Below are positions 1 through 64,000 of a stretch of 64,000 nucleotides of DNA, one piece after another; position 1 is the first letter of the stretch, and the number at the start of each line of letters is the position of its first letter. Location: contig RECC01000044.1 in assembly GCA_007692455.1 (NCBI GenBank), positions 1-64,000 on the forward strand, written 5' to 3'. The notes beneath the pieces were generated by a model. The model worked only from the letters and a program-made list of their open reading frames with translations. It ran no database searches and was not told where the DNA came from. This stretch comes from Alkalibacterium sp. Lineage in GTDB: Bacteria; Bacillota; Bacilli; Lactobacillales; Carnobacteriaceae_A. Position numbers and translations under genes: made by a program.

Positions 1-43
1 AATAAAAAACGTGCAATATCTCTACTGTCGAGATACTACACGT
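1..43 (-). terminator. Intrinsic terminator of the M23 peptidase gene
   Basis: A two-part stem (ACGTG/CACGT at 9-13 and 39-43, TATCTC/GAGATA at 17-22 and 30-35) is followed on the minus strand by a T-rich run at 8-1. It lies just downstream of the M23 peptidase stop codon. Confidence 0.85.
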
Positions 44-64
44 TCCTTTTGCTATAAAATTAGT

Positions 65-1522
65 TTACATGCCTACATATGGTGCAGGGTTAACTGGTCG
101 ACCATTTTTATGAATTTCAAAGTGCAGGTGTACTCCGGTAGATGTTCCGGTAGTTCCCATGATTCCTAGCTGCTGACCTTGAGAAACCTGTTGTCCTCTT
201 GATACAGACAAGTTTGGTGTCATGTGTGCGTATAGTGAAGAATAGCCGCCACCATGATCAACGACAACGTAGTAACCAAGTGAATTATGGTAAGTTGCAG
301 TAGTAACTGTTCCTCCACGCGTTGCTATGATAGGACCGCTTCCCGCAATATCAATACCGCTGTGCATGCTTCTTCCCCCATGAACTGGGTGTGTACGGTA
401 ACCGAAACCAGATGTCAGACGACCGCTTGCTGGGCGTGTCCATCCTGAGTTGGATTGGTTGGATGAACTGTTTCCAGAATTAGAATTCCCACTGTTTGAG
501 TTACTGCTTGAGTTGCTGTTTGAGCTGCTGTTTGAGTTATTGTTAGAAGAAGTCTGTGCTTCCTGCTCCTGTCTTTCAGCAGCTGCTCTAGCATCAGCCT
601 GAGCCTTTGCTTCGGCTTCTGCCTGGGCTCTAGCTTTCGCTTCGGCTTCAGCTTCAGCTCTTGCCTGTGCTTCAGCTTCTCTTCTGCGTTGTTCTTCAGC
701 ACGACGGAGCTCTTCTTGTCTTTGACGTTCCTCTTCAATAATACGTTGTTGTTCAGCTCTCATTTCTTCGCTTAAGTTACTTGCACGTTCTGCAATGATA
801 GCCTGTTCGTTAATAAATGAATCGCGTTCTTCTTCAGTCATTTCATAACGTTCTGCGATTTCAATGATTTTTTCATCCAGTGCCTGACGTTGAGTCAGTA
901 AGCTATTGCGGTCGACTTCCATCTGCGCTTTAACTTTTTCCATTTCTTCCTGTTCAGTAACAACTTGTTCTTCAGTATCTTCCAGCTGCTGCTGGTCCTC
1001 AAACTGAGCCTGCATGATGTTCTGGTTGGCAGAGACAAGCTGGCTTACTACACCGATACGGCCAATTAAATCAGATAGGCTATCTGCATTCAACATAATG
1101 TCGACAATATCAGCCGGGTTTGCCTGAGTCTGTACGGAACGTGCCTGAGATTCAAGCTGTTCAGTACGACGGTCAATCTGCTCAATAAGTAGTTCAATTT
1201 CTTCCTGCAGTCTTTCAATTTCTTCTTCAATACGCTCGATTTCTTTTTCCTGTTCGCCAATCTTAGTTACTAAGTCGTCAATGTCCAGTTGCAGTTCAGC
1301 CACTTCAGCTTCAAGCGTAGACTTTTCATTTTCCAAGTCCTGCATGCGCTGTTCTCTATCAGAAATCGCACCGTCCACTTCGCTGGATTTATCATTTAAT
1401 TCTTGCTGCTGCTGTTGAAGATCTCTTAGTCTTTGAGATGATGCTTCTACGTTTAATGTACTAAAGGTTGGTGCTGCGAATGTTGCGACAGCTAAAATTG
1501 TTATTAGGCGTTTTTTATTCAA
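65..1522 (-). CDS. Secreted coiled-coil M23 (LytM) peptidoglycan hydrolase, PcsB/EnvC-like layout
   Basis: This is an exported cell-wall endopeptidase, probably acting in cell separation. Residue numbers count from the ATG at 1537. A signal peptide covers about residues 1-32, ending near NVEA. A long coiled coil runs to about 275, then an Ala/Glu/Arg-rich helix to about 330, then a Ser/Asn-rich linker to about 365. The C-terminal M23 domain has the zinc-binding pair His392 and Asp396 (MHSGID) and the HLH motif at 470-472, so the catalytic residues appear intact. The frame opens at the ATG at 1537, but that ATG lies inside the ribosome binding site GGGAG. The TTG at 1522, eight bases after GGGAG, is the likelier start. 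Function by family; the coiled coil plus M23 layout suggests control by a divisome partner such as FtsEX, which is inference. Confidence 0.9.
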   Translation of the reverse strand: MNKKRLITILAVATFAAPTFSTLNVEASSQRLRDLQQQQQELNDKSSEVDGAISDREQRMQDLENEKSTLEAEVAELQLDIDDLVTKIGEQEKEIERIEEEIERLQEEIELLIEQIDRRTEQLESQARSVQTQANPADIVDIMLNADSLSDLIGRIGVVSQLVSANQNIMQAQFEDQQQLEDTEEQVVTEQEEMEKVKAQMEVDRNSLLTQRQALDEKIIEIAERYEMTEEERDSFINEQAIIAERASNLSEEMRAEQQRIIEEERQRQEELRRAEEQRRREAEAQARAEAEAEAKARAQAEAEAKAQADARAAAERQEQEAQTSSNNNSNSSSNSNSSSNSNSGNSNSGNSSSNQSNSGWTRPASGRLTSGFGYRTHPVHGGRSMHSGIDIAGSGPIIATRGGTVTTATYHNSLGYYVVVDHGGGYSSLYAHMTPNLSVSRGQQVSQGQQLGIMGTTGTSTGVHLHFEIHKNGRPVNPAPYVGM

Positions 1523-1537
1523 TTCCAAGTCTCCCAT

Positions 1538-2010
1538 TTCTATTAATATTCATTTAAGATTATAGTTTTGTTTTTTAAATTTAGAATGCTTCGGCTGCTT
1601 ATATAGTAATTAAGCCCTGTAATACGTTCTCTTATAACGTTCTTTCGAAGCACTAATGAAATCATAACATGTGAAAATACATCTTAACTTTTAAATCCTG
1701 TGACAAAAAACAGGGGTTTTTGTTACACTACTGTATTATTTGGCTAAAGTTTGTCTAAACGGAAAGTAGCTACAGACTGACATGACAATGTTTCCAGTGA
1801 AAACAAATGTTACATATACATATTTGCAAACTATTAATAGTGAACAAATAATGACAAATCCAACTGCGGTATTAACAATTGAATAATTATGAAAACGATA
1901 ACAACTGGTTTTTTATCCGAAAATGCATAATTTGGAATCATCGCTTCCCTATTCTTTCTATTTATTTATTAATTTGCTATTCTAGTAAAGTACAAGAAAG
2001 GACTGAGACT
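1538..2010. other. Divergent intergenic region, M23 peptidase / GNAT genes
   Basis: About 470 bases separate the two divergent genes. I see AT-rich sequence with an imperfect inverted repeat near 1700-1728 (TGACAAAAA against TTTTTGTTA) and no convincing gene. An open frame from 1879 extends the GNAT gene upstream, but it has no ribosome binding site. I found no exact WalR box on either strand. Confidence 0.4.
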
Positions 2011-2775
2011 ATGGCATCATTTAAAGATTTGTTTCCTTACAGTCAACTTATTGATTCCAATGATTTTTTTGAACAGTTTTACAACCCTGTTGTTCCCTTC
2101 AGGTATGACTCCAACTTCTTTCAGCTGCTTTACTCCCCTTCTATTGAAGAATTTAAACTGATTGAAACTATGCAGATAAAATTTTCAGAAGAAAACGGCA
2201 TGAATCATGTGAAGTTTTACTGGCCGCAGGATACAGGTATTCTCACAGATACTTTAACTTACTTAAATGAAAAGGAATATGGGCTTGAGAAGCTTGAGCT
2301 TTACACTATATCCCCCGCAGATTTTAAAGGAAAGGCAACTGCAGGCTGGGAAATAAAAGAAGTGCAGACGGATACGCTGCCTCTTTTTAAAGAAATCAAC
2401 TACAGTCAAGATCTGGAAATTTCTGAATCTTTCGCAGAAGCTAAACAACCCTTTTATGATACGCTTCAAGCAGATGAACGTGTAACGCTCAGACTGGTCT
2501 TTAAAGACAGTGAGGCTGTCGGATCCTGCCTTACCATTGAAAAAGACCTAACCATCGAACTGGACGAAGTATTTATATTGCCTGCTTACCGGCATCAGGG
2601 TGCGGCTACTGCCTTGCAAAACGTCATAATGAAAGAGGCTCGTGAAAAGAATAAATTAGTCATACTGGCAGCCGATGCAGAAGACAGTCCGCGTGAGATG
2701 TATCAGAAACAGGGATACAGCTATCAAGGATTTAGAATTGGCGCTGTGAAAACATTTCAGGAGGTAGTCAAATGA
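2011..2775 (+). CDS. GNAT family N-acetyltransferase
   Basis: A 254-residue protein with the acyl-CoA-binding motif A of the GNAT fold in its C-terminal third: VFILPAYRHQGAATAL followed by an Ala/Lys-rich helix and the typical final YQKQGY segment. The N-terminal half has no motif I recognise and may be a second, degenerate GNAT lobe. The start at 2011 is chosen because GAAAGGA lies nine bases upstream; the longer frame from 1879 would add 44 residues without a ribosome binding site. The stop overlaps the next GNAT start by four bases (ATGA), so the two are co-translated. Substrate unknown. Confidence 0.85.
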   Translation: MASFKDLFPYSQLIDSNDFFEQFYNPVVPFRYDSNFFQLLYSPSIEEFKLIETMQIKFSEENGMNHVKFYWPQDTGILTDTLTYLNEKEYGLEKLELYTISPADFKGKATAGWEIKEVQTDTLPLFKEINYSQDLEISESFAEAKQPFYDTLQADERVTLRLVFKDSEAVGSCLTIEKDLTIELDEVFILPAYRHQGAATALQNVIMKEAREKNKLVILAADAEDSPREMYQKQGYSYQGFRIGAVKTFQEVVK

Positions 2776-3854
2776 GTTTGTCATTCAGACAACTTTATCA
2801 GGAAGATTTTGAATTATACAAAGCAATGGAAACACAACTGGAAGAGGACTATATGCTTCGAGTTTTCGACCGTCTCACAAGTGACGGCAATGCACTATTT
2901 GGTCTGTTCCAGGATGATATGCTGATAGCTGTTGCCGGTTATACCTTATTTGCAGGCGAATTTGCCATGATGGGACGTCTCAGAAGTGACAGCCGCTATA
3001 GAAAAAATGGGTACGGTACATTAATCACGGAATATATTTATAATGAAGCAAAAAGAACCTCTGACATAAAGTGGATAGGTGCCAATACTGAGAAACACAA
3101 TACAGCTGCTCAGAAAGTATTGCAAAAACTTGAAGTGCCACACGTCACTACCCTTTACGCGGCTCAATCGGAGGATTTTAGTACCTTGACTTCAGGAGAT
3201 GGCACCAGCAACTGGCATCGCGTTGAATCTGTTGAAGTGAAAAGGAAATGGATCGAAGAAACCTATCTCAATCCTGATTTTGATAAAGCAGTCTTTCCTC
3301 TCGAAGCGTATTACCCCTTTCCGGCAAGCCCGTCACTCTTTACAGATGACCGCTTAAACGACTGGATTTGTTATGAGAACAGTGACTCAACCCGTGTTGT
3401 CTTCATGTGGGAAGAAGAAAAAGGAAAAAAATATCTTCATGTCGTCTACCCTTGGTCTGATTTTATGACTCAGCCAGGATTTTTCGATGTGGTTTCAAAA
3501 GAATTCGAGGAAAGCAAACGCACGAATGAAGTATCCTCAGTCTGGATGGATCTCACAGAAGATGAGGCTGCCTTGCTCCCTGAAACGCATCCATTTGATT
3601 TGCCTTCACCATGGATGCTGCATGGACATTTCGTAAATAATCAGTCTGAGGACGATAATTCACCAATAGAAAATCACGCAAAGACTGATGAACAATCTTC
3701 AGATGCGGCACTCGATGAATCCTTTAATAAAGCCAGTGACCTTCTTGCCGATTTAGAAGCAGAAATCAATGAACTCGAGCAAAGCGTCAGTGGCAAACAG
3801 GCTGAATTAGAGCAGTTGCAGGACAGACTAGATCAGATGGACTCTGATATCTGA
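2772..3854 (+). CDS. GNAT acetyltransferase with C-terminal coiled coil
   Basis: A 360-residue protein. An N-terminal GNAT domain spans about residues 1-130, with a motif A-like RSDSRYRKNGYGTLI near 70-85 followed by an Asn/His segment (GANTEKHNTAAQKVL) typical of the fold. A middle region of about 150 residues is unassigned. The last 40 residues form a Leu/Glu-rich heptad pattern, probably a coiled coil that mediates dimerisation or pairing with a partner. Translation is coupled to the preceding GNAT by a 4-base overlap. The pair may act together on one substrate, but nothing in the sequence names it. Confidence 0.8.
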   Translation: MSLSFRQLYQEDFELYKAMETQLEEDYMLRVFDRLTSDGNALFGLFQDDMLIAVAGYTLFAGEFAMMGRLRSDSRYRKNGYGTLITEYIYNEAKRTSDIKWIGANTEKHNTAAQKVLQKLEVPHVTTLYAAQSEDFSTLTSGDGTSNWHRVESVEVKRKWIEETYLNPDFDKAVFPLEAYYPFPASPSLFTDDRLNDWICYENSDSTRVVFMWEEEKGKKYLHVVYPWSDFMTQPGFFDVVSKEFEESKRTNEVSSVWMDLTEDEAALLPETHPFDLPSPWMLHGHFVNNQSEDDNSPIENHAKTDEQSSDAALDESFNKASDLLADLEAEINELEQSVSGKQAELEQLQDRLDQMDSDI

Positions 3855-3867
3855 CAGTTTTATCCAC

Positions 3868-3934
3868 AAAAAAAGCCTCAGTCGAACGCACCGTAGAATT
3901 ACTCTACAGCGTGTTCGACCTGAAGGCTTTTTTT
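3868..3934. terminator. Bidirectional terminator between GNAT pair and M3 peptidase
   Basis: A long stem (AAAAAAAGCC...GTCGAAC paired with GTTCGAC...GGCTTTTTTT) with T runs on both strands serves the convergent genes on either side. Confidence 0.92.
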
Positions 3935-3957
3935 ATTTGCTGAGTTACAAGAAAAGA

Positions 3958-5655
3958 TTAAAGGGCTTTGTCGTCTACCTGTTCAAGTGTCTGATCAATT
4001 GTTTTGATGACATCTTTTAAAGAACCTTCTTCAAAGGGTGAGCGCAGCTGAGCTGTCTCGACTGTCTCCAGGAAACTCTTCGTTCCTCCTGCTTTACAGA
4101 TAGCAAGGTAGTCTGACCAAGCATTTTCATCCTGATCAACTATCGCCCGTTTCCAGAACTGAAGTGCACAAACTTGGGCAAGCGTATAGTCGATGTAATA
4201 AAATGGTGCACCAAAGATATGTCCTTGTCTGAACCAGAAAGTCCCTTTATCCAGGAAGCTGTTCTCAGAAAAATCTCTTTCCGGAAGATACTGTTTTTCA
4301 AGTTCTCTCCAGACAGCTTTACGTTTATCAGCTGACCACTCCGGATTCTCGTAAACCTCATGCTGGAAGTGATCCACCAGCACACCATAAGGAAGAAAGC
4401 GGACGGCCCCGCTCAGGTGATCAAACTTATATTTTTCCGTCTCTTCTTTAAAGAAGAGCTCCATCCATGGATACGTGAAGAATTCCATACTCATTGAGTG
4501 GATTTCACACGTCTCAAACGTTGGAAAGACAATTTCAGGCTGCTTGATCCAGCGTGATTCAAAGACTTGGAAAGCATGACCCGCTTCGTGTGTCAGAACA
4601 TCAATATCGCCTGATGTGCCGTTAAAGTTAGCGAAGATAAAGGGTGACTGATAGTCAGGAATGTAGGTACAGTATCCTCCACCTGCTTTACCTTCTTTAG
4701 AGAGAAGGTCTACAAGTTCTTTATCAAACAGAAAATCGATAAATTCTGCCGTTTCACCGCTCAGTTCATGGTACATCTTTCTGCCGTTTTCAATAATGTA
4801 GTCTGGATTTCCTTGAGGAGTCGGATTGCCGTTCAGAAACTGAAGAGAGGCATCATAGTGCTTCATTTTTTCGATACCGATACGTTCCGCCTGACGCTTA
4901 GCCAGTTTCTGTGTGACTGGGACCACATAGTCAAGGACCTGTTTCCGGTAGACTTCCACCATCTGGCGATTGTAGTCAAACCGTTTCATACGTATATAGC
5001 CTAGCTCGACAAAATCCTTAAAGCCCAGTTTTTTCGCAATAGTGTCTCTGACTTTGACCAGTTCATCATACAGCTGATCCAGTTGGCTCTCGTTTTCCTC
5101 AAAGAAAGACCATTGGGCATCTGAGGCCGCTTTTCTCGTGTCACGGTCTGTCGATTCTAAATAAGGTCCAAACTGCGATAAAGTTAATGTCTTTCCGTCA
5201 AACTCAATTTCAGCAGAGGCCAGTAGTTTCTGGTAGTCACTGCTCAGCTGGTTTTCCTTTTGAAGCAGGTCGATAACAGATGAATCAAAAGAGTCCAGCT
5301 CAAATTGCATGTTCTGGAAGAAGGTTCTCGGGTAAGCGTCTTTCAGTTCTTCCAGGTAAGGAGAGTCCATAATTGCCTGGTAGTATAATGTGCTCAGTTC
5401 CTGATAATAAGGACCATACTCATTCCAGTACTTGTCTTCTTCTAAATAAAAGGAATCTTTTGTGTTTATTGAATGACGAATGGAAGCCAGTGTCCCCATT
5501 GTTTCCAGTGAAGCTGACAAGTCGGATACCGCATCAATCGCTTCTTTTACTTCTGCAAGCGACTCTGCCTGTTTAAGATTATCAACAAGATGAAGAAAAT
5601 CTTTTTTATACCGATCAAAATCCGGACGTTCATAAGTATATTCTGAAAATTTCAT
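3958..5655 (-). CDS. M3 family oligoendopeptidase (PepF-related clade)
   Basis: A cytoplasmic zinc metallopeptidase of 565 residues that cleaves oligopeptides. The catalytic HEXXH is HEAGH at residues 356-360. A glutamate-containing segment about 25 residues later (ETCEIHSMSMEFF) supplies the third zinc ligand, as in family M3. Length and N-terminal sequence fit the M3 clade that resembles PepF but is distinct from it (about 560 residues), so I do not assign pepF. The start has a strong AGGAGGAG ribosome binding site seven bases upstream. An extended -10 promoter (TGCTATACT, minus strand, 5690-5698) precedes it, back to back with the rpoN promoter region. Confidence 0.93.
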   Translation of the reverse strand: MKFSEYTYERPDFDRYKKDFLHLVDNLKQAESLAEVKEAIDAVSDLSASLETMGTLASIRHSINTKDSFYLEEDKYWNEYGPYYQELSTLYYQAIMDSPYLEELKDAYPRTFFQNMQFELDSFDSSVIDLLQKENQLSSDYQKLLASAEIEFDGKTLTLSQFGPYLESTDRDTRKAASDAQWSFFEENESQLDQLYDELVKVRDTIAKKLGFKDFVELGYIRMKRFDYNRQMVEVYRKQVLDYVVPVTQKLAKRQAERIGIEKMKHYDASLQFLNGNPTPQGNPDYIIENGRKMYHELSGETAEFIDFLFDKELVDLLSKEGKAGGGYCTYIPDYQSPFIFANFNGTSGDIDVLTHEAGHAFQVFESRWIKQPEIVFPTFETCEIHSMSMEFFTYPWMELFFKEETEKYKFDHLSGAVRFLPYGVLVDHFQHEVYENPEWSADKRKAVWRELEKQYLPERDFSENSFLDKGTFWFRQGHIFGAPFYYIDYTLAQVCALQFWKRAIVDQDENAWSDYLAICKAGGTKSFLETVETAQLRSPFEEGSLKDVIKTIDQTLEQVDDKAL

Positions 5656-5689
5656 TTTACTCCTCCTGATTTAGTAATAATTTTTCTTT

Positions 5690-5698
5690 AGTATAGCA
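5690..5698 (-). promoter_or_regulatory. Extended -10 promoter of the M3 peptidase gene
   Basis: TGCTATACT on the minus strand matches the extended -10 element TGnTATAAT with one mismatch, 35 bases before the start codon. There is no clear -35 box. Confidence 0.5.
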
Positions 5699-5765
5699 TA
5701 AGCTTTTCGAAAGATAATACACTTTCTCTGTTTGTGGTAAAATAAGCTAAGAAAGGAGTGATGGT

Positions 5766-7046
5766 GTGGATCACAAACAAGTCCCTCATCAGTCTCAGAA
5801 GCAGAAACAGACTTACCTTCCGAATCTCGTGCAAAATGTCCAGCTTCTCCAGTTAAACCGTATTGAGTTATCTAATCATTTAAACAATCTAATCCTGGGC
5901 AACCCGCTTATTGACCTTCCCGAAAACGAGAGCCGTCTGACCCAGGTCTCAGCAAAAGACAGTACAACAGCCATTGAAGAAACTGCAGCCGACAAACCTT
6001 CACTATTTACGTTTTTAAAAGAACAGATTGAGTTGCTTTATCGCCCGACTTTTTTAAGAGAGCTCCTATTCTGGTGGGTCAACCAACTCGACCATAAGGG
6101 TTACGTCACTACATCCTTAGACGAGGCCGTTAAGGAAACTCAGGCAACTGAAGTGCAGCTGATTGATGCGCTGACCTTGCTTCAGCAACTCGATCCGCCA
6201 GGAATTGGTGCGCGATCCCTTCAGGAAAATCTGATGCTTCAGACCGAGCGACTGGACTGGTCTCCTCAAATGGCTTACTTGATTCTCGAAGAACAGTTCG
6301 AAGCCTTAACTCAAAAAAAATGGGGTTATCTTGCTGATTTTTACAGCGTTTCAGAAGATGACATTAGAGAGGTGTTTTCTTTTATACAGAAACTCTCTCC
6401 TGCTCCGGCTGAACAGTTTCTTGAGAAACAGACCCCCTTTATTCTTCCAGAATTACGTGTAACAGTCGAAAATGGAGAATTGACCGTCTTAGAAACGCAA
6501 TATAAAACACCACTGCTTACCTTCAATACAGATTATTTTAAAGAACTGTCTGAACGTGATGATGAGACGGTGACACGCTACATCAAGGAGAAAAAGCAGG
6601 AATATACCGTGCTGCAAAATGGCTTGGAAAAAAGAAGAGAGACCATTCTGCGAGTAGGGACTGCAATTGTCACTCATCAGCATCAATTCTTTGAAAATCC
6701 AGAGAATGGGCTGATTTCACTTCAACTCAACGACCTGGCCCAGGAACTTCAACTCGATGAATCAACGGTCAGTCGTGCAGTCCGGGAATCATATATCCAG
6801 ACTAAGGCCGGTACCTTTGAACTGAAAACATTCCTTTCCCGACGAACAGCCGGTGGCGACTCCCAGGATCAGATTGCCAGACAGCTCAAAAAGCTGATTC
6901 ATGCAGAAAATAAAAAGAAGCCCTATTCAGATCAGGCTTTATCCGATTTGCTTAAAGCTTCCGGAGTGCAGCTTTCCAGAAGAGGTGTGAATAAGTACAG
7001 ACAGAAACTGGCTATTCCCTCTTCCACCGAACGTAAAAAGAAATAA
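5766..7046 (+). CDS. rpoN: RNA polymerase sigma-54 factor
   Basis: Alternative sigma factor that recognises -24/-12 promoters and needs an AAA+ activator to open them. The Gln/Leu-rich region I covers about residues 1-45 (QKQKQTYLPNLVQNVQLLQL), followed by the core-binding region. The C-terminal RpoN box is SRRGVNKYRQKLAIPSS near residues 404-420, the -24 recognition helix. The 426-residue length is typical for Firmicutes. It starts at GTG 5766, eight bases after AGAAAGGAG; the ATG at 5761 is out of frame. A TAAAAT -10-like box lies at 5738-5743. The only sigma-54 promoter and activator I see in the window belong to the neighbouring PTS, which fits this sigma factor having a small, sugar-PTS-centred regulon. 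Confidence 0.95.
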   Translation: MDHKQVPHQSQKQKQTYLPNLVQNVQLLQLNRIELSNHLNNLILGNPLIDLPENESRLTQVSAKDSTTAIEETAADKPSLFTFLKEQIELLYRPTFLRELLFWWVNQLDHKGYVTTSLDEAVKETQATEVQLIDALTLLQQLDPPGIGARSLQENLMLQTERLDWSPQMAYLILEEQFEALTQKKWGYLADFYSVSEDDIREVFSFIQKLSPAPAEQFLEKQTPFILPELRVTVENGELTVLETQYKTPLLTFNTDYFKELSERDDETVTRYIKEKKQEYTVLQNGLEKRRETILRVGTAIVTHQHQFFENPENGLISLQLNDLAQELQLDESTVSRAVRESYIQTKAGTFELKTFLSRRTAGGDSQDQIARQLKKLIHAENKKKPYSDQALSDLLKASGVQLSRRGVNKYRQKLAIPSSTERKKK

Positions 7047-7081
7047 CTCCGTCTATTTACTGATACTTTTATAAAAGTAAA

Positions 7082-7125
7082 AAACAGCCCGCAAGCTCAT
7101 GTGTAAATGAGCTTGCGGGCTGTTT
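7082..7125. terminator. Bidirectional terminator between rpoN and PTS EIID
   Basis: A perfect 19-bp stem (7082-7100 with 7107-7125) around a 6-base loop, flanked by A and T runs, sits between the convergent rpoN and PTS genes. Confidence 0.95.
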
Positions 7126-7138
7126 AATTTAAAGTGTT

Positions 7139-8080
7139 TTACCCAAGAATACCTAATACATAACCAATAGTTCCTAAAACAAACAGTGCAGCAATAATGG
7201 TAATTGGGCTGACCTTCTTACGAAGTAACCAGACACAGGCAAGTGTCAGGATAAGTGGTGCAATTCCTGGTAACAGCTCATCCAGTGTATTTTGCAGTGT
7301 AGTCACTTCTACCGGTTCGATTGCCAAACCAGATTGAACTTCCTGAACCAAACCTCTAAGCATGTCTACAGAAAGCCCGCCTTCATTGGCAGCATCAACA
7401 GCAGGTTGAAAATTAACCATTTCAGAAGGATCATTTTCGACCCGGCTGATGACCATAGGGAAGTTTATATTGGTCCATCTTGGAACCAGGACCCCTAGTA
7501 TGAACATACCCAGAACAGAAGCACCTTGTGTCAGCTTCTGCATCAGACCGCCAGCCAGATTTTGTGTGATATTTGATCCCTGTACATATCCTAATTCCTG
7601 AGTGTACCATAGGAATGCCATACGAATAATGTTCCATGCCACAAAGAAGATAATAGGCCCTAACCAGCTGCCACTTAAAGCAAGTGACGCTGCAAACGCA
7701 CCTAATACTGGTCGCAGAGTTCCCCAGAATATCGGATCCCCAACACCAGCCAGAGGTCCCATCATACCGATTTTGACCCCTTGAATCGCCGCATTATCAA
7801 TTTCCTTACCACCTGCACGCTGTTCTTCAAGCGTCAGCGTTACACCTAAAACAGGTGCTGCAAGATAAGGGTGTGTGTTAAAGAATTCCAGGTGTCGCTT
7901 TAATGCGAGCGAACGGTCTTCTTTAGTTGTGTACATCTTTTTAAGAGCTGGAATCATAGCATATGCCCAGCCGATATTCTGCATACGTTCAAAGTTCCAT
8001 GAAGCCTGCAGGAACTGACTTCTCCAGAATACATTTAAACGATCTTTTTTCGATAATTTGTATTTATTTTCTTCAGCCAT
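7139..8080 (-). CDS. PTS mannose-family transporter subunit EIID
   Basis: Integral membrane subunit that, with EIIC, forms the sugar channel of the mannose/fructose/sorbose PTS family. The N-terminus (LSKKDRLNVFWRSQFLQASWNFERMQNIGWAYAMIPAL) and the GPLAGVGDPIFWGTLRPVLGAF block are characteristic of EIID, and a C-terminal hydrophobic helix anchors it. Length 313 residues. It is the last gene of the operon, 19 bases after EIIC, with ribosome binding site AAAAGGAG. This family is also the receptor for class IIa bacteriocins in Lactobacillales and Listeria, by family knowledge. Confidence 0.93.
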   Translation of the reverse strand: MAEENKYKLSKKDRLNVFWRSQFLQASWNFERMQNIGWAYAMIPALKKMYTTKEDRSLALKRHLEFFNTHPYLAAPVLGVTLTLEEQRAGGKEIDNAAIQGVKIGMMGPLAGVGDPIFWGTLRPVLGAFAASLALSGSWLGPIIFFVAWNIIRMAFLWYTQELGYVQGSNITQNLAGGLMQKLTQGASVLGMFILGVLVPRWTNINFPMVISRVENDPSEMVNFQPAVDAANEGGLSVDMLRGLVQEVQSGLAIEPVEVTTLQNTLDELLPGIAPLILTLACVWLLRKKVSPITIIAALFVLGTIGYVLGILG

Positions 8081-8099
8081 GTTTAATCAACGCTCCTTT

Positions 8100-8897
8100 T
8101 TAGTAGTCATTCAAGATATCATCAAGTGGGTCACCGTTAGAGGAATTTCCTCCACCGCCTCCGCCTTGATTGAATTCAGGTGCAAATTGCAGGTAAAGCA
8201 GAGCGAGTACCACTCCGATAATACCCATTGCAATCAGGTTCAATTCGCCAATTGCTGATAAAGCAAAGCCAAGTGCGAAGAATAACCACAATTTTGCAGT
8301 CGCCATCATGTTGATAACCATCGCATAACCAACGGCAACGATCATTCCACCGGCTACTGCCAGTCCACCCGTTAACCATTCAGGAATAGCATTTAATGCA
8401 TCTGTCACTACTACTGGTGAAACAGCCAATATTATAGCTGCCGGAATAGCAATACGCAGGCCTTGTATCATCAAGGCTCCAATATGATAAAATTCTACTG
8501 CTCTAAATGATCCTTCTGTAGCTTTTCTGTCGGCTGCGTGGGCGATACCAACTGTCAACGTACGTATGAAAATAGTCAGTACCTGACCTGCAATTGCCAG
8601 CGGAATAGCCAGTGCAATACCTTCTGAAACACCTGCGCCGTGGTAAGTGACTAAAATAGCTGATGCTACGGATGCAAGTGCCGCATCGGGAGCCACTGCT
8701 GCTCCGATATTCATCCAGCCCAGTGCGATTAATTGAAGTGATCCTCCAAGCATTAATCCTTCAGTTGGATTTCCTGTTGCCAGTCCAATTAACGTACATG
8801 CTACAATTGGCTGGTGGAATTGAAACTGGTCTAAAATACCTTCCATTCCTGCTAAGAATGCAACGAAAACAACCAGTATAATTGATATAAAGTCCAT
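8100..8897 (-). CDS. PTS mannose-family transporter subunit EIIC
   Basis: Polytopic membrane subunit of 265 residues that forms the sugar translocation path with EIID. Multiple hydrophobic helices, and the GNPTEGLMLGGSLQLIALGWMNIGAAVAPD block, are diagnostic of the mannose-family EIIC. The C-terminus ends in a Gly-rich, Asp-rich tail (GGGGGGNSSNGD) that is longer and more acidic than I would expect. Ribosome binding site AAGGAGGG. Confidence 0.93.
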   Translation of the reverse strand: MDFISIILVVFVAFLAGMEGILDQFQFHQPIVACTLIGLATGNPTEGLMLGGSLQLIALGWMNIGAAVAPDAALASVASAILVTYHGAGVSEGIALAIPLAIAGQVLTIFIRTLTVGIAHAADRKATEGSFRAVEFYHIGALMIQGLRIAIPAAIILAVSPVVVTDALNAIPEWLTGGLAVAGGMIVAVGYAMVINMMATAKLWLFFALGFALSAIGELNLIAMGIIGVVLALLYLQFAPEFNQGGGGGGNSSNGDPLDDILNDY

Positions 8898-8924
8898 ATT
8901 TATTTGCCCTCCTTGATAGATATA

Positions 8925-9899
8925 TTAATTAACATATTTCGTTTTCTTCAATAAGTTCCACATATCTTTTCGCTGATCAGATGGTACTTTTCTGACGTCG
9001 AACTTGACTCCGTGATCTTTCATTTTTCTGAACGCTTCCACGTCTTTTTCGTCTACTGACAGTACATTGTTAATCATGACTTTACCTTCTGAGTGAGCCA
9101 TGGAACCGACATTAACTTCTTCGATTTCTACTCCACCATCAATCACGCGCCAGGCATCGGTCGGATTTTCGAAAAGAAGCAGTGCACTTGTTTTTCCAAA
9201 GCGCGGATCATTCCAGACCTCAATCATTTTATCAACTGGAACAACATTGGCTTTGATTCCCGGTGGAGAAGCCTGAGTAATCAACGATTTACGCAGATCG
9301 TCTTGTGCAACGTGATCTGATACAACAATAATTCGGGTTGGATTGACATCTTTTGACCAGGCAGTTGCTACTTGACCATGAAGCAGACGTGAATCAATTC
9401 GTGCCAGACGGATATCAATTTGCCCATCTCCAACTACCGTTCCTTCAGGAAGTGGTTTAGACGGTTCTTCAGAAGCTCCTGCCGCTTTTGTTTCTGCAGG
9501 CTGCAGTTCTTCAGGTCTGACTTTGACACTGTCTTTGGCCACCTCAATCAAGGAAGCAGCAATGTCGTGTGCCTTGTCCATTGAGAAACGTGCAGTAAAG
9601 GATTCAATCAGCATTGGGAGATTGAGTCCCGCAACAATTGCCCATTTATCCTTGTTTTCTTCAAATAGTGTATTGGCCTGGTTGAACGGAGTACCTCCCC
9701 ATAAATCAACTAAAAATAGCACTTCATCTGAATCAAATGATGCAACGGCTTTTTCCATTTTTCTCCGAATATCATCGGGACCTTCACTTGGAAGAAGCGT
9801 GACAGCTTTTACATTTTCCTGTTCTCCTACAATCATTGTTCCTGACTGCAGAATGCCTTCAGCAAATTCGCCGTGGCTTGCCAGTATAATTCCTACCAT
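8925..9899 (-). CDS. PTS mannose-family fused EIIAB component
   Basis: Cytoplasmic phosphotransfer protein of 324 residues. HPr phosphorylates the EIIA domain (about 1-130) on His9 ([10 protein letters not shown]). An Ala/Glu/Pro linker follows at about 133-160. The EIIB domain (161-324) carries the phosphohistidine His174 in [11 protein letters not shown] and passes the phosphate to the sugar. Both active-site histidines are present. Ribosome binding site AGGAGGG. It lies downstream of a separate EIIB gene, so the operon encodes two EIIB domains. Substrate specificity (glucose, mannose or another hexose) cannot be read from sequence alone. Confidence 0.94.
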
Positions 9900-9947
9900 T
9901 TATTTCCCTCCTACTACTAGCGATAATTCGCTTTTTATAGTTAACAC

Positions 9948-10439
9948 TTACAGAAAATTCCCTTTTTTTAATACATCCATCATCAACTGCTTACGGTCTC
10001 CGGGAACTTTCCTTATCTCGAGTTCGATTCCAATAGAATCCAGATAGACAAATGAATCGATGTCCTGCTGATTAACTGAAACAAAGTGAGTGACCATTTC
10101 CTTTCCTTCAGTAAATTTCATGCCTCCAATGTTGACGCTGTCAAAATTAATCCCCTGTCTGTAACAGTTCATTACATCAGTTGGATTGGTAAATAAGAGC
10201 ATAACTTTAACGTCTTTCAAAAGAGCATGAGAGGCTATCTCTATCAGTTTCGCAACTGATATGACATTCGCCTTGATTTCAGGCGGTGCCGCCTGCTTTA
10301 ATAATGCTTTCTGAAGTGGATTAGCCGCCACTTCATCACTCACGACAATTATGCGGCTGATGCCTGTCACTTTTGCCCAAGTGGTAGCCACTTGTCCGTG
10401 TATCAGACGATCATCGATGCGCAGCAGTCGAATATCCAT
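9948..10439 (-). CDS. PTS mannose-family EIIB, stand-alone
   Basis: A 163-residue EIIB domain with phosphohistidine His14 in RLIHGQVATTW. It is similar over its full length to the EIIB half of the adjacent EIIAB protein (IDIRLxRIDxRLxHGQVATxW, RIIVVSD, KANVxxVxKxIE). It is the first gene of the operon, 48 bases before EIIAB, and follows the sigma-54 promoter. By analogy with LevR regulation, one EIIB could phosphorylate the activator when sugar is absent while the other serves transport. That division of labour is inference. Confidence 0.92.
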   Translation of the reverse strand: MDIRLLRIDDRLIHGQVATTWAKVTGISRIIVVSDEVAANPLQKALLKQAAPPEIKANVISVAKLIEIASHALLKDVKVMLLFTNPTDVMNCYRQGINFDSVNIGGMKFTEGKEMVTHFVSVNQQDIDSFVYLDSIGIELEIRKVPGDRKQLMMDVLKKGNFL

Positions 10440-10534
10440 CTATATTACATCCCTCCTTTTAATGTCCTCTCCTTTCCTGATTAATATCGGGAAAAATTGA
10501 TACTCAGTCAAATTTATCCCCTCTACTATACATA

Positions 10535-10550
10535 AGCAAGAAGCGTGCCA
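10535..10550 (-). promoter_or_regulatory. Sigma-54 (-24/-12) promoter of the mannose-type PTS operon
   Basis: On the minus strand TGGCAC-N5-TTGCT matches the sigma-54 consensus TGGCAC-N5-TTGCW exactly. The predicted transcript starts near 10523, about 85 bases before the EIIB start codon. rpoN and a LevR-type activator are both in the window, so the three parts of the system are visible together. Confidence 0.93.
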
Positions 10551-10590
10551 ACTTTTTTTTTTAAAAACCCTATGTTAAAAGGCTTTCTAT

Positions 10591-10637
10591 CAACACACTA
10601 AAAAACACACTAACAGACTGTGTCCGTTAGTGTGTTT
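10591..10637 (-). promoter_or_regulatory. Candidate upstream activator sites for the LevR-like protein, overlapping levR terminator
   Basis: Three ACACACTAA-type elements lie here: two direct at 10592-10601 and 10603-10614 and one inverted at 10626-10637. They fall at about -68 to -114 from the predicted PTS start, where enhancer-type activators bind. A similar CACTA pair lies upstream of levR at 13582-13600. The role as binding site is inferred. Confidence 0.45.
10599..10637 (-). terminator. Intrinsic terminator of the levR-like gene
   Basis: A 12-bp stem (10603-10614 with 10626-10637) is followed on the minus strand by TTTTTT. It lies 13 bases after the levR stop codon and coincides with the candidate activator repeats. 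Confidence 0.85.
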
Positions 10638-10649
10638 ATCTGTGTCGAT

Positions 10650-13502
10650 CTATTCAAACAGTGTATCTATTTCTTCTATTTCACCTTCGTCATTACTAAT
10701 ATAGTAATTAATGTAACTATATTCCTTAATGGGAATGCTGATTGACAAATCACGTTCAAGTTTTTCAATCTGCGCCTTCACTTTCTTGACAGTATCCTCG
10801 TCAAGCTTGTTTTCTTCAAGATTATTTTCTGCCAGACTATCCTTGTGAATTAGACGTTCAATGACACCGGCCATGTGAAGAATCAGATTAATGTGGAAAG
10901 CATAATCAGCAACGGGCTTTGCTCTTAATAGAGCACACTCGTCAGCAAACTGCCATAACGGCCGTATGACTTTCTTGGGATTTAAGAAGGTATAGTTTTC
11001 TTCAAGAAAAGACAGGACTGTGTCTCTGGCACCTTGTGCATCCGTTAAAACTGACAGGTCAGTTCCATTTTTTTGGACTAATTTTTCAATCAGTGAGAGC
11101 GGGTCATCTTCAATAAATCTTTCCAATGGTATAAATGGAGCTGAAATTTTCGGATTGGCTATACCCGTTGCGGCGATAATATCATACCGCTCCTGCCACA
11201 CATGTATTTTTTCAGACATATCTGCCACTGAACAGGTTTTAACTTCAATTGAGGCGTGTTCGCTCTGGTTTAACGGCTTCTCTATAATTTCCTTAATTTT
11301 TCTGGCTGTCCCTTCACCACTTGCACAAATAGCCAGAATAATTTGTGGTTTTCTCGAGATAGTAAAGCCTGCTTCATATGAATTTTTTATTTCATTTGAA
11401 TAGCCGCTGAACTTTTGGAGAGATTCATGAAGCATATCAATGTCTACATCCATTAATGACGCCTTTCTTACGGCTTCAAGGACCATCGGTGTCGAAACCA
11501 TATCAACCGATCGGACTAATACACCGGTTTCTTTTTCAAGGGAAGATTCGAATGTAGCCAGCGATCCCATATCAACTAGCAGCAATACACCACTTCCTTG
11601 ATTGACCTTTAAAACGGCCTGTTTGATGCGGTCATAAGCAGTTGTCGGTGACATATCCAGTGGCATGTCTATTGCTTCAATCCCTGTCCTGTCCAGTAAT
11701 TCCTCAGCTACTTTAGCCATGCTGCTCGCAGTCGATTTCCCGTGTGTTGCAATTACGACCCCTACCTGGCCGGCAGCTTCCTCTTCTTTAAGCGAAACCA
11801 GCAGGACAGTAAGGTAATACACTTCGCTTTCAGGAATGCTCACTTTGAAATGGTCTCCAATTTTGTCTTTAATTACAGCTGCCACTTCGTACTCTTTCGA
11901 GTAATTCATGGCCATTTCACGAATACGGTCATTCATTTTCCGTTCCTTGCCGCTGTATATTTTATTAAGAAGTGAGCTAATATGGAGACTGACGGCATAG
12001 AGAAAATTCTGCTTCACCTTGTATGCCAACGTCTTTTCAACTAAAGAAGAAACCTCTCTGGCAAATTCAATCACTTCTTTTGTGACAACATCCGCCAGCT
12101 TAGATTCAGTCTGAAGTGAAAAGCCATGATTACGATAAAACGATTTTAAATGAACATTGATATCCGTAGAAATGTACTGGTTGATGGAGTGCTGGTCAAG
12201 CCCTTCCGCTTCAAGCAGAGCAGCTTTATCTCCAATAATATTATAGATATTATAAGGCAGCTCGTATGAATCCATTTCCATCTTGTAAAATGGTTCATTG
12301 GGACTGACTGTTATTTTAGCCTCAAGGTAATTGGATAATTCTTTCTGTTCCAATCGACTGGAAGATAAGCCGACTAGCTGAGACTGAACCGTATCTGGAA
12401 TATCTTTCACTGTTAAGTTAATCTCATCCCGGTTCAACTGGTTCATAAATCCTCTTGCACAGACCAGTTGGATAGTCGATTTTAATTGCCCGATGTTCCC
12501 GTAACCCACACTGGCGATGAGGCCTTTCACTACGTCTTCTGTTAAGGTGATTTTTCTTTGGATCCGATTAGCTTCCAGGCCGGTTAGCAGCTTCAGCAAA
12601 TCCAGCTGTTCTATGACCGGTCTTTCCTTGAATGACGGCATGTGAATCGTTATGGGAATTCGTCGCATAAAGGTATCCAGAAAAGTTGATTTAGGATCTT
12701 CAGTCGTGGCACAGACGATTCGAACATTCGCTTCTCTGTTTTTATCCGTTTCTCCAAGTCTGCTGTATTTTCCAGTATCCATAAAATAAAAAATCATTTC
12801 CTGACCTTCTGGAGGAAGACGGTGAATTTCATCAAGAAACATCATCCCCTGATCAGCTTTTTGTATCAAGCCATCTTTGGAGTTCGCTGCACCGGTAAAG
12901 GCGCCTTTAGAATAGCCGAATAAATAGCTCATCAAAAGTTCAGGATTGTTGGCATAGTCTGCGCAGTTAAATACAATCAACTCTTTTTCAAGATCGATTA
13001 GTTCTCTTGATTGCGCAAAGCGAAACATGGCATGAGCAAAGAAGGATTTTCCGGAACCAGTCGGGCCAGTGATCAGTGTGTTTAATCCTTTCGGCGGATA
13101 CATCACAGCCGCTTTTGCCTGATCTACTGCATTTTTCATACTGCCATTTGCGCCGATAATGGACTGGAAAATGTCTTTTGATTCCTTGTAGGAATAGTCA
13201 AATACTTCCTGAGTCACACCTTTATTTTCTTTCTTTTCTTCTTTATAACTGGGAACGTGCTCTGTTAATGGCTTGTGTCTCAGCGTTTCAACTGTTACAA
13301 ACCGAACCGGTCGCCCTTCCAGCTTTCTAAGTTTATCTTCTCTGACCAGCTGATTTAAATCCTTGGAAACGTTGCTTCTCAGAATATCCAGCTCTTCCGA
13401 CACTTCTTTTGTTGTGACTCCCATGCCCATTTCAATTTCTTTGGGCGAAAATTGAGAACTGGTCTGTTTAACAAATGCATAGACACGATCTTTTCGATTC
13501 AA
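10650..13502 (-). CDS. levR: LevR/ManR-type sigma-54-dependent PTS operon activator
   Basis: Transcriptional activator that opens sigma-54 promoters and is controlled by PTS phosphorylation. Numbering is from the GTG at 13511. In order: winged HTH (about 5-75); AAA+ domain with Walker A GPTGSGKS (149-156), the sigma-54 contact loop GAFTGA (203-208) and Walker B MMFLDEIH (223-230); PRD1 with His510; an EIIA-Man-like domain with His590 (ATHGKS); an EIIB-Gat-like domain with Cys729 (ICASGEGTA); and C-terminal PRD2 with several histidines (863-889). All key motifs are present. Full length is typical of LevR (about 940). The GTG overlaps its own ribosome binding site, so TTG 13502 (start LNRKDRVYAF, after AGGGGG) is preferred. 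It is encoded just upstream of the PTS operon that it presumably activates. Confidence 0.95.
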   Translation of the reverse strand: MNRKDRVYAFVKQTSSQFSPKEIEMGMGVTTKEVSEELDILRSNVSKDLNQLVREDKLRKLEGRPVRFVTVETLRHKPLTEHVPSYKEEKKENKGVTQEVFDYSYKESKDIFQSIIGANGSMKNAVDQAKAAVMYPPKGLNTLITGPTGSGKSFFAHAMFRFAQSRELIDLEKELIVFNCADYANNPELLMSYLFGYSKGAFTGAANSKDGLIQKADQGMMFLDEIHRLPPEGQEMIFYFMDTGKYSRLGETDKNREANVRIVCATTEDPKSTFLDTFMRRIPITIHMPSFKERPVIEQLDLLKLLTGLEANRIQRKITLTEDVVKGLIASVGYGNIGQLKSTIQLVCARGFMNQLNRDEINLTVKDIPDTVQSQLVGLSSSRLEQKELSNYLEAKITVSPNEPFYKMEMDSYELPYNIYNIIGDKAALLEAEGLDQHSINQYISTDINVHLKSFYRNHGFSLQTESKLADVVTKEVIEFAREVSSLVEKTLAYKVKQNFLYAVSLHISSLLNKIYSGKERKMNDRIREMAMNYSKEYEVAAVIKDKIGDHFKVSIPESEVYYLTVLLVSLKEEEAAGQVGVVIATHGKSTASSMAKVAEELLDRTGIEAIDMPLDMSPTTAYDRIKQAVLKVNQGSGVLLLVDMGSLATFESSLEKETGVLVRSVDMVSTPMVLEAVRKASLMDVDIDMLHESLQKFSGYSNEIKNSYEAGFTISRKPQIILAICASGEGTARKIKEIIEKPLNQSEHASIEVKTCSVADMSEKIHVWQERYDIIAATGIANPKISAPFIPLERFIEDDPLSLIEKLVQKNGTDLSVLTDAQGARDTVLSFLEENYTFLNPKKVIRPLWQFADECALLRAKPVADYAFHINLILHMAGVIERLIHKDSLAENNLEENKLDEDTVKKVKAQIEKLERDLSISIPIKEYSYINYYISNDEGEIEEIDTLFE

Positions 13503-13760
13503 CTGGTACACCCCCTTTTTACGCTTTCGTAAACAATTTGCTTTTAGTTATTCACAGTATACTACATATGAGAAAACAGTGACACACTAGAATACACTAA
13601 TATTATATTAGGCGTCATCTAGTTTACTTATCCTCTGTATAGTGTAATTAACGAAGAAGGACTGCTTCGCTCCAGATTTAAAAGTATTGGTCTAATGTTA
13701 TTAAAAGAATGAATCGAAACAACTAACTTTTTCCAAGGTGTGATATAATTTGGCAGCTTC
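13503..13760. other. levR upstream region with CACTA repeats
   Basis: A levR promoter candidate on the minus strand has -10 TATACT (13556-13561) and a poor -35. Directly at the -35 lies a CACTA pair ten bases apart (13585-13589 and 13595-13599), like that at the PTS promoter. An inverted repeat TTTACG/CGTAAA at 13518-13533 overlaps the leader. On the plus strand an extended -10 TGATATAAT (13741-13749) points into repeat array A. Confidence 0.45.
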
Positions 13761-13789
13761 TGCATGCAACTTGATGTGCAGAAATAAGT

Positions 13790-14104
13790 CAGTTGCCTTA
13801 AATAATGCCAAATTTATACAAGTGAATAAAGTGTGATGTTTGAGTTGTATCCTGTAAGGCCTACTAGATACCACTAGTTAAGTTGGAATTGAACGAGTTG
13901 TATTCAGAACTGCTGTTAGAATACAGCTGATGAAGTTCAAAAAGATTGAGTTGCATTTAGAAACGCATTCTAAACACAACTCAAATATATATATGAAGCC
14001 ACTTGTATCGAAAGAGTCATAATTGATACAACCGATCAGATTAGTTTCCATGAGTCATACCTTATATGGACGAAATAAGCAGCTGCATTGCTGATTACAC
14101 CTCT
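13790..14104. repeat. Degenerate tandem repeat array A, period 52-53
   Basis: Units begin at 13790, 13842, 13895, 13948, 14000 and 14052, giving spacings 52, 53, 53, 52, 52. Each opens with a version of GAGTTGTAT(C/T). Units 2-5 also carry an inverted copy, forming hairpins: for example TTGTATC/GATACAA at 14002-14030, and GAGTTG...TTTAGAA with TTCTAAA...CAACTC at 13948-13982. The remainder of each unit is poorly conserved. It does not code for protein. Confidence 0.8.
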
Positions 14105-14125
14105 TTAACCCTTTACAAAGTGGTC

Positions 14126-14158
14126 CACACACGACTGCAGTCATGTATGTGCTTTTTT
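14126..14158 (+). terminator. Plus-strand hairpin with T run after array A
   Basis: A 26-base near-palindrome centred on GACTGCAGTC is followed by C and six T, the form of an intrinsic terminator for a plus-strand transcript. No plus-strand gene precedes it, only array A. Confidence 0.6.
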
Positions 14159-14195
14159 ATGTAATGAACTACCGACATTACGGGAAGTTCTGCAT

Positions 14196-14236
14196 ACAAA
14201 AAAGCAGCTCTATGTGATAATTCACAAAGAGCTGCC
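14196..14236 (-). terminator. Terminator of acidic lipoprotein gene
   Basis: The stem GCAGCTC...GAGCTGC with an inner TGTGA/TCACA extension is followed by TTTTTT on the minus strand, about 85 bases after the stop codon at 14321. Confidence 0.85.
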
Positions 14237-14320
14237 CCCTTTTTGTCTGATTTTTATAGTTTATACCTTTCTCTCCCATGTCCGTAGGTGGTATAGTAAC
14301 TTATAAAAACTGAGAAATGA

Positions 14321-14890
14321 TTATTCGTCTACGCTTACTTCGCCTTCAACAGTACCTTCATCAAGCATTGCTGCTTCGTGTAAGTCTTCTGAAGCAAAAG
14401 TTACGTTACCTGTTACAGTAGCGTTATATAATTCGAATCCTTCTGCGTCAACGTATACGTCTCCGTCAAGTGTTCCTTCCTGAATACGGAAGTTTGGTGA
14501 TTCAACAGTCATTGTACCCACTGATAAAGTAAACTCATCAGTTACGTTACGGTCTTCGTCCTGAGCGTATAACGCTAATTTACGGTACTCTTCCTGATCT
14601 TCGTCATCCTGGTTGTGGAAAGTTCCTGCAACTGTAATGTCATCGCTAACATCAACATCATCTGTAATAGCAGTAATCCAGTTACCGTCAGTACTTAATG
14701 AAGCAACTACTTGATCTGCATCGTCTGTGATAGAAGCAGCTGTTACTGCATCTTCATCTTCAGTTTCTTCGCCTTCGTCCACAACTTCCATATCGTCTGC
14801 TGCGTCGTCGTCTGTATCACATGCTGCTAAAAATCCGCCTAAGGCGATTACTGCAGCACCTGCTGCTAATTTCTTTTTCAAAAATTCCAT
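14321..14890 (-). CDS. Acidic lipoprotein with bactofilin-like beta-repeat C-terminus (paralogue 1)
   Basis: A 189-residue exported lipoprotein of unknown function. The signal peptide ends in the lipobox LAAC (Cys24). A highly acidic stretch of Asp/Glu (about 25-50) follows, perhaps a spacer away from the membrane. The C-terminal part (about 55-189) contains short beta-strand-like repeats of the form GTLDGDVYVDAEGF...TVTGNVTF, resembling the G-x-I/V-x-G-x-V pattern of bactofilin-type beta-helices. It shares clear blocks with the next gene (KLALYxQDxDRNVTDxFTLS, GDVYVDAE, FASE), so the two are tandem paralogues. It is expressed from its own promoter. Confidence 0.8.
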   Translation of the reverse strand: MEFLKKKLAAGAAVIALGGFLAACDTDDDAADDMEVVDEGEETEDEDAVTAASITDDADQVVASLSTDGNWITAITDDVDVSDDITVAGTFHNQDDEDQEEYRKLALYAQDEDRNVTDEFTLSVGTMTVESPNFRIQEGTLDGDVYVDAEGFELYNATVTGNVTFASEDLHEAAMLDEGTVEGEVSVDE

Positions 14891-14992
14891 AATTATCCCT
14901 TACCTTTCCTGATGGAAATTTTTTTTTAAGTTCATAGAATGAAAGGAGAAGATGGAGAGAATACATCCGGACAGTTCTTCTCCCTTTCACTT

Positions 14993-15030
14993 CTATAGTA
15001 TACTATAGACTAGATTTGTGAAGTAGTCAA
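14993..15030 (-). promoter_or_regulatory. Promoter with 16-bp palindrome for lipoprotein paralogue 1
   Basis: Minus-strand TTGACT-N17-TATAGT (plus coordinates 15025-15030 and 15002-15007). A perfect 16-bp palindrome CTATAGTATACTATAG (14993-15008) covers the -10 box, which could be an operator or chance self-complementarity of the -10 region. Confidence 0.75.
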
Positions 15031-15210
15031 CAATAGAACATTATAGAATTATTTAAACTATTACTCATCTTTTTCTCATAATTACCGTTGTTTCAGTGGC
15101 AACCTTCCACATTTTAAACTACCCTAACTTTACTATAATAAAATCCCCTTTAACTTTCTACACTTTTGCACTTTTTTTCTCTGCTATCCATACTTTATAA
15201 AGTTGTATAA

Positions 15211-15243
15211 TGAAAAACCCGACCTGAGTAAAGGTCGGGTTTG
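15211..15243 (-). terminator. Terminator of lipoprotein paralogue 2
   Basis: AAACCCGACCT paired with AGGTCGGGTTT around a 6-base loop, with a T run on the minus strand, 11 bases after the stop codon. Confidence 0.92.
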
Positions 15244-15253
15244 CTTAAATAAA

Positions 15254-15832
15254 TTAGTCTACTCTGATTTCACCAGTGATTGTTGACTCATCATCAATTT
15301 CAGCTGATTCTTCATATTCTTCACTTGCAAAGATTAAATCGCCATCAATTGTTCCGCCAACTAAACGGAAGTTTTCTGCGTCAACGTAAACGTCACCTTC
15401 AAATGTACCGTACTGTAGACGTGTGCTTTCCTGTTCAATAGTAATCATAGGAGCACTTAGAGTAAATGTATCTGTAACATTACGGTCTGCATCCTGCTCG
15501 TATAATGCCAGTTTACGTTCAGCGTCTCCATTGTTATTTTCGAATCCACCTGTAAGAACAAGATCTTCGTCAGATGATACGTTGTCTTCAAAAATAATAA
15601 TCCATGCGCCAGCATCCGAAACACCTTCTAGAAGTGAATCTTCGTCACTAACACGTACTTGTGTAGCTCCAGTGGTTACATCAGAATTTTCTTCTGTTTC
15701 CTCTGTTTCCTCTGCTTCCTCTACTACTTCACCAGAATCATCGACTGTTTCATCTGCTTCTTCATCGTTACCACATGCAGCCAATAACCCCATGCTTGCA
15801 GTGATTAACAACAGTTTGTTCCATTTAATCAT
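15254..15832 (-). CDS. Acidic lipoprotein with bactofilin-like beta-repeat C-terminus (paralogue 2)
   Basis: A 192-residue lipoprotein paralogous to the preceding downstream gene. The signal peptide ends in lipobox LAAC (Cys20), followed by an Asp/Glu-rich tract containing EETEETEE and then the same KLALYEQDADRNVTDTFTLS block and GDVYVDAE/GTIDGDLIFAS repeats. The start at 15832 has AGGAGGA seven bases upstream; the frame extends to 15850 without a better site. The strong acidity fits a protein exposed to saline or alkaline medium, which is inference. It sits under a separate strong promoter with a CRP/FNR-type palindrome. Function unknown. Confidence 0.8.
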   Translation of the reverse strand: MIKWNKLLLITASMGLLAACGNDEEADETVDDSGEVVEEAEETEETEENSDVTTGATQVRVSDEDSLLEGVSDAGAWIIIFEDNVSSDEDLVLTGGFENNNGDAERKLALYEQDADRNVTDTFTLSAPMITIEQESTRLQYGTFEGDVYVDAENFRLVGGTIDGDLIFASEEYEESAEIDDESTITGEIRVD

Positions 15833-15857
15833 GTTTGTTCCTCCTACCATTTTTTGT

Positions 15858-15873
15858 TGTGATTTAATTCACA
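15858..15873 (-). promoter_or_regulatory. CRP/FNR-family operator (TGTGA-N6-TCACA)
   Basis: TGTGA-N6-TCACA is exactly the palindrome bound by CRP/FNR-family regulators, including Fnr- and ArcR-type proteins of Firmicutes. It lies over the predicted transcription start of lipoprotein paralogue 2, so binding would repress. Confidence 0.6.
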
Positions 15874-15876
15874 TTA

Positions 15877-15904
15877 ATCATAACACGTTTCAAAAAGATG
15901 TCAA
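15877..15904 (-). promoter_or_regulatory. Promoter of lipoprotein paralogue 2
   Basis: Minus-strand TTGACA-N16-TATGAT with a TG dinucleotide one base before the -10, a near-consensus vegetative promoter about 45 bases upstream of the start codon. Confidence 0.85.
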
Positions 15905-16235
15905 TTATATTTTGAGAAGAATTCTCTAATTTATAATTTTATTTGTATAAAACACTTTAATAAAGGCATTTTCATGCTATTTTATAATGTGATTTTTTCA
16001 CTAACTTATGTGGTAAGCGGATATTATTGCAGATTTTTTACATGTTTATTACATCACTTTTGCTTAATTTTTGAGATGCATTTCAGAATCGTCCACTTAA
16101 ATATTATCAAACCAGGAAATGAAAATGAATGGTTTGATAATATGATTTAATTGCTTCGCTGTCCAGGGGTTTCCGATAAAAAAACGCCTTTTCCTTATTA
16201 ATGCAGTAATTCTGTAAAGAAAAGACGTGTCTTGT
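15905..16235. other. Intergenic region with long perfect hairpin and CatE terminator
   Basis: AT-rich, no gene seen. A perfect 14-bp inverted repeat (16101-16114 with 16130-16143, arms ATATTATCAAACCA) with a 15-base loop stands apart from the terminator at 16177-16229 and lacks a T run. Confidence 0.6.
16177..16229 (-). terminator. Terminator of CatE-like gene
   Basis: ACGTCTTTTC pairs with GAAAAGGCGT and is followed by a run of seven T on the minus strand. Confidence 0.8.
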
Positions 16236-17084
16236 TTATTCTACTGTTATCCGTACGATTATGCCATTTGGATCTTTAAGTTCTATCGCCTCTTCTATTT
16301 CATTAAACTCTATTTGATTAGTTTCCAAGTGTGTTCTCAACTCGTTTATTTTCTCAGCTGACGAGAGATGAATAGTTAATGACTGGAGTCCTAAATCCTC
16401 TTTGTTGCGAACAGTCAAACCGGAACCAGCCCAGGTATTGGAGCCAATATGATGATGATAACCTCCGCCGGCTAAGAAACGTGCCTGTGAACCGAAGTAA
16501 TCTTTGAGAGACATGCCCAGTACATCCGAGTAAAACTGTTGTGTCTCATCAAGATTTCTAACAGAAAGGTGCATGTGCCCAATAACCGTCCCTTCTGGCA
16601 TCTGTTGAGTCGTGTCATTCTTCCGGCTGTTCAAGACCCCTTCCCCATCCATTTCTTTTGTGACTCCAGGAATTCTGCCGTCAGACTGTATCGTCCACTT
16701 CTCTTTGGGTTTGTCACGGTAAATTTCTATGCCATTTCCTTCAGGGTCCTGAAGATAAATAGCCTCACTGTAGCCATGATCCGATGCCCCTGATACTGGC
16801 GTCTCCTCCGTCAGCAGCTTATATAGTATGTTCCCCAAATCACTTCGTTCAGGGAGAAGAAAAGCAGTGTGGAACAAACCGGCTTTCTGTTCTGATGATG
16901 ACTCTTCCGTTCTTTCCTTCAAAATAATCAGTGGTCGATTTTTGACCCCCAGAACAATTGTCTGACTGGTCTTATTCAGTTCAGTCAGACCGACCTTATC
17001 TAGATAAAAATCTTTCATTAATCTTAAATCCTTAACGATTAATGTTGCTGGCCCTAAACTCATATTTTTATCAATAGTGTACAT
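16236..17084 (-). CDS. VOC-superfamily extradiol dioxygenase, CatE-like
   Basis: Probable Fe(II)-dependent catechol-type ring-cleaving dioxygenase of about 282 residues with two vicinal-oxygen-chelate modules. Module 1 spans about 10-125 (IYLQDPEGNGIEIYRD) and module 2 about 165-280 (GHMHLSVRNLDETQQFYSDVLGM, then IELKDPNGIIVRI). The likely metal ligands are the His of HMHLSV, a His of the YHHHIGSN block and a C-terminal acidic residue (IELKD). Length and layout fit B. subtilis CatE, which detoxifies catechols. ATG 17084 is preferred to 17090 because the latter is only two bases from AGGAGG. An inverted repeat around CGAATTC lies upstream at 17122-17139. Confidence 0.8.
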   Translation of the reverse strand: MYTIDKNMSLGPATLIVKDLRLMKDFYLDKVGLTELNKTSQTIVLGVKNRPLIILKERTEESSSEQKAGLFHTAFLLPERSDLGNILYKLLTEETPVSGASDHGYSEAIYLQDPEGNGIEIYRDKPKEKWTIQSDGRIPGVTKEMDGEGVLNSRKNDTTQQMPEGTVIGHMHLSVRNLDETQQFYSDVLGMSLKDYFGSQARFLAGGGYHHHIGSNTWAGSGLTVRNKEDLGLQSLTIHLSSAEKINELRTHLETNQIEFNEIEEAIELKDPNGIIVRITVE

Positions 17085-17121
17085 ATCCATATCCTCCTGT
17101 CTCTTGCTTACTATTAGATAG

Positions 17122-17139
17122 TATCATGAATTCGTAATA
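17122..17139 (-). promoter_or_regulatory. Imperfect MhqR-like palindrome upstream of CatE-like gene
   Basis: On the minus strand TATTACGAATTCATGATA matches 14 of 18 positions of the MhqR-type palindrome also seen at 60898-60915, with the same CGAATTC core. Its use as an operator is inferred. Confidence 0.35.
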
Positions 17140-17279
17140 AAATCAGCTGCCTAATTTTAACTATCTAATAAGCTAGACACGTCTGAAGTGAGTATAAGAC
17201 TGGCTAATTAAAAATAATTTAGCTGGAACAGCATAGATTAATATGACTACTCGTAGAGAATGTCATGAATAGTACAATA

Positions 17280-17347
17280 CAAAAATACCGAGAAAAAGGA
17301 AAAGGCTGATTAAAACCAGACTTTTTAGCTTCTACCTTTCTCTCGGT
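17280..17347 (-). terminator. Terminator of crtN
   Basis: ACCGAGA...CC pairs with GG...TCTCGGT over a long stem, and ATTTTTG follows on the minus strand just after the crtN stop. Confidence 0.8.
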
Positions 17348-17360
17348 TGATTCAAATGTT

Positions 17361-18869
17361 TTATATGTCGTCTTCTTTACTGATAATATCCGATACTTGC
17401 TGGCCGCTCAATGTCACCATTGGCATGCCACCACCTGGGTTGACTGACCCACCCACAAAATAGAGTCGACTGAATTCAGCACTGATTTTGGGAAATTTAA
17501 ATCCTTTATTCTTTTTGCGGTCAGAAACAACTCCGTAAATAGCCCCGCGTGTCGAGTAATAAGTCTGTTCGATATCGACTGGGGTCCATTTATCTTCTAC
17601 AACAATATGCTTTCTCAAATCCGTGAGTCCCATTTTTTCCAGTTTAATCAACACCCGTTCGCGTAATTTTGCATACTGTTCATCAGTAAACGGTTCGTCT
17701 TGAATATAAGGAATATGAGGCAGGACTTTGATGTTCTCATATCCAGACGGTGCCTGGCTCTCGTCAGACTTGTTGCTATTGACCAGATAAATGGTCGGAT
17801 CGTCAGGCAGCTGCTTTTCTTTAAAAACTGTATTATAGTTAGCCGTAGAATCTTCAGAAAAGAAAAAATTGTGGTGCGCCAGCTGTGGGTACTGACGATT
17901 CACACCTAAGTGCAATACTAGTCCCGAAGCAGCCGGTTCAAATTTCTCCTCCAGTTTTTTTGTAAACTCGGATTTCATGTTCAGTAGGCGGTTGTAGGTT
18001 GGAACAACTTCCATATTGGATACAATGCGGTCAGCCTTGACAGACTCGCCCGTAGACAATTTTATGCCGGTTACAGTTTTTCTACTGTCATAGGTAATTT
18101 CCGTCACTTCCGTGTTCGTATGAAAAGTTACCCCTTCTTCTTCCGCCAGCTTTACCAGTCCTTCTGCCAATTTGTGCATGCCGCCCTGGACATACCACAA
18201 GCCCTGTGCTTTCTGAACATACGCCAGCACATTTAGAATTGCCGGTGCAGACTCAGCAGACGAGCCGACATATTTAATGTAATACTTCAGCATATCCTGC
18301 ATATAAGGATTGGATACCCGCTTTTCAATCCCTTGAGCCATTGTATGGAAGTAATCAAAATTTCTCAGGGAAGACAGGACACCATGAAATCTGAAAATGG
18401 ACGGTAAATCATCCAACCCTTTATCGAAATATCCTTCTTCTGTTGCCTCGTATAATTTTTTGGTGTAATCGAGATAGTTGCGGTATTCTTGCATATCCTT
18501 TTCACTTAACTGCGGATTTTTCATCTTCATTTCATCCAAATCATTGTACAAGTCGAGCACCGTTCCATCAGTAAAAAAGGATCGCCACTCATGTGTCAGC
18601 TTCTCAATCGGAACATAATCACCTAGCTGTTTGCCGCTTTGTTCGAACAAGCGGTTGAAAATATGGGGCATGGTTAAAATAGACGGTCCTAAGTCGAAGC
18701 CGAAACCGTCAGTTTCAAGTCTATTCAGCTTTCCGCCGATATGACTGTTTTTTTCATACAGAGAGACTGTATAACCTTTTTGTGCCAGTGAAATAGCTGA
18801 CGACACCCCACCAAGTCCACCGCCAATGACAACAATTTTTGATTTTTTCTGCTTGCTGGAATTATTCAT
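17361..18869 (-). CDS. crtN: 4,4'-diapophytoene desaturase (C30 carotenoid)
   Basis: FAD-dependent desaturase that converts colourless diapophytoene into yellow diaponeurosporene at the membrane. The dinucleotide-binding motif [20 protein letters not shown] lies near residues 15-34, followed by the conserved [21 protein letters not shown] block. The C-terminal carotenoid-desaturase signature [18 protein letters not shown] is near residue 475. About 502 residues, the usual length. ATG 18869 lies eight bases after GAGG; ATG 18875 is too close. crtM ends 19 bases upstream of this frame, so crtM-crtN form one operon. No later carotenoid gene (crtP/crtQ type) is nearby, so the end product may be diaponeurosporene. 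Confidence 0.93.
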
Positions 18870-18894
18870 TCTCATTGCCTCACTCTTTTAGACT

Positions 18895-19779
18895 TTAAAT
18901 TTTCGAAAACTCTCGTTTCACTTCACTAAGAATACACATTTTTTTAAGAAAAGAAGTTTTATTTCTTCTATTAAAGCAGTCATAATTATTTTCTCTGACT
19001 GCATCTAAAATGCCGGCATATATTTTTGAAGACAACGCAACAGGAAATTGACTGTCTGCATCAAATAGATGAAGCACGTGTCTGAAATCCAGAAAGAGCT
19101 GTTCAGCCCTTACTGCAATGCTTTCCCAGATGACTATAAACGGCTCGTTTACCCGACCTTGTCTCAAATACTCGACTGAATAACCGACTTTTTCCATCAG
19201 GCTAGCAGGTAAATAGACCCGGTTAATCTCTTTACAGTCTTCCCCTATATCTCTTAAGATATTTGTCAGCTGCATGGCAACACCAAGAGCTACAGCCGGC
19301 TCTTCCAGCTGATGATGATTTTTAGTAGCAATAATCGGCAGGAGCATCAAACCTACTGAACCCGCCACATAATAGCTGTAGTCTTCAACTTCCTTCATTG
19401 TATGGGGCTGTTCAAAGTGATAATCCATTGCCTGCCCTTGAAGCTGGTCATAGAACGGTTCAATAGACATATCATATCTGTCAAATACGTCTCTTAAAGC
19501 CCGCCAGATAGGATGGTTCATTTCATTACCCAATTCAAACTGTTTCAGCTGATGATTAAGTATGTCCAGGGCTTCGGCCTGTTCAGCTTTAGTTTCTGCT
19601 TCATCTATACTGTCATCAGCTAGACGGCAAAAGGCATAGATGGCATAAACTGCCTGGGCCTTTTCTTTAGGAAGTTTTGAAAAGGCAAAATAAAAACTTT
19701 TTGAATGTTCTTTTATAATTTCTTCGCAGTAGGCATAATCCTGCTCAATACTTGAAGAATAGATTCGTTCTTTTTCCAT
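18895..19779 (-). CDS. crtM: 4,4'-diapophytoene synthase (squalene/phytoene synthase family)
   Basis: Condenses two farnesyl diphosphates head to head to give C30 diapophytoene. Of 294 residues, the two Asp-rich Mg-binding motifs are DDSID (55-59) and DIGED (177-181, in LTNILRDIGEDCKE), and the family block YYVAGSVGLMLLPII is present. The start at 19779 is chosen because GGAGGAGGA lies just upstream; the frame extends 25 codons further without a site. First gene of the crt operon. Two palindromes upstream (19853-19872, 19874-19907) may be operators. Confidence 0.93.
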   Translation of the reverse strand: MEKERIYSSSIEQDYAYCEEIIKEHSKSFYFAFSKLPKEKAQAVYAIYAFCRLADDSIDEAETKAEQAEALDILNHQLKQFELGNEMNHPIWRALRDVFDRYDMSIEPFYDQLQGQAMDYHFEQPHTMKEVEDYSYYVAGSVGLMLLPIIATKNHHQLEEPAVALGVAMQLTNILRDIGEDCKEINRVYLPASLMEKVGYSVEYLRQGRVNEPFIVIWESIAVRAEQLFLDFRHVLHLFDADSQFPVALSSKIYAGILDAVRENNYDCFNRRNKTSFLKKMCILSEVKREFSKI

Positions 19780-19852
19780 TACTATTCCTCCTCCACGTTT
19801 TGAGGTGGTTAAGAGGGGTGTCAATTGGCGCACAACCTCTGTAACACTTGTC

Positions 19853-19907
19853 ATTAAATAAGTATATTTAATAGTAACATACTTATAACTTCAACTATAT
19901 ATGTTAC
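19853..19907 (-). promoter_or_regulatory. Paired palindromes upstream of crtM
   Basis: ATTAAATA-N4-TATTTAAT (19853-19872) is followed directly by GTAACATA-N18-TATGTTAC (19874-19907). Both are perfect inverted repeats in the likely crt promoter region. Possible repressor or activator sites; the cognate regulator is unknown. Confidence 0.45.
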
Positions 19908-19958
19908 GTAGTGAAGACATAGAATCTTCATATTTTTGCACATCCTCATTTATTGACA

Positions 19959-19993
19959 CAAAAAGAGCTGTTCATTAGGCATGAACAGCTCTT
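19959..19993 (-). terminator. Terminator of 74-residue hypothetical gene
   Basis: Perfect 13-bp stem (19963-19975 with 19981-19993), 5-base loop, T run on the minus strand. Confidence 0.93.
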
Positions 19994-20008
19994 CTCTTAA
20001 AACCCGAT

Positions 20009-20233
20009 TTAGAGTAATGTGGCATCCAGATACCCCAACTTGCGAGCTTCTTTTACACGCTCCTGATCTTCTTCAGTAATTTTCAACAGTGCCGGGTTTT
20101 CAAGAATCATTTCATAGCCATATTCCTGAACACCTGCTTGAATAATTGCACGGTCAATTCCTGTTACAATAGCCAAAATTTCCGCCGGTTTTTTATCTTT
20201 CAGTCTTTCATCATGAATGTCTGTAAATAACAT
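20009..20233 (-). CDS. Small conserved-looking hypothetical protein
   Basis: A 74-residue, charged, mostly helical protein that I do not recognise. It has no signal peptide, membrane segment or cysteine. The central part (PAEILAIVTGIDRAIIQAGVQEYG) and a C-terminal EEDQERVKEARKLGYL resemble small helical nucleic-acid-associated domains only in a general way. A good ribosome binding site (AAAGGAGGAGCTGAC) and its own strong terminator show it is a real monocistronic gene. Confidence 0.65.
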   Translation of the reverse strand: MLFTDIHDERLKDKKPAEILAIVTGIDRAIIQAGVQEYGYEMILENPALLKITEEDQERVKEARKLGYLDATLL

Positions 20234-20357
20234 GTCAGCTCCTCCTTTACAGTTCCACTACCTATTTGTCATTATTAGTATAACACGAATGTAAGCGTTT
20301 GAACAGAAGCAGCTATTTTCATTTGAATATTTAATAGTTCAGTAGAGAAGAATCAGA

Positions 20358-20410
20358 CACAAAACGGCCCTTTTATGCATCTTATGAATTTTTTTCTGCA
20401 TGATAGGGCC
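20358..20410 (-). terminator. Terminator overlapping the end of the OFA carrier gene
   Basis: GGCCCT/AGGGCC plus ATGCA/TGCAT form a stem whose 5' arm lies in the last ten codons of the carrier gene; TTTTG follows on the minus strand. Confidence 0.75.
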
Positions 20411-21569
20411 TGGGGATGGTTACTAGGAATGTCAATCCAAACCCAACAAGTGCCAGCAAACCGGCAATGAAAAAGACAGTCGTTTCAACTTCAAAAAGTG
20501 TCAGTAGAAACGGTCCAACAAGTGCCGAAATTCCGTAAGCCTGATAAAGAATGCCATAATTTGATCCGAAGTAATAGGAACCGAAGTAATCACTGCAGAC
20601 TGCTGGAAAGGTGGCCAGAAAGCCTCCAAAGCAGCTGACTATAATCCCAAGCAGAGCAAAATAAGTGAAGGCATTAAGTGGGAACATACTTAGTGACGTC
20701 ATTCCCAGAGCAGTAAGCAGGAAGAGTGCCGCGAACACACGAAGGCGTCCAATGATATCAGACAAAGCACCCCAGCCCAATCGGCCGACAGCGTTGAATA
20801 CTGCAGCAACCGCCACTGCCATGCCAGCAGTTTGAGGATTCAACCCTACTGTGTCTCTCGCGATGTCCTGTGCCATGCCGATAACAAGTAGACCACTCAG
20901 GCTACCGAAGAAATACATTACCCACAACAAGTAGAACGCCTTTGTCTTCAACATTTTTAATGTAGACAAGTCGTTTTCATTCACAATCATCTGACTCTTC
21001 TCATCGGTTTCCGGCACGCGGAGAAGGCTCGCTCCGAACAGACCGATCACTCCATACACCAACCCCTGAACCATAAAAGTGGCGGAAACCCCTACTGTGT
21101 TGATTAAATATGAGAGAATAAAATTAAACAGGAAGCCCCCCATACCGAAAGCCCCTATAGTAATTCCCGTGACCATTCCTTTCTTTTTAGGGTACCATTT
21201 TAAACTTGTGGAGAGTGGGCAGACATAGACCATCCCTACTCCAATACCACCAAGCAGGCTGTATCCTAAATACAGCGTCATCAGCGATGTTGCTTGAGAG
21301 GCTATCAGCAGTCCCAGACTGAAGCAGATTATCCCAGCTGTTGCTACTTTTCTCGGTCCAATTTTATCCTGGAGCCGACCTGAAAAAATGGTCACAAATG
21401 CAAATATAAATACAATCAGTGAATACGCAGTATAAACTTCTGTTCTGCTCCAGCCGAACTTTTCTGCCAGTGGCTGATTGAACAGACTCCACGTGTAAAT
21501 GCCGCCTATGCATAGCTGCATCAGGACGCCACCCAATAGAACTTTCCATCTTTTAGTAGATTTCTTCAT
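20382..21569 (-). CDS. MFS transporter, OFA (oxalate/formate antiporter-like) family
   Basis: Twelve-helix major facilitator of 395 residues. The N-terminus (LLGGVLMQLCIGGIYTWSLFNQPLAEKFGW) and the block SLLGGIGVGMVYVCPLSTSLKWYPKKKG are typical of the OFA subfamily, and the MFS loop motif GRLQDKIGPRK follows helix 2. Substrate is probably a small mono- or dicarboxylate, but subfamily members differ and it cannot be fixed here. Ribosome binding site GGGGAG. Transcribed alone; divergent from the AEC carrier gene. Confidence 0.88.
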   Translation of the reverse strand: MKKSTKRWKVLLGGVLMQLCIGGIYTWSLFNQPLAEKFGWSRTEVYTAYSLIVFIFAFVTIFSGRLQDKIGPRKVATAGIICFSLGLLIASQATSLMTLYLGYSLLGGIGVGMVYVCPLSTSLKWYPKKKGMVTGITIGAFGMGGFLFNFILSYLINTVGVSATFMVQGLVYGVIGLFGASLLRVPETDEKSQMIVNENDLSTLKMLKTKAFYLLWVMYFFGSLSGLLVIGMAQDIARDTVGLNPQTAGMAVAVAAVFNAVGRLGWGALSDIIGRLRVFAALFLLTALGMTSLSMFPLNAFTYFALLGIIVSCFGGFLATFPAVCSDYFGSYYFGSNYGILYQAYGISALVGPFLLTLFEVETTVFFIAGLLALVGFGLTFLVTIPRPYHAEKNS

Positions 21570-21676
21570 CTCATTCTCCCCTTTTCCTCGGTTTATTATA
21601 TCAGATTTTTATTTTGATATTCAAACTATTTTTTCATTGTCACTATTCATTCCCTTATACACCAACAATATGTTAA

Positions 21677-21685
21677 TGGTATACT
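21677..21685 (+). promoter_or_regulatory. Extended -10 promoter of the AEC carrier gene
   Basis: TGGTATACT fits TGnTATAAT with one mismatch, about 28 bases before the start codon. No clear -35. Confidence 0.5.
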
Positions 21686-21712
21686 ATTTATCAAAAGAAA
21701 GGTGTGATTTGC

Positions 21713-22624
21713 TTGCTTGCGGTTCTTATTCAATCTCTGCAATTTTTGCTCGTTATTTTAGCGGCCTACTTATTTAAACATTTAAACATCCTTCGTTCGA
21801 CCGATGGCGTATCCCTGCAGAAAATCATTTTGAACCTGACTCTTCCTGCAACTATTGTGGTGGGCTTTAACGGCGTCGAAGTGAACCCCATCCTGTTCCT
21901 CATGATTTCTCTGGGATTATTGTCAAATATTATTCTTGTGACTCTCGGAGGCTTAATCTGGAAAAATAAAGAAGCACCTGTGCAGTCTTTAATGATGTTC
22001 AGTCAGGGTGGTTATAACATAGGAAATTTTACCATCCCCTTTGTTCAAGGTTTCTTTCCAGCAGCTATCCCCTATATAGGGAGCTTCGATATGGGTAATG
22101 CTTTAATGCTGTTTGGCGGTTCTCCTATGATTGTTGATAAAATGACTAAGCAGAATCACAATAATGACGGCTACCTGAAACGGCTGCTGCGTCTGTTCAA
22201 GTCACCGTCTTTCACCACCTATATCATTATGTTTCTATTGGCGTTAATAGGTATTGTTATGCCGGCTCCGGTTCTGAGTGTATTTGAACTGTTCTCAAGC
22301 GGCAATGCCTTTCTGTCGATGTTCATGGTCGGGCTTTATCTGGAAATCAGCATCGATTCGGTATCTTTCAAGCGTGTTAAACAGCTTCTCATTACACGTT
22401 ACACATTGGGTATCCTGGTGGCCTCATTCTTTTACCTGACTTTACCGTTGCCGGACCTGGTGCGTATTTCTCTTGTGTTAGTAGCCCTGGCACCCATTGG
22501 GACGGTGTCCACCATTAATATGATTGTTTATGGGAACAGTCGGGCGCTATCCAGTTTTCTGTCGTCCGTTAGTATTATAATTTCACTACTGCTGATGACC
22601 GGCGCGTTACTATTAATTCTATAG
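21713..22624 (+). CDS. AEC family transporter (auxin efflux carrier / malate permease type)
   Basis: Membrane transporter of about 303 residues with roughly ten hydrophobic segments in two halves, each containing the family pattern of Pro/Gly-broken helices (ILNLTLPATIVVGF; VLVALAPIGTVSTINMIVYG). Firmicute members move malate, malonate or related acids. TTG 21713 is preferred as start because it lies eight bases after AAAGGTG; the upstream GTG at 21704 overlaps that site. An OFA carrier for small acids lies divergently next door. Confidence 0.85.
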   Translation: MLAVLIQSLQFLLVILAAYLFKHLNILRSTDGVSLQKIILNLTLPATIVVGFNGVEVNPILFLMISLGLLSNIILVTLGGLIWKNKEAPVQSLMMFSQGGYNIGNFTIPFVQGFFPAAIPYIGSFDMGNALMLFGGSPMIVDKMTKQNHNNDGYLKRLLRLFKSPSFTTYIIMFLLALIGIVMPAPVLSVFELFSSGNAFLSMFMVGLYLEISIDSVSFKRVKQLLITRYTLGILVASFFYLTLPLPDLVRISLVLVALAPIGTVSTINMIVYGNSRALSSFLSSVSIIISLLLMTGALLLIL

Positions 22625-22698
22625 CAATCACATTACTATTTGTTTTCGCTTTCATTTTCAATTAAACTGAACTCATCACGAGTGAGAGGATTGAGAGA

Positions 22699-23520
22699 AT
22701 GAAAGAAATGATACCCACCTACACTTTGAATGACGGCATGCGCGTCCCTACCGTCGGCTTTGGTACTGATCGTTTTAAAGGGGCTGAAGGCACTTTGACT
22801 ATTAAACAGGCCCTTAACAATGGTTACCGCTTTCTGGATACGGCGTACGCCTACGAAAACGAGGCTACAGTTGGAAAGGCCATTAAGGAAAGTCACGTAT
22901 CTCGAGAAGAAATTATTGTGTCCTCAAAATTACCGGAAGTTCATCATCCTTACGATTCAGCGGTCCCTGCGATTCAGGAGTCTTTATACCGTTCAGGACT
23001 GGACTATTTTGATATCTACCTGATTCACTGGCCTGATCCTGAGCAGGATAAATATGTAGAAGCCTGGCAGGCCCTCATCGATGCACAAAAATGGGGACTG
23101 GTCCGTTCCATCGGTGTGTCTAATTTTCATCCTGATCAACTTGACCGACTAAAAGAGGAAACGGGTGTCCTGCCTGTCATCAATCAGATTCAGACCCATC
23201 CCTACTATGTGCAGGAGGAACTGATTAGAGCGAATGAAGAACATAACATCCTAACTCAATCCTGGAGTCCGCTGGGCAGCCGCATGGCAGATGATTTGCT
23301 CGAGAATGCCACACTTTCAGATATAGCTCAGCAGCATAGCAAATCAATCGGACAAATTATATTAAGGTGGCACCTGCAGTTAGGCTACATGCCAATCCCA
23401 CGGTCCAGCTCCCCTGTGCGTCAGAGTGACAACTTGAATGTCTTTGATTTTGAGCTAAGTGACAAAGAAATGACCACCATTTCTTCATTAGCCAAACCTG
23501 ACGGCGATATTTACGGTTAG
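22699..23520 (+). CDS. Aldo/keto reductase (diketogulonate reductase-like)
   Basis: NADPH-dependent carbonyl reductase, 273 residues, TIM barrel. The catalytic tetrad is complete: Asp47, Tyr52 (DTAYAYENE), Lys77 (VSSKLPE) and His110 (YLIHWPD). The family signature VRSIGVSNF follows. The cofactor-binding C-terminus PRSSSPVRQSDNLNVFDFELS is present. Start at 22699 lies eight bases after GAGAGGA. Physiological substrate unknown; members reduce keto-acids and detoxify reactive aldehydes. Confidence 0.92.
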   Translation: MKEMIPTYTLNDGMRVPTVGFGTDRFKGAEGTLTIKQALNNGYRFLDTAYAYENEATVGKAIKESHVSREEIIVSSKLPEVHHPYDSAVPAIQESLYRSGLDYFDIYLIHWPDPEQDKYVEAWQALIDAQKWGLVRSIGVSNFHPDQLDRLKEETGVLPVINQIQTHPYYVQEELIRANEEHNILTQSWSPLGSRMADDLLENATLSDIAQQHSKSIGQIILRWHLQLGYMPIPRSSSPVRQSDNLNVFDFELSDKEMTTISSLAKPDGDIYG

Positions 23521-23568
23521 AAAAAAGATTATCCGAAGACAGCCTTAATGTCTTTGGATAATCTTTTT
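23521..23568. terminator. Terminator of aldo/keto reductase gene
   Basis: AAAAAGATTATCC...GACA pairs with TGTC...GGATAATCTTTTT, directly after the stop codon. Confidence 0.93.
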
Positions 23569-23642
23569 GCTCTTTATTCTACTTTCTTGTATATCAAGGG
23601 GTAGTGAGCTGTCAAGGTACAGCTCACCTCCTTATAGTTTTT
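23569..23642. other. Spacer with isolated perfect hairpin before array B
   Basis: A perfect 9-bp inverted repeat GTGAGCTGT/ACAGCTCAC (23604-23612, 23619-23627) with a 6-base loop lies between the reductase terminator and array B. It is followed by TATAGTTTTT, so it could be a second terminator on the plus strand. Confidence 0.5.
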
Positions 23643-23920
23643 CAGTAGCATTAAAAAAAGAAGTTTTGGTACAACTCTTTTGTTTGAACCCATCCAGTTG
23701 TATTTTGGAATGCCTTTAAGGTATTAGTCGTCTTCTCTATTTTGAGGGAGTTGTACCTAGGATAAATAACTAAAGACAACTGATTACTTTTGCCTTCTAT
23801 GAGTTGTATCCAGAAAGGCCGACTAGGTGCTACTCGATTTAATTTAATCGGCGACCTGCATTCAATACCTCATAATCGATACAGCTGACTGAGAAAAGTG
23901 AAGTCAGTTGTAATTAATGT
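23643..23920. repeat. Degenerate tandem repeat array B, period 51-53
   Basis: Units begin at 23643, 23695, 23748, 23801, 23854 and 23905 (spacings 52, 53, 53, 53, 51). The opening motif is (C/G)AGTTGTA, the same family as array A. The unit at 23801 and the array A unit at 13842 share GAGTTGTATCC, AAGGCC and ACTAG in register. Inverted copies (GTACAACTC, GACAACTG) occur inside units. Non-coding. Confidence 0.8.
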
Positions 23921-23976
23921 TTTCTACTTAAATCTCCTCAATAATATGATGCTCTTTAAAAAAAATGAGACCCCAT

Positions 23977-24032
23977 TAAAAAAATCCCCCTCCGCCATTG
24001 AATCAGATCTGGCAGAGAGAGACATTTTTTTG
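23977..24032 (-). terminator. Terminator of PspC-like gene 1
   Basis: A stem rich in G-U pairs (23984-23997 with 24010-24025) is followed by TTTTTTT on the minus strand, 13 bases after the stop codon. Confidence 0.75.
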
Positions 24033-24045
24033 CTTAAAATAACAC

Positions 24046-24225
24046 TTACTCGTATTCTTCTGGCATGATTAAAGCTAGAACAATGTACAACAGTAGATTT
24101 GAAGGCAGGATAACAAATAAAATTCTAACCGCTAATGATGATATACCGAAAAATTCTGCCAGCCCTCCACACACGCCTGAGATGACTCTGTCGGTTGATG
24201 ATTTTCTTAACTTATTTCCGTTCAT
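24046..24225 (-). CDS. PspC-domain small membrane protein (paralogue 1)
   Basis: A 59-residue protein consisting of a single PspC domain: a charged start (NKLRKSSTDRVISGVCGGLAEFFGI) leading into one hydrophobic helix and ending MPEEYE. PspC-type proteins act in membrane-stress responses, but stand-alone small versions in Firmicutes are poorly characterised. ATG 24225 follows AAAGGAGG; the frame extends to 24273 without a site. It is about 75 percent identical by eye to the next gene, 360 bases upstream, showing a recent duplication. Confidence 0.88.
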   Translation of the reverse strand: MNGNKLRKSSTDRVISGVCGGLAEFFGISSLAVRILFVILPSNLLLYIVLALIMPEEYE

Positions 24226-24585
24226 GTTGTTTCCTCCTTTTAATTTTCTCCATTTTAGTTTATCACACTCCATGAATCCTATATACTAAAGACCCTTTTA
24301 CACCTATTCTTAATTATATGGTCATTCCAATTCCCAGAAGGTAAGGCATAGCCATAACCACTCGTGCACCTTTCCACCACTCGCTCAATCAATTACGGAT
24401 TGATAAATTCATCATGAATGGCCTGTTCAAGAAAACTTCGTAACGTCACCTGACCTGAATTTATGTTAATCACAAAAAACATTCCGTGACTGGATTAGAT
24501 TCAGTCGCGGAATGTTTTTTAGAATGGACTCTACCCTTGCGAAAGAGCCTTTATACAGTGACATAGTGACTACTATGCTCTTTTC
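24226..24585. other. Region between the two PspC genes
   Basis: Contains the terminator at 24474-24520 and a small hairpin CATAGT/ACTATG at 24560-24576 just after PspC gene 2. Between about 24310 and 24470 the minus strand has a frame of some 50 codons broken by one stop; I do not recognise it. No other gene seen. Confidence 0.4.
24474..24520. terminator. Terminator between the PspC genes
   Basis: AAAAAACATTCCG...ACTG pairs with CAGT...CGGAATGTTTTTT; it suits PspC gene 2 on the minus strand. Confidence 0.9.
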
Positions 24586-24765
24586 TTATTTTTCTTTCGG
24601 CATGATTATTGCGAGGATAATATAAAGCAGGAAATCCACCGGTCCGAGGATAACGAATAACACCCTCACAGCTAGCGAAGAAATACCAAAGAATTCTGCG
24701 ATTCCGCCACAGACACCAGCAAGCACGCGGTCAGTACTTGAACGGGTTAGTTTTTTTCTATCCAT
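24586..24765 (-). CDS. PspC-domain small membrane protein (paralogue 2)
   Basis: Short gene of 59 codons encoding a second PspC domain: MDRKKLTRSSTDRVLAGVCG at the N-terminus, then GIAEFFGISSLAVRVLFVIL and a C-terminal MPKEK. The ribosome binding site GGAGG lies eight bases before ATG 24765. Compared with paralogue 1, the differences are concentrated in the termini and in the PSNLLL/PVDFLL loop of the membrane segment. The two small genes face the same way, and each has its own terminator. Function is inferred only at the level of membrane or envelope stress. Confidence 0.88.
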   Translation of the reverse strand: MDRKKLTRSSTDRVLAGVCGGIAEFFGISSLAVRVLFVILGPVDFLLYIILAIIMPKEK

Positions 24766-24835
24766 TTTTTAGCCTCCTTATGTGATTTAACATTCTAATT
24801 TTACCTTAAATCGTGTGTTTTTCCTAAAATTAACT

Positions 24836-25741
24836 TTACTTAAACTCTTTCTTCCTCAACCACCAGGCAGTCACAGCCCCCAGAAGAACAGCTACAATGA
24901 TGACAATCCACGAGCTGAAAGACGTTTCTCTTCCAATCATGCCGCTGGTGTTGATACCAAACAAACTGAAAATAAGGGTGGGGACAGAAATCACCAGTGC
25001 CCAGGTCTGCAGATACTGCATGATGTTATTCAGTTTGTTGTCGATACTGTCTGAGAGCAGGCCGCTGGTCGATCCCAGAAGGTCTCTGTACAAATGTATT
25101 CGGTAATGCGCTTTTTTTATAGCTAAACGTATCTCTTCCCGATTGTTGACACTTAAACGCGTTTCGACGAGCCGATAGCTTAAAAGACGATTTAGACTTT
25201 CCTCATAATCATCTAGTCGACTGGACGCAATGACAACTTCCTGTTCCAGATTAGTCAGCTGAAGAAGGACATCCCGGTTCGCGCTGTCCTTTGTCTGATT
25301 TTCCGTTTCAACAATCCGCACCTGCAGCTCATCTAAAACAGAAGAAAGGTTGGCATACTCTGCCATTATTTTTTTGTAAATAAAGTCGATGCCAGAGAGG
25401 GACCCTTCCATTTCAGCGGCAGTATTTTCATGCTTCGCTTCATCTGTCCAAATCAGCGTTATGTCAGGCGCAACATAAGCAGTCAATGAATGGGAAGGGT
25501 CTTTCATTCTGGAAAAATCGTCTTTGGTCCATAAGGGAATATGCAGAAGAAATCCTTCCTCATCCAAGGGGGTATGACAAGACTGCATACTGGCCATTGT
25601 TTTTTCTTTCTTTAAGTTATAGAAAGTAGAAGGCAAGCCGAATGAATTGAATAGTGTCTCTTTTTCTGCCGTTGATGGGTTACTCAAAACAATCCACTTA
25701 TCTGTATAGTGATCCTTTAAATGTCGACCTTCTGTCAGCAT
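24836..25741 (-). CDS. CorA-like divalent cation transporter with variant GMN motif
   Basis: A 301-residue protein with the CorA layout: a cytoplasmic N-terminal domain, a long helix with many charged residues (about 130-245), then two C-terminal membrane helices (about 248-266 and 277-296). CorA channels carry an invariant Gly-Met-Asn at the end of the first helix; here the matching segment reads LFGINTSG, so Met is replaced by Ile. Several Firmicute CorA-like proteins depart from GMN, so transport of Mg2+ is likely but not certain. The charged C-terminal tail WWLRKKEFK fits the family. Confidence 0.8.
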   Translation of the reverse strand: MLTEGRHLKDHYTDKWIVLSNPSTAEKETLFNSFGLPSTFYNLKKEKTMASMQSCHTPLDEEGFLLHIPLWTKDDFSRMKDPSHSLTAYVAPDITLIWTDEAKHENTAAEMEGSLSGIDFIYKKIMAEYANLSSVLDELQVRIVETENQTKDSANRDVLLQLTNLEQEVVIASSRLDDYEESLNRLLSYRLVETRLSVNNREEIRLAIKKAHYRIHLYRDLLGSTSGLLSDSIDNKLNNIMQYLQTWALVISVPTLIFSLFGINTSGMIGRETSFSSWIVIIVAVLLGAVTAWWLRKKEFK

Positions 25742-25862
25742 CCTCCGCTCCTCGCTTTCCTCAGTTTCTTATCTAGTTCCAGTGTACTCCTTTAAAGGAA
25801 ATACGTCACCTTTTACCTGCACATAATGTTTTAAACAGACTATAGTCGTATTATCGAAAGAA

Positions 25863-26657
25863 ATGAGGTACACTCCAATTAACAGCTTATTCATAGAAAG
25901 AGAGGTGACGTGTCAGGAAGTCTGGCACGATACTATGTTATTATCAGGAGCTCTGGTAACTGCTTTTGTCATCATTCATTTTTTCTCCGTGTATCTTCGG
26001 ATGCCCAAATCCATTCTGCGTAAATTTATCTCGTTTACAGCCGGCGTCGGTGTCAGTTATGTCTTTGTTCATCTTTGGCCTCAAGTTGCTCATGCACAGT
26101 CTCTTGCCGAGGAATCTATCCCCTGGCTGGAAAGTCATTTTCTGCATTATGCTTTCTACATTATGGCACTGGTCGGCCTGGCAGTATTTTATTCGATGGA
26201 CCGACTAATTGCCCGGGCGTATGAGAACGAAGATAAAACCGATCCGAACCTCGTTGAGTCTAAACTATTCTGGTCTCATATGAGTTTTTTTGCCTTGTAT
26301 AATGCCATGATTGGGTATCTCCTGTTTGACCGGGAAGATTCCGGTTCCACTCTCCTGATCTTTTTCATTGCCTTTTCCCTGCATTTCATTACCAATGACT
26401 GGGGCCTTCGACATCATCATGAAGTTGTCTACGATAAATACGGCCGTTATATCCTGTCACTCTCTATTTTAGCCGGCTATGCCCTTGGCGTGTTCTCTGA
26501 TTTCCCGGAGTATGCCATTGGAAGCGTCGAGGCTTTCGTTACCGGGGCCATGACCTTAAACGTCATCAAGCACGAGCTGCCGTCTGAAAGAGAAGGCAAT
26601 CTGGAAGGCTTTTTAATTGGACTAGTCAGTTCAGGTCTGTTATTTATTTTCATATAA
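25863..26657 (+). CDS. ZIP-like multi-pass membrane protein
   Basis: A hydrophobic protein with about seven to eight membrane helices. The segment AGVGVSYVFVHLWP, the His-rich THHxHH-like stretch NDWGLRHHHEVVYDKYG and the late VTGAMTLNVIKHELPSERE resemble the helix IV-V metal-binding pattern (H-x-x-E) of ZIP zinc transporters, though weakly. I call it ZIP-like. The open frame begins at ATG 25863, which lacks a ribosome binding site. GTG 25905 or ATG 25935 (just before the first membrane helix, after AGGAAG) may be the true start. Monocistronic with its own terminator. Confidence 0.65.
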   Translation: MRYTPINSLFIEREVTCQEVWHDTMLLSGALVTAFVIIHFFSVYLRMPKSILRKFISFTAGVGVSYVFVHLWPQVAHAQSLAEESIPWLESHFLHYAFYIMALVGLAVFYSMDRLIARAYENEDKTDPNLVESKLFWSHMSFFALYNAMIGYLLFDREDSGSTLLIFFIAFSLHFITNDWGLRHHHEVVYDKYGRYILSLSILAGYALGVFSDFPEYAIGSVEAFVTGAMTLNVIKHELPSEREGNLEGFLIGLVSSGLLFIFI

Positions 26658-26662
26658 AACAG

Positions 26663-26705
26663 AAGAACCCGCTGGACACTTTTTACGGTGTTCAGCGGGT
26701 TCTTT
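26663..26705. terminator. Bidirectional terminator, ZIP-like gene / HAD gene
   Basis: AAGAACCCGCTG...ACAC pairs with GTGT...CAGCGGGTTCTT between convergent genes; it ends both the ZIP-like gene and the riboflavin operon. Confidence 0.93.
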
Positions 26706-26715
26706 CTCGATTAAA

Positions 26716-27378
26716 TTAAAGGTACTCTGTCAGCTCTCTGATATCATTAATAGTGACGTCCGACTGCTCCAGCTCACTTTCTCTACCGTAACCATATGTG
26801 CACCCTATCGAATAGGTATGCTCAAGCTCGGCCACTTCAATATCCTGGAATCTGTCCCCTATAACGAGAAAGTCTTTTTTATAATTCTCTCTAATCAGCT
26901 GAACAATTTCTTTCTTGGACTTTTTGAAGTCATACTGTTCGGTACAATATAGCTTAGAGAAGTACTTCTTCAAATTGAATTTTTCTGCGTGCATTTCCAT
27001 ATAATCTATAGAGCAGTTACTCAAAAACAAAAGGGTGTACCCTTGTTCTTTTAAATACTTCAATGTCTCGATAGCATGCGGGTAGAGCACTGCTTCATCG
27101 TTGTCTATCTTTTGCTGCATCGTCTGACCGATGATTTTAGACGCTTGTTCCTGATACTCAGCATCCAGCGCTGGCATGAATTCCTGCCACATCTGTTTTT
27201 TGCTGTAGCCTAGCCATTTTGTAATGCTTTCTTCAGACCAGCTTTTTTCCTCTGCCTGACCTGACTTGATTAGAAAGTCATAGGCCTTCAAAAAAGCCGG
27301 GATGTAAATTCTGCTGCTGTCATGAAGCGTGCCGTCATAGTCAAAAATAATTGTCTTAACGGATTGGAAGTCTGTCAT
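26716..27378 (-). CDS. HAD-superfamily phosphatase, last gene of the riboflavin operon
   Basis: A 220-residue HAD hydrolase with a helical (C1) cap. Motif I is FDYDGTLHD (Asp13, Asp15), motif II LFLSNCS, a Lys in DFKKSKKEIV, and motif III/IV VIGDRFQDIEVA. Its ATG overlaps the ribH stop (TAATG), so translation is coupled. In riboflavin synthesis the dephosphorylation of 5-amino-6-(phosphoribitylamino)uracil is done by promiscuous HAD enzymes that are seldom encoded in the rib operon. This position makes the protein a good candidate for that missing step. The sequence by itself would only say 'phosphatase'. Confidence 0.87.
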   Translation of the reverse strand: MTDFQSVKTIIFDYDGTLHDSSRIYIPAFLKAYDFLIKSGQAEEKSWSEESITKWLGYSKKQMWQEFMPALDAEYQEQASKIIGQTMQQKIDNDEAVLYPHAIETLKYLKEQGYTLLFLSNCSIDYMEMHAEKFNLKKYFSKLYCTEQYDFKKSKKEIVQLIRENYKKDFLVIGDRFQDIEVAELEHTYSIGCTYGYGRESELEQSDVTINDIRELTEYL

Positions 27379-27842
27379 TATCCCAGCTGCTTTACAAGGT
27401 TTGCCATTTCTACCGCACCGACTGCCACTTCAGCCCCTTTGTTTCCTGCCTTCGTTCCGGCACGTTCGATTGCCTGTTCAATGGTATCAACCGTCAGCAC
27501 GCCAAACATGACTGGAACACCTGTACTGTCGGCTGCTGAGGTAACACCTTTTGCAGCTTCAGAGCAGACAATATCATAGTGAGAAGTAGCGCCTCTGATA
27601 ACTGCGCCGAGTGTGATGACCGCATCGTACTTGCCAGAAGCTGCCATTTTCTTAGCAACTAGAGGAATTTCAAATGCTCCGGGCACCCAGGCTGTAGTGA
27701 TGTCTGCATCATTCGCACCGTGTCTTTTTAATGCATCTACCGCTCCATCCAGTAAACGCGATCCGATAAAGTCGTTAAAGCGACCGACCACGATACCAAA
27801 CTTTAAATCTGTTGCAACTAAATTTCCTTCAATTGTATTCAT
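27378..27842 (-). CDS. ribH: 6,7-dimethyl-8-ribityllumazine synthase
   Basis: Condenses 5-amino-6-ribitylaminouracil with 3,4-dihydroxybutanone 4-phosphate; forms large icosahedral shells in bacilli. Length 154 residues, as usual. Conserved blocks: [44 protein letters not shown] with the catalytic His, and [16 protein letters not shown]. Ribosome binding site TGGAGG. Fourth gene of the operon, 46 bases after ribBA. Confidence 0.97.
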
Positions 27843-27888
27843 ACTTTATTTCCTCCATTTGTTTGTTTGATTTTTTTATAGTTAAATC

Positions 27889-29082
27889 TTAATATTCCAG
27901 ATAATGTCCCATCTGATCTTTCTTAGTATTCAGATAGGCCAGGTCTTCTTCATTTGCCTCCATTTGAATCGGTATGCGATTTTCAATAACGAGGCCATAC
28001 TGATCCAAGCTGGACACTTTTAGCGGATTATTGGTCATGAGATTCAGGCGGCTGACCCCTAAATCGTCAAACATCTGCTTGCATTCATAGTATTCTCGAG
28101 AATCGACCGGGAAGCCAAGCAGAAGATTAGCCTTGATTGTGTCATGTCCCTGTTCCTGTAAGGCATAAGCTCTGATTTTGTTGACGAGACCTATCCCGCG
28201 ACCTTCCTGTCTCATGTAAAGCAGAACTCCTCGTCCTTCGTCCGCAATTTTTTCTAGAGCAGAATCCAGCTGCTGACCGCAGTCGCATTTCTTTGAACCG
28301 AAAACGTCACCTGTCAGACATTCGGAATGAATGCGCGCCAGTACAGGCTCCCCATCAGACACGTCTCCTTTTACCAGAGCAATGTGATGTTCTCCCGTAT
28401 ATTTATGTTCATAGGCATAGATGTCAAATTCGCCGTATTTCGTAGGGAGTTTAGCTTTGGATTCTCTAAAGATGACCTGTTCATTCGCCTTGCGGTACTC
28501 GATGAGTTCGGTTATGGTAGCCATTTTCATATCATGTTCTTTTGAAAACTTAATCAAGTCATCTCGTCTAGCCATCGTGCCGTCATCATTCATAATTTCA
28601 CAACAGAGACCCACTGGTTTCAATCCTGCCAAACGCATCAGGTCCACAGTTGCTTCAGTATGCCCATTTCTGGACAACACGCCACCGTCAACTGCTTCTA
28701 GAGGAAACATGTGCCCGGGTCGTTTAAAATCTTCCGGCTTACTGCCTTCTTCTACTGTCTTCATTGCTGTAAGTGAGCGTTCATCTGCCGATATACCGGT
28801 AGTAGTACTATGGTGATCAATGGAGACTGTGAAAGCTGTCGTATGATCATCAGTATTGTACAAGCTCATCTGAGAAAGCCCCAGTTTTTTAGTGTAGTCT
28901 TTGGTCATCGGGATACAAATGAGACCTCTAGCATACTTCGCCATGAAGTTGACATTTTCCGGAGTAGCAAACTCTGCTGCACACACAATGTCTCCCTCAT
29001 TTTCACGGTCCTCATCATCCACTATAATAACGTTCTTCCCTTGCTTTAAATCTTCAAGCAAGTCTTCAATTTTATCAAACAT
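27889..29082 (-). CDS. ribBA: Bifunctional DHBP synthase / GTP cyclohydrolase II
   Basis: Makes both precursors of riboflavin. The N-terminal half (1-200) is 3,4-dihydroxy-2-butanone 4-phosphate synthase with the metal and active-site acid cluster VDDEDRENEGD and DHHSTTTGIS. The C-terminal half (205-397) is GTP cyclohydrolase II with the zinc cysteines of HSECLTGDVFGSKKCDCGQQ and the MRQEGRGIGL phosphate loop. Length 397 matches B. subtilis RibA (RibBA). Ribosome binding site AGGAG; 14 bases after ribE. Confidence 0.97.
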   Translation of the reverse strand: MFDKIEDLLEDLKQGKNVIIVDDEDRENEGDIVCAAEFATPENVNFMAKYARGLICIPMTKDYTKKLGLSQMSLYNTDDHTTAFTVSIDHHSTTTGISADERSLTAMKTVEEGSKPEDFKRPGHMFPLEAVDGGVLSRNGHTEATVDLMRLAGLKPVGLCCEIMNDDGTMARRDDLIKFSKEHDMKMATITELIEYRKANEQVIFRESKAKLPTKYGEFDIYAYEHKYTGEHHIALVKGDVSDGEPVLARIHSECLTGDVFGSKKCDCGQQLDSALEKIADEGRGVLLYMRQEGRGIGLVNKIRAYALQEQGHDTIKANLLLGFPVDSREYYECKQMFDDLGVSRLNLMTNNPLKVSSLDQYGLVIENRIPIQMEANEEDLAYLNTKKDQMGHYLEY

Positions 29083-29096
29083 GCCAGCACTCCTGT

Positions 29097-29747
29097 CTAC
29101 ACAAAGCCGTTATTTTTTAAATAGGCCTGTGTTATTTTTTCTTTATTGTCTGTATCCGAAGAAAGTCCCAATAGCTTCTCTACATACTTACCAATCAGAT
29201 CGACCTCGAGGTTAACTTGGTCACCTACTTTGTGACTAAGCAGTGTCGTTTCATCAGCTGTATGCGGAATAATTGAAACTTGAAAGTCTGTGTCCGATAC
29301 TGATGCAACTGTTAGGCTAATGCCGTCTATTGCTATAGACCCTTTTTCAATAATATAGCGCAGTAATTTTTCTTCTGCTTCAATCGTAACCCAGACAGCA
29401 TTGTCATCTTTCCTGAAATTCTTGATGACACCTGTTCCGTCAATGTGTCCACTGACCATGTGGCCGCCTAGGCGCGTCTGAAGGTTCAGTGCACGCTCCA
29501 GATTTAACCGGCTGCCTTGAGTCAGCGAGCCGAGTGCCGAACGGTCAAGCGTTTCAGACATGACATCTGCTTTAAAGTCAGCTGAACTCATGTCCGTGAC
29601 TGTCAGACAGACTCCATTAGTCATAATGCTGTCGCCAATTGCCGTATCCTCCAGCACCTTATTGGCTCGGATAGTCAGTACACTGGACTTTGACCCTTTT
29701 TTTATGCTTTTAATTTCTCCAATTTCTTCAACGATTCCCGTAAACAT
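29097..29747 (-). CDS. ribE: Riboflavin synthase alpha subunit
   Basis: Dismutates two lumazine molecules into riboflavin. The 216-residue protein has the two tandem lumazine-binding barrels: the first begins MFTGIVEEIGEI and contains NGVCLTVTD, the second begins near residue 98 (GHMVSGHIDGTGVI) and contains DGISLTVASV. The last 15 residues (KEKITQAYLKNNGFV) form the trimer helix. It starts three bases after the ribD stop. Confidence 0.97.
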   Translation of the reverse strand: MFTGIVEEIGEIKSIKKGSKSSVLTIRANKVLEDTAIGDSIMTNGVCLTVTDMSSADFKADVMSETLDRSALGSLTQGSRLNLERALNLQTRLGGHMVSGHIDGTGVIKNFRKDDNAVWVTIEAEEKLLRYIIEKGSIAIDGISLTVASVSDTDFQVSIIPHTADETTLLSHKVGDQVNLEVDLIGKYVEKLLGLSSDTDNKEKITQAYLKNNGFV

Positions 29748-29750
29748 GTT

Positions 29751-30851
29751 TCATTCACTCCTGTCTATTAATGCTTCAATTACTATATCTTCACCAATCC
29801 GAAAAGTCTGCGTGTCTTTGAACAAATAAGCTTCTGACATGGTTTTTACGCCTCTACCCATCACCGGTGATATGGCATTTTCGCCTCCCACCAGTTTTGG
29901 AGCAATGTAAATCGTCACTTTATTGACAATACCTGCTTCCAGAGCTGAGGCATTAAGCTTTCCGCCGCCTTCCAGAAGAATGCTGTCAATGCCTTTTTCG
30001 CCGAGCACTTGCATAGCCTCGGATAAATCGACTCGTTTATCAGTATCCCTGACCTTGATTACCTCAATACTCATTGCCTCTAGAGCTTTCAGCTTTTCCT
30101 CTGAAGCATATTGAGTGGTCAGTATCACTGTTTTCGCCTCGTTCTGATCAGCTAATACAGCTGCATCCAAAGGAATTCGGAGCTGGCTGTCGACGACTAT
30201 CCGTATAGGGTTGCCGTAACCCGGGACTCGGCAAGTCAGTTGGGGATTGTCCTTGAGTACTGTCCCTATGCCCGCCATGATTCCGCTCAGTTCTCCTCGC
30301 AGCCTGTGTGCATGCTCTCTGGATTCTTTCGAAGATATCCATTTTGACTGTCCTGTTTCGGTTGCAATCTTACCGTCCAGGGTCATGGCATATTTCATGA
30401 CAGTAAATGGCTGCTTTGTCGTAATGAAGTAATTAAAGACCTCGTTCATTTGGACACTTTCTTTTTCACAGACACCCACTTCCACTTCGATACCCGCCTC
30501 TTCAATCCGCTTTAAGCCGCGACCTGCTACTAATGGATTAGGGTCCAGAGTCGCTACAACAACCTTTTTGAACTCGCTTCGGATAATAAGATCCGAGCAG
30601 GGCGGTGTTTTCCCAAAATGCGAACAGGGTTCCAAGGTTACGTAAATTGTTGCGCCTTTGACTGATTCCTCAGCTGACTGAACTGCATTTACTTCAGCGT
30701 GTGGCTCGCCTGCTTTTTGATGGTATCCTTCTCCAATGATTCTATTGTCTTTGACTATGACCGCACCGACCATTGGATTTGGAGAGGTATGGCCTTTGGC
30801 TTTGACAGCCAGTTCAAGTGCTCTTTTCATGTAAAACTCGTCTGTTGTCAT
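29751..30851 (-). CDS. ribD: Bifunctional pyrimidine deaminase/reductase
   Basis: Carries out the second and third steps of riboflavin synthesis. The N-terminal deaminase (1-145) has the zinc motif HAEVNA and PCSHFGKTPPC. The C-terminal NADPH reductase (147-366) has KYAMTLDGKIATETGQSKWIS and the LLEGGGKLNAS cofactor loop. Length 366 is typical. Ribosome binding site GAGGTG lies directly after the T run of the riboswitch terminator, so read-through is the only route to expression. Confidence 0.97.
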   Translation of the reverse strand: MTTDEFYMKRALELAVKAKGHTSPNPMVGAVIVKDNRIIGEGYHQKAGEPHAEVNAVQSAEESVKGATIYVTLEPCSHFGKTPPCSDLIIRSEFKKVVVATLDPNPLVAGRGLKRIEEAGIEVEVGVCEKESVQMNEVFNYFITTKQPFTVMKYAMTLDGKIATETGQSKWISSKESREHAHRLRGELSGIMAGIGTVLKDNPQLTCRVPGYGNPIRIVVDSQLRIPLDAAVLADQNEAKTVILTTQYASEEKLKALEAMSIEVIKVRDTDKRVDLSEAMQVLGEKGIDSILLEGGGKLNASALEAGIVNKVTIYIAPKLVGGENAISPVMGRGVKTMSEAYLFKDTQTFRIGEDIVIEALIDRSE

Positions 30852-30862
30852 GCTTTCACCTC

Positions 30863-30899
30863 AAAAAAACAGCCCTGAATCCGAATCGATTCAGGGCTG
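30863..30899 (-). terminator. Riboswitch-controlled terminator upstream of ribD
   Basis: A perfect 12-bp stem (30870-30881 with 30888-30899) plus seven T on the minus strand, ending seven bases before the ribD ribosome binding site. Confidence 0.93.
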
Positions 30900-30966
30900 A
30901 ATAGTTTGATAAACTTTACACAAAGAATGAGACTGCTTATATGCATTAGAAAAAGTTGCATGAAAA

Positions 30967-30995
30967 TACCCTGGAATAAAGAATTCCAGGGCATA
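30967..30995 (-). promoter_or_regulatory. Second leader hairpin complementary to the riboswitch terminator
   Basis: GCCCTGGAAT/ATTCCAGGGT forms a strong hairpin in the leader. Its arms are complementary to the opposite arms of the terminator hairpin (GCCCT-GAAT with ATTC-AGGGC), so the two can form an alternative, antiterminating pairing. This role is inferred. Confidence 0.55.
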
Positions 30996-31060
30996 AATAA
31001 ACATGACTACGGCCCAAAGAGCCACCATTCTCTAATTTTAAGAGTCTTGTTGTGTCATTT

Positions 31061-31166
31061 GTCTTCTTTCATCCAGACTATACTGTCGGCTTCGGAATCT
31101 AACCGAATCTGCCTTGCGGCTCGTGGGCTTTACCACCGGTAGGGACTTTCACCCTGCCCTGAAGAC
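31061..31166 (-). promoter_or_regulatory. FMN riboswitch (RFN element) aptamer
   Basis: Minus strand. P1 is GTCTTC/GAAGAC at 31161-31166 and 31061-31066, followed by the invariant AGGGCAGGGTGAAAGTCCC and ACCGGTGGTAAAGCCC and the CCGCAAGGCAGAT and GAAGCCGACAGT blocks of the RFN family. It controls the ribD-ribE-ribBA-ribH-HAD operon by FMN. Confidence 0.97.
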
Positions 31167-31275
31167 TATTAACTTGTAACTTAAGAATAAATTGAAAATG
31201 AGAAAATGTCAATCAAAAAATATTTGGAGTTATATCATTTCACTTATATTCTTCTTACAAGCAGTAACAGACATG

Positions 31276-32097
31276 TTATTCATCAACCGGCAGAACAGCT
31301 CCGTCCCATGTGTCTAGGATATACTCCTGAGTTTCTTCAGACCGCAGGACTTCAACCAGTCTTTGCACAAGCTCATTATCCTCATCTTCACTTCTGACCG
31401 CTACAATATTTGCATAAGGAGAAGAGCTGTCTTCCAAGGCTATTGACTCGTCAATTGGGCTGATGCCCTGGTCTACTGCAAAATTGGAGTTGATGAAGAA
31501 TACATCCCCTTCATCTTCGGCGTATAAGGTCGTCAGAAGGGCTGCATCATATTCATATTCAAATTCCAGGTTGCGTTCGTTTTCTACAATGTCGTCAAAG
31601 GTTGCATCCACGAGGTCCACTGAATCATCCACTTCTATCAGACCTGCATCCTGAAGAATCCCCAGTATGCGTCCGTGATCCGCTACACTGCTTGAAGCTA
31701 AGATTGTTGCGCCGTCAGGCAAGTCGCTTAGATCATCGTGACGATTGGAATAGGCACCCATTGGTTCGATATGAATTCCACCGGCATTCGCAAAGTCATA
31801 GTCATTTTCAGCTACCTGTGCTTCGAAATACGGCACATGCTGGAAGTAGTTGGCATCAATGTCTCCATCAGAAAGTGCCATGTTCGGGATGACGTAATCG
31901 TTATAGGTTACAATGTCAAGTTCAATTCCTTCTTCTTCCAGTGTCGGCTGAACAAATTCAAGAATTTCAGCGTGAGGCACGTTCGTCGCACCGACTGTCA
32001 GTACTTGACTTTCTTCATCACTGTCACCTTCACCATTTCCACAAGCTGCTAGAACTACTGCACTGCTTAATACACCTAGTTTAATAAATTTTTTCAT
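31276..32097 (-). CDS. metQ: Methionine ABC transporter substrate-binding lipoprotein
   Basis: Extracellular lipid-anchored methionine-binding protein of the NlpA/MetQ family, 273 residues. The signal peptide ends in lipobox LAAC (Cys19), followed by an acidic spacer (GDSDEES). Conserved blocks: TVGATNVPHAEILEFVQP, YVIPNMALSDGDIDANYFQHVPY and INSNFAVDQGISP. Last gene of the metNIQ operon. The ribosome binding site GGGGAG is good. I see no clear terminator before the riboswitch leader. Confidence 0.94.
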   Translation of the reverse strand: MKKFIKLGVLSSAVVLAACGNGEGDSDEESQVLTVGATNVPHAEILEFVQPTLEEEGIELDIVTYNDYVIPNMALSDGDIDANYFQHVPYFEAQVAENDYDFANAGGIHIEPMGAYSNRHDDLSDLPDGATILASSSVADHGRILGILQDAGLIEVDDSVDLVDATFDDIVENERNLEFEYEYDAALLTTLYAEDEGDVFFINSNFAVDQGISPIDESIALEDSSSPYANIVAVRSEDEDNELVQRLVEVLRSEETQEYILDTWDGAVLPVDE

Positions 32098-32148
32098 TTT
32101 AATTCTCCCCTGTCTTTTTTAGTATATTTGTAATCTTTTTAAGGTTTA

Positions 32149-32850
32149 TTACCGTTTGTCTATTGCACTGACCCATCGGTCTCCTATGAATTGAATCACG
32201 AATACGATGACCAGTATTACTGCTGTTGCGACAAGTGTTACAGTTGCCTGTCTTCTTTGAAAACCTTCCAGATAGGCGAGATTACCCAGTCCCCCGGCCC
32301 CAATCACACCGGCCATTGCAGTGTAGCCGACCAGACTGATAGCTGTTACTGTTATGCCCGCTATGATGGAAGGAAGACTTTCTGGAATATAGACTTTAAA
32401 AATCAGTTCCCATTTTGATGCACCCATTGCCTCAGCAGCTTCAATCACACCTTTATCGACTTCCCTAAGGCTCGTTTCAACTAGTCTGGCATAAAATGGT
32501 GCAGCTGATAAAATTAGTGCAGGCAATGCTGCTGTTGGTCCAGTCATGCTCTGAACGATTGCTCTAGTAAAGGGGATGAGCAGTACAATTAGTATGATGA
32601 AAGGGATAGACCTGAATATATTAACAAATACCGAAACCGCTTTGTACAAAGCAACAGACCAAATCGTTTGATGATGACGCGTTTCATATAAAATCAGTCC
32701 CAGTATCAATCCCAGTAGAAAGACTAACACGACTGATATCGCCGTCATATAAAGTGTCTGCAGCGTTGCAGTCCATAATCTGTCCCATGACACATCCTCA
32801 AAATTAGTGTATTCCGTCAATATTGAACCAACTGTTAGTAATCTATTCAT
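32149..32850 (-). CDS. metI: Methionine ABC transporter permease
   Basis: Membrane permease of 233 residues with about five helices. The EAA loop is EAAEAMGASKWELIFKVYIPESLPSIIAG and the MetI-typical GAGGLGNLAYLEGFQR follows near the C-terminus. ATG 32850 lies seven bases after AGAGGTGG and overlaps the metN stop by eight bases; the TTG at 32856 is less likely. Partner of MetN. Confidence 0.94.
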   Translation of the reverse strand: MNRLLTVGSILTEYTNFEDVSWDRLWTATLQTLYMTAISVVLVFLLGLILGLILYETRHHQTIWSVALYKAVSVFVNIFRSIPFIILIVLLIPFTRAIVQSMTGPTAALPALILSAAPFYARLVETSLREVDKGVIEAAEAMGASKWELIFKVYIPESLPSIIAGITVTAISLVGYTAMAGVIGAGGLGNLAYLEGFQRRQATVTLVATAVILVIVFVIQFIGDRWVSAIDKR

Positions 32851-33874
32851 CTTCAACCACCTCTACTTCAATTGGATAGGTTTTAAACTGTTCCAGCGCC
32901 TTTTGCTGGGTTTCTTTATTTCCTAATACTTGAACAATTAGTGTCCCCATTGGTGTGTTGTGTGTCGACTGTATGCTTCCCTGAATAATATTAATGTCAC
33001 AGTCACATTGTCGGCTGACCTGTGTAATAACCGGCGCACCGACATTGTCACCTTGAAACAGCAGTTGTAAGATTTGACCTTCCGGATAGGCTTTCTTCAG
33101 CCCCTTCAAAGCTTGACGCGTTTCTTTAGAGTCCACTTCTCTGTCCTGCTTGATGAAGCGCTTGGTAATGTCTTCTTGTGGCTGTTTAAAGACCTGAAGA
33201 ACCGGCCCTTCTTCTACTATGACACCTTTGTTCATTACTGCAACGCGGTCACAGATTTTTCTGACCACTTCCATTTCATGGGTAATCAGTACAATCGTTA
33301 CGTTCAGTTCACGGTTGATTTTGGAAAGGAGTTCCAGTACTTCATCCGTTGTCTGAGGATCGAGTGCACTTGTTGCTTCATCACATAAGAGCACTTTCGG
33401 TTCATTTGCCAAAGCTCTGGCAATACCGACCCGCTGCTTTTCCCCACCTGAGAGTTGTGATGGATAGGCTTTTTCCTTGTCAGCCAGACCAACTAGGGCT
33501 ATCAGTTCTCTTGCCCGTTCGACCCGCTCTTCTTTGTTGACTCCTGCCAGTTCCAGTGGAAAGCAGACATTTTCCAGTACAGTCCGGCTCCATAAAAGGT
33601 TGAAGTGCTGGAATATCATCCCGATGGACTGCCGTTCTTTTCTCAATTCTCTCTGACTGAGCGGGGTCAATTCTTTTGAATCTATCAGTATTTTCCCGGA
33701 AGAGGGCCTTTCCAGTCCGTTGAGTAATCTAAGCAAGGTACTTTTCCCCGCCCCTGAATAACCAACGATACCGTAAATTTCTCCTTTTTCTATTTCAATA
33801 CTGGTGTCCTTGACCGCTTCAAAGAGTTCTTTATTATTAATAAATGTTTTCGTTACATTCTTCAGTGTTATCAT
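32843..33874 (-). CDS. metN: Methionine ABC transporter ATP-binding protein
   Basis: ATPase of the methionine uptake system, 343 residues from ATG 33874 (eight bases after GGGAG; the GTG at 33883 overlaps it). Walker A GYSGAGKS, signature LSGGEKQR, Walker B VLLCDEATSALDP and the H-loop ITHEME are present in the first 240 residues. The last 90 residues form the NIL domain (LQLLFQGDNVGAPVITQVSRQ), which binds methionine and gives trans-inhibition in homologues. First gene of a T-box-controlled operon. Confidence 0.96.
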   Translation of the reverse strand: MITLKNVTKTFINNKELFEAVKDTSIEIEKGEIYGIVGYSGAGKSTLLRLLNGLERPSSGKILIDSKELTPLSQRELRKERQSIGMIFQHFNLLWSRTVLENVCFPLELAGVNKEERVERARELIALVGLADKEKAYPSQLSGGEKQRVGIARALANEPKVLLCDEATSALDPQTTDEVLELLSKINRELNVTIVLITHEMEVVRKICDRVAVMNKGVIVEEGPVLQVFKQPQEDITKRFIKQDREVDSKETRQALKGLKKAYPEGQILQLLFQGDNVGAPVITQVSRQCDCDINIIQGSIQSTHNTPMGTLIVQVLGNKETQQKALEQFKTYPIEVEVVEDE

Positions 33875-33946
33875 GTCATACACTCCCTTGCTTTACTTCA
33901 GATGCCTTAACTTCTTAGTGTTTACGTAATTCGTCTCATTTCAGTC

Positions 33947-34275
33947 AAAAAAAAACGCCCTTTTCGAGTACTTAAACTCAAAAAGGGCGAATAGGTCTAT
34001 TCGCGGTTCCACCTTTGTTCACTGCCTCATCACTGATGCAGTCTCATTCAGTACTTAAAAGGTATAATTAACCTCTTGCATACTGCGGCACTGTACCGGG
34101 TGCAACCGGAAATGGCTCATGCAGACACTCACCATTTCAGCTCAAAGACCATTTTCCAAGCCGATCCTCATGCTCCCTTTCACCCGACGGAAGCTCTCTG
34201 AGATGATTCTCTAGCTTGTACTTATCTTTTCAACGCTTTTACTGTTCATATTTGAAGTCATTATTATATCGATTG
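33947..34275 (-). promoter_or_regulatory. T-box leader of metNIQ, probably tRNA-Met specific
   Basis: Minus-strand leader of about 330 bases. The T-box core AGGTGGAACCGCG (34002-34014) precedes a terminator (CGCCCTTTT.../...AAAAGGGCG, 33956-33989) with nine T. Upstream, a Stem I has AGAGAG and GGGTGAAAG elements. The probable specifier is ATG at 34150-34152 in GGAAAATGGTC, followed by the conserved TTTGAGC; the codon fits the methionine transporter it controls. Confidence 0.93.
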
Positions 34276-34281
34276 ATTAGT

Positions 34282-34311
34282 AGTGTATCAGACTGTAGAA
34301 TTCAATGTCAA
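34282..34311 (-). promoter_or_regulatory. Promoter of the T-box/metNIQ transcript
   Basis: Minus-strand TTGACA-N18-TACACT (34306-34311 and 34282-34287). Confidence 0.8.
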
Positions 34312-34395
34312 CACTTTTTTTAAGGAAAAATATAAACTGTTATATTGAGAGCGGATTCTTTAAAGATAAATCAAGAAAGCCGAGTCGAAGACTTG

Positions 34396-35583
34396 TTAGC
34401 TCAAGCGCTCAATATCTCTGGCAATCATGACTTCTTCATCGGTTGGCACGAGTAAAACAGCTACTTTTGAACCATCCGTTGAAATCACGCGTTCCTTACC
34501 GCGACAGTCATTTTTCTCATTGTCTATTTGTGCGCCCAGGAAACTGATTCCCTCAATAATATTTTGTCTCGTCTGAATGTCATTTTCGCCAATTCCCGCA
34601 GTGAATATAACCGCATCCACACCGTTCATCGTTGCCGCATAAGCACCAATATACTTAATGACCCGGTTTTCAAAAATACGCAGGGCAACAGCTGCCTGTT
34701 CATTTTCAGCTGCCTGCTCGTGCAGATCTCGCATATCACTGGAGATTCCGGATAATCCTTTCAAGCCGGACTGTTTATTCAGAATGTCAATCATCTCATT
34801 GATATCGGCAATACCTTCTTTTTCCATTAAAAACGGCAGCAGAGAAACATCGATATCCCCTGAGCGTGTGCCCATTGTCAGGCCTGCCAGTGGTGTGAAG
34901 CCCATGGACGTATCCACTGATTTACCGCCTTCTATCGCACATAGAGACGCTCCGTTTCCTAGATGGCAGGAAACAATTTTCAAGTCTTCCAGTGGCTTGC
35001 CGAGCATTTCACTGGCACGCTGGGAAACGTATTTATGGCTGGTTCCATGATAGCCATATTTTCGCGCATTGTGCTTTTCGTAATACTCCATTGGAATGCT
35101 GTATAGGTAATTGACCTTGTCCATTGTCTGATGAAAAGACGTGTCGAATACTGCCACACTAGTGATATCCGGTAGAATTTTCTTGAATGCTCTGATTCCC
35201 ATGGCATTAGCCGGATTATGAAGTGGAGCCAGTTCTCCCAGACGCTCGATTTCCTTCAGTACCTCGTCTGTCACTACTGCAGAATCGGAGAAGGATTCGC
35301 CTCCCGCTGCAACTCGGTGACCCACTCCTGTTATTTCGTCAAAACTGTTTAGAATAGATAAATCAATCAGTTCTTTCAAAAGCATTTCGACTGCGACTTC
35401 ATGGTTACTAATATCCGCAGTCCGTTCAACAGACTCGCCGTCATTGTAGTCAATTGAAAATAGAGCATTATCCAGACCGATACGCTCAACGATTCCTGAA
35501 GCCAATACCTCTTCTTCAGGCATTGCATAGAGTTTCCATTTCAGACTTGAACTTCCAGCATTGATTGCCATTGTTTTGCTCAT
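34396..35583 (-). CDS. ackA: Acetate kinase
   Basis: Interconverts acetyl phosphate + ADP and acetate + ATP, the last energy-yielding step of overflow fermentation. 395 residues from ATG 35583, which follows AAAGGAG; the frame extends to 35631 without a site. Conserved blocks: [13 protein letters not shown] (adenylate loop), [10 protein letters not shown] with catalytic residues, [11 protein letters not shown] and [10 protein letters not shown] cre-like sequence (two mismatches, about 35621-35635) lies just upstream and could bring CcpA control. Single gene; pta is not in the window. Confidence 0.96.
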
Positions 35584-35810
35584 TTTAACAGTCTCCTTTT
35601 TCTTTTTAAAATTTCGAAAATTAAAGCGCATACATTATCAGTTTAGCATACTTCTAAATCCTTACAATAAGTACTTTGTTATACCACCTATTAGTTTTTC
35701 TTTGACCTTTGCTATATTCGTTGAGAAAGAGTACCATTCCAACGGCTTTTCCTTAACTCCTATCATGCTGTTTATTCATTTTCCTTATAGTTTATACGCA
35801 ATATTCTTTT
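35584..35810. other. ackA upstream region
   Basis: AT-rich spacer. On the plus strand an extended -10 TGCTATATT (35710-35718) points toward array C and could start a short RNA that would end at the bidirectional terminator 36144-36192. No gene seen. Confidence 0.4.
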
Positions 35811-36130
35811 GCCTAAATTAGAGACCCGTTCACCGTAAATTAAGATACTAATTGGTCTCTATATCGCTTTAGAGGTCAGTTCCTGGAGAGCTCCTTTAAG
35901 AACTAGTCACTAAAACCATTTTGAAGACACTTCTCAGCAAAATCACCACAGAACTGGTCTCTATAACGCTATTGAAGCTAGTTGATTTTTAAATCGCCGA
36001 TTAACTGGTCACTAAACGGCTATTGAGACTACTTTAATCTTCTTTTTCAGTTAAACTGCCCTCAAAACGCATTTTGAAGACACTTCCTCTTAGCCTGTGC
36101 AACTGAACTTGTCTCAAAGAATAGAAATTC
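35811..36130. repeat. Degenerate tandem repeat array C, period 51
   Basis: Unit starts at 35854, 35905, 35956, 36007, 36058 and 36110 give spacings of 51, 51, 51, 51 and 52; a shorter first unit (43) begins near 35811. Each opens with a variant of GGTCTCTA, has (T)TGA(A)GAC(T)A about 20 bases on and ends AACT. The motif around the start is complementary to the second motif, so most units can fold into a hairpin (12 pairs including G-U in the first full unit). Non-coding. Confidence 0.85.
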
Positions 36131-36143
36131 AGAAAATGAATAC

Positions 36144-36192
36144 AATAAAAGCCAAAACAGGAAAGTCACTGACTCCTGTTTTGGCTTTTATT
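36144..36192. terminator. Terminator of cutC (bidirectional)
   Basis: Perfect 19-bp stem AATAAAAGCCAAAACAGGA with its complement and T-rich flanks on both strands. Confidence 0.95.
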
Positions 36193-36208
36193 CTTTTCAA
36201 ATAGCTAT

Positions 36209-36841
36209 TTACATCGACACAATTTGCGTGCCGTGAAACTGATCGGTATGGATAGAAGCTGCCGCTTCATCCAAATTTTCAAAGGTCAGGCCCCCACCAG
36301 CAAGTATCTCAATCTTTCCGTCTGCTCTATTTACCAGTTCGTTAATCCAGTCGCTGTTAGATAAAGCTGATCCCGACTTCGCTCCTCTAGTAAGCAAACG
36401 GGTAACATTTCGGGCAATCAGCCCGTCAAGTGCGTCAAGCTGTTTACTTTTTGGCAGCTGGTCAAAGGCCATATGAAAGACCGTTTCCTTGTTACCAGCA
36501 CAAGTTATAAGCGACTCAACAAACTCCCAGTCCACTTGATTCTCTGGTGTCAGTGCTCCGAATACAAGGCCGTCCGCACCATTTTTGATGGCTTCTGCGG
36601 CCTGTTTTTGCATGACTGCTTTTTCTTCAGGCGTATAGATAAAGTCTCCGCCTCTTGAACGAATCATGCAGACAACCGTCACATCATGTTTGTGCGCAAA
36701 CTGATTCGTCTGAAGCTGAACCTCAGGAGATGGAGTAGTTCCGCCCAAATCGAGCCGATCACACAATTCTATTCTGTCTATCCCGGCCTGAATAGCTTCA
36801 GGCACTCGGGAAAAATTTTCAGCACAAAATTCTTTAATCAC
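36209..36841 (-). CDS. cutC: CutC family protein
   Basis: TIM-barrel protein of 210 residues, named for copper homeostasis in E. coli, although its direct role with copper is disputed. The family blocks AENFSRVPEAIQAGIDRIELCDRLDLGGTTPS, MIRSRGGDFIYTPEE, GADGLVFGALTPE and EILAGGGLTFEN are all present. It starts two bases after the stop of the amino-acid permease gene, so the two are co-transcribed; no functional link is obvious. Confidence 0.93.
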   Translation of the reverse strand: MIKEFCAENFSRVPEAIQAGIDRIELCDRLDLGGTTPSPEVQLQTNQFAHKHDVTVVCMIRSRGGDFIYTPEEKAVMQKQAAEAIKNGADGLVFGALTPENQVDWEFVESLITCAGNKETVFHMAFDQLPKSKQLDALDGLIARNVTRLLTRGAKSGSALSNSDWINELVNRADGKIEILAGGGLTFENLDEAAASIHTDQFHGTQIVSM

Positions 36842-36843
36842 GT

Positions 36844-38205
36844 TTATCCCTCGTTTGGAATTAATCTATTTTTACTTCCGCTGTACAGGTATCCGAACAA
36901 GCATACTAAAGCAGAAAAGCCAATAAATACTGGCATGTAGACCGGATTTGAAAACCAGCCGCCCAGCAGTATCGTCAATGAACCCAATGTACCTAAAACT
37001 GGTGCGACCAGGCCTAAGAACTTGCTTTTAATAACACCTTTTCTCTGAAGCTGGATAACTTTTACGTAAAGTATAATGTACAGCACATAACTGAAGACGA
37101 TAGCTATCTCACTGATGTCTCCTCCAGCCAGAATGTCCCATCTCTGCGTCACGTAATGCATCGCTAGCCAGAACACTGTTATGCTGTATGCTGTGATAGC
37201 AGCAAAGGGAGACAAGCCTTTTTCTTCATCAAGCCTGCTTATTTTAGAACTCAGCGGCACCATTCCTTTAACCGCCAATGTATGCGGCAGGCGGATATAA
37301 CCCAGACTAATACCGTTGACGACACCCAGTATGGATATCAGTACGAAGCTCAGTAGAATACGCTCACCATACAATCCGAACACCGACTGACCGACTTGAG
37401 CAATCGCCTGATCGCCTGCTGAAAGGATAAATTCCACTCCAACAATGGCAATTAATCCGAGGAAAAATGCCAGGTATACAGCTAAAACGATTAGCGGTCC
37501 TACGGTAAGAGCAAGTGGCATGGTGCGGCGGTGATTTCTCACTTCCTGTGTGATCGTTGTTGAAACAATCCATCCATCAAATGAGAAGGCTACGGGTGCC
37601 AAGGCTCCAAGCCATGCCCAGCCGACATTACTCCGTTCCACCAATTCTATTCCCTCAGGTAAACCGGGGGCGGACTGTGTCCAGAAAATCCCCATTAGTC
37701 CGATACCTATAAGAGGAATCATTTTAATGATAGTCGTGACATTCTGAAAACGTCCACCACTTTTATATGAAAAGTAATTCATCGTAAAGAAAAACGTCAT
37801 ATATATAAAGCCCAGGAATGTCTGTAATTCCAAAGAAGAAGTCAGGTTAAATAATTGAATCGTATAAATACCTGATACCCAACTTACAATGGCTGTTATT
37901 GTAGGGAAATAAACAAACATCTGGAACCAGCCGAATGCATTGGCCGCTTTCTCAGATACGAATTCTTCATAATACGATACCACTCCCCCTCTCATGGTTG
38001 AGCGTCCGGCAAGCTGTGATAAGGTTATGCTGCCAAAAATAACACAGAGCGCACCTATTATGAATACGAGAACCCCCAACCAGACGCTGCCTCCTGTTAA
38101 GCTTAAAATTTCGTCTGACTTGAAGAAAATTCCTGACCCAATACTTATACCGACAATCATGGAAATCGCTGTTCCCAGACCGTAATGTTCTCTTTCTTTC
38201 ATCAT
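36844..38205 (-). CDS. APC superfamily amino-acid permease
   Basis: Membrane transporter of 453 residues with about twelve helices. The N-terminal GTAISMIVGISIGSGIFFKSDEIL carries the G-S-G-I-F substrate-binding turn of helix 1 in the APC fold, and APVAFSFDGWIVSTT matches helix 6. Members import amino acids with protons or exchange them. Substrate not assignable. Ribosome binding site AAGGAGGG. Upstream of cutC in one transcription unit. Confidence 0.88.
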   Translation of the reverse strand: MMKEREHYGLGTAISMIVGISIGSGIFFKSDEILSLTGGSVWLGVLVFIIGALCVIFGSITLSQLAGRSTMRGGVVSYYEEFVSEKAANAFGWFQMFVYFPTITAIVSWVSGIYTIQLFNLTSSLELQTFLGFIYMTFFFTMNYFSYKSGGRFQNVTTIIKMIPLIGIGLMGIFWTQSAPGLPEGIELVERSNVGWAWLGALAPVAFSFDGWIVSTTITQEVRNHRRTMPLALTVGPLIVLAVYLAFFLGLIAIVGVEFILSAGDQAIAQVGQSVFGLYGERILLSFVLISILGVVNGISLGYIRLPHTLAVKGMVPLSSKISRLDEEKGLSPFAAITAYSITVFWLAMHYVTQRWDILAGGDISEIAIVFSYVLYIILYVKVIQLQRKGVIKSKFLGLVAPVLGTLGSLTILLGGWFSNPVYMPVFIGFSALVCLFGYLYSGSKNRLIPNEG

Positions 38206-38416
38206 GACTCCCTCCTTCTATGCCTTATTGGCTAATTTTAAAAAAATCCATTCTATCACTATAGCAAAAAGGCAAATCAAAATAAAGAGAGACAACACTT
38301 GTTTTTCATGTATACGTTCTCAATGAAAAGTGCCTGCTAAAGGACTGGAAGGAGCTCAGCGTAAATCTGATATTTTTCTGCAAAATGGGGCCCTCTGCCC
38401 GTGCGGTTAAATCGAA

Positions 38417-39004
38417 TTATTTTTTTAATTTACGCACCAGAAAATCGTACTTGCGTGACTTTACATCCTGACTCTGTGTAAAACCAAATTTCTCATACAG
38501 ATGTCTGGCATGGTCATTTTCTTTTAAGACAAATAAGGAGACTGTTTGAATGGTTTCTATTTCTGCAGAGCGCTCTATAATGTTCTCCATAATAAAGTGC
38601 CCAATGTTCTGATTGCGATTGCCTTCTTTTACAGCAATAAAATCAATGTAAAGTTCGTTCCTACCAAGCCTGTGGTTCGTTTCGATCAGTATTTTAATGA
38701 ACTTAAAGAATCTCAATAATCCCAAATGTCTGATGACGGCTGTTAACTTCCCTAGCATGCTCGGAGTGATTTGCGTTTTAACATATTCTGATAAGCCATA
38801 TGCTCCAACGATGTGTCCGTTTTTTTTGACTGTCCACAAACTCAGACCTAAATTATCCGCTTCCCCCAGCCAGATTCTGCTGATAATTGTCTGCAGTTCC
38901 CTTTTTGAAAGTTTAACCTTTGGCCTGAACTTAGAGTAAAAAGCATCGGCAATAAGAGCTGATACTGCTTCGCATTCATCCGGCTTCATCTTTTCGGTAA
39001 TCAT
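38417..39004 (-). CDS. GNAT family N-acetyltransferase
   Basis: A 195-residue protein with the GNAT pattern in its C-terminal half: YIDFIAVKEGNRNQNIGHFIMENII (motif A with the Q/R-x-x-G core relaxed to N-I-G-H) and HARHLYEKFGFTQ (motif B). The N-terminal half, with ADNLGLSLWTVKKNGHIVGAYGL, is the usual first beta-sheet. Faces away from the next GNAT gene, about 110 bases distant. Substrate unknown. Confidence 0.82.
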   Translation of the reverse strand: MITEKMKPDECEAVSALIADAFYSKFRPKVKLSKRELQTIISRIWLGEADNLGLSLWTVKKNGHIVGAYGLSEYVKTQITPSMLGKLTAVIRHLGLLRFFKFIKILIETNHRLGRNELYIDFIAVKEGNRNQNIGHFIMENIIERSAEIETIQTVSLFVLKENDHARHLYEKFGFTQSQDVKSRKYDFLVRKLKK

Positions 39005-39086
39005 TCTCGGATTCTCCTTTCATTAAATGTAATCCCTATTGAATATACTGCTGTCTTCTTCCTATTCTATCTTAGTTGATGACTAT

Positions 39087-39094
39087 GTTATACT
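39087..39094 (+). promoter_or_regulatory. Extended -10 promoter of GNAT gene
   Basis: TG-T-TATACT (39086-39094) about 30 bases before the start codon; no good -35. Confidence 0.5.
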
Positions 39095-39124
39095 ATTTAA
39101 CATCAGTAAAAAAGGATGATTTTA

Positions 39125-39763
39125 ATGACTAACGAATCCATTACTTACCGGCCAATCAGACGTTCTGATTACAGTGCACTTGCTGCCCTGATAGACACGT
39201 CATGGAACTACAGCGAGTTGACTTCTTCATTCAACGCCAAACAGATGTCTTATGCTTTTCTCTTTTCCAGCCTGGCTCACCAAAGTTTTACTCAGGTAGC
39301 AGTTAAAAATAATAAACCAGTGGGTGTCGCTATGGGACGGACTGAAGAAGTGCCCATCAGCCACAAACTTTTTCTTCTGCCGCTCTTTTTCAACTTAATT
39401 GCCTTGCAGTTTACAGCAGATGGAAGAAAGGCATTCCAGTCATTCAGACGAAACTTTCATGTCAATAAATCACTGTTGAAGCAGACATATGAAACCTATG
39501 ATGGCGAACTCGTCTTATTCGCTGTCGCTCCTGAGACACAGAGTATGGGCGTTGGGTCACAGTTATTTGAAGATTTCCTGAAATATCTGCGCTCTCAGGG
39601 AGCCCGTACGTTTTATCTCTTTTCGGATACCAGCTGCACGTATTCCTTTTATGAGCATAAAGGGCTGAAGCGGACAGGTGTCATCACTCGGAAAATGCCT
39701 TTTTTAAAGAAGGAAATCAGCTTTTTCCTTTACCGTGGATCAGTAGCTGACTTGCTTGATTAA
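39125..39763 (+). CDS. GNAT family N-acetyltransferase
   Basis: A 212-residue acetyltransferase. VLFAVAPETQSMGVGSQLFEDFLKYL is motif A with the Q-x-x-G-x-G core, and YSFYEHKGLKRTG is the final strand. The start is placed at ATG 39125, six bases after AAAAAGGATGA; the ATG at 39116 is inside that site. Divergent from another GNAT gene with which it shares only the fold. Substrate unknown. Confidence 0.85.
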   Translation: MTNESITYRPIRRSDYSALAALIDTSWNYSELTSSFNAKQMSYAFLFSSLAHQSFTQVAVKNNKPVGVAMGRTEEVPISHKLFLLPLFFNLIALQFTADGRKAFQSFRRNFHVNKSLLKQTYETYDGELVLFAVAPETQSMGVGSQLFEDFLKYLRSQGARTFYLFSDTSCTYSFYEHKGLKRTGVITRKMPFLKKEISFFLYRGSVADLLD

Positions 39764-39766
39764 ATT

Positions 39767-39838
39767 AAAAAAGCTCTGCAAGAGTAGGATCATCTGTATT
39801 GTGTTCAATACAGTTTCCACTCTTACAGAGCATTTTTT
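39767..39838. terminator. Bidirectional terminator, GNAT / gltS
   Basis: AAAAAAGCTCTG...AAGAGT pairs with ACTCTT...CAGAGCATTTTTT, with an inner CTGTATTG/CAATACAG hairpin. Confidence 0.9.
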
Positions 39839-39846
39839 ATACTAAA

Positions 39847-41280
39847 TTACTGGTTTTCGTTTTTCGCCAGTTTTCGTTTCGGATTAAACTTGACCAAACC
39901 GAAAATCAGGAAGAACACCGTAATGACGGTAGAAATAATCAAGAAGACAACGGGCCCAAACTGAAAAATAAACGGAAGTGATGCTGCCGTTACCAGTCCG
40001 CCTCCTACAAAGGGTTCAAACAAGATTTGCTTGTAGCCGAATCCCATTAGAGCAGGTGTGCGGTATTCCGGATCAGCCACTTTCATCAGCAGCAGACCTG
40101 TTGCCGTCATTCCTGTCGCCTGACCGAAGTCTCCCAGACCTCTTTCAAACCAGTATTCGGGAATCATACGTGGTCCCAGATAAAGAAACGCAAAGATATT
40201 CCAGACAGTAGCCACAAAAGCGAGCAGCAGAAACGGAATAATGTTTTCTCCAATGACCTGAAGGGAAAGGGTTGCAAGTGCTGATACAAGGAGTACATCC
40301 AGTGCAAAACCGGAAATCTTGCTGATCAGACTCTGATCAATGTACATGTGGATATCGAATCTATCAAAGACAATCTGTACGATAACGCCGCCAATCATGG
40401 CTAGCGGGAATAAAGGTACAAACGGGAACAAGTAGACATCCGTCCAGGCACCCCATGTTGCTGCTTCAAGCAGTATCAGTCCCTGTTGCAGCAGATAGCC
40501 GATGGCGATTGCCACAGCGATTAAGGAAAGGTGAAAAGCCAGCGGCTCAATTGCCTTAGCTTCTTTTACCTGCTGTTCCATTTCAAAACCATACGATTCA
40601 CCTAATCGTTCTTTTTCTTCTTCAGTAAAGTAATCTGTACCTCCGACGTGCTTGGCGAATCCTTTTCGGTGGCCTATGTTAATGATAATAATACCGGCTA
40701 CCACTCCAACAAGTATCCCGATAGTGGCTAGTCCAAGTGCTAAATCTGCACCTTCCGCAAACCCTAGACTTTCGAATGTACTTGCCAAACCGGCAGCAGT
40801 TCCGTGACCACCTACAAAACTGATTTCAATCAGCGCGCCAGCCAACGGGTTGACATCGAAAAACGGAGTCAGAACAAACATCGTCAGCAGTAGGCCTATG
40901 ACATATTGTCCCCAGGACACGGTCTGCCCCATGACAATTTGAGGTCCAGCTATGTTCCATATTTTTTTGATGCTGGGAACTTTCTTCCCTAAAAATAAAG
41001 CAGCAAAAACAATATTGATGAACATTCCGGGAAGCGGTCGCCAGACATCCAAGATAAATTCCGGTATGAGACCGTTGTAAAACAGTGATCCCTCAGCCAA
41101 AAATTGTGATGTCAATCGTCCGAGAGCATCTGGACCTAAAAATAGAGCAATAAATCCGGCAATGATTGAGCTGGGTAGAAACAAATTTCTCAACCATTTT
41201 GTATGAAGTCTGACCACCTTCCCTATTATCAGAAAGACTCCTATCATAATAAAACTAAATCCCACCATATTTGGGGACAT
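39847..41280 (-). CDS. gltS: Sodium/glutamate symporter, GltS (ESS) family
   Basis: Membrane symporter of 477 residues. The two-fold repeated reentrant loops are recognisable: FVGGHGTAAGLASTFESLG in the first half and LGDFGQATGMTATGLLLMK in the second, which carry sodium and glutamate binding in the family. The central cytoplasmic loop (HRKGFAKHVGGTDYFTEEEKERLG) is longer than in E. coli GltS (401 residues). Sodium-coupled uptake fits a saline or alkaline habitat. Ribosome binding site AGGAGG. Monocistronic. Confidence 0.9.
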   Translation of the reverse strand: MSPNMVGFSFIMIGVFLIIGKVVRLHTKWLRNLFLPSSIIAGFIALFLGPDALGRLTSQFLAEGSLFYNGLIPEFILDVWRPLPGMFINIVFAALFLGKKVPSIKKIWNIAGPQIVMGQTVSWGQYVIGLLLTMFVLTPFFDVNPLAGALIEISFVGGHGTAAGLASTFESLGFAEGADLALGLATIGILVGVVAGIIIINIGHRKGFAKHVGGTDYFTEEEKERLGESYGFEMEQQVKEAKAIEPLAFHLSLIAVAIAIGYLLQQGLILLEAATWGAWTDVYLFPFVPLFPLAMIGGVIVQIVFDRFDIHMYIDQSLISKISGFALDVLLVSALATLSLQVIGENIIPFLLLAFVATVWNIFAFLYLGPRMIPEYWFERGLGDFGQATGMTATGLLLMKVADPEYRTPALMGFGYKQILFEPFVGGGLVTAASLPFIFQFGPVVFLIISTVITVFFLIFGLVKFNPKRKLAKNENQ

Positions 41281-41437
41281 ACTACATTCCTCCTATGCAA
41301 TTAAACAAGTGTAACTATGAATCATAATATATAATTATAATAGATTGTACATTTTATGACAATCTTTCGGATTTTTGTGAACGATTACAGTTCAAAAAGT
41401 TGTGACAGAACACGTTCAACAACTATACGACCTTCTC

Positions 41438-41473
41438 CAAAAAAAACCACGCAATGTATAAGCTGCGCGGTTT
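41438..41473 (-). terminator. Terminator of metallophosphoesterase gene
   Basis: AAACCGCGCA pairs with TGCGTGGTTT and a run of T follows on the minus strand. Confidence 0.88.
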
Positions 41474-41494
41474 CATTCACTATTTAATTCATTA

Positions 41495-42487
41495 TTATTT
41501 CATATCATTTTCTCTGAAAGAGGCACGTTCTTCCCTTTCTTTTTTCGTCCGTCTCATTTTCTTCTCTGATAAATAGTCGACGACTTCTTTCGGTTTTCTG
41601 ATATCAAAAGCTTCAACCGGTTCAGGTCCTCTCATCGTCTCTCTCTTGATAAAGAGTTTGCCGTTTTCATCGACTTTCTCTTTCCATCTGACAAGGCGAA
41701 TCATTCCTTCAGACAGTTCCAGTGCAGTAATACTGGCAGGATAAATGCCGCAACCGGTATTAAAATAAGGAATGGCTTTATTTTTAGGGAATTTAAACCG
41801 GTGTGTATGTCCACATATTAAGGCCCGTCTGTTTTCCTCTATCCATTTACTGTAGTTCCGCTCAATTTTATGACGTTTAGATACATTTTTTACAGGACTC
41901 GCTGGATTTTTTATTCCTACTCTGTGGAAAAAGCGCCAGAAATACTTAATTGAAAGCATTGTAAAGAACCAGAACTGATCATTTGGTGCATCGCCCTGAT
42001 GCCCGTGTATCACAAATAATTCCTGACTCGTATACCGATGCTTCAAAATGATAGATTCCAGTGGTTCAATTCCTCTTAAAAAGTCAAAAAATTCTTCAGT
42101 GTACTCATCGTAGTTTATATCCAAATTTTTTCTTACGTATTTGGGGTTATCCAGATATATATCATGATTGCCATAAATGCGATAATACCGGCCGACATCA
42201 TAAAAACGCTTGATCTCTTTATACGTATCAACATGAGCGTTTTTAATGTGTTCCATTTCTGAATACTCAAGCAGCTCTTCTCCGTCTCCTACTTCTATAA
42301 AGGTATAGCCGTTTTCATAATACTCTGTCAGTGCGTGTTCAAATAAGTTACGGCTTTTTAAAAATTCGTCCGAGACACTGCCGTCTCCCCTATGCGCATC
42401 ACTCATGAAAACGATGCGTGAGTAATCATCAAAATACAGTGTTTTTGCTCTGTCATATGCCTCTGTAAGCCTTTTTTGGGTAAACAT
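41495..42487 (-). CDS. Calcineurin-like metallophosphoesterase
   Basis: Probable dinuclear-metal phosphoesterase, 330 residues, cytoplasmic. The five family motifs occur in order: FMSDAHRGD (D-x-H), GDGEE (G-D-x-x-E), YGNHDIY (G-N-H-D), VIHGHQGD and ICGHTHRF (G-H-x-H). The C-terminal 60 residues are rich in Arg/Lys/Glu (KKMRRTKKEREERASFRE), perhaps an RNA or membrane contact. Substrate could be a protein, nucleotide or lipid phosphate; the overall layout resembles LpxH-like and serine/threonine phosphatase-like members without being diagnostic. Confidence 0.85.
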   Translation of the reverse strand: MFTQKRLTEAYDRAKTLYFDDYSRIVFMSDAHRGDGSVSDEFLKSRNLFEHALTEYYENGYTFIEVGDGEELLEYSEMEHIKNAHVDTYKEIKRFYDVGRYYRIYGNHDIYLDNPKYVRKNLDINYDEYTEEFFDFLRGIEPLESIILKHRYTSQELFVIHGHQGDAPNDQFWFFTMLSIKYFWRFFHRVGIKNPASPVKNVSKRHKIERNYSKWIEENRRALICGHTHRFKFPKNKAIPYFNTGCGIYPASITALELSEGMIRLVRWKEKVDENGKLFIKRETMRGPEPVEAFDIRKPKEVVDYLSEKKMRRTKKEREERASFRENDMK

Positions 42488-42644
42488 AAACTCACACCTC
42501 CATTGTTACATTTCATATTAATTATACGCTAAATATAGTTGTTTCCTGCAATACAATGCTCATTTATTTACAAATTATAGATGACTTCACTCATTTCATA
42601 TGATAAAGTTAATTTAATACAAATTAATCAATAGAGGTGATGGA

Positions 42645-43481
42645 TTGAAATTCGGCGTACGCAAGCCTAATCTAAAAAAATCGATTAAGGCCAGAACAAC
42701 AGGGAGAGTTAAACGCACAGTCAAGTCATCAGTTAATCCACTATATGGCAAAAAAGGTATGGGAGTAGCTAGGAACCCTAGAAAAGCTGTGTATAATAAA
42801 GTTTACCAGCGTACCACAATTGGTGTGAATCCAATGAGTAAGCGCTCATCAGGTCATTCCTCTTCCTCTAGTCAGCTCAATCCATTGCAGGCAAATGCTA
42901 TTGGTTATACAAAAAAGGAACAAATTGAAAAAGAAGTAGCTGTAAACAATCCCATTGAAAGATGGTTTAGAAAATTAATGCGTAAAGAGGCTCCTGATAA
43001 GAAAATTATTCAAGAGACAGTGATTACTGAGCAGTATAGTTATCGTGAGATGGAAGATATTCAAAAGGAAGCTAATGAAAGCCTCAGTCGTTTTAAACAA
43101 TCTCTGCGTCATGCTTCCGAAACGGTCAATGCTGACGTCTTTTTCTCTAATTTATCTGAAGCTGAGGAGTCATTATCCAAAGCGGCTTATTTTACACGCT
43201 GTTACTCTTTTCTGGTCAAGGAAGATAATGATGTCATTGTAGCTTATCATCAGTTTCTTGATGAAAAAGAGGCAATCATTAAGCAGTTCCTCCATCGTCA
43301 TTTTCAGGCGTCAATTGAAAGCGCAAGCCAGCTAAAAACTGAGCGCGGAAAAAGAAAACGTCTTGCAGCAAATTATTCAGAATTGACTGGACAGTTTTCT
43401 GAACTTCCGGAAGAGATAATAGACATTATAAATACCATCTGGAATAATGTTATACCTGATAATATACTAAAGGAGAGCTGA
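42645..43481 (+). CDS. Hypothetical protein with basic N-terminal module
   Basis: A 278-residue protein of unknown function, starting at TTG 42645 six bases after AGAGGTGA. The first 60 residues are strongly basic with a pattern of KxGVRKPNLKKSIKARTTGR and NPLYGKKGMG that I recall from uncharacterised Firmicute proteins. They are followed by a Ser-rich linker (about 65-80) and a charged helical domain (about 110-278, with YREMEDIQKEANESLSRFKQSL). A cationic tail plus helical domain suggests a nucleic-acid or envelope contact, but this is speculation. Three bases separate it from the next gene, so they form an operon. Confidence 0.7.
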   Translation: MKFGVRKPNLKKSIKARTTGRVKRTVKSSVNPLYGKKGMGVARNPRKAVYNKVYQRTTIGVNPMSKRSSGHSSSSSQLNPLQANAIGYTKKEQIEKEVAVNNPIERWFRKLMRKEAPDKKIIQETVITEQYSYREMEDIQKEANESLSRFKQSLRHASETVNADVFFSNLSEAEESLSKAAYFTRCYSFLVKEDNDVIVAYHQFLDEKEAIIKQFLHRHFQASIESASQLKTERGKRKRLAANYSELTGQFSELPEEIIDIINTIWNNVIPDNILKES

Positions 43482-43483
43482 TT

Positions 43484-43915
43484 ATGAAAACTGCCGAGTT
43501 GGATTTTATCGTTCCGAATTCTCTAGAAGCTGTCACTCTTTATCAGTCAGTGTTTGAAGTGACCAATGTCGAAGCGACACAATATGAAAAAGGACTTAAT
43601 GAGGTCCGTTTCAGTCTGCATGGAATGAAGATGCACATCCTCGATGAAAACCCTGATTACGAGATGTATGCACCGAAAAAAGATCAGCTTTTTCCAATCT
43701 GGGTGAATGTGACTGTATCCGATATAAATGAAACACTGAAGAGAGCAGACACCAGCGGCTTTTCACTACTACAGCCATTAACTGACATTCCGGAATTTGG
43801 TGTGAAGAATGCGGTTATAAAAGATCCGTATGGATATCAGTGGATGCTCCATGAAGTCTATGAAACTAAGACTACGGAAGAATTGAATAAAGCGATGGAC
43901 GAAAAGTTCAATTAG
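43484..43915 (+). CDS. VOC family protein (PhnB/glyoxalase-like)
   Basis: A 143-residue single-domain vicinal-oxygen-chelate protein. LDFIVPNSLEAVTLYQSVFEV at the N-terminus and IKDPYGYQWMLHEVYET near residue 125 are the paired beta-alpha-beta-beta-beta modules of the PhnB-like group. Such proteins often bind metal or act in resistance or detoxification, but the substrate here is unknown. Ribosome binding site AAAGGAGAG overlaps the end of the preceding gene. Confidence 0.82.
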   Translation: MKTAELDFIVPNSLEAVTLYQSVFEVTNVEATQYEKGLNEVRFSLHGMKMHILDENPDYEMYAPKKDQLFPIWVNVTVSDINETLKRADTSGFSLLQPLTDIPEFGVKNAVIKDPYGYQWMLHEVYETKTTEELNKAMDEKFN

Positions 43916-43946
43916 ACTGATACGTCCTTTAGTTTACACAGGTATT

Positions 43947-43989
43947 AATAAAACGGTTATCCCCATCTTGTGGGGATAACCGTTTTATT
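43947..43989. terminator. Bidirectional terminator, VOC gene / CBS gene
   Basis: Perfect 19-bp stem AATAAAACGG...CCCCA with its complement, 5-base loop. Confidence 0.95.
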
Positions 43990-44014
43990 TAATAGTGTGC
44001 TTTCTTTTGTGCTG

Positions 44015-44734
44015 TTATTTATTGGCCACCACTTTTGGAATATCCCAAGGTGTAATAATGCCAATCAAGTCGTCTCGTCCGTCAACTTCTCCAGTTTCAG
44101 TTATCAGCAGCGTATAGGCAATATGGCCTTCTTTCATTTTTTTCAAAAAGAGTTCTTCGATATCAAAAATTGATTTGTCGGAAGGGATGACAGCATAAAA
44201 GTCCTGATCTGATTCCACTTCCAGTATGTCTCTGACGGTTGCTGCGCTGATAGATAGACTTTCCGAGCTCATTGCTTTAGCGAAAAATTTTGTTACCCCA
44301 ATCGAAGAAAGCATCCCAACCAGTTCATTGCCGTCAAATACCGGAAACTGTGTATAGCGGACCCGATTGACAATCGCCAGTACTTTTTCCAGAGGATCGG
44401 TGACATCAAATGTGCGGACCCGTTTTAAAAACAGATCCCTCACTTTTTTATTGTATTTAATTTTTTCAGTTACTGATTCCACTTCTCGTATCAAGGCATC
44501 GCTTGGATAGGCAGCGACTTCACCGCCCTCCATCGTATGATGAGCCAGAATATTTCTTAGCTCCCGGTAGAAATCTATTTGAGTAAGGTAGGTTTCAATC
44601 ACTTTATCTTTTTCCTTGCGGGCAACTCCCAGCAATTCTCCGAAGTGAGTATCCGGAGCTCGCCCGACTTTTTCAGCAATAACTTTCTGCAGTTCATTGA
44701 ATGCATGCATGAAACGCCTGTAATTATTACGCAT
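44015..44734 (-). CDS. CBS-domain protein with helical N-terminal domain
   Basis: A 239-residue cytoplasmic protein. The first 100 residues are helical with FYRELRNILAHHT near residues 56-68, which resembles the R-N-x-x-x-H type motif seen in HEPN-like helical domains. The rest (about 105-239) holds two CBS motifs (RVRYTQFPVFDGNELVGMLS and GHIAYTLLITETGEVDGRDDLIGIITPWDI), which typically bind adenosyl nucleotides and sense energy state. The combination could make a nucleotide-controlled effector or a plain sensor. Neighbour genes give no clue. HEPN assignment is tentative. Confidence 0.75.
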   Translation of the reverse strand: MRNNYRRFMHAFNELQKVIAEKVGRAPDTHFGELLGVARKEKDKVIETYLTQIDFYRELRNILAHHTMEGGEVAAYPSDALIREVESVTEKIKYNKKVRDLFLKRVRTFDVTDPLEKVLAIVNRVRYTQFPVFDGNELVGMLSSIGVTKFFAKAMSSESLSISAATVRDILEVESDQDFYAVIPSDKSIFDIEELFLKKMKEGHIAYTLLITETGEVDGRDDLIGIITPWDIPKVVANK

Positions 44735-44788
44735 AAGAACCTCCCGGCTGACTTAATTTTTTGGTATATCGATACAGTCAGTATAAAG

Positions 44789-44817
44789 CAAAACCGCCAG
44801 AAACTGCTGACGGTTTG
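44789..44817 (-). terminator. Terminator of thioesterase gene
   Basis: AAACCGTCAG pairs with CTGGCGGTTT on the minus strand, followed by TG and T-rich sequence. Confidence 0.7.
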
Positions 44818-44864
44818 CTCTCTATTATTCCATTTTTTTGAATGCAACTGATCATATTATCAGC

Positions 44865-45230
44865 TTAGTTTAATCGGTTCATGAATTTTTCTTCGTTCAC
44901 CACAGCACGCTTATGAGTTGCTTTACCAATTAACTGATTGTCTACGAATGCCTCGATTTTATAGGTATAAATTCCTTTATTTTGATCTGTTTGCTCAGCC
45001 TTTACAGCTACTTTTTTTTTAAGAGCGGTCGGAGCCAGATGGTTGACATTGATTTCCATACCAACTGAAGTTTCACCTTCCTCCAACTCTTTCTGCATCA
45101 GCGTCATTGCTGTGTTTTCCATATAGGCAATCATATGTGGGGTCGATAAGACGGGTAGTCCACCAGACCCCACCGCCTGAGCTGTTTCAGATTCTTTTAC
45201 GGTAAACTCTTTTTCCAGTTTTTTACTCAT
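44865..45230 (-). CDS. Hotdog-fold thioesterase, FlK-like
   Basis: A 121-residue acyl-CoA thioesterase-like protein of the fluoroacetyl-CoA thioesterase (FlK) group. LSTPHMIAYMENTAMTLMQKELEEGETSVGMEINVNHLAPTALG-type sequence carries the Thr, Glu and His positions of the family's active site (T in STP, E in MEN, H in VNH). ATG 45230 is preferred over ATG 45239, which is within the ribosome binding site AAGGATGAGG. Substrate probably a short acyl-CoA. Single gene. Confidence 0.83.
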   Translation of the reverse strand: MSKKLEKEFTVKESETAQAVGSGGLPVLSTPHMIAYMENTAMTLMQKELEEGETSVGMEINVNHLAPTALKKKVAVKAEQTDQNKGIYTYKIEAFVDNQLIGKATHKRAVVNEEKFMNRLN

Positions 45231-45250
45231 GTGCCTCATCCTTCTCTTTC

Positions 45251-45283
45251 AAAAGGACCCCAGGACTTTTTCCTGGAGTCCTT
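45251..45283 (-). terminator. Terminator of hypothetical gene
   Basis: AAGGACTCCAGGA pairs with TCCTGGGGTCCTT, with TT on the minus strand. Confidence 0.85.
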
Positions 45284-45289
45284 CATTTT

Positions 45290-45736
45290 TTATTTTTCCT
45301 TTAGTTTTCTGATCGGCCGACCTTCGTTGTCATATACATAGTTGCGCAATTTTGTACTGTCTGCCATTGCCTGCGAGAGTCTGTCGCGGTAAGGTTCAGC
45401 CAATTCTTCGAACAGATAGGCTTCTTCGTGCAGGTTGTGTTTAGAACGCAGTGCTTCAACTTCTCCTGGCTTTCGTAACGTGTATTTTCGCGTAGGTAAG
45501 GCTCCCTCTATCGTCCGTTTTTCGATTCGGTAAAAGTGATTGTCGTCTTGATAGATAATTTCCAGAGCGCCTGAGTTCGTCCGATTGAATTCTGCATTCG
45601 GATATTCTTCATTGTGAAGTTCCCACCAGGCTTTAATCCCTTTAATCGCTTCTTCTTCATTTTCGTAACTGCCGTGTTCCTTCTTCACGTTACTCAATCG
45701 ATTCTGCCAATAATTGGTATACACTGTCTGTTCCAT
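45290..45736 (-). CDS. Conserved-looking hypothetical protein
   Basis: A 148-residue soluble acidic/basic mixed protein with no signal peptide, membrane helix or motif I recognise. It has Trp/Tyr-rich blocks (NYWQNRLSNVKKEHG, IKAWWELHNEEYPNAEFNRTNSG, FYRIEKRTIEGALPTRKYTLRKPGE) typical of a compact domain. Ribosome binding site AAAGGAGTG. Own terminator. Real gene by coding signals, function unknown. Confidence 0.68.
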   Translation of the reverse strand: MEQTVYTNYWQNRLSNVKKEHGSYENEEEAIKGIKAWWELHNEEYPNAEFNRTNSGALEIIYQDDNHFYRIEKRTIEGALPTRKYTLRKPGEVEALRSKHNLHEEAYLFEELAEPYRDRLSQAMADSTKLRNYVYDNEGRPIRKLKEK

Positions 45737-45845
45737 TCACTTCACTCCTTTGATTAGGTTACTACTAGTGTATAGCATTTAAACCATAATTCAAATGAAA
45801 TCGAATACAGATTGATGCTTTGTTAGAAAGCTGTAAACTGGCTGC

Positions 45846-46106
45846 TTACTTTTTTATAACCTTTAAAACTTTCCTGACCAGCAATGCGAGCAATAGTGTA
45901 GAAAAAACGGTAAAACCGGCATTCAGTAAAAAATCACCTAATTCATAATTCACTGCCAGTTCACGCTGTATTTCAGATAGATTGGACTCAGACAAGTGGC
46001 TCATATTTTCTGCAGGAGTAAACCCTACCCATAATAAATAACCTGATACCATCGCTATAATACTCAGTGATAACCCAATCAGTAGCCATTTATCTATTTT
46101 TGTCAT
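45846..46106 (-). CDS. Small two-helix membrane protein
   Basis: An 86-residue protein with two hydrophobic segments (about 8-27 and 60-80) flanking an acidic, Ser/Glu-rich loop (NMSHLSESNLSEIQREL), and a Lys/Arg-rich C-terminus (VRKVLKVIKK). ATG 46106 lies after AGGAGAGAG; the frame extends five codons upstream. No family recognised. By the positive-inside rule, both termini are probably cytoplasmic. Confidence 0.68.
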   Translation of the reverse strand: MTKIDKWLLIGLSLSIIAMVSGYLLWVGFTPAENMSHLSESNLSEIQRELAVNYELGDFLLNAGFTVFSTLLLALLVRKVLKVIKK

Positions 46107-46164
46107 ACTCTCTCTCCTCATAGGGCCTATTCATCCAGCCGGTCCATTTTTAAGGTTAAGCATA

Positions 46165-46209
46165 CAAAAAAACTGAAAGAACCTCAAGATGAATTGAAGT
46201 TCTTTCAGT
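46165..46209 (-). terminator. Terminator of NAD(P)H-FMN reductase gene
   Basis: ACTGAAAGAAC...TTGA pairs with TCAA...GTTCTTTCAGT, with seven T on the minus strand. Confidence 0.88.
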
Positions 46210-46236
46210 CTACTTTATTTTCATTTTACTACTGTA

Positions 46237-46800
46237 CTAAGCTCTAATGCTTTTCAAGCCCTTACTCCAGGATACAACTGTATCGAGTACAGCTTGAACA
46301 GTGGCATTGTGCACTTCTGCAGGTCGGAAAGTAGACATTTCTTCGAAGTCCGTAAATAGACTGAATGCGCCAAATGGTCCAACTGTTGCGACATTAGCAT
46401 TAGAGAGAATTGTACGCAGGTTAAGTGTTGCAGCTACTCCTAGTGTTGATCCATAACCGACGATTCCAGCCGCTTTGTTCCCCCACTCAGGTCCCAAGTA
46501 GTCAATTGCATTTTTCAAAGATGGTGAGACTGCCTTGTTATACTCAGGCGTCACAAAGACAAAGCCATCAAGAGAATCAACTTTCTGTGACCACTTATTG
46601 TTTGCTTCTTTATCGTACTGCTTGTTAGCCATTGCAGGCGGCATAGCTTCATTGAACAGCGGCAAGTCATAGTCTTTAATGTCGACTATTTCAAAGTTTG
46701 CCCCTTCAACTTCCTTTGATTTTTCCAAAATATACTCCGCTACTTGCCCGTTTACACGTGAATCACGAGTGCTTCCTGTTACAATACCTATCTTAACCAT
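46237..46800 (-). CDS. NADPH-dependent FMN reductase family protein
   Basis: Flavodoxin-fold oxidoreductase of 187 residues. The phosphate-binding loop for FMN is GSTRDSRVN near residue 9, followed by VFVTPEYNKAVSPSLKNAIDYL and GIVGYGSTLGVAATLNLRTIL. Relatives reduce quinones, azo dyes, chromate or iron. It is divergent from a TetR regulator with a shared control region, so it is likely induced by a ligand or electrophile that the regulator senses. Ribosome binding site AGGAGG. Confidence 0.9.
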   Translation of the reverse strand: MVKIGIVTGSTRDSRVNGQVAEYILEKSKEVEGANFEIVDIKDYDLPLFNEAMPPAMANKQYDKEANNKWSQKVDSLDGFVFVTPEYNKAVSPSLKNAIDYLGPEWGNKAAGIVGYGSTLGVAATLNLRTILSNANVATVGPFGAFSLFTDFEEMSTFRPAEVHNATVQAVLDTVVSWSKGLKSIRA

Positions 46801-46878
46801 AATTCATTTCCTCCTATAACTGTTTGTGTATATTGCTAACTTTTTGTAAGTCAGCTACATTACTCAGTATAAGGTATC

Positions 46879-46907
46879 TTGACTTCGAGATAAACCAACA
46901 GTATAGT
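46879..46907 (+). promoter_or_regulatory. Promoter of TetR-family gene
   Basis: TTGACT-N17-TATAGT, with predicted start near 46914. Confidence 0.82.
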
Positions 46908-46916
46908 AGAAGTGTT

Positions 46917-46940
46917 GTTTAGTTGACAGTCTAACTGAAC
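46917..46940 (+). promoter_or_regulatory. Candidate TetR-family operator
   Basis: GTTTAGTT-N8-AACTGAAC is an inverted repeat with seven of eight bases matching per half-site, directly downstream of the predicted tetR start. Binding here would give autorepression and could also block the divergent reductase gene. Confidence 0.55.
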
Positions 46941-46976
46941 TGTTGTTTAAAGAGTTAATCAGAAAGGGTGCTTGAT

Positions 46977-47543
46977 ATGAAAGAGCTAAAACAAGATCCT
47001 CGCTTAGTTCGAACGCGACAGTCCATCATCGAAGCGTTCATTCAATTGTCGTATAATAAAGAATTTTCACAAATAACCGTTAAAGATATTACCGAGACTG
47101 CTCAGATCAACCGGGCAACATTTTATAATCACTTCCTAGATAAATACGATTTACTTGAAAAAGTGGTCAGCGAAAAACTGTCCCTAAATTTAGGTTGCAG
47201 CAGCCATCCTAAGCCACTTTCACTCGAAGATACGATAAAAGAGGTTTTTTTGGCTCTCATCCGTTTTGTAGAAAATATCCCTGCTGTCGTCCGTTCGCAG
47301 GAGGAACATCATACGATTGAGTCCATTATCCATATCGAACTCACCTCCTTATTTCACAAGCAATTAGTAAGAGAGTGTCCGGACTGTGATCCTGCACATA
47401 CTCAGCGTCTATCGAGACTGTTGACTCATTCTATTACAGGCATGAGCAGGGACTACCATAATCATTTTACAGACACCTCACCACTAGACTATGTTAATTC
47501 TCTACTGCCATACTTATGCTCCGGCATTAAGGAAAGCAGCTGA
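46977..47543 (+). CDS. TetR/AcrR family transcriptional regulator
   Basis: A 188-residue repressor. The N-terminal HTH is TRQSIIEAFIQLSYNKEFSQITVKDITETAQINRATFYNHFLDKYDLL (about 14-62), classical TetR. The C-terminal ligand domain has a CPDCD cysteine pair and His-rich stretches (EEHHTIESIIHIE), possibly sensing a metal or electrophile. ATG 46977 follows GAAAGGGTG. Divergent from the FMN reductase gene, the probable target, with a palindrome between promoter and gene. Confidence 0.9.
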   Translation: MKELKQDPRLVRTRQSIIEAFIQLSYNKEFSQITVKDITETAQINRATFYNHFLDKYDLLEKVVSEKLSLNLGCSSHPKPLSLEDTIKEVFLALIRFVENIPAVVRSQEEHHTIESIIHIELTSLFHKQLVRECPDCDPAHTQRLSRLLTHSITGMSRDYHNHFTDTSPLDYVNSLLPYLCSGIKESS

Positions 47544-47569
47544 GTATTTCCCTCTTTATCTATTAGGGC

Positions 47570-47760
47570 GCAGAATTAGTCGCTAAACTTAACTGGTTGC
47601 TTAGAATAATGCAGTTCAGTTTTCTGAACTGCATCCGTTGCTGGTTTTTAAACGATGGCATGCAGTTTACCTCTTGAAAATTTGCTAAACTGCACTCACG
47701 CGCTAATTCATCCGAGGCCAGAGGGATAAACTAGTCTACTATGGCAATACGGTTTACTTT
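47570..47760. repeat. Degenerate repeat array D, periods 41 and 51
   Basis: GCAG-headed units begin at 47570, 47611 and 47662 (spacings 41 and 51). The second holds a perfect 11-bp hairpin ATGCAGTTCAG/CTGAACTGCAT and the third the inverted repeat TGCAGTTTA/TAAACTGCA; after about 47712 any further unit is not recognisable. The region is otherwise non-coding and lies between the converging TetR and pgeF genes. Confidence 0.65.
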
Positions 47761-47771
47761 ACTTACACATC

Positions 47772-47808
47772 AAAAAAAGAGTGTCTCCCGAAAGAGACAC
47801 TCTTTTTT
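47772..47808. terminator. Bidirectional terminator, TetR / pgeF
   Basis: AAAAAGAGTGTCTC pairs with GAGACACTCTTTTT around CCGAAA. Confidence 0.95.
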
Positions 47809-47816
47809 GGTACACT

Positions 47817-48539
47817 TTAGACCATCATCACAAACAGACCGTTCAGCTGATAATCCTTGCCTTCCTCGCGCGAAGAATGCAGGCGTGAATCGCTGAACGT
47901 GGACGTTCTGTCCACTTCTATATTTTCTGCCTTAATGCCCGACTGGATTAGACTAGTCAGATTTGCATCCGTCATGCTCAATCTGTATTTTTCACCATCT
48001 GGCTGGAAGAAAGTATCACGCTCTTTAAAGCCTCTAAAAGCCTCATACACTTCTGCTCCCACTTCGTAATTAGCCTGATCGATTGACGGACCGAGAAAGG
48101 CCACAAGATTTTCACGTTTCGATTTGAAGTCCATCTCCATGCGGGCTATGGCTTCTTCCGATATGCGCTGAACGGTCCCTCTCCAGCCTGAATGAACAGC
48201 GGCCAGTACTTTGTTAACCGGGTCATAAAGGACAATGGGTGTGCAGTCGGCATATTTAATTAACAGCCCCACCTTCCTTTGATCTGTCAAGAGACCATCA
48301 GTATCCTTAAATGTCCGGCCGAACACAAAAGCTTCCCCATTTTCACCGTCAGCATAGGCTACATTTGCGCTGTGTGTCTGCTGACCAGTATAAATTTCAT
48401 CCGGTTCAACCTCCAGCACGTCCATTATCTGCTCAATATCCTTTTTCACTTTATCTCCGGCAGTCTGGTAGCGGAAATTATAATCCGAACCGGCTATCAG
48501 ATGTTTAATACCGTATCTGTTTAATAGTTCTGAATGCAT
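47817..48539 (-). CDS. pgeF: Peptidoglycan editing factor / polyphenol oxidase-type protein (YfiH family)
   Basis: A 240-residue laccase-domain protein (Cu-oxidase_4). Family members either act on purine nucleosides or remove wrongly incorporated serine from UDP-MurNAc-peptides. The metal site is visible: YTGQQTHSANV (His), IKYADCTPIVLYDP (Cys) and VHSGWRGTVQ (His). Length is typical. Ribosome binding site AAAAAGGATG. Single gene. Confidence 0.92.
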   Translation of the reverse strand: MHSELLNRYGIKHLIAGSDYNFRYQTAGDKVKKDIEQIMDVLEVEPDEIYTGQQTHSANVAYADGENGEAFVFGRTFKDTDGLLTDQRKVGLLIKYADCTPIVLYDPVNKVLAAVHSGWRGTVQRISEEAIARMEMDFKSKRENLVAFLGPSIDQANYEVGAEVYEAFRGFKERDTFFQPDGEKYRLSMTDANLTSLIQSGIKAENIEVDRTSTFSDSRLHSSREEGKDYQLNGLFVMMV

Positions 48540-48602
48540 TACTGATTCATCCTTTTTAATTTTTTCTCAGTATACCACAGACCACTCAGTTTCAAAGACA
48601 CA

Positions 48603-48646
48603 CAAAAACACACCTGCTCTTGATTAGTCAGCCGAGCAGGCGTGTT
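48603..48646 (-). terminator. Terminator of leucine dehydrogenase gene
   Basis: AACACGCCTGCTC pairs with GAGCAGGTGTGTT, followed by TTTG on the minus strand. Confidence 0.9.
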
Positions 48647-48669
48647 CTCTTGTTAGCGTATAGTATTCA

Positions 48670-49773
48670 TTAGCGGTTGATAATAGATTTTGCATCCCGT
48701 GCAAAGATTCGACGTGTACCCCTTACTGCGGCGATACGTTCTTCTGCCAGTCTGTCTGCTGCCATATAGGTTGGAATGCCGTCTCTTTCAGCTATTTCAA
48801 ACACTTTTTCTATCTGGTCATATATTCTGTCAACGGACATGCGTGCACGTTTAGCGCTGTAGCCCCCATTGAATTCGTCTGCTACCTGAATCAGTCCGCC
48901 TGCATTCAGGATGTAATCCGGTGCATAAACCATACCGAGTTCATCAATCTTGTCCCCGTGACGTGGTTCAGCCAGTTGATTATTAGCCGCTCCAGCTATA
49001 ACTTTAATTCCCGCTGCTTTGATCTGATCAATTGTATCATCATTTACTGTTGCTCCCAGGGCACACGGTGCATAAATGTCTGCCTGTACAGAGAACATGT
49101 CATCTGCATCAACAATTTGACAGCCTGCTTCTTGAGCCCGTTTGCGTGGCCCTTCAAAAATGTCTGAGGCTATAACATGGGCTCCTTCAGCCATAACTTT
49201 TTCAGCCAAGAGGAATCCTACTTTTCCAACCCCTTCAATGAGGATGCGTCGGCCTTCAAGAGAGTCGGAACCGAATGCTTTTTTAGCGGCCGCTTTCATC
49301 CCTACATAGACACCGTGAGCAGTTGATGGAGAAGGGTTACCGGAGGTGCCGGGTTTCAAGCCGGTTCCAGCCACATAGTTTGTTTCCTGATAAATATGAT
49401 CCATGATAATTTCAGTAGTGCCGACATCTGCAGCTGTAATGTAACGGCCATTCAATCCTTCCACAAAGCGTCCGAAAGCTCTAAACATTGCTTCCTCACT
49501 GACTTTTTTCTCAGTATCTTTGATAATGACAGTCTTGGCTCCGCCCAGTGACAAGCCACTGGCCGCACTCTTGTATGTCATCCCTCTGGCCAGACGCATA
49601 GCATCCTCAATGGCATCCTCTTCGTTCTCATATGTCCAGTACCGTGTACCTCCAAGACCAGGGCCCAGAGTTGTATCGTGAATACAGGTGATGGCTTTTA
49701 ATCCAGTCTCCTTGTCATTCATTAAGATAAGCTGCTCGTAATTGTGATCTCCTAAAGCTTTAAATAAATCCAT
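48670..49773 (-). CDS. Leucine (branched-chain amino acid) dehydrogenase
   Basis: NAD-dependent oxidative deaminase of the Leu/Phe/Val dehydrogenase family, 367 residues. It converts Leu, Ile or Val to branched keto acids. Catalytic and substrate blocks: [30 protein letters not shown] (with the catalytic Lys) and the Rossmann motif [15 protein letters not shown] near residue 180. The keto acids are the substrates of the bkd operon 1.1 kb further along. Ribosome binding site AAAGGG. Divergent from a LysR gene. Confidence 0.93.
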
Positions 49774-49880
49774 TCCATTAACGCCCTTTCCGTTTTAATT
49801 TTTTTTAGTTAAATAAGTACAATAAGTCATTTTCTGATTAATTGATGAGAAGAGGGTAATAAGTCTAAAATAGTTACTGC

Positions 49881-49904
49881 AGGAAGTGTTTCCTCGTGTA
49901 TAAT
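49881..49904 (+). promoter_or_regulatory. lysR -10 box with adjacent palindrome
   Basis: TATAAT at 49899-49904 is preceded by the palindrome AGGAA-N4-TTCCT (49881-49894), between the divergent leucine dehydrogenase and LysR genes. Possible LysR autoregulatory site. Confidence 0.45.
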
Positions 49905-49939
49905 TAAAGAATTAGCACATAAAACTAAGGATGGTGTAA

Positions 49940-50827
49940 ATGGATATTAAACAACTGAAATACTTCATTGAAATCGCTAACACTAAAAATCTTTCTCAAG
50001 CAGCCCGTAATCTTTTTGTTACGCAGCCGACCTTATCATTCACCATCAAAAAACTGGAGTCTGAACTCAATACTAAACTGTTTCATCCTCATGAAAAATC
50101 CTTTGCTCTGACTCGCTCGGGCAAACTCTTATATAAAAAAGGAATGCATATTGTAGAAGAATTCGATGATATGGTTCATAAAATCCAACATATGAAATCG
50201 GATACAAAAGAGACTATCCGACTAGGACTAACCATTTTGTTTGCCGTACAGTACATGCAGCAAATTTCCAACTTTATCGCTACGCATCAAAATGTAGATT
50301 TAATCATTACTCAAAACGGGTCCCGTAAAATTCAGCAGATGCTGGCCAATAATGAACTGGATATCGGACTGGTATCCTTTCCGAATACTCAGTCCAATTC
50401 CATTTCCATCGAGGCACTTAATACCTCGACTAAAGGCTACAACGTTCATGTGGTGATACCCGAAAGCAACCCGCTGTCTCAGAAAGCCGAATTGAAATTT
50501 GAAGATTTAAAAGACCAGCGTTTCTCCACCTTAAATGAAAACTTCATGGTCGGCCAAATGCTCCTTGACCGAAGCAGACATCTTGGCTTCGAACCCAATA
50601 TCGTCATGTATCACGATGATCTGCAAGTGCTCTTATACAGTCTGCAGACTCTCGACTCCATCTGTCTTCTCCCTATTGAATACAAGTCGATTGGTGAATT
50701 AAATGGACTTAAATGGGTTCCTCTTAAAGACAAAAACGATTATTTCTCTATCGGCGTTGCTTTAAAGAAAGGGAAAGCACCCACAAAAGCCATTAACGAA
50801 CTAATAGATGAAATCAAGAAAAACTGA
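49940..50827 (+). CDS. LysR family transcriptional regulator
   Basis: A 295-residue regulator. The N-terminal HTH MDIKQLKYFIEIANTKNLSQAARNLFVTQPTLSFTIKKLE (1-40) is classical; the periplasmic-binding-like effector domain follows (about 90-295). Its gene lies between the leucine dehydrogenase gene (divergent) and the bkd operon (convergent), so branched-chain keto-acid catabolism is the obvious candidate target, with an unknown effector. Ribosome binding site TAAGGATG. Confidence 0.9.
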   Translation: MDIKQLKYFIEIANTKNLSQAARNLFVTQPTLSFTIKKLESELNTKLFHPHEKSFALTRSGKLLYKKGMHIVEEFDDMVHKIQHMKSDTKETIRLGLTILFAVQYMQQISNFIATHQNVDLIITQNGSRKIQQMLANNELDIGLVSFPNTQSNSISIEALNTSTKGYNVHVVIPESNPLSQKAELKFEDLKDQRFSTLNENFMVGQMLLDRSRHLGFEPNIVMYHDDLQVLLYSLQTLDSICLLPIEYKSIGELNGLKWVPLKDKNDYFSIGVALKKGKAPTKAINELIDEIKKN

Positions 50828-50838
50828 TTACTTTTTTC

Positions 50839-50870
50839 AGCTTTACTCTTAATCAGGGTAAAGCTTTTTT
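50839..50870 (+). terminator. Terminator of lysR
   Basis: AGCTTTAC pairs with GTAAAGCT and six T follow on the plus strand; its end overlaps the end of the bkd E2 gene, coming from the other side. Confidence 0.85.
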
Positions 50871-52239
50871 AATATAGGTTGGATTCGTCAGTAAACTTGC
50901 TCAAGTTTTCTTTGACGTCCTGCAGGAAACGTCCAGCCTGAAGGCCATCGATAATCCGGTGATCAATTGACAGACATAAGTTAACCATATCAGCTGTCTT
51001 GAAACCACCGTCTTCAGTCGGCAGGAAGCGTTTGTTGATGCTTTCAACCTGTAAAATAGCTGCCTGCGGGTGATTGATGATTCCCATAGACTGAACAGAG
51101 CCGAAGCTGCCTGTATTGTTGACTGTCATGGTGCCCCCTGATATGTCACTGCTGCTTAGTTTGCCGTCACGAGCCAGGCCGGCCAGACGACTGATTTCCT
51201 TGGACAACCCACTTAAAGAGTAGTGATCTGCATTGTGAATCACAGGAACAAATAAGTGTTCATCGGTAGCTACTGCAATCGACATGTTGATGTCTTTATG
51301 GTAGACAATATTTCCGTTATCCCAAGACGTATTGATAATCGGGTGTTTTTTCAGTGCCTGGACCACTGCTTTGACAAAGAACGGGAAGAAGGAAAGCGAA
51401 ATGCCCTCTTGTTTCTTGAATTGTTCTTTGGTCTTTTCTCTGAGCTTGACAATGTTGGTCACATCGGCTTCCACCATCAACCAGGCATGCGGAATTTCAG
51501 TGGTGCTCTGAACCATTTTCTTCGCTATCGCTTTACGGATACCGTCAGCCGGTACAATTTCATCCCCCGCAGACGTATGTGATACAGGTGATGATGGTCT
51601 TGATTCTGACTTTGGCTTCTGTTCCGACTGAGTATGTGATTCAGTTTGTTCAGGAGCTTTTTCAGCTCTAGGCTGGCTTTGACTGGAGACATCAAAGTTT
51701 TCAACATCTTTACGCGTAATGCGCCCGTGCTTGCCTGTACCTTCAACCTGTTTTAAATCAATGTCCCGTTCCTGAGCAATCCGCACAACGGCTGGAGAGT
51801 AGCGTGCTGAACTTTTCTCTGAGGACTCTTTGGGTTCTGAAGACTGCTTCGCGTCACTTTTTGTTTCTCGTTCCTGCGGCTGTTCTTCAGCTTCTTTGTC
51901 TATTTCCTTGTTGATATGATTGATGAATTCTTCACTTTTTTCTTCCTGTACGTCTTCTGAATCGGCAGAAACCTCTACGGTCTCATCTTCACCGTCTTCT
52001 TCTGTTTCAATTTTTACAATCGGTGTACCGATTGGGACATCCGTATCCACTTCTATCAAAAATTCTTTGACAATACCTGAATAATTTGATGGAATTTCCG
52101 TTGTGACTTTATCCGACACTGCTTCAGCTATGGGATCATATTTTTCAATTTTATCGCCTTCAGCTACCAGCCATACTGCAATGGAGGCTTCTGTGACACT
52201 TTCTCCCAAGTGAGGCATTTCTATGATTCTAATACTCAT
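50869..52239 (-). CDS. bkdB: Branched-chain 2-keto acid dehydrogenase E2 (dihydrolipoyl acyltransferase)
   Basis: Core of the multienzyme complex, transferring the acyl group from lipoamide to CoA. A single lipoyl domain (1-85) has the lipoylated Lys in EAVSDKVTTEI. An Asp/Glu/Lys-rich flexible linker follows, then the E3-binding domain (RYSPAVVRIAQERDIDLKQVEGTGKHGRITRKDVENF, about 140-177), a second linker and the catalytic domain (about 225-456) with the active-site DHRIIDGLQAG. 456 residues. The last gene of the operon. Confidence 0.95.
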   Translation of the reverse strand: MSIRIIEMPHLGESVTEASIAVWLVAEGDKIEKYDPIAEAVSDKVTTEIPSNYSGIVKEFLIEVDTDVPIGTPIVKIETEEDGEDETVEVSADSEDVQEEKSEEFINHINKEIDKEAEEQPQERETKSDAKQSSEPKESSEKSSARYSPAVVRIAQERDIDLKQVEGTGKHGRITRKDVENFDVSSQSQPRAEKAPEQTESHTQSEQKPKSESRPSSPVSHTSAGDEIVPADGIRKAIAKKMVQSTTEIPHAWLMVEADVTNIVKLREKTKEQFKKQEGISLSFFPFFVKAVVQALKKHPIINTSWDNGNIVYHKDINMSIAVATDEHLFVPVIHNADHYSLSGLSKEISRLAGLARDGKLSSSDISGGTMTVNNTGSFGSVQSMGIINHPQAAILQVESINKRFLPTEDGGFKTADMVNLCLSIDHRIIDGLQAGRFLQDVKENLSKFTDESNLY

Positions 52240-52252
52240 TCATTCATCCTCC

Positions 52253-53239
52253 TTAAAATTCTGCAAGTTCGCGCATGGCATTCAGCACTTTTTCTTCATC
52301 CACAAGGAATTCCCGTTCGAGTGCAATGGAATACGGCATGCTCGGAGAGTCCGGACCGGCAAGGCGTTTAATCGGTGCATCCAAGTCGAATAATGCATCC
52401 TCTGCAATAATCGCAGAGATTTCACTCATGATGCTTCCCTCCAGATTATCTTCAGTAACAAGCAGCACCTTACCTGTTTTCTTGGCTGCCTTAACCAGTG
52501 TTTCTTTATCAAGAGGATAGAGTGAACGCACATCGACTACTTCTGCTTCGTAACCTTCCTTACTTAGTGTTTCCGCAGCTTTAAGGGCATGATTCAGGAC
52601 CATTCCATAGCCGATTACTGTAATATCATCGCCTTCTCTGACCACATTTGCTTTATCCAGCGGGACAACGTAATCTTCATCAGAGACATCTTCTTTAAGT
52701 AGACGGTACAGGCGCTTGTGTTCATAAAACAAAACTGGATCATCCGAACGAATGGCAGCTTTAATCAGCCCTTTTGCATCATGTGGAGAAGACGGGGTGA
52801 CAATTCTCAAACCCGGCTGTCCGAATAGAACTTTCTCAGTCGACTGTGAGTGATACAGTCCGCCACGAACGCCACCACCATATGGTGCACGGTAAACTAT
52901 TGGTGCAATCCAGTCGCCTTTCGTGCGGTAGCGCATGCGGGATGCTTCTGAAATCAGCTGGTTGACAGCCGGAAGAATATAATCAGCAAACTGAAATTCA
53001 CCGATAGCGCGGTAACCTGTTACACCCAGACCAACAGCCAGTCCGCCAATCAGACCTTCTGTCAATGGTGTGTTAAAGCAGCGGTCGTCACCGAATTTTT
53101 CAGCCAGACCTTGGGTTACTCCGAATACGCCTCCTTTTACTCCTCCGACATCTTCGCCGAAAATTACTACCTTTTCATCTCGGGCCATCTCTTCTTCTAT
53201 CCCCTTACGGATGGCTTCTAAATACGTCATCATTGCCAT
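52253..53239 (-). CDS. bkdAB: Branched-chain 2-keto acid dehydrogenase E1 beta
   Basis: Beta subunit of the thiamine-dependent decarboxylase, 328 residues. Blocks VFGEDVGGVKGGVFGVTQGL, GEFQFADYILPAVNQLISEASRMRYRTKG and IVTPSSPHDAKGLIKAAIR are typical. Works with the E1 alpha encoded just upstream (27-base spacing) as an alpha2-beta2 enzyme. It starts MAMMTYLEAIRKGI, ribosome binding site AAAGGATG. Confidence 0.95.
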   Translation of the reverse strand: MAMMTYLEAIRKGIEEEMARDEKVVIFGEDVGGVKGGVFGVTQGLAEKFGDDRCFNTPLTEGLIGGLAVGLGVTGYRAIGEFQFADYILPAVNQLISEASRMRYRTKGDWIAPIVYRAPYGGGVRGGLYHSQSTEKVLFGQPGLRIVTPSSPHDAKGLIKAAIRSDDPVLFYEHKRLYRLLKEDVSDEDYVVPLDKANVVREGDDITVIGYGMVLNHALKAAETLSKEGYEAEVVDVRSLYPLDKETLVKAAKKTGKVLLVTEDNLEGSIMSEISAIIAEDALFDLDAPIKRLAGPDSPSMPYSIALEREFLVDEEKVLNAMRELAEF

Positions 53240-53266
53240 AGGCTTCTTACATCCTTTCTAATTCTA

Positions 53267-54268
53267 TTAGTCTGCATATATCTGATCAAGAATAGTATCG
53301 GCGGTCGGTTCCGGCATTGCTTCTGCTTCATCAGTTGCTTTGTTGATTTCCTTTTTCAGTTCAGCATCAATGTCAGTCATTTCTTCACGCGTCATGTAGC
53401 CTTCGTCTATCAGCTGTTTTTCAAAGAGCAGCAGGCCGTCATTTTTCTTCATGTTTTCCAGGTCTTCTTTCGTACGGTAAACGGAATGGTCGTCGTCTGC
53501 GGAATGAGAGGTCAAACGTGTGACCATCAATTCAATCAAAGCAGGTCCATTTCCTTTGCGCGCTTCTTCTACTACCTGTTTGAATGCCAGGTAGGTTTCT
53601 GCAAAGTCATTTCCGTTTACCCGGATGCCTGGGAAGCCATATGCAGGGCCTCGCTCAGCCATTGTCTCATTTGCATACTGCTCATCTGTTCCAACAGAAA
53701 TAGCGTACCCATTATTTTCAACAACAAAAATCAGTGGCAGTTTTTTTACTCCGGCGAAGTTCATCGCTTCCTGAACTTCTCCCTGGTTTGCTGAGCCTTC
53801 TCCTGTAGCAGTCAGGGTGACATAATCTGACTTTTTAAGCTGAGCGGCGTAAGCTACACCGGTTGCCAATGGGAACTGGGTACTTACGGTTGAAGAATGC
53901 GACACAATATTATGTTCTTTTGAACCATAATGGTTCGGCATCTGACGCCCATGGGAAGACGGGTCGTCTTCTTTACCCAATGACCCCAGCATAATGTCTT
54001 TAGCTGTCATTCCCCAGACCATACAGGCCGTCATATCACGGTAATAAGGCAGGAAATAATCTTTTTCCGGCTGAAAAGCCATGGCCATTGCGACCTGACC
54101 GACTTCGTGCCCCTGTCCGGAAATATTAAAGGATGTTTTGCCTATACGCGTCAATTGCCATAAGCGTTCGTCCAAGCGACGGCCAAGCAGTACGTGCTTG
54201 TACGCCTGAATCAGTTCTTCTTTTGTTAAACCGGATTCTTTCAGTTTTTTCATCGTCTCAACACTCAC
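53267..54268 (-). CDS. bkdAA: Branched-chain 2-keto acid dehydrogenase E1 alpha
   Basis: Alpha subunit, 333 residues, carrying thiamine diphosphate. The ThDP-binding motif GEGSANQGEVQEAMNFAGVKKLPLIFVVENN (about 163-192) is present, as are the SHSADDD phosphorylation-loop-like segment and GHEVGQVAMAMAF. It begins at GTG 54268, four bases after the E3 stop; ATG 54253 is an alternative. The first E1 step oxidises branched keto acids. Confidence 0.94.
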   Translation of the reverse strand: MSVETMKKLKESGLTKEELIQAYKHVLLGRRLDERLWQLTRIGKTSFNISGQGHEVGQVAMAMAFQPEKDYFLPYYRDMTACMVWGMTAKDIMLGSLGKEDDPSSHGRQMPNHYGSKEHNIVSHSSTVSTQFPLATGVAYAAQLKKSDYVTLTATGEGSANQGEVQEAMNFAGVKKLPLIFVVENNGYAISVGTDEQYANETMAERGPAYGFPGIRVNGNDFAETYLAFKQVVEEARKGNGPALIELMVTRLTSHSADDDHSVYRTKEDLENMKKNDGLLLFEKQLIDEGYMTREEMTDIDAELKKEINKATDEAEAMPEPTADTILDQIYAD

Positions 54269-54272
54269 TTTC

Positions 54273-55688
54273 TTATTTATGAATCGCTAATTTGTAGACA
54301 TCTAAAGCCGCTTCCTGAATGGCTTCTGACAGAGTTGGATGCGGATGAATGGCTTCTCCTATTTCAATCGGACTGGCATCCATATATATGGCAGTCGATA
54401 CTTCTGAAATAAGATCCGTTGCATGCGGGCCAATAATCGATACACCAATAAGGTCATCTGTTTCTTCATCTTTGATGATTTCCACAAAGCCGTCAGCTTT
54501 TCCGTGAATCAACGCTTTTCCGTTGGAATTGAACTGGAAAGTACCTGTTTTGACTTTTCTGCCCTCCGGAACAGTTTCTTTCGTATAACCCACACTGGCG
54601 ATTTCGGGAGAGGTATAGGTACACCTCGGCACATTAAGATAATTAATGGGTTCACTGGTTTCATGTGCGATATGGTCGACAGCCAGTTCGCCTTCTTTCA
54701 TAGCCACATGAGCCAGCTGAAGCGTGTCGATACAGTCTCCAATTGCGTAAATGTGACTTTCTGAAGTCTGATAGTGCTCGTTAACTTTGATGCCTTTAGC
54801 ATCGTATTTCACTGAGGTATTTTGAAGGCCGAGACCTTCAACAACTGGTTTGCGTCCGATGGCTACCATGACTTTATCAACGACCAGCGGCTCATCTTTC
54901 CCTTTTACCGAAAGGGTTACAGAACCGTCTTTTATTTCGGCATTTTCAACGAGCTGACCCACTTCAACTGATATGCCCCGTTTCTTGAACTGCTTCTGAA
55001 GCGTTTTGGATACTTGTTTGCTTTCATTAATGACTAGGCGGTCTAAAGCTTCAAAGAGTGTTATTTCGACGCCAAGACTGTTGAGCAGCGAGGCCCACTC
55101 CACGCCTATAACTCCCCCACCTATGATGGCCATTGTTTTCGGCAGCTCATCCAGCAACAGCATACCGTCCGATGACAGAATGGTTTCTTCGTCTAATGGA
55201 AGATGCGGCAGCGTCTGTGGAACAGAGCCAGTAGCGATAATCAGCTTTTTCGGAACATAGATTTCTTCTTCTTTCTCCGGATCCTCAAAGGTCACCGCCA
55301 CAGCGCCTGAAACCGGTGAAAAGATTGACGGTCCTAACACCGCACCTTTTCCGTTAACCACTTTAATTTTATTTTTCTTAACCAGTCCTTGAACGCCCTG
55401 ATGCAGCTGATCAACAATAGTCTGCTTTCGTTTCATGACTTTTGAAAAATTCACTTTCGGTGTCTCGGTCATTTCCAGACCAAAATCATCAGCCATTTTA
55501 AAGGTATCCATAACTTCCGCACTTCTAAGTAACACTTTGCTCGGTATACATCCACGGTGCAGGCAGGTGCCACCGAGTTTATCTTTTTCCACCAGCACAA
55601 CGTCCATCCCTAATTGGGCAGCACGTATGGCGGCTACATATCCCCCAGTTCCACCACCTAGGATCAGCAGTTCTGTTTCAATCGCCAT
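54273..55688 (-). CDS. lpdV: Dihydrolipoyl dehydrogenase (E3) of the branched-chain complex
   Basis: FAD-dependent disulfide oxidoreductase of 471 residues that reoxidises the lipoyl arm. The FAD loop ILGGGTGGYVAAIRAAQLG, the redox disulfide GGTCLHRGCIPSK (Cys42/Cys47), the NAD loop AIIGGGVIGVEWAS, the second FAD motif YAIGDC and the C-terminal HPHPTLSEA with the active-site His-Glu are all intact. Ribosome binding site AGGAG. Third gene of the operon. Confidence 0.96.
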   Translation of the reverse strand: MAIETELLILGGGTGGYVAAIRAAQLGMDVVLVEKDKLGGTCLHRGCIPSKVLLRSAEVMDTFKMADDFGLEMTETPKVNFSKVMKRKQTIVDQLHQGVQGLVKKNKIKVVNGKGAVLGPSIFSPVSGAVAVTFEDPEKEEEIYVPKKLIIATGSVPQTLPHLPLDEETILSSDGMLLLDELPKTMAIIGGGVIGVEWASLLNSLGVEITLFEALDRLVINESKQVSKTLQKQFKKRGISVEVGQLVENAEIKDGSVTLSVKGKDEPLVVDKVMVAIGRKPVVEGLGLQNTSVKYDAKGIKVNEHYQTSESHIYAIGDCIDTLQLAHVAMKEGELAVDHIAHETSEPINYLNVPRCTYTSPEIASVGYTKETVPEGRKVKTGTFQFNSNGKALIHGKADGFVEIIKDEETDDLIGVSIIGPHATDLISEVSTAIYMDASPIEIGEAIHPHPTLSEAIQEAALDVYKLAIHK

Positions 55689-55709
55689 CTAATTCTCCTC
55701 ACTTTTCAT

Positions 55710-56777
55710 TTAATAATGCTTCGCTTCTTCTTTTTCTTCAAGTACGCGAATGACTCCTTCGTGCAGGGCGTCCATTTCCATTTCACCGGCCATCACTTCA
55801 ACCGGGGCAATCCAGCTGACACGTTCTTCAATGTGCTTCACTACAAATTCACCATAAGCAGCGCCACCTGTCAGAATGATATAATCCACTTTGCCTTTCA
55901 GAACGGTAGCCATCTCTCCAATTGCTTTAGCAACCTGGTAGGTCATGGCTTCGAGATAAAGTCTGGCTTCTTCTTCACCGTTATCAATCCGTTCAATGAC
56001 CCGTCTTAAATCAATTTCGTTTAAGTAGGACTTGATGCCGCCGTTACCGGCCAGTCTTTTTTTAATCTCGTCCAAGTCGAGCTGTTCATTCAGTATCATT
56101 CTGGCAAAATCATACAGTGGTAGACCTCCAGTACGTTCGGGTGTAAAGGGGCCTTCACCATCCAGGCCATTAACAACATCAATCATCTTACCTTTTTCAT
56201 GAGCTGCGATACTTGAACCGCCCCCAAGGTGAGCGACGATGACATTACTGTTTTCATACCGTCTGTTTTTCTCCTCAAGAACTTTTCGAGCGACTGCTTT
56301 CTGATTCAAGGCATGGACAACACTTCTCCGTTCAATTCCCTTTAGTCCTGATACGCGAGCCAGATCAATCATTTCATCCACCACTACCGGATCAACTATA
56401 TAAGCATCCACACCGGCAAGTTCGGCGATTTCATGAGCCAGGATAGCGCCCAGATTTGATGCATGTGTATTATATTTCTCTTCTGTCAGGTCATGAAGCA
56501 TCTCTTTTTCAACAAGGTATGTTCCCCCTGGTATAGGCTTGAGTAAGCCCCCACGGCCAACAACAGCCTCTAGATGCTCTGCTTTAAAGCCTTCCTGTGC
56601 CATAAAATCGATGATAACTTTTTTTCTGAATTCTTTCTGTTCAATGATGCCTTTGAACTGAGCCAGTTCCTCAGCAGTGTGTCGAATCGTTTGAGTAGCC
56701 ACTTCCTGCTTGTTCTCATATAAGGAAAGCTTTGTGGATGTCGACCCTGGATTAATGGCTAAAATACTCTTTTTCAT
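55710..56777 (-). CDS. buk: Butyrate (branched-chain acyl) kinase
   Basis: Makes ATP from acyl phosphates such as isovaleryl or isobutyryl phosphate. A member of the acetate/butyrate kinase family, 355 residues. Blocks AINPGSTSTKLSLYENK (adenylate), HLGGGSSIAAHEKG, MIDVVNGLDGEGPFTPERTGGLP and IILTGGAAYGEF are typical. Follows ptb with 20 bases between. Ribosome binding site AGGAGG. Confidence 0.95.
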   Translation of the reverse strand: MKKSILAINPGSTSTKLSLYENKQEVATQTIRHTAEELAQFKGIIEQKEFRKKVIIDFMAQEGFKAEHLEAVVGRGGLLKPIPGGTYLVEKEMLHDLTEEKYNTHASNLGAILAHEIAELAGVDAYIVDPVVVDEMIDLARVSGLKGIERRSVVHALNQKAVARKVLEEKNRRYENSNVIVAHLGGGSSIAAHEKGKMIDVVNGLDGEGPFTPERTGGLPLYDFARMILNEQLDLDEIKKRLAGNGGIKSYLNEIDLRRVIERIDNGEEEARLYLEAMTYQVAKAIGEMATVLKGKVDYIILTGGAAYGEFVVKHIEERVSWIAPVEVMAGEMEMDALHEGVIRVLEEKEEAKHY

Positions 56778-56797
56778 AAATGACCTCCTGAAATATC

Positions 56798-57634
56798 TTA
56801 AATCGTCTGTCCTATTTGCATTAGCGCAAACTTTAACGCATATAGCTTACTGCGTACTTTGTCACTTCTGGATGTCAGAACAATTGGAACTTTAGTCCCT
56901 ACAATCGTTCCGCCTATTGTTGCCTCTCCAAACAGTAGAATGGATTTGTACAGGACATTGCCGACATCAATATTTGGCACAACAAGTATGTCTGCATCGC
57001 CAGCGATTGGTCCTTCAAAGCGCTTGTGTTTGACTGCTTCTTTAGATAACGCCAGATCCAAGGACAGCGGACCGTAGACGATTGCATCCGTTGCCTCACT
57101 AAAACGTTCTGTCACGTTTTTGGCTGTCACTGAGGAAGGCATCTTCGGATTGAAATTCTCTGCTGAACTTAACAAGGCAATCTTTGGCTTATTTAGCCCG
57201 ATTGAGTGACCGACTTGTTTAACATTTTCTATAATGGAAACAAGCTGATCTTCGCTTGGTGCGATATTCATACCCGCGTCGGTCAGCAAAATTTGCCTGT
57301 CAAGCGCCGGTGAATTCACCAGGGCCACATGAGACAGCAAGTCCTGTGCCTTTAAGTTGTATTCTTTTTTCAATACTTCCTTTAGTAAGGTATGCGTTTT
57401 GATGCCACCCTTTAACAAGATGTCTGCTTCTTTACTGACAACACTTTTTACAGTTTCCTCCATCATCTCTTTTTCGGAGTCAAACTGGCGATACTCCCAA
57501 CTCTCTTCTGAGTCTATATTATCTTCAGTATCAAAAATGATGAATTTCACTTCATTATTAAATTCTTTACGACTTAAACGGACGAGTTCTAGTATTTCCT
57601 CTCTAGAACCACCGGCTACCGCAACAGTCTGCAT
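56798..57634 (-). CDS. ptb: Phosphate butyryltransferase (branched acyl-CoA)
   Basis: Converts acyl-CoA and phosphate to acyl phosphate, the substrate of Buk. 278 residues of the phosphotransacetylase fold: MQTVAVAGGSREEILELVR at the N-terminus, ADILLKGGIKTHTLLKEVL, LLTDAGMNIAPSEDQ, and IAGDADILVVPNIDVGNVLYKS. ATG 57634 follows GGGGGAA; the frame extends to 57649 overlapping that site. First gene of the operon ptb-buk-lpdV-bkdAA-bkdAB-bkdB, preceded by a cre-like element. Confidence 0.95.
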   Translation of the reverse strand: MQTVAVAGGSREEILELVRLSRKEFNNEVKFIIFDTEDNIDSEESWEYRQFDSEKEMMEETVKSVVSKEADILLKGGIKTHTLLKEVLKKEYNLKAQDLLSHVALVNSPALDRQILLTDAGMNIAPSEDQLVSIIENVKQVGHSIGLNKPKIALLSSAENFNPKMPSSVTAKNVTERFSEATDAIVYGPLSLDLALSKEAVKHKRFEGPIAGDADILVVPNIDVGNVLYKSILLFGEATIGGTIVGTKVPIVLTSRSDKVRSKLYALKFALMQIGQTI

Positions 57635-57652
57635 AGTATATTCCCCCATCGT

Positions 57653-57667
57653 ATGTAAACGCTTAAT
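57653..57667 (-). promoter_or_regulatory. cre-like CcpA site at ptb
   Basis: ATGTAAACGCTTAAT (plus strand) matches the cre consensus WTGNAANCGNWNNCW with one mismatch. It lies over the predicted ptb start (-10 TACACT at 57671-57676), where CcpA binding would repress during growth on preferred sugars. Confidence 0.6.
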
Positions 57668-57670
57668 TTA

Positions 57671-57698
57671 AGTGTACCCTATATTTAAAAATGTGCAA
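57671..57698 (-). promoter_or_regulatory. Promoter of the ptb-buk-bkd operon
   Basis: Minus-strand TTGCAC-N16-TACACT (57693-57698 and 57671-57676), just upstream of the cre-like site. Confidence 0.65.
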
Positions 57699-58020
57699 AT
57701 ACTTAAAAACTATAGCACTATAAATTAATTTTATATTACTTTCGACTTGCTTTTCTTGATTTTATTAATCAGAACAATAAGAAAGTAGTTTATTCTATCA
57801 ATTTTTTTTATAACCTAATTATATTCTTCTATATACAAAGCTAAAGAGAGCATAGCTTAGCTATAGCATGTGATTATTTTCACCAGTTTTAAAGCTGATT
57901 GTCTTGTGAAATGAGTATTGTGCTATACCTTTTAATTGCCTACAATACAACTTATAAAGCGTTTACATCATTTGTGCGTGTGTATGAATGCGTTTTAATT
58001 AGAGAAAAATGAGAAAAAGG
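57699..58020. other. Divergent intergenic region ptb / NSS symporter
   Basis: AT-rich and non-coding. It holds a second cre-like site (57954-57968; on the minus strand ATGTAAACGCTTTAT, nearly identical to the one at ptb) and a palindrome ATAGCT-T-AGCTAT near 57853-57865. No gene seen. Confidence 0.5.
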
Positions 58021-58049
58021 TTCAAAAGCACTCATAAATCATGTATACT
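58021..58049 (+). promoter_or_regulatory. Promoter of the NSS symporter gene
   Basis: TTCAAA-N17-TATACT, about 43 bases upstream of the start codon. Confidence 0.65.
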
Positions 58050-58091
58050 ACTTTAATATCATCTTATTATAAGAGAAGGAGTGTTAAAGAA

Positions 58092-59423
58092 ATGGAACAA
58101 AAAAGAGAGCAATGGGGGTCCCGGTGGGGATTTATCCTTGCGACGATGGGTTCAGCAGTTGGTTTAGGCAATATCTGGCGTTTTTCATACGCTATGGGAG
58201 AAGGCGGAGGTTCAGCTTTTTTAATTATTTATATTGTTAGTGTTCTTCTCCTAGGGTTTCCGGTTATGCTGATGGAATTTTCAATTGGTCGTCGGTCACA
58301 GGCTGATGCAGTTGAAGCATTTAAAAAACTAGCTCCTGGTAAGCCTTGGTTCGTAGCTGGTGGATTTGGCGTCCTTGCCGCCTTCCTGATTCTCTCATTT
58401 TACGGTGTTATCGGAGGCTGGTCCTTGCGCTATACACTGGAGTATCTGACCGGCGGAGTATCAGGCGACCCTTCAGACTTTTTCGGAGGTTTCATATCCA
58501 GTACCTTTGACCCAGTATTCTGGCAATTTATTTTCATGGCTCTTACTGTAGCCATCGTCTTCATCGGAGTTCAAAAAGGAATCGAACTGACAAGTAAAAT
58601 TATGATGCCGATTTTAAGTCTGTTAGTTATTGCTTTAGCTATTTACAGCATGACTTTAGGTGGCACGGTTGAAGCGTTGGAATTCATGTTCATGCCCGAC
58701 TGGAGCGCTTTTGCTGATCCTACTATTTATGTAACAGCTATGGGACAAGCTTTCTTTACTTTAAGTTTAGGTATGGGAATCATGCTGACTTACAGCAGTT
58801 ACTTGGATCCAAGTTCAAAACTTCCGTCTTCTGCGGCCATCATCATTGTTTTGGATACCGCATTTGCAATTATATCCGGGCTAATAATCTTCCCTGCTTT
58901 ATTTGCATTCGGACTTGATCCAGCTGAAGGTGCCGGACTGGTCTTTATCGTTCTTCCAAATATTTTTGAAGCCTTGGGTGGAATAGGACATATTGTCGGA
59001 CTTGTCTTCTTTATTCTCTTCTCAATTGCCGCCCTATCATCCGCGATTTCACTGCTGGAAGTTTCTGTTGCCTACTTTATGCGCCGCTTGAACATGTCAC
59101 GCAGACCGGTAACATTGATGGTCGGCTTAGCTATTACTCTTTTAGGTGTCTTGTCGTCTCTCAGCCAAGGTGCCATGGAAATTACTGTACTTGACCAAAG
59201 CTTCCTGGACTTTGTAGATGGGCTGACAGCGAATGTGCTACTACCTGCCAGTGCCCTGTTATCTGTTTTGTTTGTTACTTGGTCATGGAAAAAAGAAGAC
59301 ATTCTGACCCATACAGATATAAAAGGAACTGCTTGGGCTGAATCATTTATTATTGTTTCCAAGTTCATTGCTCCATTAGCCATTCTTGTCGTGCTGGTGA
59401 TGGGACTCATCAACTGGCTCTAA
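58092..59423 (+). CDS. Neurotransmitter:sodium symporter (NSS) family transporter
   Basis: Sodium-coupled amino-acid transporter of the LeuT-fold, 443 residues. ATG 58092 follows AAGGAGTG; the frame extends to 58041 without a site. Helix 1 WGFILATMGSAVGLGNIWRFSY contains the sodium and substrate binding residues, and GGGSAFLIIYIVSVLLLGFPVMLMEFSIGRR follows. About eleven helices. Substrate may be tryptophan, methionine or branched amino acids; context next to the branched-chain operon favours the last, as inference only. Confidence 0.92.
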   Translation: MEQKREQWGSRWGFILATMGSAVGLGNIWRFSYAMGEGGGSAFLIIYIVSVLLLGFPVMLMEFSIGRRSQADAVEAFKKLAPGKPWFVAGGFGVLAAFLILSFYGVIGGWSLRYTLEYLTGGVSGDPSDFFGGFISSTFDPVFWQFIFMALTVAIVFIGVQKGIELTSKIMMPILSLLVIALAIYSMTLGGTVEALEFMFMPDWSAFADPTIYVTAMGQAFFTLSLGMGIMLTYSSYLDPSSKLPSSAAIIIVLDTAFAIISGLIIFPALFAFGLDPAEGAGLVFIVLPNIFEALGGIGHIVGLVFFILFSIAALSSAISLLEVSVAYFMRRLNMSRRPVTLMVGLAITLLGVLSSLSQGAMEITVLDQSFLDFVDGLTANVLLPASALLSVLFVTWSWKKEDILTHTDIKGTAWAESFIIVSKFIAPLAILVVLVMGLINWL

Positions 59424-59481
59424 ACCTTTTTGGAAAGATATAATCCAAGTATTTATAATTTGACTATTCGTTTTAAAAGTT

Positions 59482-59528
59482 AACCCGTCAAACCAGGGAG
59501 GTTCCTCCTCTGATTTGACGGGTTTTTT
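59482..59528 (+). terminator. Terminator of NSS symporter gene
   Basis: AACCCGTCAAA pairs with TTTGACGGGTT, inner GGGAGG/CTCCTC, then six T. Confidence 0.93.
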
Positions 59529-59600
59529 CGCGCGAACAACAATTATTAATCATTCTTCATTTCTTTTTAAAAATGCGAAGCATGATTATATGTAAAAAGA

Positions 59601-59716
59601 ACTGAGTTAATGATTGTTCAATTAACTTTTCTGTTCGGAACACTGGTTAACTACCAGTTAATCAGTGTTTAGGATAAAACCTACTCATAAACACTAATTA
59701 ATTATTTTAAGCATGT
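59601..59716. repeat. Degenerate repeat array E, periods 41 and 51
   Basis: ACT(G/A)-headed units begin at 59601, 59642 and 59693, giving spacings 41 and 51, the same as in array D. The second unit is preceded by AAC and holds an inverted repeat AACACTG..TTAACT/AGTTAA..CAGTGTT (59640-59671) with one mismatch. Non-coding, between converging genes. Confidence 0.55.
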
Positions 59717-59726
59717 CCTTTTATAG

Positions 59727-59755
59727 AAAAAAAGCACAGAATTTCTGTGCTTTTT
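59727..59755 (-). terminator. Terminator of ring-cleaving dioxygenase gene
   Basis: AAAGCACAGAA pairs with TTCTGTGCTTT, then a T run on the minus strand, 40 bases after the stop. Confidence 0.88.
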
Positions 59756-59795
59756 CAGATTAATGCTTTTTGGTTGTCATTTTAATTAATTTAAG

Positions 59796-60773
59796 TTATT
59801 TTTTATCAAAGGTCTTCGTGCTTCTGATGGTGTCTATATACCGGACCTGCTCCTCTATGGATTCACGCTGATTTTCCAGAAACGGGGGAAGTGATAATTT
59901 TTCTCCCAGAGTTTCATACGGCTCGTCTTCCATGAATCCCGGACCATCTGTCGCCAGTTCAATCAATATCCCTCCAGTTACACGGGCATAAAGTGATTTA
60001 AAGTAAAAGCGATCAACAAAACCTGAATTAGGCAGTTGGAACGACTTGTAGTGCTCAATCCATTTCTCGATAGCATCCTTATCGTCAACTCTGAATGCTA
60101 CGTGATGGACAGTCCCGTACCCTTGACGGTGAGAAGCAGCTGACGGATCTATCTCCACTACTACTTGTGCTCCATTTCCACCCTCGCCCATTTCAAATAA
60201 ATGGACATCCTTCTCCTGAGAAATTTCTTTCATGCCATATACTTGCTCCAGCACCGCTTTAATGTAGTCAAAATCTGGATAGGTGAAGAAGACAGGACCT
60301 AAACCAGTCAAGGCGTATTCAACTGGGACAGGGCCCTTCTGCCAAGGTGTTCCAGATTGTACACCTATGTTGTATTCGTCAGAAATAAGCTGATACCGCT
60401 GCCCGTCAAAATCCTGAAAACGCAGGACCTTTTTGCCGAACTGCTCACCAATTCCCTCATGCGTTACATCGTGTCGGTCAAAACGCTTGCCCCAATAGTC
60501 TAAAGCTTTATCTGTGGGAACACGGAATGATGTGCGTGAAATTTCATCGTTACCGTGCTCACCCTTTGGCGTATCAGGAAAATCAAAAAAGGTCATATCT
60601 GTTCCCGGACTGCCTTTATCATCTGCGAAAAACAGATGATAGGTCTGTATATCGTCCTGGTTGACTGTTTTTTTAACCAGTCTCAGTCCTAAAATATACG
60701 TAAAAAACTCATAAATTTCCTCAGCGCTACTGGTAATTGCTGTTACATGGTGTATCCCGTTTAGTTGTTTCAT
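59796..60773 (-). CDS. Ring-cleaving dioxygenase of the VOC superfamily (MhqA/MhqO-like)
   Basis: Probable hydroquinone-cleaving dioxygenase, 325 residues, two VOC modules. Module 1 begins LNGIHHVTAITSS (metal His) and contains FFDFPDTPKGEHG; module 2 has GTVHHVAFRVDD (metal His) and GGILIELATDGPGFMEDEP (metal Glu). These are the signatures of the MhqA/MhqO type that detoxify quinones in bacilli. The gene is driven by a perfect vegetative promoter with an MhqR-like operator over its start, which supports the assignment. Ribosome binding site AGGAGGG. Confidence 0.9.
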   Translation of the reverse strand: MKQLNGIHHVTAITSSAEEIYEFFTYILGLRLVKKTVNQDDIQTYHLFFADDKGSPGTDMTFFDFPDTPKGEHGNDEISRTSFRVPTDKALDYWGKRFDRHDVTHEGIGEQFGKKVLRFQDFDGQRYQLISDEYNIGVQSGTPWQKGPVPVEYALTGLGPVFFTYPDFDYIKAVLEQVYGMKEISQEKDVHLFEMGEGGNGAQVVVEIDPSAASHRQGYGTVHHVAFRVDDKDAIEKWIEHYKSFQLPNSGFVDRFYFKSLYARVTGGILIELATDGPGFMEDEPYETLGEKLSLPPFLENQRESIEEQVRYIDTIRSTKTFDKK

Positions 60774-60897
60774 ACAATTTTCCCTCCTGAAATATTATAC
60801 ATTTACATATTAATTCTTTCTCATCCGAAATAAACTTTTCCTCCAAAACCATCAGTGTTGTGGCATCTGTAAGCACTTAGAGCAAAAACGTCATTTT

Positions 60898-60915
60898 TAT
60901 CTCGAATTCGAAATA
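60898..60915 (-). promoter_or_regulatory. MhqR-like operator
   Basis: TATCTCGAATTCGAAATA (plus strand) differs at one base from the palindrome TATCTCGAATTCGAGATA that I recall as the B. subtilis MhqR operator. It lies directly at the predicted start of the dioxygenase gene. Confidence 0.75.
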
Positions 60916-60944
60916 ATTATACCTTTTATTCTTTTCACTGTCAA
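60916..60944 (-). promoter_or_regulatory. Perfect sigma-A promoter of the dioxygenase gene
   Basis: Minus-strand TTGACA-N17-TATAAT (60939-60944 and 60916-60921) is the exact consensus. Such strength implies that repression controls the gene. Confidence 0.92.
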
Positions 60945-60980
60945 ATTATTGCATTTTTATTAAGATTACAACTGTTTGAT

Positions 60981-61027
60981 AATATTTATTAATATTGATT
61001 GCTATCTGAGCGAGAATATTTTATACT
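60981..61027 (+). promoter_or_regulatory. Promoter and palindrome upstream of the RNPP regulator
   Basis: TTGCTA-N17-TATACT (60999-61004, 61022-61027). A perfect AATATT-N4-AATATT palindrome at 60981-60996 abuts the -35 and might be an activator or autoregulator site. Confidence 0.5.
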
Positions 61028-61054
61028 TCCAATATAGAAAGCGTGGGGATTATT

Positions 61055-61915
61055 ATGAAATTAGGGGAAATTATTAAGTTTAGGCGAAAAGAGCTTGGCT
61101 TAACCCAGCAAGAGCTGGCTAAAGATATTTGCGCTCAGGCACTTATCAGTCGGGTTGAAAAAGGCGATATTGTGCCAAAAAAATCGATTCTCGATAAACT
61201 TGAAACCCGATTAGGTTTGGAAAAGAACGAACTGATTAAAGCTGAACAGGATAATCAGAAAAAAAATGAACTGGATGACGTGAAGAAACAAATTCGCGGT
61301 TATTTGATAGCCCGTGATTACAAAACGATTGAACTGCTCTTAGACCATCACAAGCTACTGATTAACAGTTCACGCGACTTGAACGATAAAGTCTTCTTCT
61401 CTTGGATAGAAGCTTCTTTGCAGCACCAGCTTTATAATCAGAGTGACAAAGCTCTTGAAATTCTCAACGGAATGTATTTAGAGCAAGTTAAAGATGATCT
61501 GGCTATTGAAATTTTAAATGCTCGTGGGTTAATATATTATCAACGAGAAGAATATGAAGAAGCACTTTCCTCATATAAAAAAGGTATCAACCGCTTAAGT
61601 GATACAATTAATTATGAAGTTAAAGCCAAAATCATATTGAATTACTCACTGACACTTGAACAGCAAGGCTATAACAAAGAAGCCTTGTCTTACATTTCTG
61701 AAGGCATTGACACCCTGGTAGAAAACAATTCACTGTTTCTACTTGGTGACTATCATCACACGAAAGGACACATTTTCTACAAGCTAGGTAACTTAAATGA
61801 AGCCAAAGAAAACTTTGAATTGGCTATGCATTTGTTTAAACTCCAAAACAATCATAAACTTTTATCTTTCTCCCAATTGGCATTGACTGAAATCAATAAC
61901 AAACTGTCTAAATAA
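61055..61915 (+). CDS. RNPP-family (PlcR-like) peptide-responsive transcriptional regulator
   Basis: A 286-residue regulator from ATG 61055 (after GGGGA). The N-terminal XRE-type HTH (about 1-60, EIIKFRRKELGLTQQELAKDI) is followed by five or six TPR-like helical repeats (about 75-280; for example ALEILNGMYLEQ, EALSSYKKGINRL, EALSYISEGIDTL, EAKENFELAMHLF). Size and layout match PlcR/TprA-type quorum-sensing regulators, which bind a short imported peptide in the TPR groove. Thirteen bases downstream lies a gene for a small secreted peptide, the classical arrangement. Target genes unknown. Confidence 0.88.
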   Translation: MKLGEIIKFRRKELGLTQQELAKDICAQALISRVEKGDIVPKKSILDKLETRLGLEKNELIKAEQDNQKKNELDDVKKQIRGYLIARDYKTIELLLDHHKLLINSSRDLNDKVFFSWIEASLQHQLYNQSDKALEILNGMYLEQVKDDLAIEILNARGLIYYQREEYEEALSSYKKGINRLSDTINYEVKAKIILNYSLTLEQQGYNKEALSYISEGIDTLVENNSLFLLGDYHHTKGHIFYKLGNLNEAKENFELAMHLFKLQNNHKLLSFSQLALTEINNKLSK

Positions 61916-61928
61916 AGGAGGAGTCAAT

Positions 61929-62069
61929 ATGAAGAAAAACAGGAAAGTATTCTCGCTTGTACTAATCGGGGTAATGACGCTTACGTTCTTTGTATCGCCA
62001 TTGTCTATCCCGAGAATTCCACCTGTTGAACTACGCGCAGCCGTTGAAATTGACCACACTCTAGTTTAA
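61929..62069 (+). CDS. Small secreted pre-pro-peptide, candidate signal for the RNPP regulator
   Basis: A 46-codon gene with the near-consensus ribosome binding site AAAGGAGG, eight bases before ATG 61929. The product has a basic N-terminus (KKNRK), a hydrophobic core (FSLVLIGVMTLTFFV) and a short C-terminal tail after SPLSIPRIPP ending AAVEIDHTLV. This is the form of PapR-type pheromone precursors: Sec signal plus C-terminal peptide. Thirteen bases after the regulator stop and before a strong terminator, so co-transcribed. By analogy the last five to ten residues would be the mature signal; that cleavage is not visible in sequence. Confidence 0.8.
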   Translation: MKKNRKVFSLVLIGVMTLTFFVSPLSIPRIPPVELRAAVEIDHTLV

Positions 62070-62120
62070 ACCGTCCCAGCCAATTGGACGATAAAAGATT
62101 TCACGTATTAGGTACCTATA

Positions 62121-62157
62121 ACCGGACAGCAGGAAAATCCTGCTGTCCGGTTTATTT
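62121..62157 (+). terminator. Terminator of the RNPP regulator-peptide unit
   Basis: Perfect 15-bp stem AACCGGACAGCAGGA with its complement, 3-base loop, then TATTTG. Confidence 0.92.
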
Positions 62158-62270
62158 GTTCAGATAGCTCTGTACTCCGCCCTTTCAATATTGTAAGCAT
62201 ATTAATACTCAATTATTAAGTCATATGCTATTCTTAAGATGTTAATAAAAAACAAAAAGGAGTGCTTTAC

Positions 62271-62612
62271 ATGCCAGACAGACGTGACGAGGAACCAAGA
62301 AGAGACGAAGATCCGCGTAGAAGAGAAGAAAACCGACGAACCGGATTATTCGCATTATTTTTCATTGCACTTATTATAATAGTCGGGGTTGTTGTATTTA
62401 TGTTCTTCTTCGGAGATGGAGACTCCCCTATGGACACCAATAACGGTGATCAGACAGAAGAACAAGTCGATGATAACGGTGATGACGATGCTGATTTAGA
62501 TGTCGACATTGATCTAAATGATAACGGTGACGATGCTGATACGGACACAGATACCGATACTGATACAGACACAGATACAGATACAGATACAGACACGGAT
62601 GACGGTGAATAA
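62271..62612 (+). CDS. Single-pass membrane protein with Asp-Thr repeat tail
   Basis: A 113-residue protein of unknown function. Arg/Glu/Asp-rich cytoplasmic N-terminus (RRDEEPRRDEDPRRREENRR), one membrane helix (about 27-48), then an extracellular, almost purely acidic tail that ends in about eleven Asp-Thr pairs. ATG 62271 follows AAAAAGGAGTG. The tail is encoded by an imperfect GA(T/C)AC(A/T/G) microsatellite (about 62538-62600), so its length may vary between strains. An extended -10-like TGCTATTCT lies at 62226-62234. Confidence 0.78.
   Translation: MPDRRDEEPRRDEDPRRREENRRTGLFALFFIALIIIVGVVVFMFFFGDGDSPMDTNNGDQTEEQVDDNGDDDADLDVDIDLNDNGDDADTDTDTDTDTDTDTDTDTDTDDGE
62538..62600 (+). repeat. 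Hexanucleotide-like Asp-Thr coding repeat
   Basis: Tandem GATAC(N)/GACAC(N) units encode alternating Asp and Thr. Third-base variation shows the repeat is maintained at protein level, although slippage is possible. Confidence 0.8.
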
Positions 62613-62655
62613 TTACCATCTTAACACCGTGTGAATAAAGGTTATAATATATTAA

Positions 62656-62696
62656 TAAAAGCTAAAGCAGAGCATCTAGCTGTTTTAGCTTTTTTC
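62656..62696 (+). terminator. Terminator of Asp-Thr repeat protein gene
   Basis: AAAGCTAAAGCAG pairs (one G-U) with CTGTTTTAGCTTT, then T. Confidence 0.8.
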
Positions 62697-62765
62697 TATT
62701 GTCTTCTCAACTGATTTAAGAGATAGTTATTATACTAAATAGCATTTTAGGAAGAAGGATGGAAA

Positions 62766-63251
62766 ATGGCTAAACAAATAAAAACAAACGTCATGAGACT
62801 TCTTGAACAGCATTCAGTACCCTATACAGAACATCACTATTTCGGTAACGATGTGGAAAGCGGAATGGATGTCGCTAAAAAAATGGGCAATAATCCTCAG
62901 CAGCAGTTTAAAACACTTGTGACTTCAGGAAAATCAGGTGAACACTATGTCTTTGTCATTCCCGTCAATAGGGAACTTGACCTAAAAAAAGCAGCTCGTG
63001 CCGTAAATGAAAAAAGCGCCGCAATGATTAAAGAAAAAGATCTTTTGCCACTTACTGGTTACGTACACGGAGGCTGTTCACCCATAGGAATGAAGAAGCA
63101 GTTTGAGACCGTGTTTCACCATACAGCTAAAACATTAAATACAATCATTTTCAGTGCAGGTAAAGTTGGCGTGTCCGTTGAAGTCAGTACAAAAGAGCTG
63201 AACGACCTATTCCCTTTTGATTATGCCGATATAATCAAACACAGCTTTTGA
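62766..63251 (+). CDS. ybaK: YbaK/EbsC-type Cys-tRNA(Pro) deacylase
   Basis: Hydrolyses mischarged Cys-tRNA(Pro). 161 residues with the family blocks KTLVTSGKSGEHYVFVIPVNRELDLKKAA (with the substrate-binding Lys) and GYVHGGCSPIGMKK near residue 100. Length is typical. Ribosome binding site GGAAGAAGGATGG. Single gene with its own terminator. Confidence 0.92.
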   Translation: MAKQIKTNVMRLLEQHSVPYTEHHYFGNDVESGMDVAKKMGNNPQQQFKTLVTSGKSGEHYVFVIPVNRELDLKKAARAVNEKSAAMIKEKDLLPLTGYVHGGCSPIGMKKQFETVFHHTAKTLNTIIFSAGKVGVSVEVSTKELNDLFPFDYADIIKHSF

Positions 63252-63253
63252 CT

Positions 63254-63302
63254 AAAAAAAGCATCAGCATGGCAGTCTATCACTGCTCACACTGATGCTT
63301 TA
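63254..63302. terminator. Terminator of ybaK
   Basis: AAAGCATCAG...GCAGT pairs with ACTGC...TGATGCTTT; it can serve both convergent genes. Confidence 0.9.
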
Positions 63303-63342
63303 TCCTTTTGGTTCTCATTAGACAACACCACTAGATATTGGA

Positions 63343-63894
63343 TTATGTCTGCTTCTCTTCCCATTCCGATTTCAGCAGGCCATATATCGCCATCGTAAAG
63401 TAGTTTCCGTGCAAAAATTCGTTATCCCTTCTTACTCCCTCTTTAACAAAACCTAATCGTTCCGGGACGTTTTTGCTTTTTTCATTCTTTTCTGCTGCCC
63501 ATATCTCAATTTTATGCAGATTAATATACGTAAATCCATACTCCAAAATCGCTTCTGCTGCCTGTGTGACAATCCCCTTGCCTACAAAATCCGGCGAAAG
63601 CCAGTACCCTATTTCGCCACTGTTCACATCCCATGATAGCTGCTTCAAACTGATTGATCCAACCGGTTTGCCTTCATATTTTATCAGAAAGTGCATCCCT
63701 TTTTTTCCCGCAAAATGCAGGAGATATTTCTTGATGAGCCGTTCAGTGTCCGCTTCATTCTGAATCTCTTTAGCCCAGTTTCCCCATTCATCTAAATGGC
63801 TTCTGGAAGAATTAATTAATTGAAATAACTCTCCTGTATCCTGATAATCAATCAGCTTTAACGTCAGTTTATCGTTAATACTATACTCGAACAT
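63343..63894 (-). CDS. RimJ/RimL-type ribosomal-protein-like N-acetyltransferase
   Basis: A 183-residue GNAT of the RimJ/RimL group. YSINDKLTLKLIDYQDTGELFQLINSSRSHLDEW is the usual opening, motif A is GEIGYWLSPDFVGKGIVTQAAEAIL and the end KNVPERLGFVKEGVRRDNEF corresponds to the family C-terminus. The natural substrate may be a ribosomal protein N-terminus or a small molecule. It is the last gene in the window; the ribosome binding site AGAGGGAACAGCT lies before ATG 63894. Confidence 0.87.
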   Translation of the reverse strand: MFEYSINDKLTLKLIDYQDTGELFQLINSSRSHLDEWGNWAKEIQNEADTERLIKKYLLHFAGKKGMHFLIKYEGKPVGSISLKQLSWDVNSGEIGYWLSPDFVGKGIVTQAAEAILEYGFTYINLHKIEIWAAEKNEKSKNVPERLGFVKEGVRRDNEFLHGNYFTMAIYGLLKSEWEEKQT

Positions 63895-64000
63895 AGCTGT
63901 TCCCTCTCTTTTCCTGATTATACTTTTTTACCACTTAAGGATACTCAGTATCTATACTGACTAACCTTTTTAATGTTTGCATCATGGCTGTCTGTCATGC

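What the first reader, a model, noticed from the sequence alone, without database searches (positions are those of the whole stretch)
61055..62069. Possible new PlcR-PapR-like peptide quorum-sensing cassette
An RNPP-type regulator (XRE HTH plus TPR repeats, 286 residues) is followed 13 bases later by a 46-codon gene that standard ORF cut-offs would miss. The small product has a signal peptide, an AAAGGAGG ribosome binding site and a short C-terminal tail ending AAVEIDHTLV. A strong terminator closes the unit. Seen: the genes, spacing and signals. Known: PlcR/PapR and TprA/PhrA use exactly this arrangement. Inferred: the tail, once cut, is re-imported and activates the regulator. The peptide sequence is unlike PapR, SHP or Phr peptides I know.
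Basis: partly seen in the sequence, partly recalled or inferred. Interest (0 to 1): 0.9.

Follow-up and report, generated by a model that had tools for sequence, protein, structure and literature searches.

The report
PlcR-like peptide signalling pair in Alkalibacterium
A bacterium of the genus Alkalibacterium carries a two-gene unit, a DNA-binding receptor followed by a tiny gene for an exported peptide, that probably lets cells sense one another, and comparison with relatives suggests that the message is a conserved stretch in the middle of the peptide rather than its tail.

Summary
In detail: a 286-residue HTH + TPR regulator (61055-61915), a 13-base gap, a 46-codon ORF with a strong ribosome binding site (61929-62069), and a terminator (62120-62152). 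The host is an Alkalibacterium assembly. The regulator models as a full-length PlcR fold and keeps the Asn that binds peptide backbones in RNPP receptors. The small ORF is a real gene: it lies beside 7 of 7 Alkalibacterium orthologs and both orthologs found in another genus, with pN/pS 0.37-0.39 in frame and no such constraint in the other frames. Of 33 family regulators examined (34 found), 14 have a linked peptide, 13 with an internal [IL]PP[VLF] core. So the signalling reading is supported, the AAVEIDHTLV assignment is not. Some distant relatives of the pair sit beside lanthipeptide or RiPP-like genes; this one does not. The promoter region holds an MhqR-like operator at the divergent dioxygenase. 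No experimental evidence exists. It is a new member of the RRNPP kind, on the PlcR/TprA side, in an order where a 2022 survey saw no PlcR systems.

The parts
61055..61915 (+). RNPP-type transcription regulator, 286 aa: N-terminal HTH, TPR C-terminal domain
   Evidence: Pfam HTH_3, RNPP_C, TPRs; AF2 pLDDT 94.1; PlcR best in the PDB by sequence profile (E 3.9e-25), Foldseek and VIA-align (Z 25.9)
61929..62069 (+). 46-aa candidate pheromone precursor: basic N-terminus (1-6), hydrophobic segment (7-22), conserved core SIPRIPPVELRA (26-37), variable tail (38-46)
   Evidence: conserved beside 7 of 7 genus orthologs and both orthologs of another genus; pN/pS 0.37-0.39
62004..62039 (+). codons 26-37, SIPRIPPVELRA: inferred receptor-binding core. 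PRIPP and the Arg (codon 36) are the same in all seven orthologs; the following Ala in six (Thr in L006)
   Evidence: alignment; per-codon count in five orthologs; [IL]PP[VLF] in 13 of 14 linked peptides, shuffle mean 0.26, maximum 3
61914..61921 (+). AAAGGAGG ribosome binding site of the small ORF
   Evidence: read
60999..61027 (+). promoter-like site of the regulator-peptide unit, TTGCTA-17-TATACT (9 of 12 consensus matches), at the same place in six aligned orthologs
60949..60999 (+). conserved A+T-rich stretch upstream of the -35, with a short palindrome (60988-60999): candidate autoregulatory site (inferred)
   Evidence: six-ortholog alignment; palindrome; its first 25 bases occur once in the held genome at up to 3 mismatches
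62120..62152 (+). intrinsic terminator-like hairpin closing the unit
   Evidence: 15-pair stem, loop 3, T-rich tail

Best explanation
A self-contained RNPP cell-cell signalling cassette. Shown from sequence: the two genes lie in tandem, 13 bases apart, between one promoter-like site and one terminator-like hairpin, and are conserved together. Inferred: the precursor is pushed across the membrane by its hydrophobic N-terminus and cut near the outer face. A short peptide that includes the conserved core (about IPRIPPVE, perhaps on to RA) is carried back by an oligopeptide permease, sits in the TPR groove of the regulator (backbone held by N196) and changes how the HTH binds DNA, first of all at its own promoter. 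The tail is a trimming remnant or a variable specificity element. Some distant members of this receptor-peptide family sit beside RiPP-like genes; the Alkalibacterium ortholog has no such neighbour in the window and probably acts on genes elsewhere.
For: Receptor: RNPP_C/HTH/TPR; AF2 pLDDT 94.1, nearest PlcR over its full length, HTH included; profile match to PlcR E 3.9e-25 over positions 2-272. N196 aligns with RapF N227, the Asn described as strictly conserved in RNPP proteins and needed for peptide binding (PMC3601957, passages), and is invariant in 12 of 12 regulators. Peptide: present beside 9 of 9 orthologs; pN/pS 0.39 (0.27-0.54) and 0.37 (0.27-0.48), off-frame 0.94 and 2.28. 13 of 14 linked peptides and 5 of 6 representatives have [IL]PP[VLF]; shuffles reach 3 and 2 at most. 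The 15-row clade of family paralogs has no such ORF, two of its loci being cut short. Related cassettes beside LanB + LanC and other RiPP-like genes.
Against: No expression, peptide or binding data. A tethered receptor-peptide model of a pair from another genus left the peptide unplaced (pLDDT below 50). No clear signal-peptidase I site. L063, inside the NNGGKLPP clade, has no peptide next to it, and L013 has only a degenerate LPS core. No PlcR box in the unit. The six representatives are not six independent lineages: L001 and L009, and L021 and L030, each share a clade. Covariation of peptide and groove was not tested. The pN/pS of codons 26-32 (0.19) has an interval (0.00-0.71) that overlaps the tail's.
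Confidence: 0.65

Rival explanations
1. One reading: the signal is the C-terminal end of the precursor (within AAVEIDHTLV), as in PapR and most known RRNPP precursors.
For: In RRNPP propeptides the last 4-10 residues are usually the mature peptide (PMC10075063 section 8). The tail is still under some constraint (pN/pS 0.51, interval 0.32-0.85, codons 39-46). Group-specific tails could be pherotypes.
Against: Tails vary in sequence and, among relatives, in length (4-15 residues after the motif), even between two peptides of one genus that share GPKLPPVEFTQTFE. The invariant residues are internal.
Confidence: 0.2
2. The regulator is peptide-responsive, but the adjacent peptide stays in the membrane and acts there, for example as a membrane-held partner of the regulator or a small membrane protein, without export and re-import.
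For: One hydrophobic segment and no clear signal-peptidase I site.
Against: The most conserved part lies after the hydrophobic segment, and the gene order is that of known exported pheromones. Peptide-binding proteins and an M50 protease are encoded, but 11 and 14 of 14 control genomes have them too, so this says little.
Confidence: 0.12
3. About the target, and compatible with the best explanation: the regulator controls the divergent glyoxalase-fold dioxygenase-like gene (59796-60773, minus strand), a quinone or aromatic-stress circuit gated by cell density.
For: The divergent pair is kept in four loci looked at (window, L127, L128, L129).
Against: That gene's promoter (perfect TTGACA-17-TATAAT) carries TATCTCGAATTCGAAATA (60898-60915), nearly the S. 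aureus MhqR operator TATCTCGAA-aTCGAaATA (PMC6798810, passages), which points to a MarR-type quinone repressor; an MhqR gene was not looked for. L008 keeps the cassette without this neighbour.
Confidence: 0.15
4. Chance ORF or decayed gene.
For: Short, and found by no Pfam or NCBIfam model.
Against: Conservation, coding pattern and position.
Confidence: 0.02

Closest known systems
PlcR-PapR (Bacillus cereus group)
   Same: HTH + TPR receptor with the same fold; downstream tandem gene (recalled) for a precursor of 45 aa; an [LI]P-containing peptide (ADLPFEF; PMC3519770 passages).
   Different: About 20% identity; no PlcR box at up to one mismatch in the unit; conserved core internal rather than C-terminal; a second Pro (IPP/LPP) where PapR has LPF; found in Lactobacillales.
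PlcRa-PapRa (B. cereus)
   Same: Active heptapeptide CSIPYEY is internal to the precursor (PMC3519770 passages), as proposed here.
   Different: papRa lies upstream of plcRa and encodes 93 aa (same passages).
TprA-PhrA (Streptococcus pneumoniae)
   Same: Five-TPR receptor of Lactobacillales grouped with PlcR (PMC12700828 passages); RiPP control by TprA systems (recalled), as the neighbours of some distant paralogs suggest here.
   Different: Known PhrA signals lack an LPP core (recalled). Streptococcal cassettes met here (L066, L067, L069) have DPG-type peptides; the two of these receptors in the tree branch apart, on long branches.
Rgg-SHP, ComR-ComS, PrgX-cCF10
   Same: Lactobacillales peptide receptors with HTH and TPR-like domains.
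   Different: Their listed chains fit less well (Foldseek TMq 0.41-0.54 against 0.63-0.66 for PlcR); degenerate TPRs and other export routes (PMC9765709, PMC12700828 passages).

Membership tests
RRNPP (RRNPPA) receptor-propeptide systems | Receptor of 250-500 aa with peptide-binding TPRs, HTH in the regulator types | tested here: met
   286 aa; HTH_3, RNPP_C, TPRs; model
RRNPP (RRNPPA) receptor-propeptide systems | Adjacent propeptide gene of 10-100 aa within -60 to +400 bp | tested here: met
   46 aa at +13; criteria from PMC10075063 (passages)
RRNPP (RRNPPA) receptor-propeptide systems | Conserved TPR Asn that holds the peptide backbone (RapF N227) | tested here: met
   N196 aligns with RapF N227 (E 0.0013 for the stretch) and with PlcR N201; invariant in 12 of 12 rows of A1
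RRNPP (RRNPPA) receptor-propeptide systems | Sec-type N-terminal export signal on the propeptide | tested here: inconclusive
   basic + hydrophobic N-terminus, no clear SPase I site; SignalP not available
RRNPP (RRNPPA) receptor-propeptide systems | Mature peptide re-imported and bound by the receptor | not testable with these tools
   needs experiment; oligopeptide-binding proteins are encoded
PlcR subfamily | PlcR fold over the full length | tested here: met
   2qfc Z 25.9, 277 aligned, rmsd 6.2; 2qfc E 4.8e-9
PlcR subfamily | PlcR box TATGNAN4TNCATA (consensus recalled) at its promoter | tested here: not met
   no match at up to 1 mismatch in the unit; one in the whole window, at 21507
PlcR subfamily | PapR-type signal at the C-terminal end of the precursor | tested here: inconclusive
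   conserved core is internal and the tail varies, but the mature peptide is not known
TprA subfamily | Receptor groups with streptococcal TprA | tested here: inconclusive
   streptococcal rows branch apart, but on long branches; no TprA reference sequence was used

The most novel reading that the evidence does not exclude
A pheromone family of the Alkalibacterium family and its neighbours in Lactobacillales whose code is an internal (G/P)x[IL]PP[VLF]-type core, shared by a stand-alone regulator and by regulators of several RiPP-like clusters, so that one peptide could cross-talk between circuits and between species.
Probability: 0.2. Interest if true: 0.62.

Novelty: new member of a known kind. 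Interest (0 to 1): 0.42.

Why it matters
It puts a PlcR-like receptor with a downstream, hydrophobic-leader precursor into Lactobacillales outside the streptococci. A 2022 survey states that it found no evidence of PlcR systems in that order (PMC9765709, passages), although the same paper cites earlier work that did, and TprA is close to PlcR. It names a short conserved core that can be synthesised and tested directly, and related cassettes beside lanthipeptide and RiPP-like genes whose products might be switched on by such peptides.

Tried and rejected
Covariation of tail and TPR groove: no statistic was attempted; only seven genus orthologs exist. Regulon: a 25-base conserved promoter block was sought in the whole held genome (89.5% complete); only its own site was found, so no regulon is named. 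A PlcR box was not found in the unit. Phage records: no relative at E up to 1e-8. Plasmid records: 7 with distant regulators (24.7-31.1% identity), not followed. The search for related loci with one protein found four close relatives and two weak partial ones.

Wider search: in the order, 70 of 395 genomes matched and 30 loci were looked at. In the class, 24 of 398 matched and 26 loci were looked at: 9 of the 26 gave some short ORF past my ribosome-site and hydrophobicity filter. I judged two precursor-like (L098, L113) and two short ones possible (L099, L115); none has [IL]PP[VLF]. The first listing of small ORFs read minus-strand loci in the wrong orientation and was replaced.

Rows and choices: pN/pS used six orthologs (L001, L003-L007); L008 was left out as more diverged, and L006 also from the whole-length count because of one extra codon. 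Start codons of the L007, L008 and L021 peptides were moved to a downstream in-frame ATG; L013 and L030 use TTG. Family regulators: 34 matches, 33 examined (32, L089; G003:C18 was not fetched for this). L017 and L028 have only 208 and 78 bases downstream. The scan also gave four unrelated ORFs with [ILV]PP (two in L007, one each in L013 and L030), which I set aside. In the other genus (g4), 2 of 4 genomes have the ortholog; the two without are 71-72% complete.

Papers: PMC10075063 (passages, and section 8); PMC9765709, PMC12700828, PMC3519770, PMC3601957, PMC6798810 (passages only); the rest only as search listings. PMC2441798 is not held. Papers holding 'Alkalibacterium' and 'quorum sensing': 5, none on RNPP by title.

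Full report
OBSERVATION. The genes and signals are as described. The regulator runs from 61055 to 61915 (286 aa). The small ORF starts 13 bases after the stop, at 61929, and ends at 62069 (46 codons); AAAGGAGG overlaps the regulator's stop. A promoter-like TTGCTA-17-TATACT lies at 60999-61027 and a 15-pair terminator-like hairpin at 62120-62152. The window lies in a 2.05-Mb, 96-contig assembly. The named close relatives of the regulator are from Alkalibacterium olivapovliticus, A. thalassium, A. pelagium and an Alkalibacterium MAG, at 73-76% identity.

RECEPTOR. Pfam finds HTH_3, RNPP_C (PF18768, above its cut-off) and TPRs. With 12 family rows (A1) AlphaFold2 gives mean pLDDT 94.1, pTM 0.79. 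The best solved structure is PlcR by sequence profile (E 3.9e-25), by Foldseek (2qfc, E 4.8e-9) and by VIA-align (Z 25.9, 277 aligned, rmsd 6.2; the best non-PlcR row has Z 20.9 and covers residues 68-286 only). N196, invariant in the 12 rows, aligns with PlcR N201 and with RapF N227. [quoted passage not shown]

THE SMALL ORF IS A GENE. The 27 genomes held of the family were searched: 34 regulators in 20 genomes. This one and its six orthologs (59-76% identity) are in 7 of the 12 genomes of the genus, and each has the ORF starting -4 to +14 bases from its stop; the two orthologs found in another genus (49-50%) have it at +29 and +39. In six genus orthologs the in-frame pN/pS is 0.39 (bootstrap 0.27-0.54, codons 2-38); in five over the whole length 0.37 (0.27-0.48); the two other frames give 0.94 and 2.28.

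WHERE THE INFORMATION LIES. In all seven genus peptides PRIPP and the Arg four residues further on are the same; the next residue is Ala in six and Thr in L006. In the per-codon count of five orthologs these residues stay while synonymous changes occur at most of them; codons 26-32 give 0.19 (0.00-0.71) and codons 33-46 give 0.54 (0.35-0.81). The intervals overlap, so this contrast alone is only suggestive. Wider comparison says more: of 33 family regulators examined, 14 have a linked peptide, and 13 of these carry [IL]PP[VLF] (shuffles average 0.26, maximum 3). Among six representatives it is 5 of 6 (shuffle maximum 2), though two pairs of these share a clade. Examples are PRIPPVEL (window), GPKLPPVEF (another genus), NNGGKLPPLP, DGGRLPPFP and GDEHLPPVE; L013 has GDGKDLPSTE. 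After the motif 4 to 15 residues follow, without a sequence common to all. The two peptides of the other genus agree in GPKLPPVEFTQTFE and then end differently. I therefore place the signal in the core. A resemblance to PapR7 (ADLPFEF) and PapRa7 (CSIPYEY; PMC3519770, passages) is visible, but it is short and the Glu is not conserved here.

RELATIVES WITHOUT A PEPTIDE. Nineteen of the 33 have none by this search: a 15-row clade of its own (support 100/100; two of its loci are cut short), L089 (not in the tree), and L063, L064 and L065. L063 belongs to the NNGGKLPP clade and is a real exception. The own genome has one peptide-less paralog (L002).

NEIGHBOURS. Some distant cassettes lie beside RiPP-like genes: L119, a lantibiotic dehydratase and LanC with a small Ser/Thr/Cys-containing candidate precursor (read); L122, a RamC_N/kinase protein and an S9 peptidase; L123, ThiF, arginase-type and isochorismatase-type proteins and one that resembles daptide or epipeptide metalloproteases below their cut-offs. 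L120 and L121 have ABC transporters. The window's cassette has no such neighbour. Upstream it shares a 281-base intergenic region with a divergent glyoxalase-fold gene (ring-cleaving dioxygenase by resemblance, recalled). That promoter is TTGACA-17-TATAAT with TATCTCGAATTCGAAATA at 60898-60915, close to the MhqR operator of S. aureus (PMC6798810, passages). It is therefore more likely under a quinone-responsive repressor than under the RNPP regulator alone; no MhqR gene was looked for.

MECHANISM. Inferred: export by the N-terminal hydrophobic segment, cutting outside or in the membrane, re-import by an oligopeptide permease (three binding proteins encoded; 11 of 14 control genomes have such proteins too), binding in the TPR groove, altered DNA binding. 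An M50 protease is encoded, as in 14 of 14 control genomes. A tethered model of one pair left the peptide unplaced. Activation versus repression, the mature peptide and the regulon are open.

KNOWN OR NEW. The kind is known: RRNPP, PlcR/TprA side. By gene order, fold and conserved Asn it is an RRNPP system. It is not filed as a PlcR-PapR system proper: no PlcR box in the unit, and the conserved core is not C-terminal. A 2022 survey saw no PlcR systems in Lactobacillales (PMC9765709, passages). RRNPP_detector reports two Carnobacteriaceae gene clusters next to candidate systems (PMC10075063, passages), so some relatives may already be catalogued. My literature searches listed no paper that by title or abstract start treats this pair.

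Noticed in passing
60898-60915 and 46875-46892: Two MhqR-operator-like palindromes: one at the divergent dioxygenase-like gene, one (2 mismatches) upstream of a gene that looks like an NADPH-dependent FMN reductase (46237-46800, minus strand, function by eye). Possibly a small quinone-stress regulon.
   Followed up: partly
62274-62609: Small membrane protein with a charged N-terminus and a DTDTDT acidic tail, kept downstream of the cassette in L128 and L129 but not in L127; no Pfam family.
   Followed up: no
L119:10827-15012 and neighbours: Lantibiotic dehydratase and LanC genes with ABC transporters, next to an RNPP regulator whose peptide has DGGRLPPFP.
   Followed up: partly
L122:6864-10245: RamC_N/kinase protein, S9 peptidase and a 96-aa ORF without a family: possibly a class III-type lanthipeptide cluster near an RNPP-peptide pair.
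   Followed up: no
L123:2088-7177: ThiF, arginase-type, isochorismatase-type and HExxH-protease-like genes in line with an RNPP-peptide pair (GDEHLPPVERQS): a possible unusual RiPP pathway.
   Followed up: no
L054, just after the regulator (-4): Another genus of the order: a 22-aa ORF MKLLKVAKIVTTLCLLIPPIIF overlaps the stop of a related regulator and also holds an IPP.
   Followed up: no
L098 and L113 (one genome of another family): Two PlcR-like regulators with secreted-peptide-like ORFs of other sequence, ending LPDLPSRH and SEDIPAEP.
   Followed up: no
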